NCBI GenBank assembly: GCA_913058395.1 | Contig: CAJXQI010000004.1 | Span: forward strand, 186,001-250,000 | From: an uncultured Colwellia sp. | GTDB lineage: Bacteria > Pseudomonadota > Gammaproteobacteria > Enterobacterales > Alteromonadaceae | DNA: 64,000 nt | Direction: 5' to 3' | Shown here: one piece after another, positions 1 to 64,000 of the stretch | Layout of the letters: each line of letters starts with the position of its first letter | Position numbering within the stretch: the first letter of the stretch is position 1 | Notes under the pieces: model-generated | Database searches by the model: none | What the model was told of the DNA's origin: nothing | Seen by the model: only the letters and a program-made list of their open reading frames with translations | Program-made: the position numbers and the translations under genes

Positions 1-2
1 CT

Positions 3-1988
3 TGGCAATTATTTCCTGATATTAACGGTTTTAGTCATTTGATGGGCGGGCAAATGTCGAGCAGTGAAGTTGCCCGGCTCGAAGCGGCTTTACCTAAGTA
101 CCTTGCGATACAAGAAGCTTGGTCGATTCAAGAGCGTGAAGGTTTTGCAGATGCTTTACATCTTAACTTATCGGCATTGGCCATTTTAGGTTTTATCGTG
201 AGCTTATTTATTGCCTTTCAAGCAGCAAACCAGGCGTGGGCAAAACGCGGTGAATTAGCTGCACAGCTAAGGCTACTGGGCATAAAACTTAGCACTATTC
301 AAAAAGTCATGTTGTGTGAGTCGTTAATTTTAACGCTTTTGGCCAGTGTGCTTGGGGTTTTCATCGCCGTGGTTTTAGTGTCTTTCTTATTACCTATGTT
401 GGGGCTGACCTTAGAGCAACTTTACCGTTTGCAAGTCAGTGGTCATTTTCAGTGGCGCGGCGAATATAGTTTATGGGCATTTTTAATTTCATTTGTTGCT
501 GTTGTTGCGGCGCTAATAAAGCAGTTTCGACAGATAAGTTCAGCTAAAATCGCTTTTACTGCGCGCGTTCAGACTAAGCCATTTAACTTTCAAGTGACTG
601 GTTTTATTGCCTTGGCATTATTACTTGTGCATTTTTTCTGGCCTGATGATTCTTGGACACAATTAATGCTTAAGTACGGCGTGTTGCTTATTGCTAGTGT
701 GGTCATTTTACCGAATGTATTACGATATTTACTGGCAGCAATGGCGCTTTTTACTCGCTCGTTTCGACTGAAATTCATTTTTCAGGATGCCCGACAACAA
801 GTGGGTCGGCGCTTTTTACCTATTGCGGCTTTTTACTTAGCACTAACCGCCAGTATCGCAGCGGCGTTAATGGTAAATAGTTTTCAAAATTCATTTGAAT
901 CTTACTTAAATCAACTACTCAGTGCTGATTTGTTTGTTCGTTTTAACCATGAGCAAAAACCTAAAGTAGCGCAATGGCTTGATAAGCAAACTGATGTTGA
1001 AGAATATGTGTTATTTGAAAGTACCATTGCGAAATACCAAGATGGCTCGCAACTAAAGTCTCAACCAAGCGCTCAACAAAAATCTCAACAAGACACGGTT
1101 GAAGTATACCGACTGGCTTCAAATAAACAGCAGCAAAGCTTGATACTTAAATCGGGGGCGTTTGTTCCGTTTTTCGAAAACAAAAGTACAGCTGGAAGTA
1201 TTGCTAAGGGCGTAAGTACTGCGAATAAGGGAAAAATAGATACCGATAACACAATAAAGCATTGTTATATCAACGAACAATTGGCCTACAAACGCTCAAT
1301 TGCATTACAACAAACTATTGATATTACACAAGGGCTACAGGGATTGACTTGCCACGTAAAGGGCATCTTTTATGACTATGGCAATCAAGGTTTTGCCATC
1401 AAAATACCGTCACACAAAAGTATTGTGGCACTTTCTGGCTGGCAAGAAACAGGCTTTGGTGTATTTTTAGCTGAACACTCACAAGCTAACGCGTCAGAAG
1501 CTAAAAAGGCAAAACTGGTCGATGAACTTGGGCTAGATGAGAGTCAAATTTATCAGCCAGAAGAAATTAAAACATTGGCGTTAGCTATTTTTAAACAAAC
1601 ATTTCTACTGACCCAAGCGATTGCGTTTGTACTGCTTTCTATTGCTTGTTTTGGACTTTTTCTATCTGCGAATGGTTTAGAGTTGGCGAGAAAGTCAGAT
1701 TTACATATTCTCAGTAGCTTAGGCTATAGCCGAATAGGGCTGTTCAGTCATATGTTATCACAGTGGTTTATTTTGGCTTTGGGGACTATTTTATTGAGTT
1801 GGCCTGTGGCGATTGTTTTAGCTAATGCTTTAGTAAGCCTAATTTTGCCAGCATCGTTTGGTTGGTCAATGCCGTTAGTGTTAAATGTAACCTCGTTTGG
1901 TGTTAGTAGTCTAATTGGTTTGGTAATACTGATACCGGCGTTAGCCATCCCGCTTTATAAACTCAATATTAGAGCGAGTTTGTCATGA
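3..1988 (+). CDS. FtsX-family ABC transporter permease (5' end outside the window)
   Basis: Inner-membrane permease subunit of an ABC exporter of the MacB/LolC/AttF type. The reading frame is open from base 3 with no stop, so the true start lies upstream; the TTG at 39 and ATG at 42 are internal codons. The visible part has a hydrophobic segment near residue 50, further transmembrane helices around residues 100-300, a hydrophilic periplasmic domain (about 300-520), and a C-terminal FtsX block of three to four helices (about 530-640), including the usual LGYSRIGLFSHM-type coupling loop. Two FtsX repeats are implied. Its stop overlaps the next gene's start (ATGA), so the two are translationally coupled. 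An FtsX permease beside an AttH/CrtC-like lipoprotein recalls the AttEFGH-type export locus; that link is inference. The ATPase is presumably encoded upstream. Confidence 0.9.
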   Translation, partial: WQLFPDINGFSHLMGGQMSSSEVARLEAALPKYLAIQEAWSIQEREGFADALHLNLSALAILGFIVSLFIAFQAANQAWAKRGELAAQLRLLGIKLSTIQKVMLCESLILTLLASVLGVFIAVVLVSFLLPMLGLTLEQLYRLQVSGHFQWRGEYSLWAFLISFVAVVAALIKQFRQISSAKIAFTARVQTKPFNFQVTGFIALALLLVHFFWPDDSWTQLMLKYGVLLIASVVILPNVLRYLLAAMALFTRSFRLKFIFQDARQQVGRRFLPIAAFYLALTASIAAALMVNSFQNSFESYLNQLLSADLFVRFNHEQKPKVAQWLDKQTDVEEYVLFESTIAKYQDGSQLKSQPSAQQKSQQDTVEVYRLASNKQQQSLILKSGAFVPFFENKSTAGSIAKGVSTANKGKIDTDNTIKHCYINEQLAYKRSIALQQTIDITQGLQGLTCHVKGIFYDYGNQGFAIKIPSHKSIVALSGWQETGFGVFLAEHSQANASEAKKAKLVDELGLDESQIYQPEEIKTLALAIFKQTFLLTQAIAFVLLSIACFGLFLSANGLELARKSDLHILSSLGYSRIGLFSHMLSQWFILALGTILLSWPVAIVLANALVSLILPASFGWSMPLVLNVTSFGVSSLIGLVILIPALAIPLYKLNIRASLS

Positions 1989-3196
1989 ATATAAAGCTAA
2001 TAAAATATCGAGAAAATCTTAAGAAAAAAGCTAAGGCTAACACTTGCAACATGGTTTTGTTCTCAGTGCTTATCATGTTGTTTACTAGTGCCTGTAGCGA
2101 TAAAGAAGCGACAAAACGTTCGCCATTAAAAGGGCTGGGTGATACCACTGGCGCATTTGAAAAGCCTGCTAGAAGTAATGTTATTGAATTTCCAGCTGCA
2201 CATGCGCCACAAAAGTCTTATCAGCAAGAATGGTGGTACTTAACGGCAAATTTAACCACTGAAAGTGGTGAGGCATTAGCAACACAATGGACCTTATTTC
2301 GTCGTGGCGTTGAGAATAAACACTGGTATTTTGCCCATGCCGCTTTGGCTGATACACAGCATCATCAGTCAGCATTTCGCAGCGCAAGAGCAGAGCTAGG
2401 CAACCTTACGATTAATAGCAAAGTTACCGAGACTAAACCTTTTAATGCCAAAATTGATGACTGGCAATGGCAAGCATCAAAAGAGCTTTTACCCGCTAAC
2501 TTACATTACGGTAACTTTGTTAGCAAAGACGCGAGCGATAATGTCAGCCCAGATGCGACAAAAGAGGTGAGTAAAGGCAAACAGCTTTGGCAAGTTAACT
2601 TGAACCTAGCGCTTGATGAAAGCTCATCGGCTAACCCAAAAGAAAATTACTTTTTACAGGGCGATAATGGTTATAGCCAAAAACATCACCACTTAGCTAT
2701 TGCCAGTCATTATTATTCACAACCTTTTATAAAGATAAGTGGTGAAGTGTACTGGCAAAATAAATGGCAAAAAGTGACTGGGAATGCTTGGTTTGATCGT
2801 GAATGGGGCTCGCAAATGTTGGCTGAAGACCAACAAGGTTGGGATTGGTTTTCACTGCGCTTAAATGAGCATACGGCTTTGATGGTTTATCGTATTCGTT
2901 CCACTGATAAAGATTACCTTTATGGCAGTTTAATGCAGCGAGACGGCACTATTCGCACCTTGTCATCAGAAGATATTATTATAAAAAGTCGCTTTTCCAA
3001 CCAGTCAGTCGCTAATGCTGAGTATCCAGACTCATTTGCAATTGAAATTGCGCAAGAAGAAATTGATATAACAGTGAAGGTGATTAATAAAAGTCAGATA
3101 ATGCGTTTTGGTATTGAGTATTTTGAAGGCATGGTGTCATTTAGCGGCAGTCATCAAGGCCAAGGTTTTTTAGAAATGACAGGTTATGAAAAATAA
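1985..3196 (+). CDS. AttH/CrtC-like lipocalin-domain lipoprotein
   Basis: Predicted lipoprotein of the carotenoid 1,2-hydratase-like/AttH family (two lipocalin-like halves). An N-terminal hydrophobic stretch ends in a lipobox (FTSAC, Cys near residue 38). The family signatures are visible: QEWWYLTANL near residue 80, FAHAALAD near 118, KHHHLAIASHYYSQP near 235, and WFDREWGSQ with GWDWFSLRLNEHTALMVYRIR near 270-300. It overlaps the upstream permease by four bases (ATGA), so it probably works with that exporter, perhaps binding or modifying a hydrophobic substrate in the periplasm. The name hydratase is historical; nothing here shows carotenoid metabolism and no crt genes are present. The substrate is unknown. 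Confidence 0.85.
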   Translation: MNIKLIKYRENLKKKAKANTCNMVLFSVLIMLFTSACSDKEATKRSPLKGLGDTTGAFEKPARSNVIEFPAAHAPQKSYQQEWWYLTANLTTESGEALATQWTLFRRGVENKHWYFAHAALADTQHHQSAFRSARAELGNLTINSKVTETKPFNAKIDDWQWQASKELLPANLHYGNFVSKDASDNVSPDATKEVSKGKQLWQVNLNLALDESSSANPKENYFLQGDNGYSQKHHHLAIASHYYSQPFIKISGEVYWQNKWQKVTGNAWFDREWGSQMLAEDQQGWDWFSLRLNEHTALMVYRIRSTDKDYLYGSLMQRDGTIRTLSSEDIIIKSRFSNQSVANAEYPDSFAIEIAQEEIDITVKVINKSQIMRFGIEYFEGMVSFSGSHQGQGFLEMTGYEK

Positions 3197-3230
3197 GGAT
3201 CTCAGCTGAAAGCAATTGGCTTGAGATCCT
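3196..3230. terminator. Hairpin between convergent genes
   Basis: A perfect 9-bp inverted repeat (AGGATCTCA and TGAGATCCT) with a 17-nt loop starts at the last base of the lipoprotein stop codon. It sits between two convergent genes. It lacks a clear T-run on either side, so it is a weak candidate for a bidirectional terminator. Confidence 0.4.
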
Positions 3231-3249
3231 ATAGCTAACTATTGGATAA

Positions 3250-4086
3250 TTAGTGCGCTTGCGACGGTTTATTACTGCGTAGTAAGGTGATAAATATCAG
3301 TAAATTGGCAACAAACCAAAGGTCTTTAATCAGGAAATGACCACCAGTAGAAAGTAATGTTTCGCTTGATAATGCTGCGGGCCAACTTAAAAAGAAGGTT
3401 TGTGTTACCGCAAATACCGCACCAGACATCAATACCGCAGGTATCAATAGCTTTTGATTAAATATCGCTAATATCACCAGTGTTAGCGCTATTAGGTCGT
3501 AAACACCGATAAGGTTAGAAGTGGTTTGAAGATCCCAAACGTTATACATCCACGACATCAACGGTGAGCTACTGACCAAAGCTTCAATACCCTTCGCTTC
3601 AAGTAAAGTGAATTTCATACCACCAATCCACATCAATACTAATACGACGGGAAAAGCATTTAACCAAATCGCTTTACGGCTTTCTAAATAAGGTCTAGTA
3701 AGAAAAATACCGATAGAAAGTAGGGCAAAATATTTGATCACGCCTTGACCAGAGCCAATCGCAGGAAATCCACCCAGAGACTCTATCCACATGCTACTCC
3801 CTAACAGTGGTAACAGCGCAACCGTACTTAATACAATGATAAATGCACCAAGTTTGGCTCTTAGTTCAATACGTTTAATCGCTAACACGGATAAAGCGGC
3901 TGCGATAATAAAGGCAATACCAGCAATGCTGTTGAAGACCATATTAGGCAGTAATTCACTAATACCAAAAAAGTCAGTGGTCATCGATATATGACTATGG
4001 TGCCCCATGAGTAAAATGCTCGTGCCTAATAATCCCGTAGAGATTGAAAGTAATATCAGTAGTGCGGTGTAGTGCAAATTTTTCAT
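3250..4086 (-). CDS. DUF417 (YkgB/RclC-like) membrane protein, double length
   Basis: Integral membrane protein of 278 residues. The second half matches the DUF417 family (E. coli YkgB/RclC, linked to reactive-chlorine resistance): a WIGGMKFT motif, SPLMSWMY, and STGGHFLIKDL near the C-terminus. The first half also carries a GFPAIGSGQGVIKYFALL-like segment, which resembles the family's GFPYLSGAGRLVLKD region, so the protein looks like an internal duplication with about eight helices, whereas RclC is about 197 residues. No rclR, rclA or rclB neighbour is visible, so a role in chlorine stress is not supported by context. The start ATG is preceded by a divergent intergenic region shared with the amylase operon. 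Confidence 0.8.
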   Translation of the reverse strand: MKNLHYTALLILLSISTGLLGTSILLMGHHSHISMTTDFFGISELLPNMVFNSIAGIAFIIAAALSVLAIKRIELRAKLGAFIIVLSTVALLPLLGSSMWIESLGGFPAIGSGQGVIKYFALLSIGIFLTRPYLESRKAIWLNAFPVVLVLMWIGGMKFTLLEAKGIEALVSSSPLMSWMYNVWDLQTTSNLIGVYDLIALTLVILAIFNQKLLIPAVLMSGAVFAVTQTFFLSWPAALSSETLLSTGGHFLIKDLWFVANLLIFITLLRSNKPSQAH

Positions 4087-4394
4087 TTAAATGTCTTTTT
4101 TAGCGTAAATTTATCAATATTAACGCCAGCAAATTAATGCAGCGTTTAATTCCCAAATTTTTAGGTAGTTCCTAATAACTTGTGCAAAAGACCTAACAGC
4201 CAGTAAAAACATTTCAATAGAATTCGCCTACTTTGATATTTAGTAAGTTTTACAAATTAATTTACTTTATGAATTCGTATGCAGTTGGTAAGGCAAGGAT
4301 TAAATGTGTACTCTCGAAATACTGTCTTTGTTGACCCTGTCGCCTTGTTCTCGTATCTAATCGAAGCAGGCGTTTACTTTGTAAGGTTTTTTAA
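4087..4394. promoter_or_regulatory. Divergent intergenic region with a 15-bp palindrome
   Basis: This 308-bp AT-rich gap separates the DUF417 gene from the glucan operon and must hold both promoters. The only clear structure is a perfect palindrome at 4161-4175 (TTAGG-TAGTT-CCTAA), 75 bp before the DUF417 start. It is a plausible operator, of the spaced dyad form used by LuxR/NarL-type response regulators, but no regulator gene is adjacent. I see no MalR- or LacI-like site upstream of the amylase. Confidence 0.4.
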
Positions 4395-6371
4395 ATGCGT
4401 CGTTACTTCCCAAAATTTAAATTGTCAAAGCCCACGAAATTAAATAACTTAAAAACGATCACTTGTGCTGTTCTTTTAGGGAGTGGTTTGACTGGTTGCA
4501 TTATTGCGATAAAAGCACCGTCTATAACGTCTGATGTTAGCCATTTGGCGACAGCAAAGGCTAGCGGCACTGTCAGTGATGAAAAAGTTATGGGCAAGCC
4601 CGTGGTATACCAAGTTTTTACCCGCTTATTCGGCAATAAAAATACCACCAATAAACCTTGGGGAACGATACAAGAAAACGGCGTAGGAAAGTTCAGCGAC
4701 TTTAATGATGCCGCGCTAAATGGCATTAAATCACTCGGTGTTAGCCATATTTGGTATACCGGAGTGCCACACCATGCACTAATTGGCGATTATACTGAAT
4801 TTGGCATTGGTAATGATGATCCCGATGTGGTTAAAGGTCGCGCAGGCTCGCCGTATTCAGTAAAAGATTACTACAGTGTTAACCCTGACTTAGCAGATGA
4901 CCCTGCTAATCGCGTGGCAGAATTTGAAGCACTAATAAAGCGCACCCATGATCGCAACATGAAAGTGATTATTGATATTGTGCCGAACCATGTTGCTCGT
5001 GCATATCACTCGATTGATAAACCTCAAGGCGTTAGAGACTTTGGTGCAGATGATAATAAAAGCGTTGAATTCGACCGAGATAACGACTTTTACTATGTTG
5101 TAGGACAAGATTTTTCAGTACCGAAACCGATGCAAGGTTACGCGCCTTTAGGCGGAGAAGAGCACACATTAGCAGATGGTAAATTTGCTGAATCGCCAGC
5201 AAAGTGGACCGGTAATGGCTCTCGTGCTGCACAACCGCACTTTAATGACTGGTATGAAACGGTAAAAGTTAACTACGGCGTAAAGCCTGATGGTAGCTAT
5301 GCTTTTACTCGCTTACCTGAGTCTTACCGTTTTAAAGGTTATCAAGCGCACGCAGCATTTTGGGCTGATAAAGACGTACCGAGTTCATGGAAAAAATTTC
5401 GTGACATTACTCAATATTGGTTAGCCAAAGGCGTTGATGGCTTCCGTTATGATATGGCTGAAATGGTGCCGGTCGAATTTTGGAGCTATTTAAACTCTTC
5501 AATTAAAATGACTAACAATGATGCGTTTATTTTGGCTGAAGTTTACAACCCAAAAGAATATCGTAACTATATTCAACTTGGACAAATGGATTACTTATAT
5601 GACAAAGTCGATTTTTACGACCGCATAAAAGATATTATGCAAGGCCATGGCAATACTGGTGATTTGGCGACAATTCAGCAGCGCTACAGTGATATTGAAA
5701 GTCATTTACTGCATTTTCTTGAAAACCATGACGAACAGCGAATTGCCAGTAATGACTTTGCTGGCAGCGCAGAAAAAGCTAAGCCTGCTATGGTGGTTTC
5801 AACCTTAATCAGCCGTTCACCTACCATGCTTTATTTTGGTCAAGATGTTGGCGAAGATGGTAGCGAAGAAACCGGTTTTGGCGACCCAACTCGTACCACG
5901 ATATTTGATTATGCTGGCGTACCGGCGCATCAACGTTGGATGAATGGTGGCAAGTTTGATGGTGGACAACTTTCAGCTGCTGAGACAAGCTTACGCGACT
6001 TTTATCAACGCTTGCTTAATATTTCAGCCGAAAATAGCGCAATGCAAGGACAATATGCCAGCTTGCATGAGGTTAATCGCAAAGCACTAACCAGCTATAA
6101 CCATCTACAATTTGCTTTTACTCGTTGGTCCGCACAAGAAAAACTGATAGTAGTGAGCAATTTTGATAGTGAAAATAGCGTTCAATACCAGCTTGAAATT
6201 CCTGCGCAGTTAATTAATCAATGGCAGTTATCAGCAGGGCAATATCAAGTTGAGGACTTACTTTATGGCGCAACCAATACCTTAACTGTACGTGACGATA
6301 AAACAGCGAGTATCGATGTGAAATTAGCACCACTTGGCTCTTTCGTCTTTCAACTACAGGCAGCTAAATAA
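4395..6371 (+). CDS. GH13 alpha-amylase-family lipoprotein
   Basis: Glycoside hydrolase family 13 enzyme, acting on alpha-1,4-glucans or derived oligosaccharides. An N-terminal signal ends in a lipobox (LTGC, Cys near 35), so it is predicted to be lipid-anchored in the periplasm or on the cell surface. The four conserved GH13 regions are present: DIVPNHV (D194), GFRYDMAE (nucleophile D353), LAEVY (acid/base E382) and ENHDEQR (D446). A C-terminal beta domain follows from about residue 560. The stop overlaps the next start (TAATG), giving a two-gene operon with the GH31 enzyme. All catalytic residues are intact. Exact specificity (amylase, neopullulanase or cyclomaltodextrinase) cannot be read from the sequence. 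Confidence 0.92.
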   Translation: MRRYFPKFKLSKPTKLNNLKTITCAVLLGSGLTGCIIAIKAPSITSDVSHLATAKASGTVSDEKVMGKPVVYQVFTRLFGNKNTTNKPWGTIQENGVGKFSDFNDAALNGIKSLGVSHIWYTGVPHHALIGDYTEFGIGNDDPDVVKGRAGSPYSVKDYYSVNPDLADDPANRVAEFEALIKRTHDRNMKVIIDIVPNHVARAYHSIDKPQGVRDFGADDNKSVEFDRDNDFYYVVGQDFSVPKPMQGYAPLGGEEHTLADGKFAESPAKWTGNGSRAAQPHFNDWYETVKVNYGVKPDGSYAFTRLPESYRFKGYQAHAAFWADKDVPSSWKKFRDITQYWLAKGVDGFRYDMAEMVPVEFWSYLNSSIKMTNNDAFILAEVYNPKEYRNYIQLGQMDYLYDKVDFYDRIKDIMQGHGNTGDLATIQQRYSDIESHLLHFLENHDEQRIASNDFAGSAEKAKPAMVVSTLISRSPTMLYFGQDVGEDGSEETGFGDPTRTTIFDYAGVPAHQRWMNGGKFDGGQLSAAETSLRDFYQRLLNISAENSAMQGQYASLHEVNRKALTSYNHLQFAFTRWSAQEKLIVVSNFDSENSVQYQLEIPAQLINQWQLSAGQYQVEDLLYGATNTLTVRDDKTASIDVKLAPLGSFVFQLQAAK

Positions 6372-8899
6372 TGCTAGATAAAATAACAAGCCAACGACCT
6401 TCATCAGCAATGTTCAGCGTTTTTACTGCGCTGTTATTTAGCCTTTTTAGTGCTTCGCTATTTGCCAGTGACTATGTTAGTCATCAAGTACAGAGTAACA
6501 AGTTAGTCATTACAACAACCGATGGCGTAGTTGAAATTAATGCGCTTAATCAAGCCGCATTTGAAGTGCATTATCAGTTAACGGGTGCTAAGCAACTACC
6601 ATCATTTGCTATTGATAAACAATCTCAAAGATCGGTATTAGCAAATAAGTTAAGTAAATCGCTAAAGATAAAAGACTCGGATAAACAGTTAATGTTCTCT
6701 ACAAGCGAGCTTGTTGCCCGCATTGACAAGTCACCATTAAGAATTAGCTATCATAAGCCTTCTGGTGAACTTATTGCCGCCGAAGCGCAAGGTTTCTTCG
6801 CAAAAACTCCTGTGCAAACTAGCAAAGCTGTGAGTAATGCGTCGCAGGAAACATCCTTTAACCTTGGCTTTCGTTTTAAGTTACAGCCGCAAGAGAAAAT
6901 TTTGGGCGGTGGTCAACGGGTATTAGGTATGGACCGTCGCGGTCAGAAAATGCCGTTATACAACCGTGCACATTATGGTTATGAAACCCAATCAAGCCAA
7001 ATGTATTACGGCTTGCCAGCGATTATGTCGAGCAATAAATACATTATAGTTTTTGACAATTCTGCCAACGGCGAGCTTGATATTGCTGCCACTGAGAAAG
7101 ATATTCTACAGTTTAGCGCTGTTGCAGGTCGCAGTTCATATTTAATCATGACGGGCGAGAGCTATCCTAAGTTAATTGAAAACTTAGTCGCGGTTAGTGG
7201 TAAACAGCCATTACCGCCGCGTTGGAGCTTAGGTAACATAGCTAGCCGCTTTGGTTATCACAGCGAACAAGAGGCGCGCTCGGTAGTGCAAAAATATCAA
7301 GATGAAGACTTTCCACTTGATGCTATCGTTTTCGATTTATACTGGTTTGGCCCAGATATTAAAGGCCATATGGGTAACTTGAACTGGGATGAAAAAGCCT
7401 TTCCAACACCTGTTGATATGATCAAAGATTTTAAAGCCGATGGTGTCAATACCATAATGATCACCGAGCCGTTTATTTTAACATCTTCAAGCCAATGGCA
7501 AAGTGCGGTTGAAAACAAAGCGTTAATGAAAAATCAAGCAGGCGTACCGGAAAAATTTGATTTCTATTTTGGTAATACTGGCTTAGTTGATGTCTTTGAT
7601 ATTAAGGCTCAAGACTGGTTTTGGCAATACTATCAGCAATTAGCAGAGCAAGGCGTTGCAGGTTGGTGGGGCGATTTAGGTGAGCCAGAAGTACATCCTG
7701 CCAATGGCTTACATAACTTAGCCGGTGAAAATGTTACTGGTGATGAAGTGCATAATGTTTATGGCCATCAGTGGGCTGAAATGGTTTATCAACGCCTACG
7801 AAAGTTTCAACCAGATACTCGTCCGTTTATTTTGATGCGTTCTGGGTTTGTTGGCTCGCAGCGTTATGGCATGGTGCCCTGGACAGGTGATGTTAGCCGC
7901 AGCTGGGGCGGTTTTAAGCCACAAGTAGAACTGGCACTACAAATGAGCTTAATGGGCTTAAGTTACACTCACTCTGATTTAGGTGGTTTTGCCGGCGATA
8001 GCGCAATCGATAAAGAGCTGTATATTCGCTGGTTACAATATGGCGTATTCCAACCTGTATTTCGTCCACATGCGCAAGAAAATGCTAAACCTGAGCCTAT
8101 TTTCCATGACAGTGAAACAAAAGATATTCTGCGCGAGTACGTAAAATTACGTTACCGCTTAATGCCTTACATTTACTCATTAAGTATCGAAAATAGCTTA
8201 ACGGGCATGCCGATTATGCGTCCGATGTTTTTTGAAGATGAAACTAACTTAAGTTTAATTGATGAAAAAGACAGTTATTTCTATGGTGACGCATTATTGG
8301 TTGCACCGGTAACTGAGCAGGGTGCACGTTCAGTAGATGTAAACTTGCCATCAGGACCTTGGTTTAACTTTTGGAATGATAAGCGTTATCAAGGTAGCCA
8401 AAAAATCACCGTTGAAGCGCCATTAACACAAACACCGGTGTTAGTGCGCGCAGGCGCATTTATTCCTATGGTTGATGCGGTGCAATCGACCAAAGATTAC
8501 AACACTAAAAATTTAACCTTACATTATTACGCTGATGACTCTGTTAAGTCATCTTCTTCAACTATGTATAACGATGATGGTAAAGATCCCAAGTCATTGG
8601 CTAATAATAGCTTTGAAACATTAACTTTTACCGCGACGAAAATAGATAAGCAATTGAACATTGAATTGCAACGCAATGGTCAATATGCGGAAATGCCAGC
8701 ACAGCGTACGGTTAATCTTGTGATACATAATTGGCAACGTAGCGAAAAGCAAGTTTATGTTTCTGGTAAAGCGATTAAACGCTTAGCAAATGCTCAGCAA
8801 TATGCAGCAAGTGAAAGTGGTGCTTGGTACGACCATGCTAAGCAACAATTGCAAGTAAAATTCAATTGGCAGCAGTCGGTAAAGGTAAGCGTTCATTAG
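6371..8899 (+). CDS. Secreted GH31 alpha-glucosidase or transglucosylase
   Basis: Family 31 glycoside hydrolase of 842 residues with an N-terminal signal peptide (cleavage after about residue 32, FAS-DY). Visible landmarks are an N-terminal beta-sandwich, PRWSLGNIASRFGY at the barrel start, FDLYWFG, the nucleophile motif WWGDLGEPE (D435) and the acid/base motif WTGDVSRSWGG (D507), then SHSDLGGF-like and RPHAQ motifs near 540-565 and C-terminal beta domains. It starts inside the GH13 stop codon, so the pair is co-translated. In this family, marine and Cellvibrio members with the GDLGEPE form include 4-alpha-glucosyltransferases, so trimming or rearranging the products of the GH13 partner is likely. 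No maltodextrin transporter lies nearby. Confidence 0.9.
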   Translation: MLDKITSQRPSSAMFSVFTALLFSLFSASLFASDYVSHQVQSNKLVITTTDGVVEINALNQAAFEVHYQLTGAKQLPSFAIDKQSQRSVLANKLSKSLKIKDSDKQLMFSTSELVARIDKSPLRISYHKPSGELIAAEAQGFFAKTPVQTSKAVSNASQETSFNLGFRFKLQPQEKILGGGQRVLGMDRRGQKMPLYNRAHYGYETQSSQMYYGLPAIMSSNKYIIVFDNSANGELDIAATEKDILQFSAVAGRSSYLIMTGESYPKLIENLVAVSGKQPLPPRWSLGNIASRFGYHSEQEARSVVQKYQDEDFPLDAIVFDLYWFGPDIKGHMGNLNWDEKAFPTPVDMIKDFKADGVNTIMITEPFILTSSSQWQSAVENKALMKNQAGVPEKFDFYFGNTGLVDVFDIKAQDWFWQYYQQLAEQGVAGWWGDLGEPEVHPANGLHNLAGENVTGDEVHNVYGHQWAEMVYQRLRKFQPDTRPFILMRSGFVGSQRYGMVPWTGDVSRSWGGFKPQVELALQMSLMGLSYTHSDLGGFAGDSAIDKELYIRWLQYGVFQPVFRPHAQENAKPEPIFHDSETKDILREYVKLRYRLMPYIYSLSIENSLTGMPIMRPMFFEDETNLSLIDEKDSYFYGDALLVAPVTEQGARSVDVNLPSGPWFNFWNDKRYQGSQKITVEAPLTQTPVLVRAGAFIPMVDAVQSTKDYNTKNLTLHYYADDSVKSSSSTMYNDDGKDPKSLANNSFETLTFTATKIDKQLNIELQRNGQYAEMPAQRTVNLVIHNWQRSEKQVYVSGKAIKRLANAQQYAASESGAWYDHAKQQLQVKFNWQQSVKVSVH

Positions 8900-9041
8900 C
8901 CATCTTTTAAGCGTGTAAAGGGTTAGTACCTTAAAGTTAAACTGTTAAAATATTGTAAAAATAATTAGATTTATTATTGCTTTCACAACAGCACAGTGCA
9001 ATCATGAATTTAGTATTTTGATATTGTAACGAGGTATAAGT

Positions 9042-9446
9042 TTGCACGCATTACATGGTGAATTTAATATCAATATTGATAACAACATTATTAACATTAC
9101 CGTTAAAGGTGCATTTAATGATGTTGGCGCTAAAGCCGTAATTGAACAGCTAGTGCAACATATAGCAACCTTGAATAATGAGCCGTTTGCAATTCTAGGA
9201 AACTTACTAGAATTTGAGGGCGGCACACCTGAAGTTTTTGCCGTATCAGATGAATTCAATGCTTGGCTAAATAGCAAAAACATGGTCGCTAAAGCGTTAG
9301 TTTTCACTTCGCCTGCACTTATTATGATTGAGCAAACCTTCGTAAAATCAAAGGAAGGCCAGAATATTCAATACTTTGCTGACGAGGAAAACGCTACAGC
9401 CTGGATAAACAGTCAATTTGTAAAATCGAGTAGTAAATTAGCTTAA
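9042..9446 (+). CDS. STAS/SpoIIAA-like small protein
   Basis: A 134-residue cytoplasmic protein with alternating beta strands and helices resembling a SpoIIAA-like/STAS fold: NINIDNNIINITVKGAFND at the start, PFAILGNLLEFEGGTPE in the middle, and AKALVFTSPALIMIEQ followed by a FADEENATAWIN tail. Such proteins typically bind lipids or act as anti-sigma-type adaptors, but the specific role is unknown. The start is TTG, chosen because GAGG (9031-9034) lies 7 nt before it and no in-frame ATG is nearby. It stands alone between the glucan operon and the metal efflux genes. Confidence 0.75.
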   Translation: MHALHGEFNINIDNNIINITVKGAFNDVGAKAVIEQLVQHIATLNNEPFAILGNLLEFEGGTPEVFAVSDEFNAWLNSKNMVAKALVFTSPALIMIEQTFVKSKEGQNIQYFADEENATAWINSQFVKSSSKLA

Positions 9447-9700
9447 CACTTAGACGGTAGTGACAAAATTGTTAAAATTTGTACTGTGATTAATATCCAC
9501 TAACTTATTTTTTCTGAAGGTTTTTACTTTAAGTTTTTGTAATTAAATGCTTTATTTTACTTTTTTGAGTGCGTGCTATTTCTAATTATCTTCGAAAAAT
9601 GTGCTATTTATCAAGTTTTCCTGAATTGAAGCTTGGCTGCCATTGTTAGATTAAAATAAATAATTTACACTGCTGCTACGTTTTTAACTGAGTACTGTCT

Positions 9701-10075
9701 GTGTTTAATCGCATAATAATCATAATGTTCGCACTATTGTTTGCTAGTCAAACAGTGGCTGCTGCGTTTGATTCTCACAGTACCCATCAAGAAAACGATA
9801 CTAATCAAAGTTTATCTCATCGAACCTTGGATGAATCGCACAATTCACATCAAGAAGGCACATTAACTGCTGCGCATTTTGAAGTGAGTAATGATGCTGA
9901 AGAAAATCAATTTGATTGTCATCATTGCTGCCATTGTCATGCGCCATCGGGCGTGTACATCGCATGTAATGTTGAATCAAGCTTATTGCACAAAGGTAAC
10001 GACAATATATTAGCCGATAAAACCGCGCTATTGTCGCTTTGGATCTCACCAGAACATCGCCCTCCAATCGCTTAA
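9701..10075 (+). CDS. CzcI-like periplasmic Cys/His protein
   Basis: Small secreted protein (124 residues, GTG start at 9701; an ATG at 9725 would remove most of the signal peptide). The signal peptide ends near AAA at about residue 22. A His-rich stretch (SHSTHQ, SHRTLDESHNSHQ) precedes a cluster CHHCCHCH near residue 70, and the protein ends in PEHRPPIA, the RPP-type tail known in CzcI and DUF2946-like proteins that precede heavy-metal efflux operons. I infer a periplasmic metal-binding or sensing accessory for the efflux genes downstream. A 190-nt gap with RNA-like structure separates it from the adaptor gene. Confidence 0.65.
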   Translation: MFNRIIIIMFALLFASQTVAAAFDSHSTHQENDTNQSLSHRTLDESHNSHQEGTLTAAHFEVSNDAEENQFDCHHCCHCHAPSGVYIACNVESSLLHKGNDNILADKTALLSLWISPEHRPPIA

Positions 10076-10090
10076 TTTTCTGTAATTATT

Positions 10091-10262
10091 TTGCCAAACG
10101 GAACTGCAAATTAGCTCCGCTGGCAATGATATATTGTAAACCTAGTAAGTTACCTGTGCTCATTGATGAGTTCACAGATGAATAGCATCCGGCTGTTGCT
10201 GTGATTTTAATGTGCTTGTTTAACTAGGTTTATGATCTCAAATAGAAAATTAAGAGATTTTT
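10091..10262 (+). promoter_or_regulatory. Structured leader before the efflux adaptor gene
   Basis: The gap between the CzcI-like and CzcB-like genes can fold into several helices. There is an imperfect hairpin at 10091-10125 (TTGCCA with TGGCAA ends). A 9-bp outer helix pairs 10138-10146 (AAACCTAGT) with 10223-10231 (ACTAGGTTT) and encloses a hairpin at 10154-10177 (CTGTG-CTCAT with ATGAG-CACAG). A short stem at 10235-10258 (ATCTC/GAGAT) runs into five T residues just before the ATG at 10266. This could be a metal-responsive attenuator or only a mRNA-stability element. It does not match a riboswitch class I can name. Confidence 0.35.
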
Positions 10263-10265
10263 AAA

Positions 10266-11627
10266 ATGACAACAACCAATATTAAACGCGACAAAAAAAA
10301 TGCATGGTTCGATGGTTTTAATAAAAGTAAACACTCAAGTTACAAGCCTTACCTGGTAATTTTACTCCTTAGCATCATGTTAAGTGCTGCGGTAGAGGGA
10401 GCAGAAAGTGAACTTCAATCAGGTCATGAACACCAGCAATTAGTAAGTAAAAGTTCCTCAAATGAAAGTGCATCAAATAAAAATGTAGAACATGATCATT
10501 CACATGCAATTAGCACAGTTCAAGAAACAAAACATCGAACAGAAAATAAAGGCGATGATCATCAACATAGTGAAGTGGAAACTTCGGATGAACAAGCACA
10601 TGAAGAGGGTATTAGTTTTAGCCCTGAAAAAATGGCCATTGCCGGTATTGAAGTTGCTCCTGTTGTGCCGCAAGTATTTGCCAATAACGTGTATGCGCCA
10701 GGTGAAATAAAAGCCAATGGTTATAAAAGTTATGTTGTTTCACCGCGCACTGAGTCGGTGATTGTTGCTCGACATGCGACGTTGGGACAGCATGTAGAAA
10801 AAGGTGACGCTTTAGTGACACTTTTTAGTGAATCGGTCGCCGAGGCACAAGCGAATTACCGTGTGGCTTACAATGATTGGCAACGAAACAAAAAGCTCGG
10901 TAATGCAACGGTTAGTGAAAGTCGCTTATTAAGCTCTCAAACTGATTATGTTTCCGCGTATAGCCGTTTAAAAGCCTTTGGTTTAACTGAAACTGCAATT
11001 GCAGAAGTAGCTCAAGATCACTCATCAAATGCTCATTTAGGAGAGCTAGGGGAATACACCTTAATTGCCCAACGTGAAGGTGCTGTACTCAGTGATGATT
11101 TCGCCCAAGGCCAGCGTATTTCAGCAGGTGAAGCTATTATGGTACTTGCCGATGAAAGTGAACTTTGGGTAGAAGCCAGAGTGTCACCCAGTAAACAATT
11201 GAACTTACCTAAAGGCACTCAAGCGGTACTTGAAATGGCTAATGAGTCATTTGCGGCAACCGTTATTCAAGAAGCTCATACTATCGACCCTAAAACGCGA
11301 ACTCGCATTGTTCGTTTAGTGGTTAAAAACATAAATGATCGCTTACATCCGGGTATGTTCGTCAACGTTAACTTTAGTTTCAATACGCAAACAAAAGTGA
11401 TGGCAGTACCTGAGTCAGCACTTATGCGCTCTAGTGATGGTGATTGGACGGTATTTGTTGAAGATCACCCAGGTGAATTCACTGCGATAGAAATTGAATT
11501 AGGACGTTCACTAGGCGCTTATCGTGAAATATTAGGGCTTGCTCCACAAACGCGAATAGTCACCAAAGGCGCATTTTTTGTTGCCTCTGAAATTGCAAAA
11601 GGTGGCTTTGACCCACATGGCCACTAG
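10266..11627 (+). CDS. CzcB-like periplasmic adaptor of an RND metal efflux pump
   Basis: Membrane-fusion subunit linking an inner-membrane RND pump to an outer-membrane channel. It has an N-terminal membrane segment (about 25-45) and then a long His/Glu-rich region (about 55-120: HEHQQ, EHDHSHA, DDHQHSE, EQAHEEG) typical of divalent-metal adaptors. The barrel-sandwich and lipoyl motifs follow (VVSPRTESVIVARHATLGQHVEKGDALVTL, about 160-190), then an alpha-hairpin (190-240), a beta-barrel (PGMFVNVNF near 360) and a C-terminal GGFDPHGH. The gene lies 38 bp before the pump gene. Metal specificity is inferred as Zn, Co, Cd or Ni rather than Cu or Ag. Confidence 0.9.
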   Translation: MTTTNIKRDKKNAWFDGFNKSKHSSYKPYLVILLLSIMLSAAVEGAESELQSGHEHQQLVSKSSSNESASNKNVEHDHSHAISTVQETKHRTENKGDDHQHSEVETSDEQAHEEGISFSPEKMAIAGIEVAPVVPQVFANNVYAPGEIKANGYKSYVVSPRTESVIVARHATLGQHVEKGDALVTLFSESVAEAQANYRVAYNDWQRNKKLGNATVSESRLLSSQTDYVSAYSRLKAFGLTETAIAEVAQDHSSNAHLGELGEYTLIAQREGAVLSDDFAQGQRISAGEAIMVLADESELWVEARVSPSKQLNLPKGTQAVLEMANESFAATVIQEAHTIDPKTRTRIVRLVVKNINDRLHPGMFVNVNFSFNTQTKVMAVPESALMRSSDGDWTVFVEDHPGEFTAIEIELGRSLGAYREILGLAPQTRIVTKGAFFVASEIAKGGFDPHGH

Positions 11628-11665
11628 TCAATCATCAGTAGCGAAAGATATAGGAGCAGAAATTC

Positions 11666-14600
11666 ATGTTTAATAAATTAATAGATTTTTCTGTCAATAA
11701 TCGCCTGTTGGTGATGTTGATGTTAGTGGCAACACTTGTCAGTTCGGTATTTATCATCCCAAAACTTAATTTGGATGCCTTTCCGGATGTAACCAATGTA
11801 CAAGTGGCCGTAAACACCGAAGCCCCTGGGTTAGCGGCTGAAGAAGTCGAGCAATTAATTACCTACCCAATAGAAGCGGTAATGTATGCTATGCCTGATG
11901 TTGAGCAGGTTCGCTCAATTTCAAAAACTGGCTTGTCAGGTGTTACGGTTGTTTTCAAAGAAGGCACGGATATTTATTTTGCTCGGCAATTAGTGTTTGA
12001 GCGCTTACAAGCAGCAAAAGAGCTTATTCCTGCAGGTGTAGGAACACCTGAAATGGGGCCAAACACCTCTGGCTTAGGGCAAGTATTTCAGTACTTATTA
12101 ATTGCTGATAAAGAGGCTGGCTATGATGCGATGGCGCTGCGTAGTCTTAATGATTGGATAGTGAAACTATTGGTGATGCCTGTTGATGGTGTTACCGATG
12201 TGCTGTCATTTGGCGGTGATGTTCGTCAATATCAAGTCAATATTGAAGCCAGTAAATTATTATCTTATGAGTTAACGCAAGCCGATATTGTTACTGCTTT
12301 AGATAACAACAATAGTAACGTTGGCGGTTGGTACATGAACCGAGGCCAAGAACAGTTGGTTATTCGTGGTACCGGTTGGCTCAGTGGTGGTGAAGCTGGT
12401 ATTGCAGATATTTCTCAAGTGCCAGTGAAAACAGTTGCCGGTACGGTTATTACGATTGCTGATGTTGCCACGGTTGAGTTGGGGAGTGAAATTCGTCAGG
12501 GCGCGGTAACAATGACACGCCGGACAGAAAATGGTGACATTGAAAGCTTAGGTGAAGTAGTTTCAGGCATTGTACTTAAACGTATGGGTGCTAATACTAA
12601 AGCAACCATTGATGGTATTAACGCTCGTCTACCATTAATTGAACAAGCATTACCCAAAGGTGTCCGTTTTGAACCTTTTTATGACCAATCTGACTTAATT
12701 GTTAAAGCGGTTAGCACGGTTGTTGATTCATTAATTCTTGCTTTTATCTTTATATCTATCATTTTAGCGTTATTCTTGATGAACTTGCGCGCGACATTCT
12801 TAGTGCTTATTTCTATTCCTATTTCCATCGCTATTACCTTGATGATTATGTCCTATTTAGGCTTGTCAGCTAACTTAATGTCATTAGGCGGTATTGCTGT
12901 TGCCATTGGTATGTTGGTTGATGGCTCTGTGGTGATGGTTGAAAATATGTTTAAACATCTTAATCGTCCTGATGAAGTCCATATTGCAGGTACGATTGCT
13001 AGAAATAGTAATGGCGGTATTCCATTACGTTTAAAGCAAGCGGGAAAGGAAGTTGCTCGTCCGGTGTTTTTTGCAGCCTCGATTATTCTGGTGGTGTTTA
13101 TGCCATTATTTAGCTTTGAAGGTGTTGAAGCTAAGTTATTTCAACCGATGGCGACTAGTATAATTTTAGCGGTTATTTCGGCCATTTTTGTTGCCTTAAT
13201 TGTGGTGCCAGCGATGGCGACGTACGTATTCACTAAAGGCGTTACAGAGCGCGAGAGTATTATTTTACGTCCATTGGATAGGTGGTATCGCAAAAGTTTA
13301 GCGATAGCAATGAAGCGCACTAAGTTAGTTATTGCCTCTTCAGTTATTTTATTGCTTGCGGCGATTGCATTAGTGCCACAAATTGGTACCGAATTTGTAC
13401 CCGAACTTGAAGAAGGCACTATTAACCTTCGAGCGACGTTAGCGCCATCATCAAGTTTAGAAACTGCCTTGCAAGTGGCGCCAATTTTGGAAGAAAAACT
13501 GATGGCATTTCCTGAGGTTGAATATACCTTAAGCCGGATGGGACGAGCAGAAATTGGTGGTGATCCTGAGCCGGTTAATAACATCGAAATTTATATTGGA
13601 TTAAAGCCAGTTAGTGAATGGACGAGTGCAAATGATCGTTATGAATTACAGCGTCTGATGGAAATTGAACTAGAGCAGTTCCCAGGTTTACTTCTGAACT
13701 TCTCACAACCTATCGCCACACGTGTTGATGAACTACTTTCTGGGGTTAAAGCACAATTAGCGATTAAATTATTTGGTCCTGATTTAGCTACTTTAGCGTC
13801 GAAGGGGCAAGAAATAGCAGCCGAAATTAAAGCCGTTGAAGGTGCGCGTGATGTTGCTATGGAACAAATTGTGGGTGAAGCGCAATTAGTGATCAAGCCC
13901 AATAGACAGCAACTTTCACGTTATGGTTTTTCGGTTGGCGATGTTATGAATGTCGTTAAAAACGGTATTGGCGGTACAACGGCTGGGCAAGTGATTAACG
14001 GTAATGAACGTTATGATATTTATGTTCGACTGCAAGAAAAAAGTCGTAACAATCGTGAAGTTATCGCAGAGCTTCGCTTGCAGTCACCGACAGGTGCTTG
14101 GGTGCGTTTAGGTGATATTGCTGACATTTCACTTGAGTCAGGGCCACCACAAGTGCGCCGTGATGATGTGCAACGTCGAGTAGTGATCCAAGCTAATGTG
14201 CAAGGTCGTGATATGGGCAGTGTTGTTGCCGACATTCGTCGTGTTATTGCTGCAAATGTAGACTTACCTGCAGGTTATTCGGTGGTTATTGGTGGCCAAT
14301 TTGAAAACCAACAACGTGCACAAGCTCGTTTGGCAATTGTTTTGCCTGTGTCATTGGGATTAATTGCTTTATTGCTATATTTTGCTTTTGGTTCAACAGG
14401 ACAAGCGATGTTGATATTAGTCAATGTCCCGTTAGCGATTATTGGCGGCATATTTTCACTCTATATTTCCGGTCAGTATTTGTCGGTGCCTAGCTCAGTT
14501 GGTTTTATCACGCTATTTGGTGTTGCAGTGCTAAACGGTGTGGTGATGGTAGAAAGTATTAATCAACGCATACAAGATGGTTTAGCAATATCAGAGGCCG

Positions 14601-14833
14601 TATTTGAAGGGGCAACGTCGCGCCTACGTCCGGTATTGATGACGGCAATTACTTCCGCGTTAGGACTCATTCCAATGTTAATGTCAAACGGTGTTGGCGC
14701 AGAAATTCAACGACCATTAGCCAGTGTTATTGTCGGTGGTTTAGTAACTGCGACATTACTGACATTGTTTGTTGTACCTGTATTGTTTAGTTGGTTTTCA
14801 AAAGCAAAAATAACTGAGTTAACTAATCGGTAA
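11666..14833 (+). CDS. CzcA/HME-type heavy-metal RND efflux pump
   Basis: Inner-membrane proton-driven heavy-metal exporter of full family length (1055 residues), with twelve expected helices and two large periplasmic loops. The TM4 motif reads GGIAVAIGMLVDGSVVMVEN: D419 and E426 match CzcA D408 and E415, but the position of CzcA D402 is Ala (A413), as in CusA-like pumps. The Met triad that binds Cu(I) in CusA is not present (for example, Arg where CusA has M573), so a divalent cation is more likely. AGGAG about 10 nt upstream supports the start. It is the last gene of the unit, followed by a strong terminator. No CzcC-like outer-membrane channel is encoded nearby, so the pump presumably borrows one. 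Confidence 0.93.
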   Translation: MFNKLIDFSVNNRLLVMLMLVATLVSSVFIIPKLNLDAFPDVTNVQVAVNTEAPGLAAEEVEQLITYPIEAVMYAMPDVEQVRSISKTGLSGVTVVFKEGTDIYFARQLVFERLQAAKELIPAGVGTPEMGPNTSGLGQVFQYLLIADKEAGYDAMALRSLNDWIVKLLVMPVDGVTDVLSFGGDVRQYQVNIEASKLLSYELTQADIVTALDNNNSNVGGWYMNRGQEQLVIRGTGWLSGGEAGIADISQVPVKTVAGTVITIADVATVELGSEIRQGAVTMTRRTENGDIESLGEVVSGIVLKRMGANTKATIDGINARLPLIEQALPKGVRFEPFYDQSDLIVKAVSTVVDSLILAFIFISIILALFLMNLRATFLVLISIPISIAITLMIMSYLGLSANLMSLGGIAVAIGMLVDGSVVMVENMFKHLNRPDEVHIAGTIARNSNGGIPLRLKQAGKEVARPVFFAASIILVVFMPLFSFEGVEAKLFQPMATSIILAVISAIFVALIVVPAMATYVFTKGVTERESIILRPLDRWYRKSLAIAMKRTKLVIASSVILLLAAIALVPQIGTEFVPELEEGTINLRATLAPSSSLETALQVAPILEEKLMAFPEVEYTLSRMGRAEIGGDPEPVNNIEIYIGLKPVSEWTSANDRYELQRLMEIELEQFPGLLLNFSQPIATRVDELLSGVKAQLAIKLFGPDLATLASKGQEIAAEIKAVEGARDVAMEQIVGEAQLVIKPNRQQLSRYGFSVGDVMNVVKNGIGGTTAGQVINGNERYDIYVRLQEKSRNNREVIAELRLQSPTGAWVRLGDIADISLESGPPQVRRDDVQRRVVIQANVQGRDMGSVVADIRRVIAANVDLPAGYSVVIGGQFENQQRAQARLAIVLPVSLGLIALLLYFAFGSTGQAMLILVNVPLAIIGGIFSLYISGQYLSVPSSVGFITLFGVAVLNGVVMVESINQRIQDGLAISEAVFEGATSRLRPVLMTAITSALGLIPMLMSNGVGAEIQRPLASVIVGGLVTATLLTLFVVPVLFSWFSKAKITELTNR

Positions 14834-14869
14834 TAAGTGCTAAATAACACGTAGGTGTATTGAAAACAG

Positions 14870-14917
14870 GTCAGTAGTATTAGGTTTTATTAACCGTCAA
14901 TACTACTGACTTTTTTA
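14870..14917 (+). terminator. Rho-independent terminator after the efflux operon
   Basis: A perfect 12-bp stem (GTCAGTAGTATT at 14870-14881 with AATACTACTGAC at 14899-14910) is followed by six T residues. It lies 37 bp downstream of the czcA-like stop and is the clearest intrinsic terminator in the window. Confidence 0.93.
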
Positions 14918-15114
14918 GCTTTCTTAACTTTCTTAACTTTTTTAAGTAATGGCTGCTTGATTAATTTTTTGTCATTGAGCCAACAAATTGCAGGAAATTG
15001 TTACTAGCAACATTATTTTGTTATCAAATTGAATCAGCGTAGCTATTTATAGTAGTGTAGAGTTATTGGTTATATATTTAGAAATATCTCACCTAAGCAA
15101 TAAGGATAAGTCGC

Positions 15115-16557
15115 ATGAATGTAGAGCAAGTCATTGCCAGTATTAACAATGTACTTTGGGGCGATGGCCAGGTTTTGATTTATGTGCTGCTATTCGCCGG
15201 CTTTTGGTTTAGCTATAAGTTAAAATTTGTACAATTTCTTAATTTTCGACATATGTTTTCTGTCATGCGAAATAGTACCAAAGGCACTGATGAAAATGGC
15301 GAAAATGGCTCAGGTATTAGTTCACTGCAAGCGTTATTTATTGGGCTGTCTGCACGCGTTGGTACGGGGAATTTAGCGGGCGTTGCTGTTGCTATTTCTC
15401 TTGGTGGTAGTGGCGCAATATTTTGGATGTGGGTTATTGCCTTGCTCGGCATGGCAACCGGTTTTGCGGAAAGTGTTTTAGGTCAACTTTACAAAGTAAA
15501 CGATGATCATAAGGAATATCGTGGCGGGCCGGCTTATTACATTCAAAAAGGGCTTAATCAGCGTTGGTTAGCAATTCTATTTTCTCTATGTTTATTCCTC
15601 GGTTACGGCTTTAGTTTTAGTGCCATGCAGGCCAATACCATTGCTGATTCTTTAAATCATGCTTTTAATATTCCTAGCATGTACTCTGGTGCCGTTATTA
15701 CCACATTAGCAGGGCTAATTGTTTTAGGTGGCTTGAAGAGAATTGCCCGTTTTGCAGAGTTAATTGTGCCGTTTATGGGCATAGCGTTCATTCTTGTAGC
15801 TGTGGCAATTACCTTGATGAATATTAGCGCTGTGCCTGCCATGCTTTACGACATTATTACCTCGGCTTTTGGTTTACAAGAAGCAGGAGCGGGTATGTTA
15901 GGTGCAGCAATTAAAAATGGTATACAACGTGGTTTGTATTCTAATGAGGCGGGCGCGGGTAGCGTGCCACATGCAGCTGCCAGCGCAAGACCAGTGCCGA
16001 ACCACCCAGTCACACAAGGCTATGTGCAAATGCTTGGCGTGTTTTTAGACACTATTGTACTTTGTACGTGTACAGCGGTGATTATTTTACTTGCTGATAT
16101 TAATATTGGTGGTGAAATGGAGGGTATTCGTTTAACTCAAAATGCCATTACTTATCACTTAGGTGAAAGCGGAGTTTACTTTGTTTCCGCTGCTATCAGC
16201 TTGTTTGCATTTACTTCCGTTGTTGCCAATTATGCTTATGCGGAAAGCAACTTACACTTTTTTAAATTGGACAATAAAGTTGGCCGCACAATTTACACCC
16301 TGATGTATTTAGCTATGGTATTTTGGGGCTCAAGTGCCAGTTTAAAACAAGTGTGGAGCATGGCTGATGTCGCATTAGGGTTAATGACCTTAGTTAATGT
16401 GGTGGCAATTGTGCAACTTACCCCAACTATTGTTGCGCTAATGAAAGATTATAATGCTAAGCGTAAGCTTGAAAATTCAACTGACGCTGATATGGCTTTT
16501 CAGTCTGACGATATTAAATACCAAGGTCGGCTTCATAAAGGTATTTGGGAAAAATAA
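15115..16557 (+). CDS. Sodium/alanine (AGCS) symporter
   Basis: Secondary transporter of the alanine or glycine:cation symporter family (AGCS, AlsT/DagA-like), 480 residues with about eleven membrane helices. Signature segments are ARVGTGNLAGVAVAISLGG (about 80-100), FWMWVIALLGMATGFAESVLGQLYK (about 102-126), YRGGPAYYIQKGL (about 135-147) and RGLYSNEAGAGSVPHAAA near 275-290. It imports alanine, glycine or related amino acids with sodium, fitting a marine lifestyle. AAGGA about 10 nt upstream supports the ATG. It stands as a single gene, bounded upstream by the strong efflux-operon terminator. Confidence 0.93.
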   Translation: MNVEQVIASINNVLWGDGQVLIYVLLFAGFWFSYKLKFVQFLNFRHMFSVMRNSTKGTDENGENGSGISSLQALFIGLSARVGTGNLAGVAVAISLGGSGAIFWMWVIALLGMATGFAESVLGQLYKVNDDHKEYRGGPAYYIQKGLNQRWLAILFSLCLFLGYGFSFSAMQANTIADSLNHAFNIPSMYSGAVITTLAGLIVLGGLKRIARFAELIVPFMGIAFILVAVAITLMNISAVPAMLYDIITSAFGLQEAGAGMLGAAIKNGIQRGLYSNEAGAGSVPHAAASARPVPNHPVTQGYVQMLGVFLDTIVLCTCTAVIILLADINIGGEMEGIRLTQNAITYHLGESGVYFVSAAISLFAFTSVVANYAYAESNLHFFKLDNKVGRTIYTLMYLAMVFWGSSASLKQVWSMADVALGLMTLVNVVAIVQLTPTIVALMKDYNAKRKLENSTDADMAFQSDDIKYQGRLHKGIWEK

Positions 16558-16917
16558 CTCCCTGTCATAAAGTGGTAGTTTAAACTCAGCTACCACTACC
16601 ACGATTACATTTCATTAACGATTAAAAACAATTCTGTGATACTTTTTTAGTAATTAATTTGTTAATTTTAAAAAATAGCAACTAGACTAATGCCTTATAG
16701 AAAGGTTAATAATACTTCCTATAATAATGATTGCTATTAACATTTTAGTCTTATCTGGGCATTGTTGATTTGCATCATAAACCAAGCCATGTGGATATGG
16801 TAAAGTACACTTAATTCTAAGGTTAAGTCGCCATCTCTCTGTCTGTATTTGATTTGTGCCTGCAGTATCATTTATTCCCGAAACAAACTTAAATTACTCT
16901 TATGAAAAGGATAAGTA
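16558..16917. other. Intergenic gap with a weak hairpin
   Basis: This 360-bp AT-rich gap holds an 8-bp inverted repeat (AGTGGTAG at 16571-16578 with CTACCACT at 16590-16597) just after the symporter stop, possibly its terminator although no T-run follows. The rest should contain the chemoreceptor promoter; I see no other gene or repeat. Confidence 0.45.
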
Positions 16918-18897
16918 GTGAAGTTTTCTGATATCTCATTTAAAAATAAAATATTTATTTTACTCGCGTTGCCATTGATTGGTTTTTTATGGTTAAGCAT
17001 TTCAACACTAAAGCAAAACTATTTAGTGAATAATGAAGTGGAAAGCTTGTCTCAGTTAACAAAACTTTCTATCACTTACAGTGAGTTAGTGCATGAGCTA
17101 CAAAAAGAGCGAGGAGCAACGGCTGGCTTTTTGGGCTCAAAAGGAAATAAGTTTGTTAATGAATTGCGTACACAACGTAATGAAACTGACAGTAAACAAG
17201 GCATAAGAACGCAGTTTTTGTCGGCAAACTCGTTCGAACAACAACAAATTATTCAGTTGAATCAACAGATTAATAATGAATTGGCTCAACTCAGTCAAAT
17301 ACGAACTCAAGTTGATAATTTAGATATTGAAGCAAAACAAGCAATTGGCTATTACACGCAATTAAATGCCAAGTTATTATCAGTATCTACGTTGATTGCA
17401 TCACTTAGTAGTGATGCCAATATTACTAAACAAACCATTGCTTACTATAATTTCCTACAAGGAAAAGAACGTGCGGGTATTGAACGCGCAGTAATGAGTA
17501 GCACGTTTGCATCCGATAAATTTAATGATGGAATTTTTGTTAAATTTGTCTCGCTTGTTACTCAACAAGAGACATTTATGAGTAATTTTCTTGCCTTTGC
17601 GACACCCGAAAATATTGCTTATTATCAAGAACAATTAGCGCACCCCGCAGTTAAAGAAGTTGAAAAATTACGTAGTATTGCAGAAAGCAAAACGACAGGA
17701 TTTGGTGTTGATGCAGTGCACTGGTTCCAGCAAGCCACTATAAGAATAGGGCAATTGAAAAAAATTGAAAACCAAGTCTCTGATCACCTACTTACGTTAG
17801 CAAAGCACAAGTCAGATGAAACTTTCAATATTCTGGTTATTGATATCATTGTCACCTTAATTGTTATTGTTTTGGTTATTTTCATCAGTATCATTTCTAT
17901 TAAAGATTTGTCTGCTCGAGTAAAAGAACTGACTTTTGTGATGGAAAAAGTAAGAGATGAAAACGACTTAACGGTTCGTACAACGCTACAAGGAGAAAGT
18001 GAGTTAGGCCAGATATCTAAAGCACTGAATTTAACCTTAGAGCAATTCTCAAAAACTGTTAATGAAATATCTAGTTCGAGCTTAACGTTAGCTGCTGCGG
18101 CCGAAGAAACCTCAACTACCTGTGAATACAATGCAACAACGATGACAGACCAACAAGAAAGTATTGTAGGTATTGCTGCAGCTGTTGAAGAGCTATCTGC
18201 CACAGTAAAAGAAGTAGCTGGAAATACGCAACTAACCGCAGATTCAGCAAAAGAAGCCAACGACCAAGCGCAAAAAGGCTTAGGTGTTGTGCAACTTTCT
18301 TATCAATCAATTGACGTGTTATCCGTCGAAATTGATAGCTTAGCTAAGCAAATTAATAATTTACACGAGAGTAGCAGCAACATTACCAAAGTGGTTGATG
18401 TGATTAAGTCTGTTGCTGAGCAAACTAATTTACTCGCGTTAAATGCCGCCATTGAAGCTGCACGAGCAGGAGAGCAAGGCCGTGGTTTTGCTGTTGTTGC
18501 AGACGAAGTAAGAACATTGGCACAACGAACACAGCAATCAACATTAGAAATAGAGACGTTTATTGGTACATTGCAATCAGATGCAAATGCTGCGCACCAA
18601 GTCATCGAAAATAGCCAAAGTAAAGCACGTGTTGCAGTTGAAAACTCAAAGAATGTTGAACATACATTAGAAGAAATAACCAATGCAATAAGCCACATTT
18701 TTTCTATGACTGAGCAAGTTGCAACAGCAATAGAGGAACAGTCTGTTGTTACTCAAGATGTTGCGCAAAACATTGTTAAAATTGAACAAATGTCGGAAGA
18801 AACTACTACGGGTGCAACCCAAATTGCAAGCACAGCGAGGGAGCAAGCGCATTTAGCTACCTCAATGCAAGACTTAGCTAACCGTTTTAAGGTTTAA
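16918..18897 (+). CDS. Methyl-accepting chemotaxis protein with NIT sensor domain
   Basis: Membrane chemoreceptor of 659 residues. There is TM1 at about 10-28, then a periplasmic NIT domain (nitrate/nitrite-sensing type) with the motif [21 protein letters not shown] (about 55-75) and PGI-like repeats to about 290, TM2 at about 303-325, a HAMP domain at about 325-380, and a long signalling coiled coil. The hairpin tip reads [37 protein letters not shown] (about 501-537). It should relay ligand state to CheA/CheW. The ligand is unproven. The start is GTG, with AAGGA (16907-16911) at good spacing. Neither a methylation enzyme nor che genes are adjacent. Confidence 0.92.
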
Positions 18898-18978
18898 CGC
18901 CAGTTTGCTACATTTGTTGTAGTGTTAATGGTTGAAAAAAATTCTGTATTTAATGGAATATTATGGAAATGAATCTCG

Positions 18979-21174
18979 ATGTTATGTACAAGCAATAAAA
19001 ACAAATTAGTTATAAGTTTTATTGCTTTGTTACTTATAGGGCTTGTGGCATCAACTTTAATTGCCTATCTGCATGTTAAAAACCGAATAGAGGTGGCAAT
19101 ACAAACAGAAATACAGCTAAAAGCTAACTTTGTCGTAAATGAGTTAACTCATTGGACAATAGGGGTCGTTGAGCAAGTAAATAGTTTTGCTCTTTATCTA
19201 GAAGATCACGATCTTGATATAGAGCAACATCACAACTTTGATGAATTTCTAAAATGGCACCCTTATAAAAATGGAATGCAGTATTTAGGCTATGTAGATG
19301 ATATAACTGGAAAGTATAGCGTTAGTGAATGGCAAGTACCACAGCGGTATGATGCGAGGAAACGTGATTGGTATAAAGCGGGTAAGCAGGCCAGTAAAGC
19401 TGTGTTTGGTCAACCTTATATCAGTATTGAAAGTGATAAACAGGCTTGGTTAGCTGTTACCTCACCAATAAAGTCACAAGGAAAGTTTATTGGTTTGGCA
19501 TCTGCTCATGTCACGTTTGACTATATGCTTTCAGTGCTACGTAATATTGACATGGATATGGCGGGCAATGCCTTTTTGGTCGATCTACACGGCAGTATTG
19601 TTTTTTCTGAACTACAAAATGTTGACGATATTTGGCCACAACAAGCCAAGTCATTATTTCCTCTTGCTCAATCTGCAGGTATTTTGCCTATCACGGAAAC
19701 CACATCACACACTTTCTATGTATCTAAACCGATCAAGGGGCTAACAAGTCATATTGTATTTGCGATACCTAATCAATTGATTACAAATCAAACTTATCAA
19801 GGTACGTTAACTTTACTTGCGAAGTTTTTAGTTATTTTTATTATGGTAACTATTGCACTGTATTTCTCAAATCGGCATATATTAGCGCCTCTTTTTGATT
19901 ACCTTGAATTAGACAGCGTTACTTCATTGCCGAGTAAAAAACATTTCAAACAACAAGTTGAGCAACATTTTCTTGTGCCAAAGAAAAATGGCCGCTTATT
20001 GATTATCAATATGGAAAATTTTAATCGTATAACGGCTTCTTACCCTGCTGCCTATGTCAGTTTGTTACAAAATATCATAAAGGAGAGAGTGCAGGCACAG
20101 CTGCCGGGACCTTCTTTATTAGGTAATTTTTCTGAAAGCCGTTATATCGCTTATTATCAAGTTAATGGGGATGCAAATAATGAATTGCTGGATGCGTTAT
20201 CATCAGCACTAGCGGAAAAGTATGAAATTGCTGGCGGTGAGATATATTGTAATTTTAGAATTGGCGCTAGCGATTACCCTGAACATGGGCAAAATATTGA
20301 AACACTTATTGATAATGCATTCTCGGCCTTAGCAAGTGTTAGTCGACAAAATTGCAATAATTATAGTGTTTTTACTGCGCAAATTAATCAAGAATTTAGT
20401 GACGCGCAGCAAATTCATAACGCCATGAAAAAAGGGTTAAGCTCGTCAGAATTTACCATGGTATATCAACCACAAGTTAATGTTTCAACTGGGAAGTTAT
20501 TTGCAGTTGAGTCCTTAGTGCGTTGGCATTCTTATTCATTAAACCGCATGGTGTCACCCGCCGAGTTTATTCCTATTGCTGAATCTAATGGTTTAATGGT
20601 TTCACTCGGCGATAACATTATTCGCCAAGTATTTCGTCAAATTTCAAAGTGGAATAAACAAGGTGTTGAAGTGCCTTTAGTGAGCATTAATATTTCTCCT
20701 CAGCAACTTCTCGCAAATAATTTTTATGACAACTTACTCGTCAATATTAAATATTTTGAGATCTCGCCGGTGCAAATAGAGCTGGAAATCACTGAAACAT
20801 GCTTATTAGTCAACCCGAAAGAAACAATCGCATTACTTTATAAACTAAGCCAGCAGGGATTTTCTATTGCAATTGATGATTTTGGCACCGGCTATTCATC
20901 GCTTGAGTATTTGAACTCGATGCCGTTACATAAACTGAAAATTGACCGAACTTTTATCGTTGATTTAGATAAAAAAGAAAAAAGCGCTGTTTTAGTGAAA
21001 ACTATTATTGCCATGGCCAATAACTTAGGTTTATCGGTGTTGGCTGAAGGTGTTGAAAGCCAAGAAGAGGCTGATACTTTACTTGCATTAGGTTGTGATA
21101 AAATTCAAGGCTATTTATATTCCAAGCCACTGATAGCAAAAGATTTAGAGGCTTATGTCGCTGAAAAAGTATAA
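18979..21174 (+). CDS. Cache-GGDEF(degenerate)-EAL c-di-GMP phosphodiesterase
   Basis: Membrane protein of 731 residues. TM1 is at about 11-30, followed by a periplasmic Cache-type sensor (about 40-270, with RDWYKAGKQ...VFGQPYIS), TM2 at about 275-298, a GGDEF-like domain (LDSVTSLPS at about 311) and an EAL domain (about 480-725). The GGDEF catalytic loop is lost (GNFSES in its place), so no cyclase activity is expected. The EAL domain keeps ESLVRW (about 511), NISPQQL, EITETCL, DDFGTGYSSL, KIDRTF and AEGVES, so it should hydrolyse cyclic di-GMP. It follows the NIT chemoreceptor by 81 bp in the same orientation; the two may be cotranscribed and couple environmental sensing to motility. Confidence 0.9.
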   Translation: MLCTSNKNKLVISFIALLLIGLVASTLIAYLHVKNRIEVAIQTEIQLKANFVVNELTHWTIGVVEQVNSFALYLEDHDLDIEQHHNFDEFLKWHPYKNGMQYLGYVDDITGKYSVSEWQVPQRYDARKRDWYKAGKQASKAVFGQPYISIESDKQAWLAVTSPIKSQGKFIGLASAHVTFDYMLSVLRNIDMDMAGNAFLVDLHGSIVFSELQNVDDIWPQQAKSLFPLAQSAGILPITETTSHTFYVSKPIKGLTSHIVFAIPNQLITNQTYQGTLTLLAKFLVIFIMVTIALYFSNRHILAPLFDYLELDSVTSLPSKKHFKQQVEQHFLVPKKNGRLLIINMENFNRITASYPAAYVSLLQNIIKERVQAQLPGPSLLGNFSESRYIAYYQVNGDANNELLDALSSALAEKYEIAGGEIYCNFRIGASDYPEHGQNIETLIDNAFSALASVSRQNCNNYSVFTAQINQEFSDAQQIHNAMKKGLSSSEFTMVYQPQVNVSTGKLFAVESLVRWHSYSLNRMVSPAEFIPIAESNGLMVSLGDNIIRQVFRQISKWNKQGVEVPLVSINISPQQLLANNFYDNLLVNIKYFEISPVQIELEITETCLLVNPKETIALLYKLSQQGFSIAIDDFGTGYSSLEYLNSMPLHKLKIDRTFIVDLDKKEKSAVLVKTIIAMANNLGLSVLAEGVESQEEADTLLALGCDKIQGYLYSKPLIAKDLEAYVAEKV

Positions 21175-21493
21175 GTTTTTTACTTTAAAATTAGATATGA
21201 GTATGCCTGTTATTAAATCTTTCTTTTACAATCAATGTTTTTTTAGAAGAAGGACGGAGACAGTTTTCAGCAGCAGACTTAAAAACTGATTAATTTCTGC
21301 AACTCTTTCTTTCGCTTTCCATTTACATATTGATATTTACTCGTGATTATATTTCGCAAACAATAGCAATATTCTGCCAAAATACAGTAAAATAATCGTA
21401 TCAGTAGCCAGTTAGGTTAATTTCTACTCGATAAGTTGTAATGCCCTACATTGCAAAACTCAAACACTCATTAGTTATCTGGAAATATAAATC
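21175..21493. other. Intergenic gap without recognisable features
   Basis: A 319-bp AT-rich gap between two same-strand genes. I see no credible small gene, RNA gene or strong inverted repeat; the promoter of the nitrilase-like gene should lie here. Confidence 0.5.
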
Positions 21494-23188
21494 ATGCGAG
21501 TTGCTGTTACTCAGTTTGCCACCTCTTTAAATGTTCAAGAAAACCTAGCAACCTGTATTCGTATGATCGCTGAAGCTGCCACGTGTAAGCCATCGTTAAT
21601 TGTTTTGCCTGAATATTCCAATACACAGCCTAACTGCGTTGACCATCATCAAGCATGGGAGCACGCACTAACTGTCGATGGTGAGTTTTTGCAAGCCATT
21701 GCTGAGCAAGCGATAAAGCATGATTGTTACATTGTGATTAATGTGACCTTGCAAAAAAACACTTCTCAGTTGAAAAACAACGCCAACATTAGCGTAACGA
21801 GTTGTCTGTTTTCTCCACAAGGCGAGCTTATTCATCAAGTAGATAAGCAAGCACTAGCAGGGCGAGAGTGTAATTTTTTAATCGGTGATTCTGATGATGC
21901 TGAAGTAGTCACAACGACATTTGGAAAACTTAGCCTGTTGACTGATAGCGCTAACTTTAAAGAGGCGCGCACCTTAGCGCTAAGTGGCACGCAATTGTTA
22001 TGTCAGTCGTTGAGTACATTTTCGTTGGATGAAAGCAATTTACATGGCCCAACGCGAGCCTGTGAAAATAATGTGTTTTTAGCACAAGCTAATAAAATTG
22101 GCGCATTAACAGAAAATAACGACAACGAGCATGAATATTTTAATGGCTCAGGTCAAAGCCAAATCGTTTCACCTACCGGCCTAGTGTTAGCAAAAATGGC
22201 AAGCACTGAAGAAGGCTATGTTTTTGCTGATATCGATTTGTCGGCATGTGATGACAGTAAAAAAATACGCCCAGATGGCACTAAGCTCAGCAAACAACGC
22301 CGCCCTGAGCTTTATCAAAAACTAAGTGAGCAATTAAATACAGTAGTTGAAACTAATGAAGTGCCTGAAACGGCAAATACTGCAATATTTGCAACTTATA
22401 AGTCGAACGAAGAAGCGATTGAGGATGTTTGTCATTATATCGAAAACAATCTTAGTGACATCACGCAATTGCCTGAATTATTCTTTGTCGCTGATAAAAG
22501 CATCACCCATAATAGTGAGCAGTTAGCCGAAATAGAGCGCTTAAGTAAGCAACTTATTGTGCAAGTCAGCGCTATGTTGCGACCTTTTCAATATGTTTGT
22601 ACCAGCCTAGTACTTGATGGCACGCACCAAGCGGTGATTATCAGCGAGCAGGGCGTATTTGCTACACAGCAGCAGTTACACTTTTGCCAACGCTACTTAT
22701 GGACAGCATTAGGCAATGACGTAAACATTATCGAATTACCGTTAGAGCAAGGAAATATTAGCGTAGCCATGCTAACTGCCGACGATGCGAATATTCCTGA
22801 AATTGTTAATGCCGCAGCACTAAAAAATATTCACTTATTATTAGTACCGTTTGATATACAAGAGCCATGTGAAGTTGACTACAGTTTGCTCTCTCGTGCT
22901 GCTGAACATCGAATTTGTATTGTTGCTGCTAGCCGCGAAATAAGCTTTAAGGCGGAACCAGTTGTTGACACTAACGTGCAAAATACGGGAAACAAGAAAA
23001 AGGTAAAAGCAAAAAAATCGATTGGCTTTATTGCTAACCTATCTAAAAACTTTGTTATGCCAACGCCGAAAAACTCAATAAGATTTGACGGTTATATCAA
23101 CAAGCCTTTAGTTAAAAGTCAGCACGGAAAAATAACCAAAGCGTTGATTTTTCCTGTTGCTGCGTGCAGTAAAAGTCCTACAAAATAA
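21494..23188 (+). CDS. Tandem nitrilase-fold protein lacking catalytic cysteines
   Basis: A 564-residue cytoplasmic protein built of two carbon-nitrogen hydrolase-like halves (about 1-280 and 295-500) and a basic C-terminal tail. The first half keeps the Glu (LPEYS, E40) and a Lys in the expected place (K118), and its nucleophile segment GKLSLLTDSANFKEAR aligns with the family's GxxICxDxxFPExxR, but the Cys is Thr (T150). The second half keeps LPELF (E328), has no clear Lys, and again has Thr (T428) at the Cys position in VAMLTADDANIPE. It is therefore probably a non-hydrolytic member or one with altered chemistry. The function is unknown. It is a single gene before recC. Confidence 0.8.
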   Translation: MRVAVTQFATSLNVQENLATCIRMIAEAATCKPSLIVLPEYSNTQPNCVDHHQAWEHALTVDGEFLQAIAEQAIKHDCYIVINVTLQKNTSQLKNNANISVTSCLFSPQGELIHQVDKQALAGRECNFLIGDSDDAEVVTTTFGKLSLLTDSANFKEARTLALSGTQLLCQSLSTFSLDESNLHGPTRACENNVFLAQANKIGALTENNDNEHEYFNGSGQSQIVSPTGLVLAKMASTEEGYVFADIDLSACDDSKKIRPDGTKLSKQRRPELYQKLSEQLNTVVETNEVPETANTAIFATYKSNEEAIEDVCHYIENNLSDITQLPELFFVADKSITHNSEQLAEIERLSKQLIVQVSAMLRPFQYVCTSLVLDGTHQAVIISEQGVFATQQQLHFCQRYLWTALGNDVNIIELPLEQGNISVAMLTADDANIPEIVNAAALKNIHLLLVPFDIQEPCEVDYSLLSRAAEHRICIVAASREISFKAEPVVDTNVQNTGNKKKVKAKKSIGFIANLSKNFVMPTPKNSIRFDGYINKPLVKSQHGKITKALIFPVAACSKSPTK

Positions 23189-23214
23189 ATTGCCTATTAG
23201 TGCATTTGAATAAA

Positions 23215-23260
23215 CAGGTTTTAGTTGTGGCTAACAATGACAACTAAACCTGCTTTCTTC
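23215..23260 (+). terminator. Probable intrinsic terminator after the nitrilase-like gene
   Basis: A 12-bp stem with one bulged T (CAGGTTTTAGTTG at 23215-23227 with CAACTAAACCTG at 23241-23252) is followed by the pyrimidine-rich CTTTCTTC. It lies 26 bp after the stop. Confidence 0.65.
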
Positions 23261-23358
23261 GAATGTAAATCAAGGTCAATCGCTTAAGATTTCTAGTGTT
23301 ATCACGCTTGATGTGGTTAAATTTAGTCATAAGAAAAAATGGCTAAAAAGGCACGCAT

Positions 23359-26300
23359 TTGTTCTATCTTTACCCAGCTAACAAAATGGAAAATTTGTTA
23401 GTGTTGCTCGATAAAATTCAGCAAATTTCTCCTCTTCCTGTTTTCGCTCAAGATACCGTTATTGTGCAAAATGCTGGTATGCAACATTGGCTCAATATGT
23501 CGTTGGCTGAGCAGCGCGGCATTAGCATGAATATGCGTTATGCCTTGCCATCACAATATTTGTGGAATTTGATCCGTAACTTAGCCAGTGACGAAGACGT
23601 GCCAGAGCAGTCGCCATACTCGCGTGAAGTTTTAGCTTGGCGTATCGATACTTTGCTGGCGTCGAATGAAGTGCTCAATGATACAACTTACCAAGTCGCC
23701 AGTGATTATTGGCGTGCAAATCATGCTGATGATAGTCGTAGCGAAAATCATAGCGAAGCCGAGCAATTAAAACGCTATCAATTAGCCTGTCAGTTAGCTG
23801 ATTTATACGAACAATATTTAATATTCCGCCCTGAATGGATACACGCTTGGCATCAAGGCGAATTTGTCGCTTATGACCAAGCTGATGAGTGTGACACTGG
23901 CATACAAAGCAGCGCTATTTGGCAAGGCAAGCTTTGGCATTTGTTGGTTAGCGAACAACCTTATGATCCCCATGAACTTGTCGCGCTAGCTATTAGCAAT
24001 CTGAGCAATATCGACTTAACTGATAAAACAAATCCCAGATCGAAATTATTACCGCAGCGTTTATCATTCTTCGGTATTAACGCTATGGCGCCATTATGGC
24101 TTGAATTTATCAATGCCTTGAGTGAAAAAATAGACGTACATTTCTTTCATTTAAACCCATGTTATGCCTATTGGGGCGATGTGGTGACGGAAAAACGTGC
24201 TATTGAAGCGTGGATAAAGGGCCAAAATTTTACCGTCGATGCTGATGACAACGAAAACTTAACAGCAATGGAAAATTTGGCCGACATTAATCGCCAAGTG
24301 GGTAATCCGCTACTTGCCAATTTAGGCCAACAAGGGCGAGAGTTTATGGCTTTACTGTACCAATACAGTACCGTCAATATTGATGTTTTTGAATCCGCAG
24401 TTGAAGACATAAACGCCAAAGAAAGTGATAGTGCTCAAAACCTTGAAACTTCTTTTGAAGAAAAAAAACCAAGTAATATTTTAGCGCGAGTACAGCAAGA
24501 TATTCTGTCCTTGTCTGATGCTCGACATAACAAAAAAGAGGCTGAAGAGAAGGCCGAAGAAAGTGTAGAAGAAAAATCGATACACATTGATGACTCAATT
24601 ATCATCACTAGCGCTCACAGCGCCTTACGTGAAGTTCAAGGTTTGCATGACTGGTTATTGCATCAGTTTAATGATGATAAAAGCTTAACACCGAAAGACG
24701 TGCTGGTAATGTGTCCGCAAGTCGAGCAATACGCGCCCTATGTTAATGCCGTATTTACCCGTGGTTGGCAAGATATTGCAGACGAAGTGCCACCACTGCC
24801 TTGTTCTATTGCCGACAGAGTCAGTAAAGATGCTGAGCCATTAGTTGCTGCTTTTGCCGAGTTATTAAAGCTACCAGACAGCCGTTTTCAGGTTTCAAGT
24901 TTAATTGCCTTATTGCGCTTACCGGCCATGCAAAATCGTTTTAGCATTAATTTAGAAGATATTGAAAAAATTACCCATTGGCTTGAAGCCGCTTCAGTGC
25001 ATTGGGGCTTAGATAAAGCACATAAACAACAAGTGCTAGCGCAAAGCCGAACGGCAGGAAATGATAAAACCCATTCAGCTAACGCCAATTCAGCCAACGT
25101 CAATTCAGTCAGCGATAGCTTTACTTGGCAACAAGGGTTAACCCGCCTAATGCGTGGCTTTGCTTTTGGTGATCACAGCGTGATTTATCAAGATCAAATG
25201 CTGTTACCCAATATTGAAGGTAGCGACAGCGAATTGCTCGGTAAGTTAATGCTGATTATTGAGCAATTGCAATTATCGGCCATAAGCATGTCAAAAGCGC
25301 GTAGTGCCGCACAATGGCAGCAGTTTTTATTCGATTTATTACAACAATTGTTTGAAGACGAAAATGACAATGGCTTGAGTATTGTGCGCACAGCCACAGA
25401 GTCGTTGGTGGAATATTGTCAGCATGCAGGCTATGACAGCGATATTAGCTTGTCTGTTATTCGCGATTATTTAAATGCTCACTTTAGTCAGCCCGATCCC
25501 GGTCGTCAGTTTATGGTCGGGCAAGTGACGTTTTGTTCTATGCTACCTATGCGTAGTATTCCGTTTAAAATTATAGCGGTGTTGGGCTTGAACGACGGTG
25601 AATTTCCACGTCAACGCCAATCGCTAAGTTTTGATTTAATGTCGACAACACCTGCGCAATTGGGTGATAGATCCCGCCGTGGGGATGACAGATACCTATT
25701 CTTAGAAGCGATTATTTCTGCCAGACGGGCGTTGTATTTAAGTTTCCAAGGCCGAAACATTAAAAATAACAAAGAACGCCAACCGTCATTAGTATTAAAA
25801 GAATTAATGGAATACCTAGCGCGAGGTTACGGCTGGCGCTTGCTTGGCCTGAATGAAAGTACAGACAAAGAGTCAGGTGAAGCATTAGCTGAACACATCA
25901 GGCAGTTACCGATGCAGGCGTTTAGTGAACAAAACTACCTTGGCCGTTATGCAAGTTTTGACGTCAACTGGTTAAATTTAAAACGAGCAAACACAGCTCG
26001 AGAAACTGATGCCACGTTGAACTCGCCTGAAGATAATGAGCTAACCGACAGTGCAATAGTTGACAGTACTGCAGTTGATAGTGCAATGATGGATAACGCT
26101 TCAGCAAGCGACATTATTCGTTTTTATCAGCATCCAGCCCGTTATTATGGCCAGCGCTCACTTTACTTATATTTAGAGCAACACAATACCCTGATTAATG
26201 ATATTGAACCTTTTGTGCCCGACAGGCTTGATAGTTACCTTTTAAGACAAGACTTACTCAATTACTATTTGTCGCCAACACAAAGTAAGCAAAGCTGTGA

Positions 26301-27144
26301 AGATATTTTACTAACGGCAAAACTTTCAGGAAACTTACCTGATTTACCGACCACTGATGATTTAATTCAAGGCTGGCAAAAAGACAGCGAAGACTTTAGT
26401 CACTTCATTCTTAACGAGGTAGCCGCGAATGAAGTTGCTAGCGTAGAATCAAATGCAGAAATAGCCATTGAACCGATAGATTGCAGTGTTACCGTCGATT
26501 TAAGTACAAGCAATACGCAGGTTTTTGATACGGATTTATATTCTGACGCTGAGTTAGAGACCTTAAACACAGTGTTACCCAAAAGTGTCACCGTTAATAC
26601 TAAATTACTTATTATTGCCGGTAAGTTAGTGTTTTATCGCAGCAGTAGCGCGAAAGCGAAAGACTTATTTACCTTGTACTTGCATCAACTTATTTTACAA
26701 GTTGCCCAAGCGGATGAAGCACAAATAGATGCTGATATTTTAGGCACGGTAGTTTCAAGCCATGGTTATTATTTTGATACTAAAACGCAAAAGCCAAGCG
26801 AGTTTTATTTCAGCGATATTGTTGATGCCAAATTACAATTACAACGTTTAATTGCAACGTTTTATTTAGGCCAACATCAGCCATTATTACTTAATGGTGA
26901 TATTGTTGAAAAAATTAGAAAAAGCAAAGTTTTTGAACAAGCTCAATTTGAACAGTTTTGGTTAGACAGCAATACCTTCCAAGCCTTTGGTGAAGATGCT
27001 TACATGCAATACTTTTGGCCAACTTGCCCAAACTATGATGATATTTCACTGAAGTTGCTCAGCTTATACCAACCTATGTTAGATGCCTTACAAGTGGTTA
27101 AGCACTCAGCTAAGCCCTCGAAAACGCAGGGGGCTAAGTCATGA
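23359..27144 (+). CDS. recC: Exodeoxyribonuclease V subunit gamma (RecC)
   Basis: Chi-recognition subunit of RecBCD, the helicase-nuclease that processes double-strand DNA ends for recombination and degrades foreign linear DNA. The N-terminus matches RecC: LYPANKMENL, VIVQNAGMQHWLNMSLAEQRGI and an NMRYALPSQYLWNL stretch. Later motifs include VLVMCPQVEQYAPYVNAVF (about 450), FCSMLPMRSIPFKIIAVLGLNDGEFPRQ (about 725-750) and DRSRRGDDRYLFLEAII. At 1261 residues it is longer than E. coli RecC (about 1122), with acidic low-conservation inserts. The start TTG at 23359 is chosen because an AAAAGG site lies about 8 nt upstream and the family begins at this point; ATG 23386 would lose conserved residues. 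Its stop overlaps the recB start. Confidence 0.95.
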   Translation: MFYLYPANKMENLLVLLDKIQQISPLPVFAQDTVIVQNAGMQHWLNMSLAEQRGISMNMRYALPSQYLWNLIRNLASDEDVPEQSPYSREVLAWRIDTLLASNEVLNDTTYQVASDYWRANHADDSRSENHSEAEQLKRYQLACQLADLYEQYLIFRPEWIHAWHQGEFVAYDQADECDTGIQSSAIWQGKLWHLLVSEQPYDPHELVALAISNLSNIDLTDKTNPRSKLLPQRLSFFGINAMAPLWLEFINALSEKIDVHFFHLNPCYAYWGDVVTEKRAIEAWIKGQNFTVDADDNENLTAMENLADINRQVGNPLLANLGQQGREFMALLYQYSTVNIDVFESAVEDINAKESDSAQNLETSFEEKKPSNILARVQQDILSLSDARHNKKEAEEKAEESVEEKSIHIDDSIIITSAHSALREVQGLHDWLLHQFNDDKSLTPKDVLVMCPQVEQYAPYVNAVFTRGWQDIADEVPPLPCSIADRVSKDAEPLVAAFAELLKLPDSRFQVSSLIALLRLPAMQNRFSINLEDIEKITHWLEAASVHWGLDKAHKQQVLAQSRTAGNDKTHSANANSANVNSVSDSFTWQQGLTRLMRGFAFGDHSVIYQDQMLLPNIEGSDSELLGKLMLIIEQLQLSAISMSKARSAAQWQQFLFDLLQQLFEDENDNGLSIVRTATESLVEYCQHAGYDSDISLSVIRDYLNAHFSQPDPGRQFMVGQVTFCSMLPMRSIPFKIIAVLGLNDGEFPRQRQSLSFDLMSTTPAQLGDRSRRGDDRYLFLEAIISARRALYLSFQGRNIKNNKERQPSLVLKELMEYLARGYGWRLLGLNESTDKESGEALAEHIRQLPMQAFSEQNYLGRYASFDVNWLNLKRANTARETDATLNSPEDNELTDSAIVDSTAVDSAMMDNASASDIIRFYQHPARYYGQRSLYLYLEQHNTLINDIEPFVPDRLDSYLLRQDLLNYYLSPTQSKQSCEDILLTAKLSGNLPDLPTTDDLIQGWQKDSEDFSHFILNEVAANEVASVESNAEIAIEPIDCSVTVDLSTSNTQVFDTDLYSDAELETLNTVLPKSVTVNTKLLIIAGKLVFYRSSSAKAKDLFTLYLHQLILQVAQADEAQIDADILGTVVSSHGYYFDTKTQKPSEFYFSDIVDAKLQLQRLIATFYLGQHQPLLLNGDIVEKIRKSKVFEQAQFEQFWLDSNTFQAFGEDAYMQYFWPTCPNYDDISLKLLSLYQPMLDALQVVKHSAKPSKTQGAKS

Positions 27145-30100
27145 GTAATGTAATGAAAAATTTAAATGCTAGTTCAATTGCACTGCAGGGAAAACACCTA
27201 GTTGAAGCCAGTGCAGGCACGGGGAAAACTCATAATATTACCCGAATATTCCTGCGTTTATTATTGGAGCGGGCATTACCCATAGAGCAAATATTGGTGA
27301 TGACGTTTACCAAAGATGCCACTGAAGAAATTCGCGGGCGAATTGATGACTTTATCCGAAAAAGCTTGCATAACTGGGATGACCTAATTGTTGCGGATGA
27401 GTATTTTATCGCGCTTAGTCAAAACCTTACAGCAAAAAGCATAGGTAGTGCAGAAGTAAAAGCACGTTTAACACAGGCATTACTTTACATAGATGAAGCA
27501 GCTATTTTCACCATTCATGGTTTCTGTAAACGAGTATTAAATCAATATGCTTTTGCTAGTGGCGTAAGTTTTAATGCGCAAATGGAAACCGACACTCAAG
27601 ATATTACCTTAGAAGCTTGCCAAGATTGGTACCGTGTTCTTGCGCTAGGAACAAACACATCAGTAACGGATGAAACTAAAACAAGCCATTCAGACTTTAA
27701 TCTAGTGACCGAATTTTGGCCTGAGCCCAATAGTTTTATTAGCCAATTCTCGAAAGCACTCAATGGTCACAACGCCTTAAATGTGCAAGCGCCAGAAAAT
27801 ATTAGTGTCGAATTTAAAAGCTTGGTTGAACAAGCCATTGCTAGCTTAAATCAACATAAAGACATGCTAACTGTATCGTTAATTGATGTTAAAAAGGGCG
27901 CAGACCGAGAAAAGCGCCAGCAAGAATTAGCGTTACTCTTGTCTTGGTTAGCCGCGCTTTCTGCAGATGTTGAAGGACAGCATGGCAAAATGCCTGACGC
28001 TTTTATTGATGGCAGACGCTTCGCCCGTTCAAAAGTTAAAAGTGAATTAGTTGAAATATTTAGTTTTGTCAATGCGGTTAAAAAACAACACCCGGCATTG
28101 GCCAAACACATTAATCGTGCGAAAGCATTATTAGTTGTCAGAACCGGTATTTATCAAATTCGCGAACAAATTATCCGTAAAAAGCTGCAAGCGAATGTTT
28201 TGGGTTTTGACGACCTGATTTCCACGTTGAATAATTGCCTCACTAGTGAAACTGATCAAGCGCTCGCGAATAGTATTTTCAGCCAATTTCCTGTCGCACT
28301 GATTGATGAATTTCAAGATACCGATCCACAGCAATTTTCAATATTAAAAGCTATTTATTACCATCAAGCACAAAGCGCTTTGTATATGATTGGCGACCCG
28401 AAACAAGCCATTTATGGTTTTCGCGGTGGTGATATATTTGCGTATTTATCGGCACGTGACGATTGTGATTATCAATGGCTAATGGATACCAACTGGCGTT
28501 CAAGTGCGGAAATGATCACCGGCTACAATCGCTTGTTTTATGGCAATAGCTTAACAGCGGCAGCTAATGACGTTTTTGGCTATAACATTCCATATCTACC
28601 TGTTAATGCATCGCCGAAAGCGGCAGGTAAAGTCTTTGCAGATAAAGAGTTTAATGCACTTCAGTTTGTGCATTTTAATGTTGAACAAGAAAGTAAATCT
28701 GGCAAAGATAAAGCCGTTAAGCAAAGCTATCGCGCCAATATGGCTAGCTGGTGCGCCAACGAAATAGTGCGCCTATTAGCTTGTCCTGAATTATCAATTG
28801 TCAGTGGCGATATTGCGTTACTAGTGCGTGACGGCACCGAAGCGGCGAATATTAAGCAAGCATTGAATGATTGCGGTTTAGCCAGCGTGTTTATGAGTAA
28901 TAGAGCCAATTTATTACAAAGTGAACAAACTAAGCAATTGCTTCAAGTGCTGCAAGGCATTTTGTTTTTAGAAAACGATCGTTTATATACCGCGGCGTTA
29001 GCAAGCCCGTTAATGGGTTTTAATCGTGAGAAGTTAATTCAACTGCAGCACGATGAACAACAATGGCAACAGTTAAAAATTAGCTTTGAAAAGTTACGTA
29101 ACGAATGGCAATTTAAAGGCTTTATCAGTATGGCGTTGCAGTTAATGCATCAGCACTTTCATATTGATGTTGAAGCGCATGACAACAGTAAAGCCGACCG
29201 AGCCTTAACCAACTTGCTGCATTTATTTGAGCTGTTGCAAAGTGCTAGCCAGCGCCATCGTCAACCGCAAGAATTACTGTTTTGGTTCGAACAACAAAGT
29301 CAGGTTGATAACCCTGAAGTTGAAGCCGAGCTGCGTTTAGAAAGCGATGAGAACCTAATTCGTATTATCACTCAGCATGGTTCAAAGGGCATGGAATATC
29401 CGGTCGTTTTTGTGCCATTTGCTACTCGTCATAAAGACCCGCTTAAATTTGGTAATAAGAACGTTAGCTTAATTGAATTTCATGATAAAGACGGCGTGCT
29501 GCAACACAGCCTTGATGGTAATGAAGAAGCTAAAGCAGGCATGGCGGCAGAAACTTATGCTGAAGCCATTCGCTTGTTGTATGTTGCGGTTACTCGTGCT
29601 GTAAAGCGTTGCTATATTTTAAGTACCGCGTTTGAACATTTTGATAAATCGCCGCTGGGTAAAACCTTAAAATGGTCGACTGAGACTGATATTCCAAGTG
29701 GTTTAATGCAATTAGCGCACGACAACCCTAATGAAATTGCCGTAGAAGTTATAGATAACTACATGGGCGATGCTGAAGCTCAACTACAAGTAGCACATGA
29801 GGTAAAACCTGACAGTGAACCGTTAGCCAGTGTTGCCAAGTTTAAAGGCAAAATTGAACGCGATTGGTGGCTAAGCTCATTCTCGGCGCTAAGCAAAAAT
29901 TTACGCCATGATGGTGTTTCAGCACCAGATCGTGATAATCAAGAAGCTTCATCAGTCTCGAATGAATTGGATTATGGCAATAGTGCAATTGTGGAGAGCC
30001 GCAATGAATTGCGTTTCACCTTAACCAAGGGCGCGCAAACCGGTAATTTATTACATGACATTTTAGAGCACACCGACTTTTCAGCACCAGACTGGCAAAA

Positions 30101-30800
30101 AAGTTGCCATTGGCCATTGCTTAAATATGGCGTTATTGATGTTGCAGAGGGAAATTTATCAGCACAAACGAACGGTGAAGAATTGCTAGTTCAGTGGCTA
30201 GAAGAAGTATTGCAAACACCATTTACCGGTAATCATCATTTGTCGTTGGCACTGCTTGAGCAACAAGACACCTTGCGTGAAACTGAATTTTACTACCCAA
30301 TGCAATCGGCAAGTAGCGGGCAGTTAACAAAACTGTTGACCGAACATCGTAATAATTACGCAGAGCCAAATAACGGTGCGAATGCACGGAAAAATCAACG
30401 AGTACATTTACCTTCTTATCAACAGTTAAAAGGTATGATGCATGGTTTTATCGATTTAGTCTTTCAAGCCGATGGTAAGTTTTATGTTTGTGATTACAAG
30501 TCGAGCCATTTGGGTGATCAGTATAGCGACTACAGCCATGATGCAATGCGAGAAAATATTGAGAAGAGTCATTATGACTTACAGTATCTTATTTATTCAT
30601 TAGCACTGCATCGACACCTTAAATATGCCATGGCAGATTACGATCCTAAGCTGCATTTTGGCGGTGTTTATTATTTTTATTTACGTGGCATGAGCGATAA
30701 AGCAGTGCATCGAGATTGTGGCGTTTATTATCGTCAAATTTCACTATTAGAATTACAGCAACTTGATGATATTTTTGCCGGAGAAACTACCAATGCCTGA
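27141..30800 (+). CDS. recB: Exodeoxyribonuclease V subunit beta (RecB)
   Basis: UvrD-like 3'-5' helicase and nuclease subunit of RecBCD, 1219 residues. Walker A is VEASAGTGKT (about 22-31); other motifs are DEFQDTDPQQF (Walker B, near 390), GDPKQAIYGFRGGD (near 415), QHGSKGMEYPVVFVP (near 750) and LYVAVTRA (near 815). The C-terminal nuclease site is intact: D1105 in GFIDLVF and D1118-x-K1120 in CDYKSS, with the spacing of E. coli D1067, D1080 and K1082. It overlaps recC by ATGA and recD by about eight bases. The ptrA gene that separates recC and recB in E. coli is absent. Confidence 0.96.
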   Translation: MSNVMKNLNASSIALQGKHLVEASAGTGKTHNITRIFLRLLLERALPIEQILVMTFTKDATEEIRGRIDDFIRKSLHNWDDLIVADEYFIALSQNLTAKSIGSAEVKARLTQALLYIDEAAIFTIHGFCKRVLNQYAFASGVSFNAQMETDTQDITLEACQDWYRVLALGTNTSVTDETKTSHSDFNLVTEFWPEPNSFISQFSKALNGHNALNVQAPENISVEFKSLVEQAIASLNQHKDMLTVSLIDVKKGADREKRQQELALLLSWLAALSADVEGQHGKMPDAFIDGRRFARSKVKSELVEIFSFVNAVKKQHPALAKHINRAKALLVVRTGIYQIREQIIRKKLQANVLGFDDLISTLNNCLTSETDQALANSIFSQFPVALIDEFQDTDPQQFSILKAIYYHQAQSALYMIGDPKQAIYGFRGGDIFAYLSARDDCDYQWLMDTNWRSSAEMITGYNRLFYGNSLTAAANDVFGYNIPYLPVNASPKAAGKVFADKEFNALQFVHFNVEQESKSGKDKAVKQSYRANMASWCANEIVRLLACPELSIVSGDIALLVRDGTEAANIKQALNDCGLASVFMSNRANLLQSEQTKQLLQVLQGILFLENDRLYTAALASPLMGFNREKLIQLQHDEQQWQQLKISFEKLRNEWQFKGFISMALQLMHQHFHIDVEAHDNSKADRALTNLLHLFELLQSASQRHRQPQELLFWFEQQSQVDNPEVEAELRLESDENLIRIITQHGSKGMEYPVVFVPFATRHKDPLKFGNKNVSLIEFHDKDGVLQHSLDGNEEAKAGMAAETYAEAIRLLYVAVTRAVKRCYILSTAFEHFDKSPLGKTLKWSTETDIPSGLMQLAHDNPNEIAVEVIDNYMGDAEAQLQVAHEVKPDSEPLASVAKFKGKIERDWWLSSFSALSKNLRHDGVSAPDRDNQEASSVSNELDYGNSAIVESRNELRFTLTKGAQTGNLLHDILEHTDFSAPDWQKSCHWPLLKYGVIDVAEGNLSAQTNGEELLVQWLEEVLQTPFTGNHHLSLALLEQQDTLRETEFYYPMQSASSGQLTKLLTEHRNNYAEPNNGANARKNQRVHLPSYQQLKGMMHGFIDLVFQADGKFYVCDYKSSHLGDQYSDYSHDAMRENIEKSHYDLQYLIYSLALHRHLKYAMADYDPKLHFGGVYYFYLRGMSDKAVHRDCGVYYRQISLLELQQLDDIFAGETTNA

Positions 30801-32913
30801 ACTAACCGCTAATACCACAACTGTTGACACTGGCATTAATCATACAGGCATTAATCACGCTGCTATGAATAAAACACAGGTATATTCATCATTTAGCCAT
30901 GCAGCAAAAACCTTAGCGGGTTTAGTTGCTGTCGATTACTTTTTTGCGAAAGAAATCATCCAATGCTTGCCGTTATCTTCGTCAGAAGAGTCAACGTCGT
31001 TAAGCCAACAACAGTGCTTTCATTTGCTTGTTGCGCTTAGTGCTAGCTTGCGTGATGGTCATAGCTGTTTACCGCTAGATGCCGTGGCGAATAAACGCTT
31101 ATTTGTTGACTTAGTTCGCCAACAAATAAGCCAAGCACCTTTTGGTTTAGCAGAGCAAGAATACCCAGCGATTAACAATGGCTTTTTGTTTGAAAGCACC
31201 ATGGTATTAACTGCCTTACTTGAACAATTATCTTTGGGTGAAGGTGCACAACAGCCAATCGTATTTTACAATGGCCGTTTGTATTTACGACGTTATTACC
31301 AGTTTGAACAAGAGCTAAAACAAGCGGTTGCTGCACGTCGAATTATCAAACCAATGTCTGAGCCTCAGGCACAAGAACAAGCAAGCCTGATCAAAAATAT
31401 TATCGCTAAGCTGTTTCCTGATTCCGTTAACAGTGACCCAGATGCAAGCATAACTGAAGACATTGACTGGCAAGCACTTGCAGTCGCTAATGCCATTAAT
31501 AAAGATTTTGCCATTATTGCTGGCGGGCCAGGTACGGGTAAAACCTATACCGTCACTAAATTATTAGCGGCCTTGCTGATGTTGTCGTTAAATACTAAAA
31601 GCGATGAACCAACGCCAAGAATTTCATTAGTCGCGCCAACAGGTAAGGCGGCACAACGTTTGTCCGAATCTATTATTAATGCTGTACAAGGTTTTCGTGG
31701 TGATATTGATGATGATGTTTTAGACCTTATCCCTGAAAGCGCACAAACCCTGCATCGATTACTTGGCGTTATTCCTGAGCAAGTAAATTTCAGTCATCAT
31801 CAAGACAATTTACTGCCTGTAGATATTTTGCTAATTGATGAAGTCTCTATGGTTGATTTACCTATGATGACGCGGATTTTTCGTGCTTTACCTGCCCATA
31901 CCAAAGTTATCTTATTAGGGGATGCCGACCAATTACCATCGGTTGCTGTTGGTAGTGTTTTAGCTGACTTTGCGCCACGTCCTCATCCTGGTTCTAGTGA
32001 TATTAATCATCAATACTTAACGCAGGTTACTGGCTTTGAAAGCCTAGCTAAACAAGCTGAATTTGCAGAGAAAAGTGCTGAGAAAAATTCAGAAAAATGC
32101 CTAAAGCATTACAGTGTGGCTGATTGCGTAACCTTTTTAATGAAAAGCCGACGGTTCGACGGTAAAGGCGGTATAGGTCGAATTGCTAATTATGTTATCA
32201 ACGGGCAATACCGAGAAAGTTGGCAATTACTAAAAGAAAGTAGTGAAGTCACAAGTAACGCGATAGACAGCGAACAGAAGCAATTAACCTTACTAAGTGG
32301 CTCTGTAGAAGCTTGGTTAGCACCGTTAGTTAGCCAGTACTATCAACCACTGAGCGAATGTAAAAATATTGCTGATGCTTTTGCACTATTGGCGAAGTTT
32401 AGAATTTTATCGTCAACGCGCAAAGGCCCACAAGGTGTTGAAAGCTTGAATGCTTTGGTGATAGAAATACTACGAAATAAAAAAGTTATTCCTTACAAAA
32501 ACTTTGCAGCAAGTAGTGACTTGTATCCGACACAACCGATTATGATCAGCGAAAATGATTATCGCTTGGGCGTTTACAATGGTGATATCGGCTTGTTATG
32601 GCGTAATAGCCAAGGCCATTTAATGGCGGTATTTGAAAATGCTTCAGGAGAGTATGATTGGATCATGCCATCGCGTTTACCTAAATTTGAAACCGTCTAT
32701 GCGATGACGATACATAAAACCCAAGGCAGCGAGTTTAATCACGTTGCCATGGTACTCCCTGAGCAAAAAGACAATAAACTATTGTCTCGTGAATTATTAT
32801 ATACTGGCATCACCCGAGCCAAGTCAAAGCTAAGTATCGCAAGCGCTGAAGGTATTTGGCAAAGTGGTGTTAGCCAGCAGGTGATACGCTATTCAGGGCT
32901 CGCCTTAGACTAA
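30793..32913 (+). CDS. recD: Exodeoxyribonuclease V subunit alpha (RecD)
   Basis: 5'-3' helicase subunit of RecBCD, 706 residues from the ATG at 30793. That start is preferred to upstream TTG/ATG codons (30763, 30766) because GGAG (30780-30783) lies 9 nt before it; it overlaps the recB stop. Motifs: Walker A AGGPGTGKTYTVTKL (near 242), APTGKAAQRLSESI, DEVSMVDLPMM (near 355), LLGDADQLPSVAVGSVLAD (near 375), MTIHKTQGSEF (near 637) and LYTGITRAK (near 665). It is longer than E. coli RecD (608) because of inserts around 395-430 and 480-500. It completes the operon. Confidence 0.95.
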   Translation: MPELTANTTTVDTGINHTGINHAAMNKTQVYSSFSHAAKTLAGLVAVDYFFAKEIIQCLPLSSSEESTSLSQQQCFHLLVALSASLRDGHSCLPLDAVANKRLFVDLVRQQISQAPFGLAEQEYPAINNGFLFESTMVLTALLEQLSLGEGAQQPIVFYNGRLYLRRYYQFEQELKQAVAARRIIKPMSEPQAQEQASLIKNIIAKLFPDSVNSDPDASITEDIDWQALAVANAINKDFAIIAGGPGTGKTYTVTKLLAALLMLSLNTKSDEPTPRISLVAPTGKAAQRLSESIINAVQGFRGDIDDDVLDLIPESAQTLHRLLGVIPEQVNFSHHQDNLLPVDILLIDEVSMVDLPMMTRIFRALPAHTKVILLGDADQLPSVAVGSVLADFAPRPHPGSSDINHQYLTQVTGFESLAKQAEFAEKSAEKNSEKCLKHYSVADCVTFLMKSRRFDGKGGIGRIANYVINGQYRESWQLLKESSEVTSNAIDSEQKQLTLLSGSVEAWLAPLVSQYYQPLSECKNIADAFALLAKFRILSSTRKGPQGVESLNALVIEILRNKKVIPYKNFAASSDLYPTQPIMISENDYRLGVYNGDIGLLWRNSQGHLMAVFENASGEYDWIMPSRLPKFETVYAMTIHKTQGSEFNHVAMVLPEQKDNKLLSRELLYTGITRAKSKLSIASAEGIWQSGVSQQVIRYSGLALD

Positions 32914-32982
32914 GCACAGAAACATTATCGTCGTAAATAATAAGTAATTTTTTAGCAGTAATTAAGAGAATTTAGCATAATC

Positions 32983-33555
32983 ATGATTTTAAAAGACATT
33001 GAAAAAGCCATTTACCGTAAACGCCTTAATATCGTTATTGTAAGTTTTATCGCCAGTTTATTAGTTTTATCGCTAGCTTATGGGCAAGGATTAATCGCTT
33101 TGTTTGCTGACAGCGTTAATATGCCCGTACCAGTAGCACCTGTAAGCGAAGCTGCTGTTGAGTTATCGCCTGCAGCAGCACCAGAAAATAACTTTAAACT
33201 TAACTTTTTCGGCGTATTAATGGCATTGTTAACGTGTGTATTTGCTTTACATCGCTTAAAAACTAGCGAGTTTTTTACTGAGGTTTATTATGTTTGGCAA
33301 GTAAAGCAACAACAAAATTATATCTACCGTAAATTGAAAAAAATCAAAGCGGCTGCTAAAAATGATGATGTTGATGCATTAATTATTTTGAATTTTTACT
33401 ATGCGAGTTTAAAACAAATCTACGTTTTAGATGACAATACCTTAACAATGTCTAAGCTCAATAAAGATATAGCTGAATTAGATGCGCAAATTCAAAGCAA
33501 ACAATTAACTATTTCAACTGAACAATATCAACAAGCAATGTTGGCTGCCTACTAA
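32983..33555 (+). CDS. DUF3087 family membrane protein
   Basis: A 190-residue protein with two membrane helices (about 17-40 and 75-92) flanking a Pro/Ala-rich periplasmic loop, then a basic helical cytoplasmic domain (KQQQNYIYRKLKKIKAAAKNDD and LNFYYASLKQIYVLDDNTLTMSKLNKDI). The pattern matches DUF3087, a gammaproteobacterial family of unknown function. It begins 69 bp after recD on the same strand; whether it shares that transcript is unclear. Confidence 0.75.
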   Translation: MILKDIEKAIYRKRLNIVIVSFIASLLVLSLAYGQGLIALFADSVNMPVPVAPVSEAAVELSPAAAPENNFKLNFFGVLMALLTCVFALHRLKTSEFFTEVYYVWQVKQQQNYIYRKLKKIKAAAKNDDVDALIILNFYYASLKQIYVLDDNTLTMSKLNKDIAELDAQIQSKQLTISTEQYQQAMLAAY

Positions 33556-33652
33556 CTTTATTAGTGAGATGATTTATTAGCAAAAATGCTTCATTAATTT
33601 GTCGGTGTTAGTATGCTTTACATTACTAAATGCAAAAAATAAGGAATATGCA

Positions 33653-34039
33653 ATGATAGGTTACGTTACTTTAGGTACCAATGATTTAGACAGAGCTGTA
33701 GCATTTTATGATGAATTATTTGCCACAATAGGTGCAGGTCGTTTTTTTGAAACTGAGCAATTTGTTGCGTGGTCAAAAGGGCCAGATCAAGCTGGTATCT
33801 CTGTTACCAAACCTGCCGATGGCCAACCAGCTACCGTAGGGAATGGCGTTATGGTTGCTATCCAAATGAATTCTACTGATGAAGTTGATGCCTTTTACCA
33901 AAAAGCACTTGAGCTTGGCGCTACCTGTGAAGGTTCAGCAGGACCGCGTGGTGAAATGACAGGTTTTTATGCGGGCTACTTCAGAGACTTAGACGGCAAT
34001 AAACTTAATGCGTTTTATTTAGACATGCCAGGTGCTTAA
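33653..34039 (+). CDS. Glyoxalase/VOC superfamily protein
   Basis: A 128-residue protein of the vicinal oxygen chelate fold: MIGYVTLGTNDLDRAVAFYDELFATIGAGRF at the start, a central MVAIQMNSTDEVDAFYQKALELGATCEGSAGPRG, and a C-terminal YAGYFRDLDGNKLNAFYLD. VOC proteins include glyoxalases, dioxygenases and resistance proteins; the reaction here cannot be assigned. The ATG at 33653 is chosen because AAGGAA (33641-33646) is correctly placed, giving a standard VOC length; upstream TTG at 33599 would add unconserved residues. Confidence 0.88.
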   Translation: MIGYVTLGTNDLDRAVAFYDELFATIGAGRFFETEQFVAWSKGPDQAGISVTKPADGQPATVGNGVMVAIQMNSTDEVDAFYQKALELGATCEGSAGPRGEMTGFYAGYFRDLDGNKLNAFYLDMPGA

Positions 34040-34194
34040 CGTTAGTATCACTGGTATAACTTGAGTGTAATTTGTTAGCTATCAAGCTCAGCTATAATTC
34101 ATCTTGATTAGCCTTGAACTTGTGCTTTAAAGCGTAATGATGAAGTTAATTCTCAAAGCTAATATCTAAAATAATAAAGGAAAAGATACCGCGA

Positions 34195-34455
34195 ATGAAG
34201 AAGTTAAAAAACGAAAGTGAATTATTGAAAAAAGCCATTGTTATTGGTGAAAATTATGCAAAAAATCGCGGTTATAAAGGCTTTTCAGCTACCAATGCAG
34301 CGAAAGAGAAAATAGAAGCCTTATATCGTTTACTGGTAAATGATAAACTTATTCAGCCTTTACCAAAAGACGGTGAAGACTTAGCAAGCATGAAGCACAA
34401 ATTAGCTTTATGGATTGCAAAACAATTACCTGCTGATCATCCTTTACTTAAATAA
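34195..34455 (+). CDS. Small DUF5062-like protein
   Basis: An 86-residue soluble protein, mostly helical and basic: an NESELLKKAIVIGENYAKNRGYKGF start and an HKLALWIAKQLPADHPLLK end. It resembles DUF5062, a small conserved protein of Vibrio- and Shewanella-like bacteria with no known function; the family name is given from memory of the pattern and is tentative. AAAGGAAAAG lies upstream of the ATG. Confidence 0.75.
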   Translation: MKKLKNESELLKKAIVIGENYAKNRGYKGFSATNAAKEKIEALYRLLVNDKLIQPLPKDGEDLASMKHKLALWIAKQLPADHPLLK

Positions 34456-34490
34456 GCTAAATAATTTCGATAGGTCAGTATTGGTTATTA

Positions 34491-34525
34491 TACCAATTGA
34501 ATCGGCGTAATAAGCCGATTCAATT
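34491..34525. repeat. Intergenic palindrome starting TATACCAATTGA
   Basis: A perfect 12-bp inverted repeat (AATTGAATCGGC at 34495-34506 with GCCGATTCAATT at 34514-34525, 7-nt loop) lies between two small genes. It could end transcription in both directions, although no T-run is present. Its TATACCAATTGAAT start resembles dispersed repeats I associate with Alteromonadales genomes; a second relative lies near 52285. Confidence 0.6.
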
Positions 34526-34608
34526 TCCCAATTTGTAATAGCTAAATACAAGTAAGCTAAACACAAATTAAGTTAAATACATGCAAACAAAAGAAGCAAA
34601 CCTGTTCT

Positions 34609-34836
34609 ATGAATCGTAAAAAGAAAATCAATCAAGTCTTAAAAGCCAAGGTTAAAAAGATGAATGCTAAACAGCAGAAGTCTAATAAGCCTAAATATGT
34701 CTCTAAGGCTGAACGCGCTGCTATTGCAGCGAAAGAAGCTCAAGAAAACGCAACAGAGTCGAATGAAACTAGGTCGAACGAAGCCGAATCGAGCACAGCA
34801 GAAGCCAGTTCTGAAGCTACTTCAGTAGAAAGCTAA
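34609..34836 (+). CDS. DUF2986 small basic protein
   Basis: A 75-residue protein whose first half is strongly basic (MNRKKKINQVLKAKVKKMNAK, KPKYVSKAERAAIAAKE), the hallmark of DUF2986, and whose second half is an acidic Ser/Glu/Ala tail. Its function is unknown; the charge pattern suggests nucleic-acid binding. It is typical of Vibrio, Shewanella and Colwellia relatives. Confidence 0.8.
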   Translation: MNRKKKINQVLKAKVKKMNAKQQKSNKPKYVSKAERAAIAAKEAQENATESNETRSNEAESSTAEASSEATSVES

Positions 34837-34896
34837 AAGCCACCGTAGTAACGCTAAAAACTTCTATGGTAGTGAAAATACAAGTAGGGCGGTTTT

Positions 34897-35424
34897 ATGA
34901 AAATTGATAACAATCAAGTAAAGAAAATCGTCATATTTGGCAACTCGGCATCAGGTAAATCTAGCCTAGCCAAAAAATTTGCTTCAACACAGCAACTAGC
35001 TCATCTAGACTTAGACACTTTGGCTTGGCTTCCGCCGTCAGCATCGAAGTCAGCCCCGACATCACCACAGCGTCAAAGCATTGCTGTATCTGTTACCGAA
35101 ATTGATGCCTTTATTAGTCAGCATCAAAACTGGGTGATAGAAGGTTGCTACAGTGATTTGTTAGCGCATACGCTAGTCGAATGTAGCGAAGTTGTTTTTA
35201 TGAATCTGCCAATTACACTTTGTATTGAGAACGCAAGAAATCGCCCGTGGGAGTCTCATAAGTATGAAAGCAAAGCTGCGCAAGATGCTAATTTAACTAT
35301 GTTAATAGATTGGATTGCACAATATGATCAGCGCACTGATACCTTTTCAAAGTCAACACATCAAAAATTATTTGATGAATTCACCGGTAAGAAAACACAA
35401 GTTAAAAACAACCAACAGTTGTAA
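34897..35424 (+). CDS. P-loop adenylate kinase/topology-modulation-like protein
   Basis: A 175-residue small nucleoside-kinase-like ATPase: Walker A GNSASGKSS (about 15-23) after a KKIVIFGN strand, LDLDTLAWLP in the substrate region, NWVIEGCYSDLL (about 85-97), and a lid-like RNRPWESHKY segment. It matches proteins often annotated as AAA-family ATPase, shikimate-kinase-like or topology modulation protein. The substrate is unknown. It is monocistronic in appearance, with AGGGCGG upstream of the ATG. Confidence 0.8.
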   Translation: MKIDNNQVKKIVIFGNSASGKSSLAKKFASTQQLAHLDLDTLAWLPPSASKSAPTSPQRQSIAVSVTEIDAFISQHQNWVIEGCYSDLLAHTLVECSEVVFMNLPITLCIENARNRPWESHKYESKAAQDANLTMLIDWIAQYDQRTDTFSKSTHQKLFDEFTGKKTQVKNNQQL

Positions 35425-35581
35425 TTTACTGTCCTTAATTAAGTCACACTTTACTCTTTCAGACCTACACTTTATTCCCACATGATAACTAACTGTTAGC
35501 TAATTACAGCGACTTTCAGTGTGCCACCATTAAGAATTTAGCTGAATGCAGAATTTTCGACGCTATGTTCACTGACATTGC

Positions 35582-35610
35582 TTGATACTATTAATGTTAC
35601 GATGTAACAT
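35582..35610 (+). promoter_or_regulatory. Promoter of the MerC-like gene with overlapping Zur-type box
   Basis: A perfect spaced palindrome ATGTTAC-GAT-GTAACAT at 35594-35610 resembles the gammaproteobacterial Zur consensus (ATGTTATA-n-TATAACAT; 13 of 16 arm bases by eye). A sigma70-like promoter can be drawn through it: TTGATA at 35582-35587, 17-nt spacer, TAACAT at 35605-35610. Repressor binding would therefore cover the -10 element. Confidence 0.7.
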
Positions 35611-35641
35611 ATCATTTTTAATTGGGCGTAAATGAATAAAA

Positions 35642-36010
35642 ATGAAAAATAAAAAAGATCTTCTAGGAATTGCCTGCTCTGGGCTTTGCATGGTTCATTG
35701 CTTAGCCTTACCCATTTTTGCTGCTGTAGGTATTTCATCAACAGGGCTTATCTACCTTTTTAGTGAATCCACACACTTTTGGTTAAATATTTTAATGATA
35801 TCTATCGCTGTATGGGTATTCCCTAGTGGCTGGCGAGTTCATAAATCTGTAATACCAAGCTTGCTGGCACTTGCAGGGGTTGGGCTAATGATTATGGCGA
35901 CGAAAGTACCAGAAAATGATGAGTTTTATTGGGTAATGACGTCAGGTGTCAGCTTTATTATTGGCCACTTGATCAATCGACATTTACTCCTTATTAAGAA
36001 TATTTCATGA
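35642..36010 (+). CDS. MerC-domain membrane protein, probably zinc-regulated
   Basis: A 122-residue inner-membrane protein with four helices (about 10-35, 44-62, 68-86, 92-115). The first carries C12-x3-C16-x2-H19-C20 (ACSGLCMVHCLALP), the metal-thiol motif of the MerC family. MerC proteins move Hg(II) in mer operons, but no mer genes are here; a Zur-type box overlapping the promoter and a Zur-family gene downstream point to zinc. The ATG at 35642 has a poor ribosome site. A six-codon reading frame starting at 35632 (ATGAATAAAAATGAAAAATAA split across the start) overlaps it and may couple initiation. Confidence 0.8.
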   Translation: MKNKKDLLGIACSGLCMVHCLALPIFAAVGISSTGLIYLFSESTHFWLNILMISIAVWVFPSGWRVHKSVIPSLLALAGVGLMIMATKVPENDEFYWVMTSGVSFIIGHLINRHLLLIKNIS

Positions 36011-36504
36011 CATTTACGCAGGAAAGCTCGGGTAACTTCAATAATTTTATGCTTGTCGAGTGTAGGCGTACCTAAGTTATTAGACGTTTTAAGCACAGTA
36101 TAAATACTGTGCTTAACTAATGGTGGGTAATCAAGAAAGCAAACTTAATCGAAATATAGACACTCAGTAAAATGAATAGTGGCAGAGTTTTCGGCCAATA
36201 AATAAGATTTACTGATTGAAGTGTAACGATCTAAAAATACCAGCATAGCTAATCCCCAACCTTTCTTGCCTTGTATCATTAATCGCGAAGTTTTTATCGA
36301 ATATCTATCTAATTAACATCTAACAATACCGAACTTAAGTTTAAAAAAGAAGAACTGTACAAACAGCAATGATATGATATATCAGCAAGATGAATTAGAT
36401 GATTATCAAACTACTAGCGCAAGGTTAAACCTTCAGGGGCTATAAAATAGTAAGTAAAGTCTTAAACAGTTTGATAAGCAGAACAGGGTATTGGAGATAG
36501 TGCG
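36011..36504. other. Intergenic gap with a hairpin and a Zur-like palindrome
   Basis: This 494-bp gap separates merC-like and zur. It holds a perfect 12-bp hairpin with a 4-nt loop at 36089-36116 (TTAAGCACAGTA/TACTGTGCTTAA), probably ending the merC-like transcript although no T-run follows, and a Zur-type palindrome at 36369-36385. I find no credible coding sequence or RNA gene in the rest. Confidence 0.55.
36369..36385. promoter_or_regulatory. Zur-like palindrome upstream of zur
   Basis: ATGATAT-GAT-ATATCAG carries the same GAT centre as the two other boxes in this locus and matches about 13 of 16 arm positions of the ATGTTATA-n-TATAACAT consensus by eye. It lies 120 bp before the zur start, so it could serve autoregulation if the transcription start is nearby. 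Confidence 0.5.
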
Positions 36505-36960
36505 ATGAAAGAACAACAATTAAATAAAATATTGGGTAAAGCACAAGACATTTGTAATCATTCCGGTGGGCGCTTAACAAGTAAGCGTAAAGGAATTTTA
36601 GAGTTAATGTTACTTTCCAATGTTCCTTTGTCAGCTTATGAAGTAACTGATAAGTATAATAAAAGCACTGGTTCTTCTATGGCAGCAATGTCAGTTTACC
36701 GGATACTCGATTTTCTAGAAACTGAACAATTAGTACATAAACTCAGCTCAACCAATAAGTATGTTGCTTGCTCACATATTGCTTGTAGTCATACTCATGA
36801 AATACCACAATTTCTTATTTGTGGAAAATGCCAAAGTGTTAAAGAAATTGCCATCGCTAAACGCATTGCTGATGAATTAGAACAGGAAGTCGCTAACGCA
36901 GGTTATAAGCTGGTTAATTCACAATTAGAATTACAATGTATATGCGAGAAGTGTTCATAA
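36505..36960 (+). CDS. zur: Zur-type zinc-responsive repressor (Fur family)
   Basis: A 151-residue Fur-family regulator closer to Zur than to Fur. The winged helix reads GGRLTSKRKGILELML..SAYEVTD and SVYRILDFLETEQLVHKLSSTNKYVAC, like E. coli Zur's VYRALDFL and VHKVESTNSYVLC. The structural zinc site has C106-x2-C109 (ICGKC) and C147-x2-C150 (CEKC); candidate sensing ligands are C89, H91, C94, H96, H98 and E114. When zinc-loaded it should repress zinc-acquisition genes. Palindromes of Zur type occur before this gene, the MerC-like gene and the TonB receptor, all within 4.2 kb. AGGGTATTGGAG precedes the start. Confidence 0.85.
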   Translation: MKEQQLNKILGKAQDICNHSGGRLTSKRKGILELMLLSNVPLSAYEVTDKYNKSTGSSMAAMSVYRILDFLETEQLVHKLSSTNKYVACSHIACSHTHEIPQFLICGKCQSVKEIAIAKRIADELEQEVANAGYKLVNSQLELQCICEKCS

Positions 36961-37138
36961 ATGTAGCGTTAATAAGTATTAACTCCATTCAACAAACAAA
37001 CCTGATATAACTAACTGCTCAAGGTTAATTTATAATGCGCAAGTAACCACCTTGAGTAATACCTTAGGTTGATCTGTTCAAGAATATATTTCAAAAACTC
37101 AACAGATTTGCGCTCTACTAATTTTAATATTTCATCTG

Positions 37139-38299
37139 CTAAAAATACTTCACCCACTGCATATTGGTAGCGCGTTTAAACTCACTAAACTTTTTGCTCG
37201 GCCAATATAAAAGCAAAATTAGCCCAGCTGAGAATAGCCAAACATGTCCAACGTGATTAAAAGCGAGGTATCCTTGCTGAGGGTTACCATAAAAGGTATT
37301 CGGCCCCCAAATTTGGTAAGCAAGAAGGTAACAAACAAGCAAAGCGTAAAGATGTAAAATATAGAAAAACATCGGCGCAGAGCCCAATATGTTTACTTTA
37401 TTTAGCCAGCTTGCTTTAGCGGTTTCTAACCATGCTAAAGTTAACGCGCCTATGCTGATGGCAAACAATAGAAAGTCTAACGAAGGTGGGTACTTGGTAT
37501 AGTTCAAAAACGCCATTATGCTCATTAATACCGTGGCTTGTTGCGTCCATTCAAGTGTTTCACCATAAATGTTAAAGCCTCGTAAAATAAGTAATAACGC
37601 TATTAAACTAAAACCCGTTTTGATTAACATTGACTTACGCTTCACAGAACTTACTTTTGAAGAAAACAATGGTCCAGCCGCATAACCAAGCATAATAACG
37701 CCAATCCACGGTAAAACCGGGTACGATACTTTTACATTCAGCCATGCGTCACTTATTAGAAAACCGCGATCATGTAATATCGTCCATACACTGTAACCCA
37801 ATTCACTTGAATTAAACTGAATAGGTGACAGTAAGTTATGGCCGACAACAATGGCTAATCCAATAGCAATTATCCATTGGCGTGGCAAATGCACGGCAGC
37901 CGCAAGTGCAATCATACTTAAACCAATTGCCCAAATTACTTGCAAATAAAGTGTGTTATAAGCGCCAAACCAAGAAAAATTAATTAAGGTAACTTCGAGT
38001 AGAATTAAAATCAGCCCACGTTTGAATAAAAAGCTTGGCGCTGAACGCTTGATGCCACTACTCGGGTTAGCATATAACCATGCAGATATCCCAGTAAGAA
38101 AAACGAAAATGGGTGCACATAAATGGGCGCTTAAGCGCGTGAAAAATAGCTCTGGCTCAGTATTATTAATATCCATCGGGTCGAGCACTTGTTTATGTAA
38201 GAAGAAGCGCTCTCGAACATGGTCAACAAGCATGAGTAAAATCACAAAGCCTCTAAGAATATCGATAGAAGCAATTCGGCTAGGTTTTATATTTGTCAT
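37139..38299 (-). CDS. DUF1624/HGSNAT-like membrane acyltransferase
   Basis: A polytopic membrane protein of 386 residues with about ten helices. The N-terminus RIASIDILRGFVILLMLVDHVRERF is the DUF1624 (heparan-alpha-glucosaminide N-acetyltransferase catalytic-like) signature; LPWIGVIMLGYAAGPLF (near 205) is also typical. Family members are thought to transfer acyl groups across the membrane; substrates in bacteria are largely unknown. It follows the TonB receptor by 43 bp on the same strand, so both probably share one mRNA under the Zur-type box at 40506. This suggests, but does not prove, a role in modifying or releasing the imported metal chelate, or in cell-envelope adaptation to zinc shortage. 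Confidence 0.8.
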   Translation of the reverse strand: MTNIKPSRIASIDILRGFVILLMLVDHVRERFFLHKQVLDPMDINNTEPELFFTRLSAHLCAPIFVFLTGISAWLYANPSSGIKRSAPSFLFKRGLILILLEVTLINFSWFGAYNTLYLQVIWAIGLSMIALAAAVHLPRQWIIAIGLAIVVGHNLLSPIQFNSSELGYSVWTILHDRGFLISDAWLNVKVSYPVLPWIGVIMLGYAAGPLFSSKVSSVKRKSMLIKTGFSLIALLLILRGFNIYGETLEWTQQATVLMSIMAFLNYTKYPPSLDFLLFAISIGALTLAWLETAKASWLNKVNILGSAPMFFYILHLYALLVCYLLAYQIWGPNTFYGNPQQGYLAFNHVGHVWLFSAGLILLLYWPSKKFSEFKRATNMQWVKYF

Positions 38300-38307
38300 T
38301 TGTTTTT

Positions 38308-38327
38308 AGCGCTTCTTTCGAAGCGCT
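38308..38327 (-). promoter_or_regulatory. Intercistronic GAAA-tetraloop hairpin
   Basis: In the mRNA sense this reads AGCGCTTC-GAAA-GAAGCGCT: an 8-bp perfect stem with a GNRA-type tetraloop, in the 43-nt gap between the TonB receptor stop and the acyltransferase start. It has no U-tract, so it is more likely an mRNA processing or 3'-end protection element than a terminator. It could set different levels for the two genes. Confidence 0.55.
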
Positions 38328-38342
38328 GTTCACTAAGGTTGT

Positions 38343-40466
38343 TTAAAAGTTGTAGCTAACACTTGCGTTAATTCTTCTTGGCTGCCCAGGCATAGTCCAC
38401 AAAGCAGAATAAGAATTAGCAAAGTACTCTTCATCAAATAGGTTTTCGATATTAGCTTGCAGTGTTATGTTGTCATTAATATTTAATGTGCCGAACAGGT
38501 TAACAATGGTGTAGCTTGGCAATTCATAATCTGGGTCAATAGTTTCACCTAAACGGTCACTAACACTTAGTACGTGAGCACCCAATTGTAGTGGTGTATT
38601 TGCTACTTCTGCATAATGAATAAGTGACATATTCAGAGTGTGTTTTGGCACATTAATAAGTTGGCTGTTAGCAGCAATACTCACTCCCCAATCAGGGTTG
38701 GTCATATCGTTTACTGTATGAGCATCAATGTAGGTATAACCAATATCTAATACAGTATTTTCAGTTACGTTAAAGCGAGAATCTAACTCAACACCTGAGC
38801 TTTCTGCTTTACCCAATGCAACAGAAAAACCTGAGTTGATGGGGTCTGCGGTTAATATATTAGACTTTTCAGTTTTAAATAATGCGACTGTGCCACTTAA
38901 TACATCATTAAATAATGACCACTTCACACCTGCTTCAATTGACTCACTTTTTTCAGCTTCAAATGCGTTACTATTAGCGTCTGCACCAGAGTTTGGTCGA
39001 AAACCTTCAGCATAATTTGAATATAGCGTGACTCCTTCATCAACTTGATATGAAATGCCAATTCTTGGGTTTACTTCAGACTTAGATTGACTAACAGTAT
39101 TGCCGCTAAAGTTATTAGTAATATCTTGCTCAAACTTATCAAAACGCACACCTATTAGCAGGTTAACTTTTTCACTCAAGGCCATTTGATCTTGTAAATA
39201 AATCCCAAAAGCATTTTGCTCTTCAAGGTTGTCTTGTGTTGGCGATGTTTCAGGTGCTGTTTGGCCATATACAGGGTTGTAAGCATTTACGGAAAAAGTT
39301 GTATCGCCGCTACCCCAAGCTGTGCGCCACCTTTCTTGTATAGAATGCAACTCATAGTCGTAGCCATCTGCACCAATCAATACGTTGTGCTTTGTGCCTA
39401 GCGCGTCAAACGAGCCGTTAAGTTCAAATCTCAATGAAGCGTCTTTTGCATCATAATCACGATAACGTCGTTGTCGGCTAACGGTTTCAGCGTCAGTATA
39501 AAGTAACTGTCTGCCCGGTGATAATTCAATTTCCGACGAATATCCTTCTAAAGAAGAATCTCGGTAACCAGCACCCAACGACAAGAACCAATCAGCATTT
39601 ATTTGATGCTGCAATGTAAGTTGATGCCCCATAGCTTCAACTTCCATAGGACCATCACTTGGCTCACCTAAAAACGTTTCAGGTGAAACATTAACGCCAG
39701 GTAACACAGGAATACCACGGTCAAACGGAATCTCTTGATCAGCGTATTCGAACTCGTAAGTTAAGCTTGTATCGTCGCCTAGCTTTACAAAAATAGAAGG
39801 CGTTATTGCCGTTTTTTTGCTTTCAATGGTATCTCTAAAGCTTTCTGAATCTTCATATGAACCATTAATTCGAAATGCAACATCATCTGTAATGCCGCTA
39901 GTGTAATCACCTTCAAGACGTTGGTGGGCATATTCACCCGCAGAAAGCTTTAGGTAACCTTGTTGTTCAAACTGAGGCTTTTTAGTGATGATATTCACGG
40001 TGCCGCCAGGCTCGCCGCGGCCATAAAGAGCAGAAGCAGGGCCTTTTAATACCTCAATAGACTCGATATTAGAGGTATCTCTTAAACCACTAAAGCCACG
40101 CCCAGCGCTAAATCCGTTAATTAAATATGCAGAAGGTAGGTTTTCATCACCAGAAAAGCCGCGAATAGCAAAGCTTTCCCAAAGACCGCCAAAGTTGTTT
40201 TGACGTGACAAGCTGCTGTCTAAACTTAGTGCCGTTTGAAAGTTTGAAATGCCCATAGCATCAAGCTCTTGTGCAGATATAACCGACACTGCTTGTGGCA
40301 ACTCTTTAACGGGTACATTACCGCGATATGCTTGCTTGTAACTAATGACTTCAATTTTTTCAATGTCACTCAATGCATCATCTTGAGCAAATATTTGAGG
40401 TGATAGTAAACTCGAAATCACAGTGGCAATCGCTGTTTTGCCTATTTTCATTTTTTTGTTATACAC
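38343..40466 (-). CDS. TonB-dependent siderophore-type receptor, probably zinc-regulated
   Basis: Outer-membrane active transporter of 707 residues. It has a signal peptide ending near IFA-QD, a plug domain (about 45-165) with LPQAVSVISAQELDAMG, SFAIRGF and VLKGPASALYGRGEPGGTVNIITKKP, and a 22-strand barrel finishing with a C-terminal Phe (VSYNF). The pattern is that of FhuA-like siderophore receptors. The GTG at 40466 is chosen because AGAGA lies 8 nt upstream; the ATG at 40451 has no ribosome site. A Zur-type palindrome fills its promoter, so the ligand is probably a zinc chelate rather than ferric siderophore. It heads a likely operon with the DUF1624 acyltransferase. Confidence 0.9.
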   Translation of the reverse strand: MYNKKMKIGKTAIATVISSLLSPQIFAQDDALSDIEKIEVISYKQAYRGNVPVKELPQAVSVISAQELDAMGISNFQTALSLDSSLSRQNNFGGLWESFAIRGFSGDENLPSAYLINGFSAGRGFSGLRDTSNIESIEVLKGPASALYGRGEPGGTVNIITKKPQFEQQGYLKLSAGEYAHQRLEGDYTSGITDDVAFRINGSYEDSESFRDTIESKKTAITPSIFVKLGDDTSLTYEFEYADQEIPFDRGIPVLPGVNVSPETFLGEPSDGPMEVEAMGHQLTLQHQINADWFLSLGAGYRDSSLEGYSSEIELSPGRQLLYTDAETVSRQRRYRDYDAKDASLRFELNGSFDALGTKHNVLIGADGYDYELHSIQERWRTAWGSGDTTFSVNAYNPVYGQTAPETSPTQDNLEEQNAFGIYLQDQMALSEKVNLLIGVRFDKFEQDITNNFSGNTVSQSKSEVNPRIGISYQVDEGVTLYSNYAEGFRPNSGADANSNAFEAEKSESIEAGVKWSLFNDVLSGTVALFKTEKSNILTADPINSGFSVALGKAESSGVELDSRFNVTENTVLDIGYTYIDAHTVNDMTNPDWGVSIAANSQLINVPKHTLNMSLIHYAEVANTPLQLGAHVLSVSDRLGETIDPDYELPSYTIVNLFGTLNINDNITLQANIENLFDEEYFANSYSALWTMPGQPRRINASVSYNF

Positions 40467-40498
40467 GGTTTCATCTCTTGCGATTAAATTTGTGCAAG

Positions 40499-40527
40499 AT
40501 AATATATGTTATGATGTAACATAACAA
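40499..40527 (-). promoter_or_regulatory. TonB-receptor promoter with Zur-type box in the spacer
   Basis: On the minus strand, TTGTTA (40527-40522), a 17-nt spacer and TATTAT (40504-40499) form a near-ideal sigma70 promoter 33 bp before the GTG start. The palindrome ATGTTAT-GAT-GTAACAT (plus-strand 40506-40522) occupies the spacer. It matches about 14 of 16 arm positions of the Zur consensus by eye. Confidence 0.75.
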
Positions 40528-40662
40528 TAAGGTTGAGTTGAAAAATTGTAATAGATATTTTTAACTGAGCAAATAAACAGCTTTATTTTAGGATAAAATC
40601 CATCTAAGCTTCAATTTATAGAAATGGTAAATATGCTTAGTTTAAGGTGACATCCTATATTT

Positions 40663-41553
40663 ATGGCCTCTCTTGAAAGTCTCAGAAAAGTAAGCTTTAT
40701 TAAATACTTATCAGTACTCATTCTTCTTGCTGTAAATTATTCAATTAGTGCACAAGAGAGCACTATATACTGGCAAACAGATCATAGACCTCCAGCCTCA
40801 ATCTTACATGGTCCTCGTCAAGGGGAAGGGTACATTGATCGTATTCGTAACACATTAATCAATCAACTTCCTCAATATCAGCATATTAACACTGTCAGCG
40901 CTTTAGACACCTTATTTGAAGACATGGAGCGAGATAAGAATATCTGTCATCCCTTATTGTTTGTAACTGAACAACGAAAAAAGCACGCTTACTTTTCAAT
41001 ACCTGTAACTATCACTCCATCGATACGTGTTGTCATGAAAGCTGATTTAGCTCAATCATTATCCTTAGAGGAACCAATCGACCTTGAGCAGATTTTCACT
41101 AGCCAAAGAACATTTGCTACTATAAAAGGGCGCTCTTATGGCAAGTTCATTGATAAAGCAATTAGCAAACAACACAATAATTATTCACATGCAAAAATAA
41201 GTGTCACAGACAATACAAGACTGTTTAAGTTGTTAGCACGAGACCGCGTTGACTTTACTTTTACGTTTCCATTTGAGCTTAATTACTATCAAAAATATAC
41301 TAACGACACTCAATTTAAAGCATTCACTATTACTGGTTTGAGTGATTACACATTGGGTAGTGTCGCTTGTACTAAGAATGCATGGGGAAAGTCTGTAATA
41401 AACAACGTAAACAAGGTGCTATTACAGCAGCGTCAAAAAGAAAACCATATCCCTACAATGAATTACTGGTGGCCTGAAGAAAGTAAAAAGGATGCGTTTA
41501 ACAGGTTTTATCAAGATGTCTTTCTAAAAAGCAAGGTTAATAGTTTAAAATAA
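40663..41553 (+). CDS. TIGR02285-like periplasmic binding protein
   Basis: A 296-residue secreted protein of the type II periplasmic-binding (SBP_bac_3-like) fold, subfamily TIGR02285. The signal peptide ends near ISA-QE. Family features are TIYWQTDHRPPASILHGPRQGEGYIDRIRN (about 34-65), NICHPLLFVTEQRKKHAYFSIP (about 95-115), the hinge GRSYGKFID and a C-terminal MNYWWPEESK. Genome neighbours do not include a permease or ATPase, so it may be an orphan receptor or sensor input. It is transcribed away from the TonB receptor; the Zur-type box lies about 140 bp upstream, so shared zinc control is possible but weaker than for the receptor. Confidence 0.75.
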   Translation: MASLESLRKVSFIKYLSVLILLAVNYSISAQESTIYWQTDHRPPASILHGPRQGEGYIDRIRNTLINQLPQYQHINTVSALDTLFEDMERDKNICHPLLFVTEQRKKHAYFSIPVTITPSIRVVMKADLAQSLSLEEPIDLEQIFTSQRTFATIKGRSYGKFIDKAISKQHNNYSHAKISVTDNTRLFKLLARDRVDFTFTFPFELNYYQKYTNDTQFKAFTITGLSDYTLGSVACTKNAWGKSVINNVNKVLLQQRQKENHIPTMNYWWPEESKKDAFNRFYQDVFLKSKVNSLK

Positions 41554-41652
41554 GTGAATCGCTCATCAACGTCATACTTTTTATATATTTCCTTTGAAAA
41601 CTAATGATAAGCGAAAATGCCTATAATCATTCTGTTTTCCAAAGATTGTCCT

Positions 41653-41699
41653 CTTTAGTGGTATTTTCGGCACTAAAGTATTTGTTTTAATTTTTTCTT
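41653..41699 (+). terminator. Probable intrinsic terminator after the binding protein
   Basis: CTTTAGTG (41653-41660) pairs perfectly with CACTAAAG (41671-41678), 10-nt loop, followed by a T-rich tail (TATTTGTTTTAATTTTTT). It lies between convergent genes about 100 bp after the stop. Confidence 0.6.
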
Positions 41700-41704
41700 A
41701 TAAA

Positions 41705-42160
41705 TTAAACGCCACGTGTCATAAACCGACTGTTAGCATCTAGCTGGTAGTCACCAAACGGGCCGCAATATTCAAAACCAAACTTTTTATAAAGTGCTCT
41801 TGCGGGTTTGAAAAAATCCATCGAACCAGTTTCTAAGCTTATTTGTTGATAACAACGCTCGATTGCGACGGTTAAAAGATGTTGCAGCAGGGTTGAAGCG
41901 ACACCAAGGTTTCTAGCATTGGTGGCTGTTCGCATTGATTTAAGCTCTACATGGTTTGCATCAAGTTCTCGCAAAGCAGCACAGCCTAGCAATTCACCAT
42001 TTTTCCAACAGCTATAAAAGGTTATGGTTGGGCTTTTCAAGGCATCTACATCAAGTGCATGCACGCTTTCTGCTGGCGATGTTGCGTACATATCGGCTAA
42101 ATGCTCTTCAAGTAGGTTGATGACTTCACCACCCGCTAAATCATCACGTTTTATTTCCAT
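41705..42160 (-). CDS. GNAT-family N-acetyltransferase
   Basis: A 151-residue Gcn5-related acetyltransferase. Its acetyl-CoA site is the RTATNARNLGVASTLLQHLLTVA region (about 78-100, an R-x3-x-G-x-A-like loop), followed by the beta-5 segment ISLETGS and ARALYKKFGFEYCGPFGDYQ near the C-terminus. The substrate cannot be inferred. It sits 61 bp downstream of the crotonase gene on the same strand and may be cotranscribed. Confidence 0.88.
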   Translation of the reverse strand: MEIKRDDLAGGEVINLLEEHLADMYATSPAESVHALDVDALKSPTITFYSCWKNGELLGCAALRELDANHVELKSMRTATNARNLGVASTLLQHLLTVAIERCYQQISLETGSMDFFKPARALYKKFGFEYCGPFGDYQLDANSRFMTRGV

Positions 42161-42221
42161 GTCTTAATTAAATACCCCAATTTATAGCTGTTAACTTAAT
42201 TCATTCTGAAAAACTATAAAC

Positions 42222-43031
42222 TTACCATTTTTTACGTGGTAAGAATGGTTTTTGTTGTTCAGCATCATGGGTTTGATTGTACACTTTCCGGTGCATGTTT
42301 TTACCCATTAATACTTTAAGTTGGTAGTAAGACTCACGAAATAAAGCCCAGCCTTTGCTACCTTGCCAGCTTTTGTTGTAAAGCTTTTTATTGGCCGCAA
42401 GTGCGTCAGGTGACTTTGTCAGTAATGACTCGGCAAACGCTTGTGCATCAGCCAGTGGTGTTTCTGTTATTTCTGTTACTAGGTTTAGTGCTAGTGCTTG
42501 TTGGCCGGTAAATTCTTCTGCTGTCATGGCCAATTTTTTGGCTTGGTCAATCGGCATTAAATCACGCAGGGCAATAGTGCCACCCATATCAGGAATAAGC
42601 CCCCATTTTCCTTCTAGAATAGATAATGAACTGTCAGCTGTGGCAAACCTAAAATCAGCGCCTAGGGCTATTTGTAAGCCACCACCCCAACATCGACCAT
42701 GAATGGCGCAAATAACAGGGGCGGGAATATCTCGCCAACCCGTGGAAACTATTTGGGCTAAATTCGCGCGCCAAGGCAAGGCTTTAAACAAAAGCTTTAT
42801 CATACTGCTTGATGATTTCATGATTGATTTTACATCTAATCCTGAGCAAAAATCATCACCAATACCTGACACTATCACCGCACGAATATTACGATTTTTT
42901 TGTAATGTTTTGATAGCACTACGAATAGCAAGGAACATTGCCATATCTAAAGCATTGAGCTTGTCTGCACGATTAAGCTTAACGTGGGCGATGTTATCGA
43001 TGATTTCTACATTGACTCGTTGCTCGGTCAT
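42222..43031 (-). CDS. Crotonase/enoyl-CoA hydratase family protein
   Basis: A 269-residue member of the crotonase superfamily, which acts on acyl-CoA thioesters. Visible landmarks are VKLNRADKLNALDMAMF (about 14-30), the oxyanion-hole motifs DDFCSGLDVKS (about 59-69) and IHGRCWGGGLQIALGADFRFA (about 110-130), and ILEGKWGLIPDMGGT near 140-155, where the Glu is in the usual hydratase position. Long basic C-terminal region (PFLPRKKW end). Hydratase, isomerase or hydrolase activity is possible. No other fatty-acid degradation genes are adjacent. Confidence 0.88.
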   Translation of the reverse strand: MTEQRVNVEIIDNIAHVKLNRADKLNALDMAMFLAIRSAIKTLQKNRNIRAVIVSGIGDDFCSGLDVKSIMKSSSSMIKLLFKALPWRANLAQIVSTGWRDIPAPVICAIHGRCWGGGLQIALGADFRFATADSSLSILEGKWGLIPDMGGTIALRDLMPIDQAKKLAMTAEEFTGQQALALNLVTEITETPLADAQAFAESLLTKSPDALAANKKLYNKSWQGSKGWALFRESYYQLKVLMGKNMHRKVYNQTHDAEQQKPFLPRKKW

Positions 43032-43250
43032 GGGCGTCCTTGTATTGCAATGCTAGTTGGCAAATAGCGTTCATTTGCTGGTACATAGCTTGAAGATTAA
43101 TTTATTGGTATGACCAGTACCTTAGCGAAAGTCGTTATTGATGTCTACTTTCTAGCTGCTCGCCTTAAAGCGAATACTTGTAAATAAAGCGGATTTATCG
43201 CACATTGTCGCTACACCTTTATTTTCAATCATTTTCTACGGCGAAATATA

Positions 43251-44297
43251 ATGAATAAAAAGCTACTTTTATCCAGTGTTTTAACTTTAGTTAGCGCACA
43301 ATTATTTTTAGGTAACGCTGCGCAAGCTCATCAAGAAAAGCCTTTTGCTATCGCAATTCACGGCGGCGCAGGCACAATAAATAAAAGTAAAATGACTGAT
43401 GAAAAACGTTTAGCCTATGAAACTAAATTAAAGCAAGCGCGAGATGCAGGTTATGCTTTATTGGCTAAAGGTGAATCTAGCCAAGCAGCAGTGATTGCTG
43501 CTATTCAAATATTAGAAGATTCACCGTTATTTAATGCTGGAAAGGGCGCAGTTTATACTTTTGAAGGCAAGCATGAGCTTGACGCCTCTATTATGAATGG
43601 TAAAACCTTAAATGCTGGTGCAGTATCGGGTGTTAAAACCGTTAAAAGCCCAATAGCTTTAGCTGAAAAGGTGATGGAGAAATCAGTTCATGTCATGCTA
43701 AGTGGTGAGGGCGCTGATAATTTTGCTAAACAGCAAGGGTTAGCCCGTGTTGAAAATAGTTATTTTGATACTGATGCTCGATATCAGTCGTTACTTCGAG
43801 CGAAAAAGAAGTTGGCTGAAAAAGAAAAAGAATTAGAAGACTTTCAAGCTGCTCATCAAACACTCGGCAATGAATACAAATATGGCACTGTTGGTGCGGT
43901 AGCGCTTGATAAATCAGGTACCTTAACCGCAGGCACTAGCACAGGCGGCATGACCGCAAAACGTTTTGGACGTATCGGTGATGCACCGATTATTGGTGCA
44001 GGTACGTACGCGAATAATGACAGTTGTGCTGTTTCTGCCACCGGTCATGGTGAATATTTTATTCGTTATCATGTTGCCGCAGACATTTGTGCGCGTATGC
44101 AATATCAGGGTATTAGTCTTGAAAAAGCGGCTGATGTTGTTATTAATGATGTATTAGTGAGCGCTGGTGGTTCAGGCGGTATTATTGCCATTGATCCTGC
44201 GGGCAATATTGCTATGCCATTTAATAGCTCGGGCATGTATCGTGCGAGTAAGTCGTCAACAGGCGAAGAATTTGTTGGAATATTTAAAGATGATTAA
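43251..44297 (+). CDS. Secreted isoaspartyl peptidase/L-asparaginase
   Basis: A 348-residue N-terminal-nucleophile hydrolase (plant-type asparaginase) with a signal peptide ending near AQA (about residue 26), so periplasmic. FAIAIHGGAGTI (about 32-43) and the self-cleavage site YGTVGAVA with nucleophile T213 are present, as are the glycine loops TSTGGMTAKRFGRIGDAPIIGAGTYA (about 230-255) and SATGHGEYFIR. It should autoprocess into alpha and beta subunits and release isoaspartyl or asparagine residues. The linker before T213 has a charged helix (KKKLAEKEKELEDFQ). It overlaps the CreA-like gene by eight bases, so the two are translated together. Confidence 0.93.
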   Translation: MNKKLLLSSVLTLVSAQLFLGNAAQAHQEKPFAIAIHGGAGTINKSKMTDEKRLAYETKLKQARDAGYALLAKGESSQAAVIAAIQILEDSPLFNAGKGAVYTFEGKHELDASIMNGKTLNAGAVSGVKTVKSPIALAEKVMEKSVHVMLSGEGADNFAKQQGLARVENSYFDTDARYQSLLRAKKKLAEKEKELEDFQAAHQTLGNEYKYGTVGAVALDKSGTLTAGTSTGGMTAKRFGRIGDAPIIGAGTYANNDSCAVSATGHGEYFIRYHVAADICARMQYQGISLEKAADVVINDVLVSAGGSGGIIAIDPAGNIAMPFNSSGMYRASKSSTGEEFVGIFKDD

Positions 44298-44835
44298 TAA
44301 AAATAAAAACTTGAAAATTGGCGTTGCTGCAAAAAAATCAAACACGCTTGTAAAAGCATGTAATTTAAAAATTGCTGCGGCGATGTTGATGTCGATGGCG
44401 CTAACGGGCTGTTCAGATGATGTTGGTAAAGTCAGTTTAGGCTTGTTTACCACCAAAGATGTGGTGATTAACGCGAAGCAAGACCCAATTGTCAAAGGCG
44501 TAACTTGTCACATCAGTCATGTTGAAGCTGATTTAGACTTTTCTGATCCGTCAGACATGAGCATAGCTTGTCGACAAACCGGTGAAATATCAGCACAAGC
44601 TTTGGCGCAAATTGATCGGTCAAAAAATGGTGAAGTGGTTTTTAAAGAATCGAAAAGCATTTTGTTTAAAAGCCTAAAAGTCAGACGTATTTACGATGCT
44701 GAACATAAAACCCTTATTTACCTGTCTTATTCAACGAAGGAATCATCGGGTAGCCATCATCATTCATTGTCTACTGTGCCTTTATATAATACCAAGGCGT
44801 GGGATTGGGCATTGGCACAAGATGTAAAAAATTAA
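44290..44835 (+). CDS. CreA-family lipoprotein
   Basis: A 181-residue CreA-like protein (PF05981 pattern): DDVGKVSLGLFTTKDVVINAKQDP, VTCHISHVEADL, ISAQALAQI, GEVVFKESKSILFKSLKVRRIYDAEHKTLIYLSYS and a closing STVPLYN. A lipobox (ALTGC near residue 41) makes it a predicted lipoprotein, unlike the usual CreA with a simple signal peptide. The ATG at 44290 is chosen because it begins the signal sequence and overlaps the asparaginase stop, a typical coupled arrangement; upstream in-frame codons run through the asparaginase gene. The molecular role of CreA is unknown. Confidence 0.85.
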   Translation: MINKNKNLKIGVAAKKSNTLVKACNLKIAAAMLMSMALTGCSDDVGKVSLGLFTTKDVVINAKQDPIVKGVTCHISHVEADLDFSDPSDMSIACRQTGEISAQALAQIDRSKNGEVVFKESKSILFKSLKVRRIYDAEHKTLIYLSYSTKESSGSHHHSLSTVPLYNTKAWDWALAQDVKN

Positions 44836-44954
44836 CCGTTGTACTTTGAAAACTTAAAGTAAGCGTCAGAAATTAACCAGAATGACTTTATATTTCCGCC
44901 GTATTTGGCTGAAAAATAAATATAAATCTCATCAAATGAAAAGTAGTAGAAATT

Positions 44955-45737
44955 ATGTTGGCAAACCTGTTTAGCCCAAAAACAATTATTGATGAAAACA
45001 CTAAAAACTGGATCCATGACACCTTTGCATGGGCCGTGGAAAACTTTGATATTAATGTGCTAAAAAATGATGCGCGTTTGGTATTACCGACTAATGATTT
45101 TTATCCGGGTAGTGTTAGTAGTATTGATGAAATGGCGCAAGCTATGTTCACCAAAACTAAAAAATACGCCGGTATGCAGCAGTGGCCAGTACAAATAACA
45201 TCAAGCACGCCTGCAAGCCAGACCGCTATTGAAGATTTAACTTTAGGGGAAGTGGTTCGTGGTGATAACGCAGATGTAGCACTAAGCGAAGGAAACGACG
45301 CCTTGATGTTAGGTTTTACGCCCAATCAAGTGAACCAACCGCAAGATTTAATTGCCGGTATTAGCCAAGCGCTTGCCAGTATTTTAGTGGTTTCTAATAA
45401 AGTGTTACCGCCGGGTGGAAAAGAGTATTTACCGCAAGCGATTGACTTAGTTGCCTGTTTTATGGGCTTTGGCGTTATATTTGCTAATACAGCTTACCAA
45501 TTTAAAGGCGGCTGTGGCTCGTGTAATAACGCCAGTTTGAATCGCCAAGCAGCGCTTACTGAGCCTGAAACCTTATATGCTTTAGCGCTATTTTGTGTTT
45601 TGAAAAAAGAACCAATGAAAAATGTTAAAGGTCACTTGAAGTCGCACTTACGAAAAGACTTTGTTAATGCTTATAAAGGTATTGAGAAGTCAATTTCTAC
45701 CAGTACACAACCAGCCTTATTGGCGGTATTGAATTAA
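44955..45737 (+). CDS. Conserved-looking protein of unknown function
   Basis: A 260-residue protein I do not recognise. It has no signal peptide. It begins with a helical segment (NTKNWIHDTFAWAVENFDINVLKNDARLVLPTNDFYPG), has a central hydrophobic stretch (DLVACFMGFGVIFANTAYQFKGG, about 172-195), then a C-x2-C pair (GCGSCNN) and a basic C-terminal helical part. The Cys pair may bind metal or a thiol partner. It stands alone between the CreA-like and CBS genes on the same strand. Confidence 0.65.
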   Translation: MLANLFSPKTIIDENTKNWIHDTFAWAVENFDINVLKNDARLVLPTNDFYPGSVSSIDEMAQAMFTKTKKYAGMQQWPVQITSSTPASQTAIEDLTLGEVVRGDNADVALSEGNDALMLGFTPNQVNQPQDLIAGISQALASILVVSNKVLPPGGKEYLPQAIDLVACFMGFGVIFANTAYQFKGGCGSCNNASLNRQAALTEPETLYALALFCVLKKEPMKNVKGHLKSHLRKDFVNAYKGIEKSISTSTQPALLAVLN

Positions 45738-45904
45738 TTGCACCATGAACGAGTAGTAGGAATAAAAAAGTTTAGAAATAATTAGCTAAATGGATGATTT
45801 ATTTGCAAATGCGTCTACAGTTAATAGTGTATACCTAAACTATTTGAAGATGTATCTACAAGTAGTTTGCGTATAGATTTTATTTTAATTTTTAGGGATC
45901 CGCT

Positions 45905-46318
45905 ATGGAATCATTACAAGTAAAAGAATATATGAACCATTATCCTGTAACTTTCACCCCTGAAATGGTGGTTGAAGAGGCAGCTTTACGGTTTTTAAAA
46001 ACCAAGCAAATCGGTGGTCCTGTCATTGATAAAAATAATCAGTTAAAGGGGTTTTTATCAGAAAGTGACGTGTTAGCTAAAATGATCGAAACCATTTACT
46101 ACAACGAGCATATTGCTGATGTTGCTGACTTAATGCGAAAAGATGTATTAACAGTAAAACCGTATGACAGCGTTATTGAGCTTGGTCAGCAAATGCTGAA
46201 AAATAAGCCTAAGGTATATCCAGTGGTCGATGATGATGAAAATTTACTCGGCACTATTTCTCGTAATGATGTACTGCGCGCTATCGATTTACATTTACGC
46301 TCAGGCTATAAAAGCTAG
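45905..46318 (+). CDS. Two-CBS-domain protein
   Basis: A 137-residue protein consisting of two CBS domains: VKEYMNHYPVTFTPEMVVEEAALRF...GGPVIDKNNQLKGFLSESDVL (about 6-60) and DLMRKDVLTVKPYDSVIELGQQM...VYPVVDDDENLLGTISRNDVLRAI (about 80-130). CBS pairs bind adenosine nucleotides and regulate partner proteins. No partner is adjacent. GGGATCCGCT precedes the ATG. Confidence 0.92.
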   Translation: MESLQVKEYMNHYPVTFTPEMVVEEAALRFLKTKQIGGPVIDKNNQLKGFLSESDVLAKMIETIYYNEHIADVADLMRKDVLTVKPYDSVIELGQQMLKNKPKVYPVVDDDENLLGTISRNDVLRAIDLHLRSGYKS

Positions 46319-46483
46319 TTGATTTTGCGTTAATCAGTAACCACAGCTGTTAGCGCTTTATTCTTTAACTTGATATTTTAGTTCAACAAAAAATAGCAAA
46401 AGACTACATCCGAAAGGGTTACGTATTCATTTGCTATTGTTTACCTGTTAAACTGTTTTTTTGTTATTTGTGTTGAGTCTGTT

Positions 46484-49400
46484 TTGTCTTCTGTTACCCC
46501 CGCTAATTCTGCTGCTACTGAAAAAAAATCTAATAAAACCAATGAAAATATCACGGTAAAAGCACTTTTTGACCGTTTACATCAAGTTAAACTGTCGGAC
46601 AAAGCGCGGATAAGAAAACGCTTATTGGGCGTTAAAAAAATAACTCATGCCGACAAGCAGCAAAAAGCGCTACAACAAATTGCTGTGTCAATTGAACAGT
46701 CGATAGAGAACAAGCAAGTTCGTCGCGCTAATTTACCTAAGGTGAGCTACCCAGAAGGCCTGCCGGTTTCTCAAAATGTTGATGTTATTGCTAAGGCCAT
46801 CGCCGAAAATCAAGTGGTGATTATTGCCGGTGAAACTGGCTCAGGTAAAACTACACAAATTCCGAAAATATGTTTACAACTTGGTCGTGGTGTTGACGGT
46901 ATTATTGGTCATACACAACCACGTCGAATTGCAGCAAGAACAGTAGCAAACCGTATTGCCGATGAACTTAATACTAAACTAGGTAATGCTGTTGGCTATA
47001 AGGTGCGTTTTAACGACCAAGTGAGCGAACACAGTTATATCAAGCTGATGACTGATGGTATTTTGCTTGCTGAAATGCAAAAAGACAGGCTCTTGCGTCA
47101 GTACGATACCTTGATTATTGATGAGGCACATGAACGTAGCTTAAACATTGATTTTATTTTGGGTTACTTACGTCAAATATTGCCGAAGCGTCCTGACTTA
47201 AAAATCATTATTACTTCTGCAACCATTGACCCTGAAAAGTTTGCGAAACATTTTGCTAGTGCCAACGGTGAGCTAGCGCCGATTATTGAAGTGTCTGGTC
47301 GAACTTTCCCCGTAGAAATGCGTTACCGCCCGCTGAATGAAATGAGCGATGAAAGTAATGGTGATGCTGATATTATTTCAGGCATTCTCAATGCGGTAGA
47401 CGAGCTTAGTTCGGATGGCAGCGGTGCAACAACTGATGGCGACATTTTGGTGTTTCTCAATGGTGAACGAGAAATTCGAGATACCGCACGTGCTTTGGAA
47501 AAGGCAAACCTACGTCATACCAATGTTTTACCTTTGTATTCGCGCTTAACCGTTGCTGAGCAAAATTTAATATTCAAGCCTCATAGTGGCCGTAATATTG
47601 TTTTGGCGACTAACGTTGCTGAAACCAGTTTAACCGTGCCGGGCATTAAATATGTTATTGACCCAGGTACTGCAAGAATATCGCGTTATAGTTACCGCAC
47701 CAAAGTACAACGTTTGCCGATAGAGCCTATTTCACAAGCCAGTGCCAATCAACGTGCGGGTCGTTGTGGCCGTGTATCTTCAGGTGTTTGTATTCGCTTA
47801 TATTCTGAAGACGATTACTTAAACCGCCCAGAATTTACCGACCCAGAAATACTACGCACCAATTTAGCGACCGTTATATTACAAATGTTGTCGTTAGATT
47901 TAGGTGAAATTTCAGACTTTCCTTTTGTGCAGCCACCAGATAACCGCAATATAAATGACGGTGTTCGCTTACTTGAAGAGCTAGCGGCAATTGACGCCAA
48001 CGCAAACCAAGTTAAGTTAACGCCGATTGGTCGTTCGTTATCAAAATTCCCGATAGATCCGCGTTTAGCGAAAATGATTTTAACGGCGGCTGACTTAGGC
48101 TGTATTGAACAAATATTCATTATTGTTAGTGCCTTAAGTATTCAAGACCCACGTGAACGTCCGCATGAAAAACAGCAAGCTGCCGATGAAAAACATGGCC
48201 GTTTCAAAAATAAACAATCGGATTTTGTCAGTTTATTGAAGTTGTGGAGCTACGTTGAAGAGCAGCAAAAGCAGTTAACCAATAATCAGTTTCGTCGTTT
48301 GTGTCAGAAAGAATTTTTATCCTACGTACGACTTCGAGAATGGCAAGATATTTACAGTCAATTGACGCATTCATTGCGGGAATTAAAAATCCCGATGAGT
48401 CGTATTGAGCTAGATTTATCTGAAGAAGCTGAAAAAAATCCAGTTAACGGCAATTTAGACATTGTTCACCAAGCGATATTATCGGGGTTATTGAGCCATT
48501 TAGGCCAACAAGATGAGAACCGAGAATACAAAGGCGCACGCGGCAGCAAATTCTTTATTTTCCCGGGCTCTGCGTTAGCTAAAAAATCACCTAAGTGGCT
48601 AATGGCGGCTGAACTGGTTGAAACCAGCCGTTTGTTTGCTCGTATGGCGGCGAAAATTGACCCTTTATGGCTTGAGCCATTAGCTGAGCACTTAGTTAAA
48701 CGTAGCTACAGTGAGCCGCATTGGGAAAAGAAACAGGGCGCTGTACTGGCGTTCGAACAAGTGACGCTTTACGGGTTAATTATTGTTGGTAAGCGTAAGG
48801 TCAATTTTAACAAAATTGAACCTGATACCTGTCGTGAAATTTTTATTCGAGAAGCTTTGGTCAATGGTGATAGCACTATTAAAGAAGCGTTCTTAAAAGA
48901 CAATCGTCAACTGGTTGATGAAATTGAAGCGCTAGAGCAAAAAGCGCGACGTAAAGATTTCTTAATTGAAGAGCAACAGCTAGTCGATTTTTACACCGAA
49001 AAATTACCTGAAAGCGCTATTTGTCAGCGCAGCTTTTTAGCCTGGTGGAAAAAACAAAAGCAGAGCGATGGCAAGTTATTAAACTTTACCAAAGCTTTCT
49101 TACTAAAAGAAACTGCGGTTAAGCTTTCTGCTAACGAGTACCCTGAAACGTGGCAGCAGGGCAGTTTAACCTTGCCGTTAAATTATCATTTTAGTCCGGG
49201 TGATGTTGACGATGGTATTAGCGTTTTGATACCTGTCGGCATATTAAACCAAGTAGAAAACACAGGTTTTGATTGGTTAATTCCTGCCTTAAGGCTTGAG
49301 CTGATCACCGCATTGATTAGAGGTTTACCTAAGTCATTAAGACGCAATTTTGTACCCGCACCAAATTATGCTCAAGCGTGTTGTGCGGCGATATCAAATA

Positions 49401-50497
49401 CAGGTAGCACGTTAACTGCTGCGCTTGAAAAACAATTACTGAGAATGACAGGCGTTCGCATGCCTGAAGATGCTTGGCAAAGTGTTGAGCTAGTACCACA
49501 TTTATCAATGAATTTTAAAATTGTAAATGAAAATGGCAAATTACTAAAACAAGGTAGAAACCTTGACGAGTTAAAAGATGGTTTGCAAGGTCGTGTGCAA
49601 GCGTCAATTAAAAAGGTTGCAGATAAAGGCATTGAACGTAGTGATATTGCTAACTGGGACTTTAAAGACTTACCGAAAAGTTACGAAAAGAAAGTTGCTA
49701 ATATCACCATAAAAGCATTTCCGGCGTTGGTTGATAAGAATAAATCAGTCGCGATTGAATTATTTGAGCATGAAAGCTTAGCAGAGCAGGCGATGTTAGA
49801 TGGTGTCAGCCGCTTAATTTTATTGAGCATTCCGTCGCCAGTAAAATATCTACAACAGAAATTGCCTAACAAGTCGAAATTAGGTTTGTATTTCAATCCA
49901 TTTGGTTCAATTAACGATTTACTTGATGATTGCATTGTTGCCGGTTGCCAGTTCTTAGTAAATGAATACGGCGAGTTACCGCGCGCGCAACAAGAGTTTG
50001 AAGCTTGTAAAGAGCATGTACGCGCTGAAATTGCTGACTGTGTATTAAGTGCGGCGATAAAAGTTGAACGCGTGTTGAGTTTGGCTCATGACGTACGCAA
50101 GAAAATGAAAGGTAAAATGTCGCTAAATGTTGTGCAATCACACGGCGATATTAAAAGTCAATTGGAAGCTATGGTGTTTAAAGGTTTTATCACCAAAGCT
50201 GGTTACCAGCGTTTAGATGATATTGCTCGATACTTAACGGCAATGGAGCGTCGATTAGAAAAATTACAAATTGACCCGAATCAAGATCGCCTTAAAATGT
50301 TAGAAGTTGAAAAAGTACAAAAAGCGCTAGATGCGGTTGTTGCACTGCAGCCTAAAGGTCAACCTTTGCGTAAAGAACTAGTACAAGGTTATTGGATGAT
50401 TGAAGAGTTGCGAGTGTCACTTTTTGCTCAAAACTTAAAAACACCGTTCCCTATTTCGACTAAACGAATATTGAACTACCTCAAAGAATACAGCTAA
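46484..50497 (+). CDS. hrpA: ATP-dependent RNA helicase HrpA
   Basis: DEAH-box RNA helicase of 1337 residues (E. coli HrpA is about 1300), implicated in mRNA processing and ribosome rescue. Walker A is GETGSGKTT (about 116-124), DEAHER near D213, SATIDPEKF near 245, and QRAGRCGR near 425; a helicase-associated domain and a long C-terminal DUF3418 region follow. The start is TTG at 46484: family homology begins at about residue 27 (VKALFDRLHQVKLSDKARIRKRLLGVKK) and no in-frame ATG lies between, so a short extra N-terminus is likely. GAG at about 46475 is a weak ribosome site. Confidence 0.95.
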   Translation: MSSVTPANSAATEKKSNKTNENITVKALFDRLHQVKLSDKARIRKRLLGVKKITHADKQQKALQQIAVSIEQSIENKQVRRANLPKVSYPEGLPVSQNVDVIAKAIAENQVVIIAGETGSGKTTQIPKICLQLGRGVDGIIGHTQPRRIAARTVANRIADELNTKLGNAVGYKVRFNDQVSEHSYIKLMTDGILLAEMQKDRLLRQYDTLIIDEAHERSLNIDFILGYLRQILPKRPDLKIIITSATIDPEKFAKHFASANGELAPIIEVSGRTFPVEMRYRPLNEMSDESNGDADIISGILNAVDELSSDGSGATTDGDILVFLNGEREIRDTARALEKANLRHTNVLPLYSRLTVAEQNLIFKPHSGRNIVLATNVAETSLTVPGIKYVIDPGTARISRYSYRTKVQRLPIEPISQASANQRAGRCGRVSSGVCIRLYSEDDYLNRPEFTDPEILRTNLATVILQMLSLDLGEISDFPFVQPPDNRNINDGVRLLEELAAIDANANQVKLTPIGRSLSKFPIDPRLAKMILTAADLGCIEQIFIIVSALSIQDPRERPHEKQQAADEKHGRFKNKQSDFVSLLKLWSYVEEQQKQLTNNQFRRLCQKEFLSYVRLREWQDIYSQLTHSLRELKIPMSRIELDLSEEAEKNPVNGNLDIVHQAILSGLLSHLGQQDENREYKGARGSKFFIFPGSALAKKSPKWLMAAELVETSRLFARMAAKIDPLWLEPLAEHLVKRSYSEPHWEKKQGAVLAFEQVTLYGLIIVGKRKVNFNKIEPDTCREIFIREALVNGDSTIKEAFLKDNRQLVDEIEALEQKARRKDFLIEEQQLVDFYTEKLPESAICQRSFLAWWKKQKQSDGKLLNFTKAFLLKETAVKLSANEYPETWQQGSLTLPLNYHFSPGDVDDGISVLIPVGILNQVENTGFDWLIPALRLELITALIRGLPKSLRRNFVPAPNYAQACCAAISNTGSTLTAALEKQLLRMTGVRMPEDAWQSVELVPHLSMNFKIVNENGKLLKQGRNLDELKDGLQGRVQASIKKVADKGIERSDIANWDFKDLPKSYEKKVANITIKAFPALVDKNKSVAIELFEHESLAEQAMLDGVSRLILLSIPSPVKYLQQKLPNKSKLGLYFNPFGSINDLLDDCIVAGCQFLVNEYGELPRAQQEFEACKEHVRAEIADCVLSAAIKVERVLSLAHDVRKKMKGKMSLNVVQSHGDIKSQLEAMVFKGFITKAGYQRLDDIARYLTAMERRLEKLQIDPNQDRLKMLEVEKVQKALDAVVALQPKGQPLRKELVQGYWMIEELRVSLFAQNLKTPFPISTKRILNYLKEYS

Positions 50498-50577
50498 ATT
50501 ATCTACTATGATTTGACAGTGATGGTTACGGTGAGTATAAATAAAAGTACAAGCTATAAAAATATATTGGAGTAGTA

Positions 50578-50877
50578 ATGGTTAATTACGATGATAAGCG
50601 TAACTTTTATCGGATGATGTTAAACAGTGAAGTGACCGTGACCATTATTGATGATGAAGCGAATAGTAAAGTTTCAGCGACTTGTCGTGATTTAAGTGCA
50701 ACGGGAATTGCGATTGAAATGCCACATCCATTAGAAATTAATACTGCAGTGCGCATTAGTGTTGAGTCTGCTAATAATGCCGTTCAGCCATTAGACGCTA
50801 AAGGTAAAGTGGTTCGCGTTAAGGAAGAAGGTACTGATTGCTACTTAATCGGCGTTAATATTACTGAAATTGACTAG
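50578..50877 (+). CDS. PilZ-domain protein
   Basis: A 99-residue single-domain PilZ protein, which binds cyclic di-GMP. Both signatures are present: RxxxR in KRNFYRM (about 6-12) and D/N-x-S-x2-G in DLSATGI (about 40-46). It could be an effector for the EAL phosphodiesterase at 19-21 kb, but the two are unlinked. Located 80 bp after hrpA on the same strand. Confidence 0.9.
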   Translation: MVNYDDKRNFYRMMLNSEVTVTIIDDEANSKVSATCRDLSATGIAIEMPHPLEINTAVRISVESANNAVQPLDAKGKVVRVKEEGTDCYLIGVNITEID

Positions 50878-50899
50878 TTAAAGTCACTTGAAAAAATTG

Positions 50900-50931
50900 A
50901 GGCCCTGCAACAATGTTTTGTTTCAGGGCCT
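50900..50931. terminator. Bidirectional terminator between PilZ and NhaD
   Basis: AGGCCCTG (50900-50907) pairs with CAGGGCCT (50924-50931). Read on the minus strand it is followed by CAATTTTTTC, an intrinsic terminator for nhaD; on the plus strand only TAATAATAT follows. Confidence 0.75.
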
Positions 50932-51023
50932 AATAATATATTCGATTTGATATTCTTTGCTTAACTACTTGCTTAGCTATTTGTTTATTCGAGCACTAAG
51001 CACTAGCACTAAGCCTAAATTCA

Positions 51024-52268
51024 TTATGCCAGCGCCCAATTCGCAGCAAAATATACCCCAATGTAACCAACGGTATAGGCAATAGTTAGATAGCCAATAT
51101 TGCGCAGATAACTGATAAAACTCAATTCTTTAATTTTACTCATGGCAATAATACCGGCAGCTGAACCTATGACTAAAATTGAGCCGCCAACGCCGGTAGC
51201 ATAAGTTAACATTAGCCATTCTGTTACTTTCATCTCTACATCCGCTTTTAACAATGCTGCTGTTAATGGCACGTTATCAATCACTGAAGACATAAAACCG
51301 ACGATATAGTTTACTTGTATTGCCGGTAAGAACTCATATAGCTCGGTAAAGCCACTTAACACGCCTATTTCTTTTAAAATACCAACAAGCAACAATACCC
51401 CTAGGAAGAATAATAAAGCGTCGTATTCAACTTCTCGAATGTAATGTAGAACATCTTCATTTTTCTTCTTAGGTAACATGTTAGCGACTAGAAACATCAC
51501 TGATAAACCAAAGAGGAAACTCAGTACTGGCGGTATTTGAAAGAATACGTTGAGCAGTAAAGTGCCAGAAATAGTCAGCATAAAAATAATGGCGATAATG
51601 ATGTCGGGCTTTTCAATTTTAAGTCGTGTTTGCGATAATTGAACGTTGCCCGAAAGCCCGAATGACAATAAACTCGCCAGAGTTAAAACGCCTAAAAAAG
51701 AAGGCAGTATTAGTATCAGTAAATTCGATATGGTGACTTTGTTTTCAAGGAAAATCATCAGTGTTGTTACATCACCGGTGATTAACGAGACACCGCCACT
51801 ATTTACCGAGAAAACAATCAGCGTCGCGTATTTTAAACGCTTCTTTACTTCGAGCTGCAAATTCATTACCACCGCAATTGCTACCAATGTTGCCGTGACA
51901 TTGTCGGCAAAAGAAGAGAATACAAACGCGAATATCGCGATAACGAACATTAAGCCCCGCTCTGAAATACTTTTGGGTAAAATGCGTTGCACTAAAGCGG
52001 AGATAAAACCTTTACTATTTAAGTAGGCGACAAAGGTCATTGCTGACATGAGAAACAGCCATAAGGTTGCTATTTCTAATAAATTTTCATTTAGTTGATG
52101 ATTAGTTTGAATACTGTCATTGCTGTTAATGGGGAATATGAAGGCCAATATCCAGCACAATGTGCCGAAAAATAGCGTGGTTTTAGCTTTGTTTATATGA
52201 ATTAAATCTTCAGTAATGATCATTATAAAACTGATAATGACTAAGATGAGAATAATCGTATTGATCAT
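51024..52268 (-). CDS. nhaD: NhaD-type sodium/proton antiporter
   Basis: A 414-residue ion-transporter-superfamily protein with about eleven to twelve helices, matching NhaD antiporters that expel sodium in exchange for protons. Signature stretches are SSFADNVTATLVAIAVVMN (near 118-137), VFSVNSGGVSLITGDVTTLMIF (near 152-173), and SSVIDNVPLTAALLKAD near 330, with Asp residues expected in ion coupling. The initiating helix (VIISFIMIITEDLIHINKAKTTLF) is typical. It fits a marine organism. No regulator is adjacent. Confidence 0.9.
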   Translation of the reverse strand: MINTIILILVIISFIMIITEDLIHINKAKTTLFFGTLCWILAFIFPINSNDSIQTNHQLNENLLEIATLWLFLMSAMTFVAYLNSKGFISALVQRILPKSISERGLMFVIAIFAFVFSSFADNVTATLVAIAVVMNLQLEVKKRLKYATLIVFSVNSGGVSLITGDVTTLMIFLENKVTISNLLILILPSFLGVLTLASLLSFGLSGNVQLSQTRLKIEKPDIIIAIIFMLTISGTLLLNVFFQIPPVLSFLFGLSVMFLVANMLPKKKNEDVLHYIREVEYDALLFFLGVLLLVGILKEIGVLSGFTELYEFLPAIQVNYIVGFMSSVIDNVPLTAALLKADVEMKVTEWLMLTYATGVGGSILVIGSAAGIIAMSKIKELSFISYLRNIGYLTIAYTVGYIGVYFAANWALA

Positions 52269-52284
52269 GATTTTTTATTACCTG

Positions 52285-52358
52285 TAATACCAACCTCATT
52301 AAGTTTTGCGCACTTGTGTTGATTTATTTTAATCAGCAAAACCAGAGCACAAACTTAA
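52285..52358. repeat. Imperfect palindrome of the TAATACCAACCTCATTAAG type
   Basis: Upstream of nhaD, CTCATTAAGTTTTG... is mirrored by ...CAAACTTAATGAAG with intervening partial pairing (GATTT with AAATC). The start (TAATACCAA) recalls the palindrome at 34491. I believe such sequences are dispersed in Alteromonadales, but only two are seen here. Confidence 0.45.
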
Positions 52359-52450
52359 TGAAGCTAGATAATTAATTTTTGACATCGACTAAGCCCAATG
52401 AAACTTAATTAATTGGAGAAATACGATGTAAGTGAGCTTAAATTTTTAAC

Positions 52451-52759
52451 CTAAAAATTTAACGGTGGGTCACTATTACTTAAAAAAAGGCAGGTAAAAC
52501 AGAAAATGGAAATTGAGTTAGCATTAATGTTGAAGCTAGTTTGGTCATTAAATTCGATGGCTAAGCGATTGTGACTTGCTTCAGAAGATGAATTTTCACT
52601 GATGAAACATAGCTGACATTCATGCTCTTCAACAACCGCGTGTTCTTGAGCGTGAGCCATTGAGAATATCGAGCTTAATAGCCATGAAAAGAGTAAAAAA
52701 GCGCGCAGCAAACAACTCAGTGCTGATGTTGGTATTCTTGAGTTGTTTTGTGAATTCAT
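52451..52759 (-). CDS. Small secreted Cys/His protein
   Basis: A 102-residue protein with a signal peptide (hydrophobic 15-35, ending AHA-QE near 38), followed by EEHECQLC (C-x2-C with adjacent His), a variable middle and a hydrophobic C-terminal stretch (ISIFCFTCLFL) ending SNSDPPLNF. The plan (signal, Cys-x2-Cys, second Cys pair, PP-type tail) is like the CzcI-like protein at 9701 and DUF2946/CzcI relatives, but identity is low by eye. Metal binding in the periplasm is a guess. The neighbour upstream is rlmI on the same strand; nhaD follows downstream. Confidence 0.6.
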   Translation of the reverse strand: MNSQNNSRIPTSALSCLLRAFLLFSWLLSSIFSMAHAQEHAVVEEHECQLCFISENSSSEASHNRLAIEFNDQTSFNINANSISIFCFTCLFLSNSDPPLNF

Positions 52760-52818
52760 AAGGTCTAAATAATTTTATGATTATTGTTGATATTTGTTGT
52801 CTTTATTTTTTAACACAC

Positions 52819-52847
52819 CTAGCTAGCGATATTTGATGCTAGCTAGG
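52819..52847. terminator. Perfect 10-bp hairpin after rlmI
   Basis: CCTAGCTAGC (52819-52828) and GCTAGCTAGG (52838-52847) form a 10-bp stem, 9-nt loop, 11 bp beyond the rlmI stop. No T-run follows on the minus strand, so termination is uncertain. Confidence 0.45.
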
Positions 52848-52858
52848 ATACGTTTTCG

Positions 52859-54049
52859 TTACTCTACTTGGCAGACTAATCCTTTAAGGTAATAACCTTC
52901 CGGGTAGTTTGACGATACGGGGTGATCAGGTGCTTGATGAAGTCTATCGACAAAATAAGCCTTTCTTTTTGCATCTAATGCCGCGTCAGCCACTACTTTT
53001 TGGAATAAACTTGCTTCCATTAAGCCAGAACATGAAAACGTTAACAACGTACCGTTAGGTTTTAGCAATTGCATGGCTAACATGTTGATATCTTTGTAGC
53101 CTCGGCACGCCCCCGTTAATTGAGCTTTAGACTCAACAAATTTAGGAGGATCAAGAATAATCATATCAAATGTACGTTTTTCATCACGGTATTGGCGTAA
53201 TAATTTAAAAACATCGGCTTTAACAAATGACACGTTTTTATCTGTTAGTCCATTAAGCTCGACATTTTGTTTGGCAAGATCTAAAGCACTTTCTGAAACA
53301 TCAACGTTGATAACTTCTTTTGCGCCATTGGCCGCACAATGTAATGAGAAAGTACCAGTATAAGAAAAACAGTTTAATACGCTTTTACCTTTGGCATATT
53401 TACCCGCCGCAACTCTTGATTCTCGTTGATCTAAATAAAAGCCGGTTTTATGGCCTTCAGCAACATTAACGTGAATTTTAATACCATGTTCTTCAATAAC
53501 GCATTCTGTTGAATCTTGGGGCTCAGTTAACCAACCTGTAACAGGCTCTAAGCCTTCTTTCTTACGAACATCAACGTCTGAACGTTCATAAATATGACAA
53601 CCTGGATAAAGCTCTTTTAGACATTCGACTAAGGTATAACGGTGAAAATCTGCACCAGCACTCAGGAGTTGGCAAACAACAAAATTGTCATACTTATCAA
53701 TAGTGATGCCAGGTAAACCATCAGATTCACCCGCGATAAGACGATAGCCAGTTAAACCACCGTTTTCGATAAACCAATCACGACGAGCTTGTGCCTTTAA
53801 CAATTTATTACGAAAAAAATCAGCATCTATTTCTTCATCAATTTCAAAAGTCCAAACGCGAACTCTGATTTGAGATTCTGGAGAGTATGCGCCTTTAGCT
53901 AGCCAGTTTCCCTTATTGTCAAAGACATCAACAGTATCACCAAGCATAGGGTTGCCTTTGATTTTGTTGATGGCTTGAGAAAATATCCACGGGTGTTTTC
54001 GCAGTAATGATTTTTCACGAGCAACTTTTAAATAAATTCTTGCTGACAT
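52859..54049 (-). CDS. rlmI: 23S rRNA m5C1962 methyltransferase RlmI
   Basis: S-adenosylmethionine-dependent RNA cytosine-5 methyltransferase, 396 residues. It has an N-terminal PUA domain ([25 protein letters not shown], about 3-80), a central domain with [19 protein letters not shown] (near 200) and a Rossmann fold with [20 protein letters not shown] (about 225-244), [13 protein letters not shown] (near 306) and the catalytic-Cys region TFSCSGLM (near 345). The order and length fit RlmI (YccW). It is divergent from acylphosphatase; in E. coli rlmI and yccX are also neighbours. Confidence 0.93.
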
Positions 54050-54133
54050 ATGCCTATACTTATAATTAACAATAATAATTGCGCGAGTTTAGTCAATGCA
54101 TTAGTCGCGTGCAATGTTCTAGGTTAACTATTT

Positions 54134-54162
54134 CTCATTTACTGCGATAAATGAGGATTTTT
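54134..54162 (+). terminator. Hairpin with T-run upstream of acylphosphatase
   Basis: CTCATTTA (54134-54141) pairs with TAAATGAG (54148-54155), 6-nt loop, followed by GATTTTT. It faces the plus strand, yet the only upstream gene is divergent. It may attenuate the acylphosphatase leader or end a short RNA; it may also be chance. Confidence 0.4.
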
Positions 54163-54209
54163 AAGCGAAAAATAACAATAGTCAGTAGCAAAAGGTAAGG
54201 TGAAAAATT

Positions 54210-54479
54210 ATGAATGTAAGTTATATGGCGCATGTAAGCGGTAAAGTACAAGGAGTTTATTTCAGGGCTTCTAGTCAACAGGTTGCCATTGATCATGGTT
54301 TAAGTGGTTACGCACGTAACTTAACTGACGGTGATGTAGAAGTATTGATGTGTGGTGAAAAGCACGAAATAGACAAAATGCTGGAATGGCTAGCCCATGG
54401 CCCTCCGCAAGCTGAAGTAGACAATATTGAAGCGAAAAAAGTACCTTGGCAAGAGCACCATTTTTTCGCTATTAGTTAG
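54210..54479 (+). CDS. Acylphosphatase
   Basis: An 89-residue acylphosphatase hydrolysing carboxyl-phosphate bonds. Catalytic R19 is in GKVQGVYFRASS and N37 in GYARNLTDGDVEV, as in the family. The length is standard (about 90). AAGGTAAGG precedes the ATG. It is divergent from rlmI with a 160-bp gap holding a hairpin. Confidence 0.93.
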   Translation: MNVSYMAHVSGKVQGVYFRASSQQVAIDHGLSGYARNLTDGDVEVLMCGEKHEIDKMLEWLAHGPPQAEVDNIEAKKVPWQEHHFFAIS

Positions 54480-54590
54480 AGGAAATTTAGCTGTACTTAA
54501 TATTCATCTGCAATTAGTGCTGATCTATTGGTATTAAACGCTAGATAAGGCAAAATATTACATAATTTAGTTATTCCATTAGGAAGTAAG

Positions 54591-55571
54591 TTGCAGTATT
54601 TAGCCATTAATGAACAGCAAACGCTGTATTTTTGTGAAACGGAATTGCCTGAAATTTCCAGTGATGAATGCTTGATCAAAGTTCGAGCTATTGGTGTTAA
54701 TCGAGCAGATATTTTGCAAAAGCAAGGTAAGTATCCAGCGCCCGCGGGAGAATCTGAAATTGTTGGTATTGAAGCTTGCGGGGATATTGTTGCCATTGGT
54801 AGTGAATCAACGTTAAATGGTGCTTTTGCTATCGATGATAAGGTTTTTGCCATTGTCCCAGGCGGTGCATATGCAGAGTATGTAAAAGTAAAAACAGCAC
54901 ACCTTTTCAAATTACCTCATAATTTTTCTTACGTTGAAGGCGCAGCCATTGCTGAAGCCTATTTAACGGCCTATCAGTGTTTATTTTTCATTGCTGACTT
55001 AAAGCCACATTCAAAGGTATTAATTCACGCAGGTGCAAGCGGTGTCGGTAGTGCTGCTATTCAATTAGCAAAAAGCTTACATTGTCACGTTACCGTTACG
55101 GTTGGCAATGACGAAAAAGTATCGGCTTGTAAGGCATTAGGTGCTGATGAAGTCATAAATTATCAGTTGGCTGACTTTGTTAGTTACTCGAAAGAGAAAA
55201 AGCAGAATTATGACGTTATTGTTGATGTAGTTGCCGGGGCGTATGTAAATAAAAATATAAGTGTTTGCGCATTAGACGGGCACATTGTGATGTTATCAAT
55301 GTTAGGTGGACGTTATGCTGAAAGTATTGATGTCGCTAAAATGCTGTTAAAGCGCATCAATATAACGGCAACAACGCTTAGAAACCGCACTGATGAATAT
55401 AAAAATAAATTAGTAAATGCTTTTAAAGCGGACTTTTATCAGCAATTTGAACAAGGGATAATAAGCCCTGTTATTTATCAACAGAGCTCGTGGCAAGAAG
55501 TTGAAAATGTTCACCAAGTGATGATGAACAATGAAAATATTGGCAAAATTATTTTAACCATAAATGATTAA
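54591..55571 (+). CDS. Zinc-independent quinone oxidoreductase (MDR family)
   Basis: A 326-residue medium-chain reductase of the PIG3/quinone oxidoreductase branch: VRAIGVNRADILQKQGKYPAPAGESEIVGIEACGDI (about 31-66), the cofactor-binding LIHAGASGVGSAAIQLAKSLHC (about 143-164) and ALDGHIVMLSMLGG near 225. It lacks the catalytic zinc Cys/His set. It probably reduces quinones or enals with NADPH. The TTG at 54591 is used because AGGAAG lies 5 nt before it and the family N-terminus begins there. Confidence 0.88.
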   Translation: MQYLAINEQQTLYFCETELPEISSDECLIKVRAIGVNRADILQKQGKYPAPAGESEIVGIEACGDIVAIGSESTLNGAFAIDDKVFAIVPGGAYAEYVKVKTAHLFKLPHNFSYVEGAAIAEAYLTAYQCLFFIADLKPHSKVLIHAGASGVGSAAIQLAKSLHCHVTVTVGNDEKVSACKALGADEVINYQLADFVSYSKEKKQNYDVIVDVVAGAYVNKNISVCALDGHIVMLSMLGGRYAESIDVAKMLLKRINITATTLRNRTDEYKNKLVNAFKADFYQQFEQGIISPVIYQQSSWQEVENVHQVMMNNENIGKIILTIND

Positions 55572-55624
55572 TTTTTTGTGCTGGGTTTAACATTCTAAAT
55601 GCCACACTTGAACATCATTACACG

Positions 55625-55966
55625 TTAAGAGCTTGATGCTGCAACACCGGCAACGGCAACACTGCTTGCTGCTGCACTTGCTTGTTGAGTAGAAATTTGG
55701 CTGGTAATAACGGTAGAGTTCTGATGTTCACTAGCGATAATGCAAGTACCGTAGCCTAGTCCTTTAAGTTGGTTTTCCCAAGTAATTTCGCCATCTTGGG
55801 CGTTCAAACAATATAAATGTCCACCAGAATATGCGAATACGCTGTTGGCTTCATAGTAAACATTAGTGATTGTTGAGCTGCGTAGTTTCGTTTTCCATAA
55901 CTCAGCACCATCTTTTTTATTCACACAAACAACATGGTTATTAATGCCTAAAAATAGTTTGTCCAT
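55625..55966 (-). CDS. PQQ-like beta-propeller repeat protein (short)
   Basis: A 113-residue protein with two PQQ-like/outer-membrane-assembly-type repeats: NHVVCVNKKDGAELWKTKL and GHLYCLNAQDGEITWENQLKG. No signal peptide is visible. The C-terminal 30 residues are a low-complexity Ser/Ala/Val tail (STQQASAAASSVAVAGVAASS). Two repeats cannot close a propeller, so it may oligomerise. The function is unknown. Confidence 0.75.
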   Translation of the reverse strand: MDKLFLGINNHVVCVNKKDGAELWKTKLRSSTITNVYYEANSVFAYSGGHLYCLNAQDGEITWENQLKGLGYGTCIIASEHQNSTVITSQISTQQASAAASSVAVAGVAASSS

Positions 55967-56003
55967 AGTGTGTTCCTTTGTTTTTATTTTTATTTGTTAG
56001 GTT

Positions 56004-56585
56004 TTACTTACCAACTTCCTGCCAATTACTTGCTAATAACCCGTAGTCATATTGATCTGTCCATTCATCACCCATAAGATAATGATCTTTAAAAAAAGCT
56101 TCTCTTTTAAAGCCTAGTTTTTCCATGACTCGATACGAAGAAATGTTTCTTGGATCGCATTTAGCAACAATTTTGAAAAAACCAAGTTCTTTGATGATGT
56201 AATCAATCAGTAAACTTGCCGCTTCTGTACAAATTCCTCGGCCGGCTGCTTTTTCACTCAAGCGATAACCAATTTCAGCACGTTGGTGCTCCCAATCTTC
56301 TATACGAAATACTACCTCACCAACAAGCGTGTCATCTTCTTGTAAGCAAATAACTAAGCCGTTCCAATGTCCTGACGCTAAATTCCACGGTTTTGAAAGC
56401 TGCATAACAATTTCCATTGTTTCTTCATCACTTTCAGGCGGGCGAATATAACGGCAATTTTCGGGATCTTGTCGATATACTTTTATTACAAGGTAATCTG
56501 CTCTAGTTGCCGGCCTAAGGTAAATGTTTTTGGATGATAATGCAGGAGCCAAATGTTGTTCATTTAACTCTATTTTCATAGCCAT
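56004..56585 (-). CDS. GNAT acetyltransferase (RimJ/RimL-like)
   Basis: A 193-residue GNAT protein of the ribosomal-protein-acetyltransferase-like type: SKNIYLRPATRADYLVIKVYRQDPENCRYIRPPE at the start, EIGYRLSEKAAGRGICTEAASLLIDYII (acetyl-CoA site, about 105-132) and RNISSYRVMEKLGFKREAFFKDHYLMGDEWTDQYDYGLL at the end. The substrate is unknown. The minus-strand gene is 14 bp downstream of the DUF6265 gene and probably cotranscribed with it. Confidence 0.9.
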   Translation of the reverse strand: MAMKIELNEQHLAPALSSKNIYLRPATRADYLVIKVYRQDPENCRYIRPPESDEETMEIVMQLSKPWNLASGHWNGLVICLQEDDTLVGEVVFRIEDWEHQRAEIGYRLSEKAAGRGICTEAASLLIDYIIKELGFFKIVAKCDPRNISSYRVMEKLGFKREAFFKDHYLMGDEWTDQYDYGLLASNWQEVGK

Positions 56586-56599
56586 GTGCTTTGGTCTTA

Positions 56600-57070
56600 T
56601 TATTGATGAGTGTTGGCTTTATTTTGCGCACGATATAATTGAATTGTAAATGATTTTTCTGCTTTACCACTTACTATCACCTGTAAGGCATTACTGCTTA
56701 TTTGTCGGTACTCAATTTTGTTTGGAAAGTCATGTTGCATATTTTCAAAAACAAATTGTTTATTTTTACAATGGTTAAGTTTAAAAGCGATAGGCAACGG
56801 ATTATGCGAAACTTTAGCTAGGTAGAACACTTCATCAGTCATTTTTACTAACCTTAGTGACTCGCTGCTGCTATTCGTTTTTCCTTGGCCTTCAAATGTA
56901 TCATCACTGACTTTTTGCCAAATTTCATTTACGAAACTTGCTGACTTATCCGTTTGCCATTCTCCAATAAGCCAATTTAATGGGGTTAATGAAGAAAAGG
57001 TGTTTGCATGGATGTTAGTGCTAATCAATAGACTGATGAGTAACAAGGCATTCGTGACTAATTTTGTCAT
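56600..57070 (-). CDS. DUF6265-like secreted protein
   Basis: A 156-residue protein with a signal peptide (ends near IHA-NT, residue 22). The LNWLIGEWQTD start, EIWQKVSDDTFEGQGKT, LAKVSHNPLPIAFKL and FVFENMQHDFPNKIEYRQ motifs match DUF6265, a lipocalin-like family of unknown function. It lies on the same strand as the GNAT gene, with a 14-bp gap. Confidence 0.75.
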   Translation of the reverse strand: MTKLVTNALLLISLLISTNIHANTFSSLTPLNWLIGEWQTDKSASFVNEIWQKVSDDTFEGQGKTNSSSESLRLVKMTDEVFYLAKVSHNPLPIAFKLNHCKNKQFVFENMQHDFPNKIEYRQISSNALQVIVSGKAEKSFTIQLYRAQNKANTHQ

Positions 57071-57094
57071 GATGTTATTAATGCTCCGAAAATA

Positions 57095-57334
57095 CTAATT
57101 GTTCTGCGCTAAATGATAGTACTTAGGAGCTAACTTTTTTTCAATTTTTGTTAATCGTAGCTGTAGTTTTTTATTTGTTGAGTTGGATGTAGTAAGTTGT
57201 ATTTGTAAATCATCAACTTGCGCTTGCAAATGTTGGTTGTTGCTTTGATGTGTTTTGTAGATGCTAATTTGAAATAGCAAAATGAATGTCGTTGTTAATA
57301 GTAATATGGTTGGTAAATTAACTAAGTTTTTCAT
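57095..57334 (-). CDS. Short membrane-anchored coiled-coil protein
   Basis: A 79-residue protein with one N-terminal membrane helix (about 7-25) followed by a heptad-like coiled coil (NNQHLQAQVDDLQIQLTTSNSTNKKLQLRLTKIEKK). The function is unknown. It is 24 bp upstream of the DUF6265 gene, on the same strand. Confidence 0.55.
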   Translation of the reverse strand: MKNLVNLPTILLLTTTFILLFQISIYKTHQSNNQHLQAQVDDLQIQLTTSNSTNKKLQLRLTKIEKKLAPKYYHLAQNN

Positions 57335-57541
57335 CGACTTTCCTTGTTAATAAGATCAGTTATGTGGATAACAAAAATCTAGGTTATAAAAGCAAGGTAG
57401 GCTGCAGCGATAAAAGAGTTCTATTACTATAAAAAAATTTTATTAGAAAAGAGAATAGGGATAAATTTTTTGTTGAGGACTATGCTGGTAACTATTATTA
57501 AAGTGAGCGCAAACTATTGCGCCCCGATAACATTGAAGGTG

Positions 57542-57769
57542 TTAATCTCCATATTCGATGAAGTAGTCACATTGTGATTGTGACACTCCTCGTTCTTCAC
57601 AATAGGAGTGTCTTTTATATTTTTGGTAGGTGCTAAAACTCATAGTAAGCAACGTGAAAATAATAATAGGGGCAATAACCCAGTTTAATAGATTCATTCC
57701 TATGGTCGTTAAGTTTGTATCTAAGACTAAGCTAGATAACTTTTTTGCCAAACTTCTAATTGTTGCCAT
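57542..57769 (-). CDS. Short single-helix protein with Cys tail
   Basis: A 75-residue protein with one membrane helix (about 25-45) and a polar C-terminus with two Cys (YCEERGVSQSQCDYF). It is not recognised. A perfect inverted repeat lies inside its 3' part (57582-57612). Coding status is moderately supported by a sensible start and the membrane helix. Confidence 0.45.
   Translation of the reverse strand: MATIRSLAKKLSSLVLDTNLTTIGMNLLNWVIAPIIIFTLLTMSFSTYQKYKRHSYCEERGVSQSQCDYFIEYGD
57582..57625 (+). terminator. Plus-strand terminator-like hairpin inside a minus-strand gene
   Basis: GACACTCCT (57582-57590) and AGGAGTGTC (57604-57612) form a 9-bp perfect stem followed on the plus strand by TTTTATATTTTT. 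All genes here run on the minus strand, so it would end an antisense transcript, unless it is chance. Confidence 0.4.
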
Positions 57770-57828
57770 AGCGCTTAAATCACTTTAATTATTAAACATT
57801 AATTTCACAGAAAAATTTCAAGCTAAGG

Positions 57829-58164
57829 CTATAACTTATCAGCAAACTTTTTACATTTTTTAATTGGAATTAACCATGCTGTTTTCTTTTCTTTTACTAA
57901 TGCTTTGATGTAACCACCGCCGCCTAATTTATCACGACTAATTTCATCAGCTTTTGCTTTTAGTTTGATCGCACGAATTAGCATGCCTTTATCAGCCAAT
58001 TTTTTTGAACAAACTTCATATTTTGCAGCAAAACTAGCGGCAACTTTTTCGTCAAAGCCAGCGTGCGCGGTAGACGCCATTCCTAAACTAAGTACGGCAC
58101 TTAATACAACACCTGATGCGGTATTTAACGCTAATTTTTGAATGATTGTTTTTACGTTATTCAT
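57829..58164 (-). CDS. Small secreted basic protein
   Basis: A 111-residue protein with a signal peptide (hydrophobic 15-32, ending STAHA-GF near 35). The mature part is Lys-rich with two Cys (KYEVCSKKLAD and IPIKKCKKFADKL), possibly forming a disulfide, and a GGGG loop. It is not recognised. Confidence 0.65.
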   Translation of the reverse strand: MNNVKTIIQKLALNTASGVVLSAVLSLGMASTAHAGFDEKVAASFAAKYEVCSKKLADKGMLIRAIKLKAKADEISRDKLGGGGYIKALVKEKKTAWLIPIKKCKKFADKL

Positions 58165-58416
58165 AATTCTTACTCTTACAGTGTTTGATAAAATGTATTA
58201 TCCTCTTATTTGGAGGGAAAACAGTTAAAAACCCTCTTTAAATTGTTATGAATTGTACAGAGTAAACAATATTGCTTAATTTGCTGATACGATTGCCCAA
58301 TCATCATCAAGCGTTGATAGGAGCTGTCTGTTTAAAAAAAGCAGCTAACCTATGGTGATTAGGTGTAATTAATTTGATGACACTCATTAATAGTTTTGAA
58401 TGTTAGGAGAACTGCT

Positions 58417-58815
58417 GTGGATCACAGTAACGATATAGATGAACAAGAAGTAATGGAAAGCTTTCGTAAAATGAAGCGCCATGTGGGTATTGTTTATTTT
58501 ATGAATACGTTAAGACATGACTCATATCGTGATATTGATGATCCTAACTATCGAGATCCGACTAATGCTGAGGTAGTAGAAGTTATTGATACTATGGCTT
58601 TTCTTGGTTTTAAGAAAACAGATGTTGCGAAGTTGTTAGGTATTAGAACGGCCAGTAAAGATAAAACAAAAACACTTCGAAAATGGTGTGAAGGGGAGCC
58701 TGATGCGTTATCAAGCATTCCTTATTCCTCATGGGTTCACCTTTTGGTATTAAGTGGCAAAAAATGTTTGGTGAATGTAGTTCCCGAAGAAGGTTGGGCT
58801 CGAAATTTACCGTGA
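58417..58815 (+). CDS. HTH-like small protein
   Basis: A 132-residue protein starting at GTG 58417, with AGGAGA (58405-58410) at correct spacing. The middle reads LGFKKTDVAKLLGIRTASKDKTKTLRKWCEGEPDALSSIPYSSWVHLLVLSGK, a helix-turn-helix-like arrangement followed by an IPYSxW-type segment seen in XRE-like small regulators of phages and plasmids. Its DNA-binding role is inferred only. No phage genes adjoin it. Confidence 0.6.
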   Translation: MDHSNDIDEQEVMESFRKMKRHVGIVYFMNTLRHDSYRDIDDPNYRDPTNAEVVEVIDTMAFLGFKKTDVAKLLGIRTASKDKTKTLRKWCEGEPDALSSIPYSSWVHLLVLSGKKCLVNVVPEEGWARNLP

Positions 58816-58888
58816 TGAAATATGCCACTTCTTTTTGAATATGTTTTGAATATGTTTTGAATTGCTAGGGTAAAAGTATAGGGAAGAT

Positions 58889-59356
58889 ATGAACAATAAA
58901 ATTAACATTCGTACGGCTTCAGAAAAAGACTATCAGTTTATCTATGAGCTTTCACCACGTTTAGCGGAAGTCGCAAATTTAGCGTGGCATAGTGAAGAGG
59001 TAATACAAACCATGCAAGATGGATACATCAATGCTGTTTTAAATGATACATCTGTGCCTTTTACATTATTGATAGCAGAATATAGTGAAACCTCTTTAAG
59101 CTTTATTCATGTGAAAGCGCACAAAGATGAAATTTCTGAAGAGATGTGCGCCATGGTAACATTATTGGCGGTTTCACCCTCTGGCCAAGGTAAAGGTATT
59201 GGCAAATTATTAATGCAAGCTGCTGAACAATGGACGAAGCAACAAGGCTATCGATTATTACACTTAGAGGTTTTTGCTAATAATGACAATGCCCAAGGCT
59301 TTTATAATAACCTTGGGTTTAAGCCTGAAATGATGACGATGGTGAAAGCGCTGTAA
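58889..59356 (+). CDS. GNAT-family N-acetyltransferase
   Basis: A 155-residue acetyltransferase: INIRTASEKDYQFIYELSPRL at the start, VTLLAVSPSGQGKGIGKLLMQAAEQWTKQQGY (acetyl-CoA loop Q/G-x2-G-x-G, about 88-118) and FANNDNAQGFYNNLGFKPEMMTMVKAL at the end. The substrate is unknown. A decayed copy of the same C-terminus lies near 63250. Confidence 0.9.
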   Translation: MNNKINIRTASEKDYQFIYELSPRLAEVANLAWHSEEVIQTMQDGYINAVLNDTSVPFTLLIAEYSETSLSFIHVKAHKDEISEEMCAMVTLLAVSPSGQGKGIGKLLMQAAEQWTKQQGYRLLHLEVFANNDNAQGFYNNLGFKPEMMTMVKAL

Positions 59357-59723
59357 CCATACTCATTTCAACTACTATATTAATGGCAGATACTATTTTA
59401 AATCAGAGGGCTCCTAAGAAGGTGGATATTTATTTGTCTTTAAATAATATGGATATATTTTTTATACAGATATTTATCTGACTCATTTTTTAATAATAAT
59501 TTTTAGTTTTAGCATTTATTCAGATAATAACGGCTTAGATTTTAGGAAGCACGAATTTTACATACCCAAGGCACTTAAATATATAATTTCAGAGTTAATG
59601 CCACTACGAATGTAATGGTTTTCTCGGCAACTGCTCCTGCATTACTCAAATATCCTACATCAGTGTGGGAGCCTTATCGACTTGCTGAACCCCGCAGCTT
59701 CAGGACATTTGGGTATAGGTACG
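59357..59723. repeat. Intergenic gap with a structured repeat-like block
   Basis: This 367-bp gap has no gene. Its last 90 bases (about 59633-59715) fold into hairpins: GCTCCTGCATT with AGTGTGGGAGC (59633-59672) and CTGAA with TTCAG (59685-59703); the end reads ATTTGGGTATAGGTA, i.e. TATACCCAAAT on the other strand. Base composition is richer in GC than the surroundings. It resembles a dispersed intergenic repeat located just after the regulator stop. The rest is plain AT-rich DNA. Confidence 0.5.
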
Positions 59724-61820
59724 TTAATAAAGCTCAATCAAATCTTTTTTTAATGCATTCATATGTGTCATTAATAACTTTTCATTGTTAACGTCGCTGA
59801 CATATCTGGCACTTTTAGGCAGTTGTGCAATGATTTCAAACGCATCAAATGTTAATGAGTAGGTCCATAATTGCATTTTTTTGTTTATACCCATTAAGCT
59901 ATGAGCTGTCATTGCTACACGATTTTGCTCTAATTGATTATATAAGGCTTTTAACTCTTTTAATTCTTCTCCTTGAGTGCCTTGAAGCCAAAATCGTTGG
60001 CTAGTATCGAGAAAAACTAGCTGACGATTATCTGTAATATTAGCCCACACAGCATTTTTAGCGTTTAGCTTAGTGAACTGTGCCGATTTAAGGTTGAAAA
60101 GGTATAGTTGTTCATCACCATCTTCTCGGGCAAGTACTAATAATTCATTTACACTATACCATTGCATTATGTTATGTATCGGTAGCTTAGTACTAACAAT
60201 GTCAAACTGGCCGTTTAAGCTAAAAATATATAAGCTATCTTTTGCTATAGTAGCAATCCTCTTACCTGAAGGAGACCATGCAATGTCTTTGCTTTGTATT
60301 CCTCCGTCCAAGCGGCTTATCTGAAATTGATGATCACCGTCATAAGTCCATAATTGACGTTTACCTGTTCGTTTAGAGGTGAAGGAAATTAATTCCCCGT
60401 TTGGTTGGAATTTAGGATTATCCTCACTCTGGTTCGATCTTGAAAAATGAAATTTACTTAATTTTATTGGCTCTTTTTTACTATCAATATCAGTGAGGTT
60501 TAACATTATATTATCTGTGTCGGCGATCACTTCAGTCGCTACAACTCGTTGATTTAGTGAACTGTAACTAGGGTTATATAATCCATGTCTTTCAGCCATG
60601 TTGATTTTCTGAATTTCACCATTTTCAAATAACTGATAAAGACCATTTGATGTAGACGTTATTAAGTGCTCACCTGATGGGTGGTATTGAACCGAGAGAT
60701 AGTTTAAAGCCGATATTCCATCTGGCAGTATTATCTGCTTGCTCGATTTAATATTCCCTTGTAGGTCAACAATATCAAGCTGATGAGTATTTGTTTTTGA
60801 AATACTCAAAATGGCAAGTTTTTCCTTCTTAAGGTCAACGTCATATTCATATATATAGCTATTTTCAGCTTGGTATATATCGTGTATTACGTCTGTTTTT
60901 GGGTTATATAACTGTAATGATGACTTTTCATTATTAGCGTGTATGAAAGCAATCTGCCCGTGTGGTAACCATTTAGCTTGCCAAATAGGATTTTTTCCAC
61001 ATGCTAATCGGTTAACAGGAGTTTGGGGTGTTGTTATACCATCAATTACCGTTAAAGACTTTACTGACCAACAATAGTCGAGCGAATTATCTTCATGTGG
61101 ACAGCCTTTGCGCTCAACAAAGGTAATTTGATTGCCATCAGGAGACCAATTCGGTTTACCATAAATACCCGCTACGTCAGTCAATTGGTACTCTTTTTGA
61201 CTGACAAGATCTTTTGTCCATAAATTGCTGTAGCAATTATTGATATGTCTTTGAAATAGAATAAAACGTCCGTCAGCTGAGTAACTACCATTAGACTCCC
61301 AATCATCACTACTTGTTATTATATTTGCTTTTGAAAAGTGTATCTCTTGAGAATTTTGCAAGTTAAAGGTCGTACTGAAAGCGGCAATCAAGAGTGTAGT
61401 CAATAGTGCAATAAGTAAAATTCCCCGTCGTCTTAGGTCATTGTTTTCTATAGATTCTTCTGCATTTACTGACTTATTTGTTGAGGTAATTACATCACAA
61501 GGCGCTAAGGTAATATGTGCTTCTAAACTATAACCTTGTTTTGCATGAGTTTTGATGATTCTCGGTGATTTACTATCATCTTTAAAAGCTTGTCTTATCT
61601 GAAATATACACCGCTGCAATGTGTTGATCGTGACAACTCGATCGCTCCATACGCTTGCCATCAACTCATCAAAGCTCACTACTTGGCCTTGGTGCTCAAC
61701 TAGCATTGATAATACGGCCATTACCTTAGGAGGGTAGCGACTAATTTTCTTATCTTTCGTTATTTGATTTCGAGAAAGATCGACATAGTAATCGTCAATA
61801 AAAAATTGAGCTTTATTCAT
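59724..61820 (-). CDS. CadC-type winged-helix regulator with membrane helix and TolB-like propeller
   Basis: A 698-residue membrane-bound regulator. An OmpR/CadC-type winged helix (about 5-100: ISRYPPKVMAVLSMLVEHQGQVVSFDELMASVWSD, VTINTLQRCIFQIRQAFKDD, IKTHAKQGYSL) is followed by a linker, one membrane helix (about 131-153) and a large periplasmic domain (160-695) with TolB/WD40-like repeats (YSADGRFILFQR, WSPDGNQITFVER, FQPNGELISFTSK, WSPSGKRIATIAK). Such one-component proteins sense periplasmic signals and bind DNA without phosphorylation. The divergent esterase gene is the likely first target, with nested inverted repeats between them. Confidence 0.88.
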   Translation of the reverse strand: MNKAQFFIDDYYVDLSRNQITKDKKISRYPPKVMAVLSMLVEHQGQVVSFDELMASVWSDRVVTINTLQRCIFQIRQAFKDDSKSPRIIKTHAKQGYSLEAHITLAPCDVITSTNKSVNAEESIENNDLRRRGILLIALLTTLLIAAFSTTFNLQNSQEIHFSKANIITSSDDWESNGSYSADGRFILFQRHINNCYSNLWTKDLVSQKEYQLTDVAGIYGKPNWSPDGNQITFVERKGCPHEDNSLDYCWSVKSLTVIDGITTPQTPVNRLACGKNPIWQAKWLPHGQIAFIHANNEKSSLQLYNPKTDVIHDIYQAENSYIYEYDVDLKKEKLAILSISKTNTHQLDIVDLQGNIKSSKQIILPDGISALNYLSVQYHPSGEHLITSTSNGLYQLFENGEIQKINMAERHGLYNPSYSSLNQRVVATEVIADTDNIMLNLTDIDSKKEPIKLSKFHFSRSNQSEDNPKFQPNGELISFTSKRTGKRQLWTYDGDHQFQISRLDGGIQSKDIAWSPSGKRIATIAKDSLYIFSLNGQFDIVSTKLPIHNIMQWYSVNELLVLAREDGDEQLYLFNLKSAQFTKLNAKNAVWANITDNRQLVFLDTSQRFWLQGTQGEELKELKALYNQLEQNRVAMTAHSLMGINKKMQLWTYSLTFDAFEIIAQLPKSARYVSDVNNEKLLMTHMNALKKDLIELY

Positions 61821-61900
61821 TTTTATACCGTAGGTCAGTGAAAAATCAGCGAGAAGTCAGCACGTTTCATTGTAAGTTTTAAAATTTTTTATTATCGTAA

Positions 61901-61957
61901 CACACTAAAATACATAAACTAATTTATGTAAGTAACCAATTCAACTAATTTAGTGTG
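61901..61957. promoter_or_regulatory. Nested inverted repeats in a divergent promoter region
   Basis: Outer arms CACACTAAA (61901-61909) and TTTAGTGTG (61949-61957) enclose TACATAA (61911-61917) with TTATGTA (61924-61930). All arms are perfect. The element lies 80 bp from the regulator start and about 100 bp from the esterase start. It is a candidate binding site for the adjacent CadC-type regulator. Confidence 0.55.
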
Positions 61958-62058
61958 GCACTTGATAATAGAGTCATACTTATCTTTGTACTGAGGCTTC
62001 AAGTGGCTTGGGTATAGATGGGTTTTTAATCGTAATTTGCTTTACACAAGGGATTTTC

Positions 62059-63237
62059 ATGCGTTTTATTATATTGATACTTTTTATTTTTACTGCTGAA
62101 CTCAGTGCATATTCTTCTGATGAAATTATTGGTAAAAAACTAATAGTACACTCGGAAATTATTGGTGAGGACAGGCCTATTTCTATATACATACCCGCAG
62201 GAATAAAAAAAGATGAATCCCTTTATGTTATATATTTACTTGATAGCCAACACCACTTTCATACGGTTACAGGTATCGTGCAGTCTTTAGTGGATTACAA
62301 GCAAATACCACAAACTATGGTTGTTGGCATAGAAACAACAAACAGGCCTCGTGACTACCTACCCAAAGTGAATGGTGAACCTAAAACTAAATTTCAAGCA
62401 TTTGCCTTATCTAAATGGCCTGATTCAGGGCAAGAAAAGTTTATGAAATTTCTCAAACAAGAACTATTTCCGTTTATTGAGAAAAACTATGCTACATACC
62501 CGCATCGAACACTTATAGGTCATTCAAATGGTGGAACATTGGCGCTGTCGGCGATGTATGAATATCCAGAGCTGTTTAATAATTACTTAGCCATCAGTGC
62601 AAATGGTTGGTGGAGCTCTGATGAAGTTGCTGAAAATTCGTTGAAATTAACTGATGAAACTCGCGCTAGTGAAAGGCTGTTTATCAGTGTGGCGGGTGAG
62701 GGGGGACGATTTTATACCGGTACATTAGCATTACTGTCCAATATGGAAAAAAATAAACCTTCAAATCTAGCTTGGCAATTTAAACATTACCCTGAACGCA
62801 GCCATATGAGTGGTATATTACCAGCAGTAAGTGAAGGGCTTGAATATCTTTATGATCATTTGAATTTTCGTATTACTCCTCAATTAGCCAAATATGCAAA
62901 AATTTCTGTCATCAAGAACTATTATTCTGAATTGTCGAAACAATCTGGTTTTAATATCCCAATTCCTATTAATACTTATGTCGCGTTTGCCGAGCAACAA
63001 CAGATAAATGAACGTAATGAAGCAGCACTTAATACACTTATTCAATTTACGGTTGATTATCCAGATTTACCTTACGCGCATATGAGCTTAGCTCAGGGTT
63101 ACACCAAATCAGCTATGTTTAAAAAAGCTTATGAGAATTTCAAGCTAGCGCTTAATGTAGCGAAGCGGCTAAAACTAGAAGAAAACACCATTGATGCATT
63201 ACAAGATATGGTTAACAGTACTCAGGCAAAACTATAA
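62059..63237 (+). CDS. Secreted alpha/beta-hydrolase esterase (Fes/IroE-like)
   Basis: A 392-residue protein starting at ATG 62059 (AAGGGA precedes it; the upstream TTG-type start adds 17 residues before the signal peptide). The signal peptide ends near LSA-YS. The alpha/beta hydrolase core has YVIYLLDSQHHFHTV, the nucleophile GHSNGG (S156) and H249 in ERSHMSG, with PRDYLP-type cap residues, all typical of the esterase-D/Fes-type group that hydrolyses thio- or siderophore esters. A C-terminal helical part (NTLIQFTVDYPDLPYAHMSLAQGY) looks like TPR repeats. The natural substrate is unknown. Confidence 0.85.
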   Translation: MRFIILILFIFTAELSAYSSDEIIGKKLIVHSEIIGEDRPISIYIPAGIKKDESLYVIYLLDSQHHFHTVTGIVQSLVDYKQIPQTMVVGIETTNRPRDYLPKVNGEPKTKFQAFALSKWPDSGQEKFMKFLKQELFPFIEKNYATYPHRTLIGHSNGGTLALSAMYEYPELFNNYLAISANGWWSSDEVAENSLKLTDETRASERLFISVAGEGGRFYTGTLALLSNMEKNKPSNLAWQFKHYPERSHMSGILPAVSEGLEYLYDHLNFRITPQLAKYAKISVIKNYYSELSKQSGFNIPIPINTYVAFAEQQQINERNEAALNTLIQFTVDYPDLPYAHMSLAQGYTKSAMFKKAYENFKLALNVAKRLKLEENTIDALQDMVNSTQAKL

Positions 63238-63245
63238 TATTGTAG

Positions 63246-63328
63246 GAAAGTAACGACAAACCCCAAGGTTTTTACAATAACCTCGGGGTTAATCTGAAAT
63301 GATAAATATATTTAAAGCACTGCAGTAA
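63246..63328 (+). pseudogene. Frameshifted 3' remnant of a GNAT gene
   Basis: Directly after the esterase stop the plus strand encodes SNDKPQGFYNNLGVN, then after a one-base deletion EMINIFKALQ and a stop (63326-63328). This aligns residue by residue with the C-terminus of the GNAT gene at 58889 (NNDNAQGFYNNLGFKPEMMTMVKAL). No upstream part of the gene is present, so only the last 80 bases survive. Confidence 0.75.
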
Positions 63329-63339
63329 CAGAGGGGTGA

Positions 63340-64000
63340 TTAAAACGCCCAACCAAGTACTAGTGATAAGTCTTTGACATCGTAATTATATGAGCCACTA
63401 ACGTCATTTTCATCGCTATAACTTTCTTTAATCGACAGTATTGAATACTCCACACCGAGATAAAAATTTTCTGTAAACCTATATTCAGCGCCTACGCCAT
63501 AGTAAAAGTCGTTGCCGCTGACATCTTCGTTTCTTCGAGAACTAAAAACGGTCAAATGCTTAGGGGAGAATGTTCCAAACTCCCATCGAGCGATACCTAC
63601 TCTAGCGTTGATTGATACGTTGCTAAGTAATTGCCATTGTCCTTTAACGCCAAGTCTTAAAGAGTCAATTTCTATTGGCAAAATTGCAGTATGAATGATG
63701 TCATACTCTGGTCCAAAGCAGCACGCTCCGCCGCTAGGTGTTCCAGGCAGTTGCGTTGGAGATCTAAGTTCTACTTTATTAGTAACACTACCATGATCGT
63801 ACTTTGCTAACTCGAAAGTTAGATAATCAGTGTATTTGTAACCAACTCTAAATGCTAAAGACTTATCATCTAAATTAGATTCATATTTCTTTTCACTTTG
63901 ATAATTTACTGGCGTAGCATTTACTTTATGTTTTGATTGGCCAATCAAAATTTCTGAGATAAAACCTGACTCTGCGATTGCTGAAAATGATGTTGAGAAA
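63340..64000 (-). CDS. Outer-membrane beta-barrel protein (5' end outside the window)
   Basis: The reading frame runs open through the window end: before the TTG at 63948 the same frame encodes FSTSFSAIAESGFISEIL, the tail of a signal peptide (cleavage AIA-ES), so the start is beyond base 64000. The mature protein shows alternating strands typical of an OmpA-like/OmpW-like eight-stranded barrel (SLAFRVGYKYTDYLTFELAKY, NVSINARVGIARWEFGTF, YYGVGAEYRFTENFYLGVEYSI) and ends in the barrel-assembly C-terminal Phe (LGWAF). A GGACCFG loop with two adjacent Cys is unusual for this class. Confidence 0.8.
   Translation of the reverse strand, partial: FSTSFSAIAESGFISEILIGQSKHKVNATPVNYQSEKKYESNLDDKSLAFRVGYKYTDYLTFELAKYDHGSVTNKVELRSPTQLPGTPSGGACCFGPEYDIIHTAILPIEIDSLRLGVKGQWQLLSNVSINARVGIARWEFGTFSPKHLTVFSSRRNEDVSGNDFYYGVGAEYRFTENFYLGVEYSILSIKESYSDENDVSGSYNYDVKDLSLVLGWAF

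Follow-up and report, generated by a model that had tools for sequence, protein, structure and literature searches.

A Zur-type DNA switch, a ZnuK-type receptor and an HGSNAT-type membrane enzyme in Colwellia: a candidate route for carrier-bound zinc

The locus described here lies in a stretch of 64,000 nucleotides from an uncultured Colwellia sp. (the window) and joins a TonB-dependent receptor to a membrane enzyme of the DUF1624 family. The pair recurs in many other bacteria, frequently beside a DNA switch of the same type, which hints at an undescribed uptake route for carrier-bound zinc. Comparison of sequences gives good support for the regulation and the linkage, whereas the substrate and the role of the enzyme are what we infer. 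That the locus forms a Zur-controlled zinc-chelate uptake unit, whose enzyme puts an acetyl group on the chelator (or a related amine) on the periplasmic side, has in our judgement a little less than an even chance. A Zur-controlled membrane acetyltransferase behind the receptor in many genera would supply a candidate enzyme, with a reaction open to testing, and the DUF1624 family would gain a physiological setting.

Profile searches place genes for a Zur-family regulator, a MerC-like protein, a TonB receptor and a DUF1624 protein where a sequence-only reading had seen them, and the palindromes that it had reported before the merC-like, zur and receptor genes are all present, each with a GAT centre (Table 1). 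The receptor and DUF1624 genes share a strand and are 43 bp apart. The likely start of the receptor is the ATG at 40451; the open reading frame tool had chosen a GTG further upstream.

Table 1. Genes and Zur-type sites of the locus (window positions)
Feature	Position	Strand	Remarks
Zur-type site ATGTTACGATGTAACAT	35594-35610	.	reads ATGTTAC-GAT-GTAACAT; exact GTTA-N5-TAAC, 31 bp before merC-like
MerC-family membrane protein (122 aa), putative inner-membrane metal permease	35642-36010	+	passes PF03203, 68.7 bits (cut-off 27.6)
Degenerate Zur-type palindrome TGATATGATATATCA	36370-36384	.	reads TGATAT-GAT-ATATCA; GATA-N5-TATC, 120 bp before zur
zur, Fur-family zinc uptake regulator	36505-36960	+	best NCBIfam model Zur, 89.8 bits, below cut-off 167
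Putative HGSNAT-type (HGSNAT_cat/DUF1624) membrane acetyltransferase, gene 2 of receptor operon	37139-38299	-	passes PF07786, 60.1 bits (cut-off 22)
Predicted ZnuK-type TonB-dependent receptor	38343-40466	-	TIGR01783 (TonB-dependent siderophore receptor), 344.9 bits
Zur-type site ATGTTATGATGTAACAT	40506-40522	.	reads ATGTTAT-GAT-GTAACAT; exact GTTA-N5-TAAC, 54 bp before the receptor's likely start
TIGR02285 solute-binding-like protein, divergent from receptor	40663-41553	+	162.5 bits (cut-off 143.3)

Zur-type sites and zinc genes

GTTA-N5-TAAC, the Zur box of proteobacteria, is matched by the palindromes before the merC-like gene and the receptor. This core is described in PMC4176598 as conserved across Zur sites of many proteobacteria, and zrg of V. 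parahaemolyticus has a predicted Zur site with the same core (PMC9817125). The window holds no surplus of palindromes in general: with 7-bp arms and a 3-bp spacer six perfect ones occur against 5.4 in 30 mononucleotide shuffles, and with 6-bp arms 19 against 21.3. The argument therefore rests on the letters of the motif, on its rarity in the genome and on conservation judged with permuted-motif controls. The 17-base pattern ATGTTAYNNTRTAACAT has exact matches at three places in the 4.39-Mb genome. Given that it was drawn from two window sites and Zur geometry after those sites were seen, only the third match is independent; this one falls at a zrg-type zinc cluster (ZrgA, CobW, DUF1826, DUF3299). 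When up to two mismatches are allowed the pattern sinks into background, with 24 forward and 21 reverse matches against 27 and 28 for a backward control.

Alignments with two congeners (L067, L068) show that each of the three sites falls where its promoter is better conserved. The receptor site, in which six of seven arm positions pair and which is overlapped by a second inverted repeat (40507-40526), recurs with no or one mismatch in all three other congeners that have the receptor-DUF1624 pair. The merC-like site departs from the 17-base pattern by one mismatch in two congeners. The palindrome before zur is identical in two congeners and stands inside a conserved block; it has three mismatches to the pattern, counted by eye, and alone is within chance expectation for the window. 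It is a possible autoregulatory site.

By sequence the zur product is closer to Zur than to Fur or PerR, and Zur is its best model though under the cut-off. Among solved structures it comes closest to 7dh7 (7e-20), which bears only the title 'fur family' and is presumably a Zur, and to the Zur entry 4mtd (1.1e-18), with Fur (9.7e-7) and PerR (1.3e-4) behind. All eight zinc ligands of E. coli Zur, which we take to be H77, C88, H96 and E111 together with C103, C106, C143 and C146, are matched in an alignment to 4mtd read by eye. The statement of the sequence-only reading that ZnuABC is missing here is right for the locus alone: elsewhere in the genome znuA and znuB are found on contig C1 and the zrg cluster on C29. 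The genome's own znuAB promoter has no Zur-type match within four mismatches (4300-5010 of L027). Zinc control through Zur, as that reading proposed, draws support from the exact sites, the match at zrg and the conserved sites in receptor promoters.

Recurrence of the receptor-enzyme pair

A family survey, for which 20 regions were taken out of 33 other genomes with a match, found the receptor-DUF1624 pair in 11 of the 20 loci. When the window is counted with these, 11 of 12 receptor promoters have a Zur-type site, where 219 permuted palindromes gave 0.29 of 12 on average; the twelfth (L078) has tandem sites ahead of the operon's first gene instead. In a wider genome scan the receptor lies directly upstream of the enzyme in 39 of 80 relatives, and 20 of these 39 pairs have a Zur-type site (mean 0.77 for 100 permuted palindromes). 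The permuted motifs include ATGYTATNNNATARCAT, which hardly differs from the motif itself and scored 11/12 and 19/39; it was kept within the control means. Within the genus, four of 17 genomes have the enzyme, and all four also have the receptor, each with a site; the other 13 are without the enzyme.

An automatic rule leaves 19 of the 39 scan pairs without a site at the receptor. By eye, two of the scanned loci (L152, L159) have a Zur-type site slightly further out and a third (L149) has one at the operon start. No Zur-type site was seen in four of five Shewanella pairs, where nothing better than four mismatches turned up either at the receptor or ahead of a small upstream open reading frame, nor in any of six Oxalobacteraceae pairs (four or more mismatches each). 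Eight Bacteroidota loci are likewise without such a site, except for one bare core match (L089). On a tree of 94 enzymes the label of a pair with site needs 13 changes, against 27.5 when shuffled; the label is thus clustered but not confined to one clade. For this tree one of 95 sequences was set aside as too short (L091, 221 aa, split frame), and the labels were assigned manually, with L127, L149, L152 and L159 taken as having a site and L162 as an enzyme with site. The family loci L070, L075 and L078, which recur as L098, L123 and L149, stayed outside, as did L082, L084 and L086.

The conserved linkage that the sequence-only reading had set as a check is there: receptor, DUF1624 and Zur-type sites co-occur in many genera, with a MerC-like gene near in some. 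The two surveys, which have three loci in common, cover 100 loci, and nine of these contain a MerC relative. In L071 a zur-merC-amidohydrolase-folE2 group adjoins the receptor-DUF1624 pair, and in four Pseudoalteromonas loci zrgA-zur-merC does so (Pfam checked in one, L102). The conserved unit is the receptor plus DUF1624.

Is the enzyme tied to the receptor? The automatic rule finds no receptor directly upstream of 41 of the 80 enzymes, and eight of these 41 have a Zur-type site (control mean 0.38), so that the enzyme may act without this receptor. Examples are L073, an enzyme with a site and no receptor, and L162, where the enzyme follows folE2 and the site precedes folE2. Such loci are what one would see if the acyltransferase were a Zur-regulated modifier of the envelope (acetylating lipid A, peptidoglycan or polysaccharide) that benefits zinc-starved cells, standing beside the receptor only as a fellow Zur target. 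We consider this unlikely, given that in Gamma-, Beta- and Alphaproteobacteria 39 of 80 enzymes immediately follow a receptor of one and the same subfamily, a linkage tighter than co-regulation requires. The enzyme is not essential to the receptor class, since the receptor occurs without it in Caulobacter (znuK) and in two congeners (L173, L174).

The metal served by the receptor

By sequence the receptor belongs with ZnuK of Caulobacter. It aligns with the Caulobacter receptor beside the published znuK Zur site at 34.9% identity over 659 aa (381 bits), while the best of five other receptors compared, a set outside which FoxA and FhuA stand, reached 103 bits; FoxA scored 175 bits against the receptor by phmmer. 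According to PMC4176598, znuK/znuGHI of Caulobacter crescentus is Zur-repressed, with EMSA support, and ZnuK is needed for growth in low zinc. The two systems share a homologous receptor with a Zur site in its promoter, and the Caulobacter ABC-2 ATPase and permeases (ZnuGHI) are homologous to those that join the pair in Sphingorhabdus, Kordiimonas and others. They differ in that tblastn finds no DUF1624 in 17 kb around the znuK site of two Caulobacter genomes, whereas the window has the pair without adjoining ABC-2 genes. Such a transporter joins the receptor-DUF1624 pair in several lineages and is absent beside the pair in the window. Among related loci, an AstE/AspA deacylase-like enzyme or an ABC-2 transporter is also seen beside the same receptor type.

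Could the receptor instead import an iron siderophore under Fur or other iron control, with zur nearby by accident? It fits TIGR01783, FoxA and FhuA entries stand closest to it among solved structures, and several homologous pairs are without a Zur-type site. Promoters were scored against the Fur-box consensus. In the window's receptor promoter the best match has 8 of 19 positions mismatched. Shuffle controls covered 39 related promoters, where mean mismatches after shuffling ran from 7.1 to 9.5; L152 and L159 alone, each with 6 mismatches, did better than every one of their 30 shuffles, whose minimum was 7. This slight Fur-like excess occurs where a Zur-type site is present too. Fur control of the receptor was rejected on these matches. 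The exact Zur-type site, the homology to Zur-repressed ZnuK and the pairs of relatives that adjoin folE2, zrgA or zur also speak against an iron receptor, which we hold to be very improbable. Iron control is not indicated by the sequences.

The enzyme and a possible release of zinc

Family, predicted fold and conserved residues mark the DUF1624 protein as a putative membrane acetyltransferase of the HGSNAT/YeiB type, whose probable task is to carry acetyl groups through the inner membrane. Its AlphaFold2 model (pLDDT 89.5) gave 15 Foldseek matches in the PDB at E <= 0.001, of which 13 are titled HGSNAT and two only 'membrane proteins'; the HGSNAT match has E 9.7e-6 and a moderate TM-score of 0.58 by query length and 0.43 by target. 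A DUF1624 alignment used as query against the sequences of solved structures gave no match at E 1 or better. All 94 relatives compared have D13, R16, D26, H27, R94, K269 and H316, and R8 is kept in 93. The spacing R8-D13-R16 equals that of R239-D244-R247 in HGSNAT, and H27 stands at the distance of N258 (HGSNAT residues from PMC11357348). H35 is near the position of the catalytic H269, is conserved in only 82 of 94 and is of unproven equivalence. On the one hand, the protein shares with human HGSNAT the PF07786 domain, the predicted fold and the R-x4-D-x2-R spacing; on the other hand it is shorter (386 aa), would reside in a bacterial inner membrane and not in the lysosome, and its catalytic histidine is unplaced. 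According to the same source, the luminal domain is missing from bacterial relatives.

Might the protein be no enzyme, serving instead as an inner-membrane carrier or docking partner for a zinc chelate that a Zur-controlled receptor imports? One inner-membrane carrier can serve a siderophore receptor, FiuB being an example (PMC7699141), the pair alone is the conserved unit where linked ABC genes are absent, and the HGSNAT superfamily is classed in the transporter database. Nevertheless, 93-94 of 94 relatives retain polar residues that resemble those at the acetyl-CoA site of HGSNAT, the fold is that of an acetyltransferase by structural match, and several loci hold both the enzyme and an ABC-2 transporter; a carrier is in our view improbable.

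The reading that we favour runs as follows. When zinc is plentiful, zinc-loaded Zur would occupy the sites before the merC-like gene and the receptor operon and shut off both, and it may also bind ahead of zur itself. When zinc is scarce, the ZnuK-type receptor, driven by TonB, would import a zinc-chelator complex into the periplasm, as its class and its homology to ZnuK suggest; the chelator would probably come from other organisms. The enzyme would take acetyl from cytoplasmic acetyl-CoA and pass it across the inner membrane to an amine of the chelator, by analogy with lysosomal HGSNAT. Acetylation would weaken zinc binding, and the zinc so freed would pass to carriers in the periplasm (ZrgA, ZnuA) and to importers of the inner membrane, of which the MerC-like protein is perhaps one. 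Families, sites, pairing and predicted fold are read from the sequence; the ligand, the target of acetylation and the direction of zinc flow we infer. That zinc-starved bacteria at large use HGSNAT-type acetylation, fed by cytoplasmic acetyl-CoA, to strip zinc in the periplasm from chelators that they have imported is a more tentative proposal, about which we are rather doubtful. If true, chelator-modifying chemistry (acetyltransferase, AstE/AspA deacylase-like enzyme, ABC-2 transporter alongside) would be a general partner of ZnuK-type receptors.

Known systems offer partial likenesses. P. aeruginosa FiuC acetylates ferrichrome in the course of iron release (PMC7699141), and FiuA/FiuC also unites a TonB receptor and an acetyltransferase in metal release, a likeness of arrangement; there the metal is iron and acetylation is cytoplasmic, whereas for the DUF1624 enzyme transfer through the inner membrane is predicted. 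The Pseudopaline/ZrmABCD system of P. aeruginosa likewise has a Zur-regulated TonB receptor for a zinc chelate (PMC11481552), but makes its own chelator. Synthesis of its own zincophore by an NRPS or a nicotianamine synthase was rejected for the Colwellia genome, in which no condensation domain and no nicotianamine synthase were found; their absence fits a borrowed chelator. In a literature search mostly outside subscription journals, listing yielded no paper linking Zur with a DUF1624/HGSNAT-type enzyme, none of the papers listed as naming DUF1624 had zinc in its title or abstract opening, and neither acetylation-driven chelator release in any zinc pathway nor a Zur-regulated MerC was found described.

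The TIGR02285 protein is an uncertain member of the locus; a relative (22%) diverges from the receptor in one of 20 family loci (L076). The MerC-like gene stands outside any mer context, in that its neighbours (an AAA/kinase-like gene at 34897-35424, and zur) and five other scanned proteins are no mer genes. Across eight MerC-like sequences 14 residues are invariant, among them D6, S13, C16, H19, C20, P24, H45, H67 and H109.

Gene content and regulator of the locus

Gene calls and profile matches confirm the gene set of the sequence-only reading, in which a Zur-family gene, a MerC-like gene and a TonB receptor with a DUF1624 enzyme lie together with palindromes.

Features of the locus (window positions) and of the loci compared with it
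Feature	Position	Strand or order	Remarks
MerC-family gene		first in the stretch	
Fur-family gene (zur)		after the MerC-family gene	
DUF1624/HGSNAT_cat gene	37139-38299	receptor's strand	43 bp from the receptor
TonB receptor gene	38343-40466	opposite to MerC- and Fur-family genes	first gene of a probable two-gene operon
TIGR02285 gene	40663-41553	divergent from receptor	solute-binding-like
Strong palindrome	35594-35610	before merC-like gene	
Weak palindrome	36370-36384	before zur	
Strong palindrome	40506-40522	before receptor	
TIGR02285 gene, relative L076	11334-12173	divergent from receptor	22% identical to the window's
znuA and znuB, own genome	L027:4545-7945		contig C1
zrg-type cluster, own genome	L028:4357-9561		contig C29
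Second TonB receptor, own genome	L036:2731-5373		contig C6
Deacylase and receptor, congener	L173:901-7781		
Deacylase and receptor, congener	L174:773-7751		

Judged by its sequence, the Fur-family protein is a Zur: among solved structures 7dh7 and 4mtd are closest to it, and each of the eight residues that bind metal in E. coli Zur is retained in the alignment to 4mtd. A second Fur-family gene elsewhere in the genome, with a PF01475 score of 162 bits, far above that of the locus Zur, presumably encodes Fur. In both the window and L076 a Zur-type site lies close to the start of the receptor from which the TIGR02285 gene diverges.

Zur-type sites and conservation of the receptor-enzyme pair

The three palindromes do not carry equal weight. 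Perfect 7-3-7 and 6-3-6 palindromes are about as many in the window as in shuffled sequence, and the one before zur is degenerate, yet the two strong ones both contain GTTA-N5-TAAC, the Zur core in many proteobacteria according to PMC4176598, and conform to a rare pattern. This 17-base pattern has three exact matches in the 4.39 Mb genome; since it was composed after the two strong palindromes had been seen, only one of the three is independent. The independent match falls in a zrg-type cluster on contig C29, where it is flanked by a MacB-like ABC transporter gene and a DUF3299 gene; genes for CobW, ZrgA and DUF1826 stand further out. This cluster also has a site with two mismatches, and its gene set resembles the Vibrio zrg operon, which according to PMC9817125 is induced when zinc is limiting or zur is mutated. 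The weak palindrome is identical in two congeners, though one of them differs over much of the surrounding promoter; because it is three bases off the pattern, zur autoregulation through it is only a suggestion. By sequence comparison, regulation of the locus by zinc through Zur, as the sequence-only reading proposed, is well supported.

Conserved co-location of receptor, DUF1624 gene and Zur-type site, which that reading named as a check, is found both in the family and beyond. A relative of the enzyme is encoded in 34 of 147 family genomes, own genome counted, and a homologous receptor lies directly upstream in 11 of the 20 family loci read. With a site defined as at most two mismatches in the receptor promoter and 219 permuted palindromes as control, 11 of 12 receptor promoters (family loci and window) have a site, whereas the permuted palindromes averaged 0.29 of 12. 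In the twelfth, L078, genes for an ABC ATPase and two permeases come ahead of receptor and DUF1624 in a longer run, and tandem sites stand before the ATPase gene that opens it and not at the receptor. Where the family loci have no receptor directly upstream (nine loci), a site stands just upstream of the enzyme in L073 and L086 and in none of the other seven. Within the genus the enzyme is present in four of 17 genomes, all four with an adjoining receptor and site, and absent from 13, so the distribution of the pair is patchy.

In the wider scan, covering the best 80 of at least 584 confirmed loci, a receptor of the window's subfamily lies directly upstream in 39. Sites occur in 20 of these 39 pairs (control mean 0.77) and in 8 of the 41 other loci (control mean 0.38). 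L127 fell into the latter group since the match was to its second DUF1624 copy, and its receptor has an exact site. In three further pairs of the 39 (L149, L152, L159) sites lie beyond the scanned stretch. L098, L123 and L149 repeat L070, L075 and L078 from the family survey, as their identical receptors show. Pairs without a site by the rule count against the Zur reading: six from Oxalobacteraceae (L126, L131, L140, L141, L148, L153), four from Shewanella (L129, L130, L134, L137), and L103, L138, L143, L087, L156 and L166, with L087, L103, L156 and L166 at three mismatches, one more than the rule allows.

A ZnuK-type receptor among zinc-linked genes

The published Zur site of Caulobacter znuK was located by its 19 letters in two of 390 genomes, in the family of a Brevundimonas locus. 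At both loci the receptor gene is transcribed away from genes for an ABC-2 ATPase and two permeases, the arrangement described for znuK (PMC4176598). The same paper reports binding of Zur to the znuK/znuGHI promoter, and derepression of znuK and znuGHI both by EDTA and when zur is mutated. The receptor at one of these sites (L181) shares 34.9% identity with the window receptor across 659 residues (381 bits); five other TonB receptors reach at most 103 bits, FoxA and FhuA standing outside this comparison. The permeases at the znuK-site loci are 38-41% identical to those of the congener locus L173, which in turn match the permeases beside the pair in L078, L138, L152, L159 and L166. Given this homology, and that no DUF1624 gene was found in the two znuK-site loci, the window receptor is by sequence of ZnuK type with a different partner, DUF1624 in the window whereas Caulobacter has ABC-2. 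Because the searched literature yielded no Zur-linked DUF1624 protein, the partner is, as far as found, new inside a known kind of system.

DUF1624 also occurs with a TonB receptor and ABC-2 ATPase and permeases together in Alpha- and Gammaproteobacteria (L138, L152, L159, L166, L078), and next to a distant TonB receptor in one Bacteroidota locus (L100, Flavobacteriaceae). PDB entries 6i96, 6i97, 6i98 and 8b43 carry the molecule name CntO or FoxA depending on the entry, and in the 8b43 group a single sequence goes under both names; these labels should not be used for inferring a zinc ligand.

Usual targets of Zur include FolE2 and a PyrC paralogue. PMC4176598 counts some CobW (COG0523) proteins among Zur targets too. 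In L071 a row made up of zur, merC, a gene for an amidohydrolase that reads as PyrC-like, and folE2 stands 1.7 kb ahead of the pair; zrgA-zur-merC precedes the pair in four Pseudoalteromonas loci (L102, L104, L111, L117; ZrgA and MerC confirmed by Pfam for L102 only); and in L162 a DUF1624 gene directly follows folE2, which has a site before it. The neighbours zur, merC, folE2 and zrgA thus point to zinc.

Elsewhere in the genome, a small ORF containing His and Cys and a porin-like protein with His-rich stretches lie upstream of znuA and znuB; the ORFs listed for this region include no ATPase, and the sequence before znuA and znuB has no Zur-type site within four mismatches. By eye, that small ORF resembles one before the receptor in the four Shewanella pairs; the Shewanella ORF has an HCSLCLHQHQ-like motif, which is weaker in L129, and its L134 copy gave no Pfam match. 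On contig C6 a small ORF and a second TonB receptor are closely preceded by a two-mismatch site. This receptor has a weak CarboxypepD_reg-like match close to its start and is possibly another Zur target, although sites with two mismatches occur across the genome at background level.

The DUF1624 enzyme and a possible role in zinc release

The AlphaFold2 model of the enzyme is helical and confident (pLDDT 89.5). Foldseek against the PDB gave 15 matches at E 0.001 or better, 13 titled HGSNAT and two titled only 'membrane proteins', the best with TM-scores of 0.58 relative to the query and 0.43 relative to the target. Among 94 relatives D13, R16, D26, H27, R94, K269, H316 and K375 are invariant, R8 is kept in all but one, and H35 is conserved in 82. 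Set against HGSNAT as described in PMC11357348, R8-D13-R16 have the spacing of the cytosolic-entrance residues R239-D244-R247, and H27 falls, judged by distance, at the position of N258. H35 is a candidate counterpart of the HGSNAT catalytic H269.

Sequence and homology to the tested system suggest that Zur derepression would switch the locus on and that the receptor, with TonB, would import a chelate. The enzyme might then acetylate an amine of the chelator using cytoplasmic acetyl-CoA, so that zinc would be freed in the periplasm and imported by ZrgA/ZnuA-type systems or the MerC-like protein. That acetylation can take part in releasing a metal has a precedent in FiuC (PMC7699141).

In two congeners, L173 and L174, whose genomes gave no DUF1624 match, genes for an ABC-2 ATPase and two permeases are followed by a receptor belonging to the window receptor's subfamily (about 50%). 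This run shares its promoter with a divergent AstE/AspA-type deacylase (Pfam match made for L173), and between them lies a Zur-type site, exact in L174 and with one mismatch in L173. Both this deacylase and the DUF1624 enzyme would act on N-acyl groups, and its place beside the receptor is a hint in the same direction as chelator acetylation.
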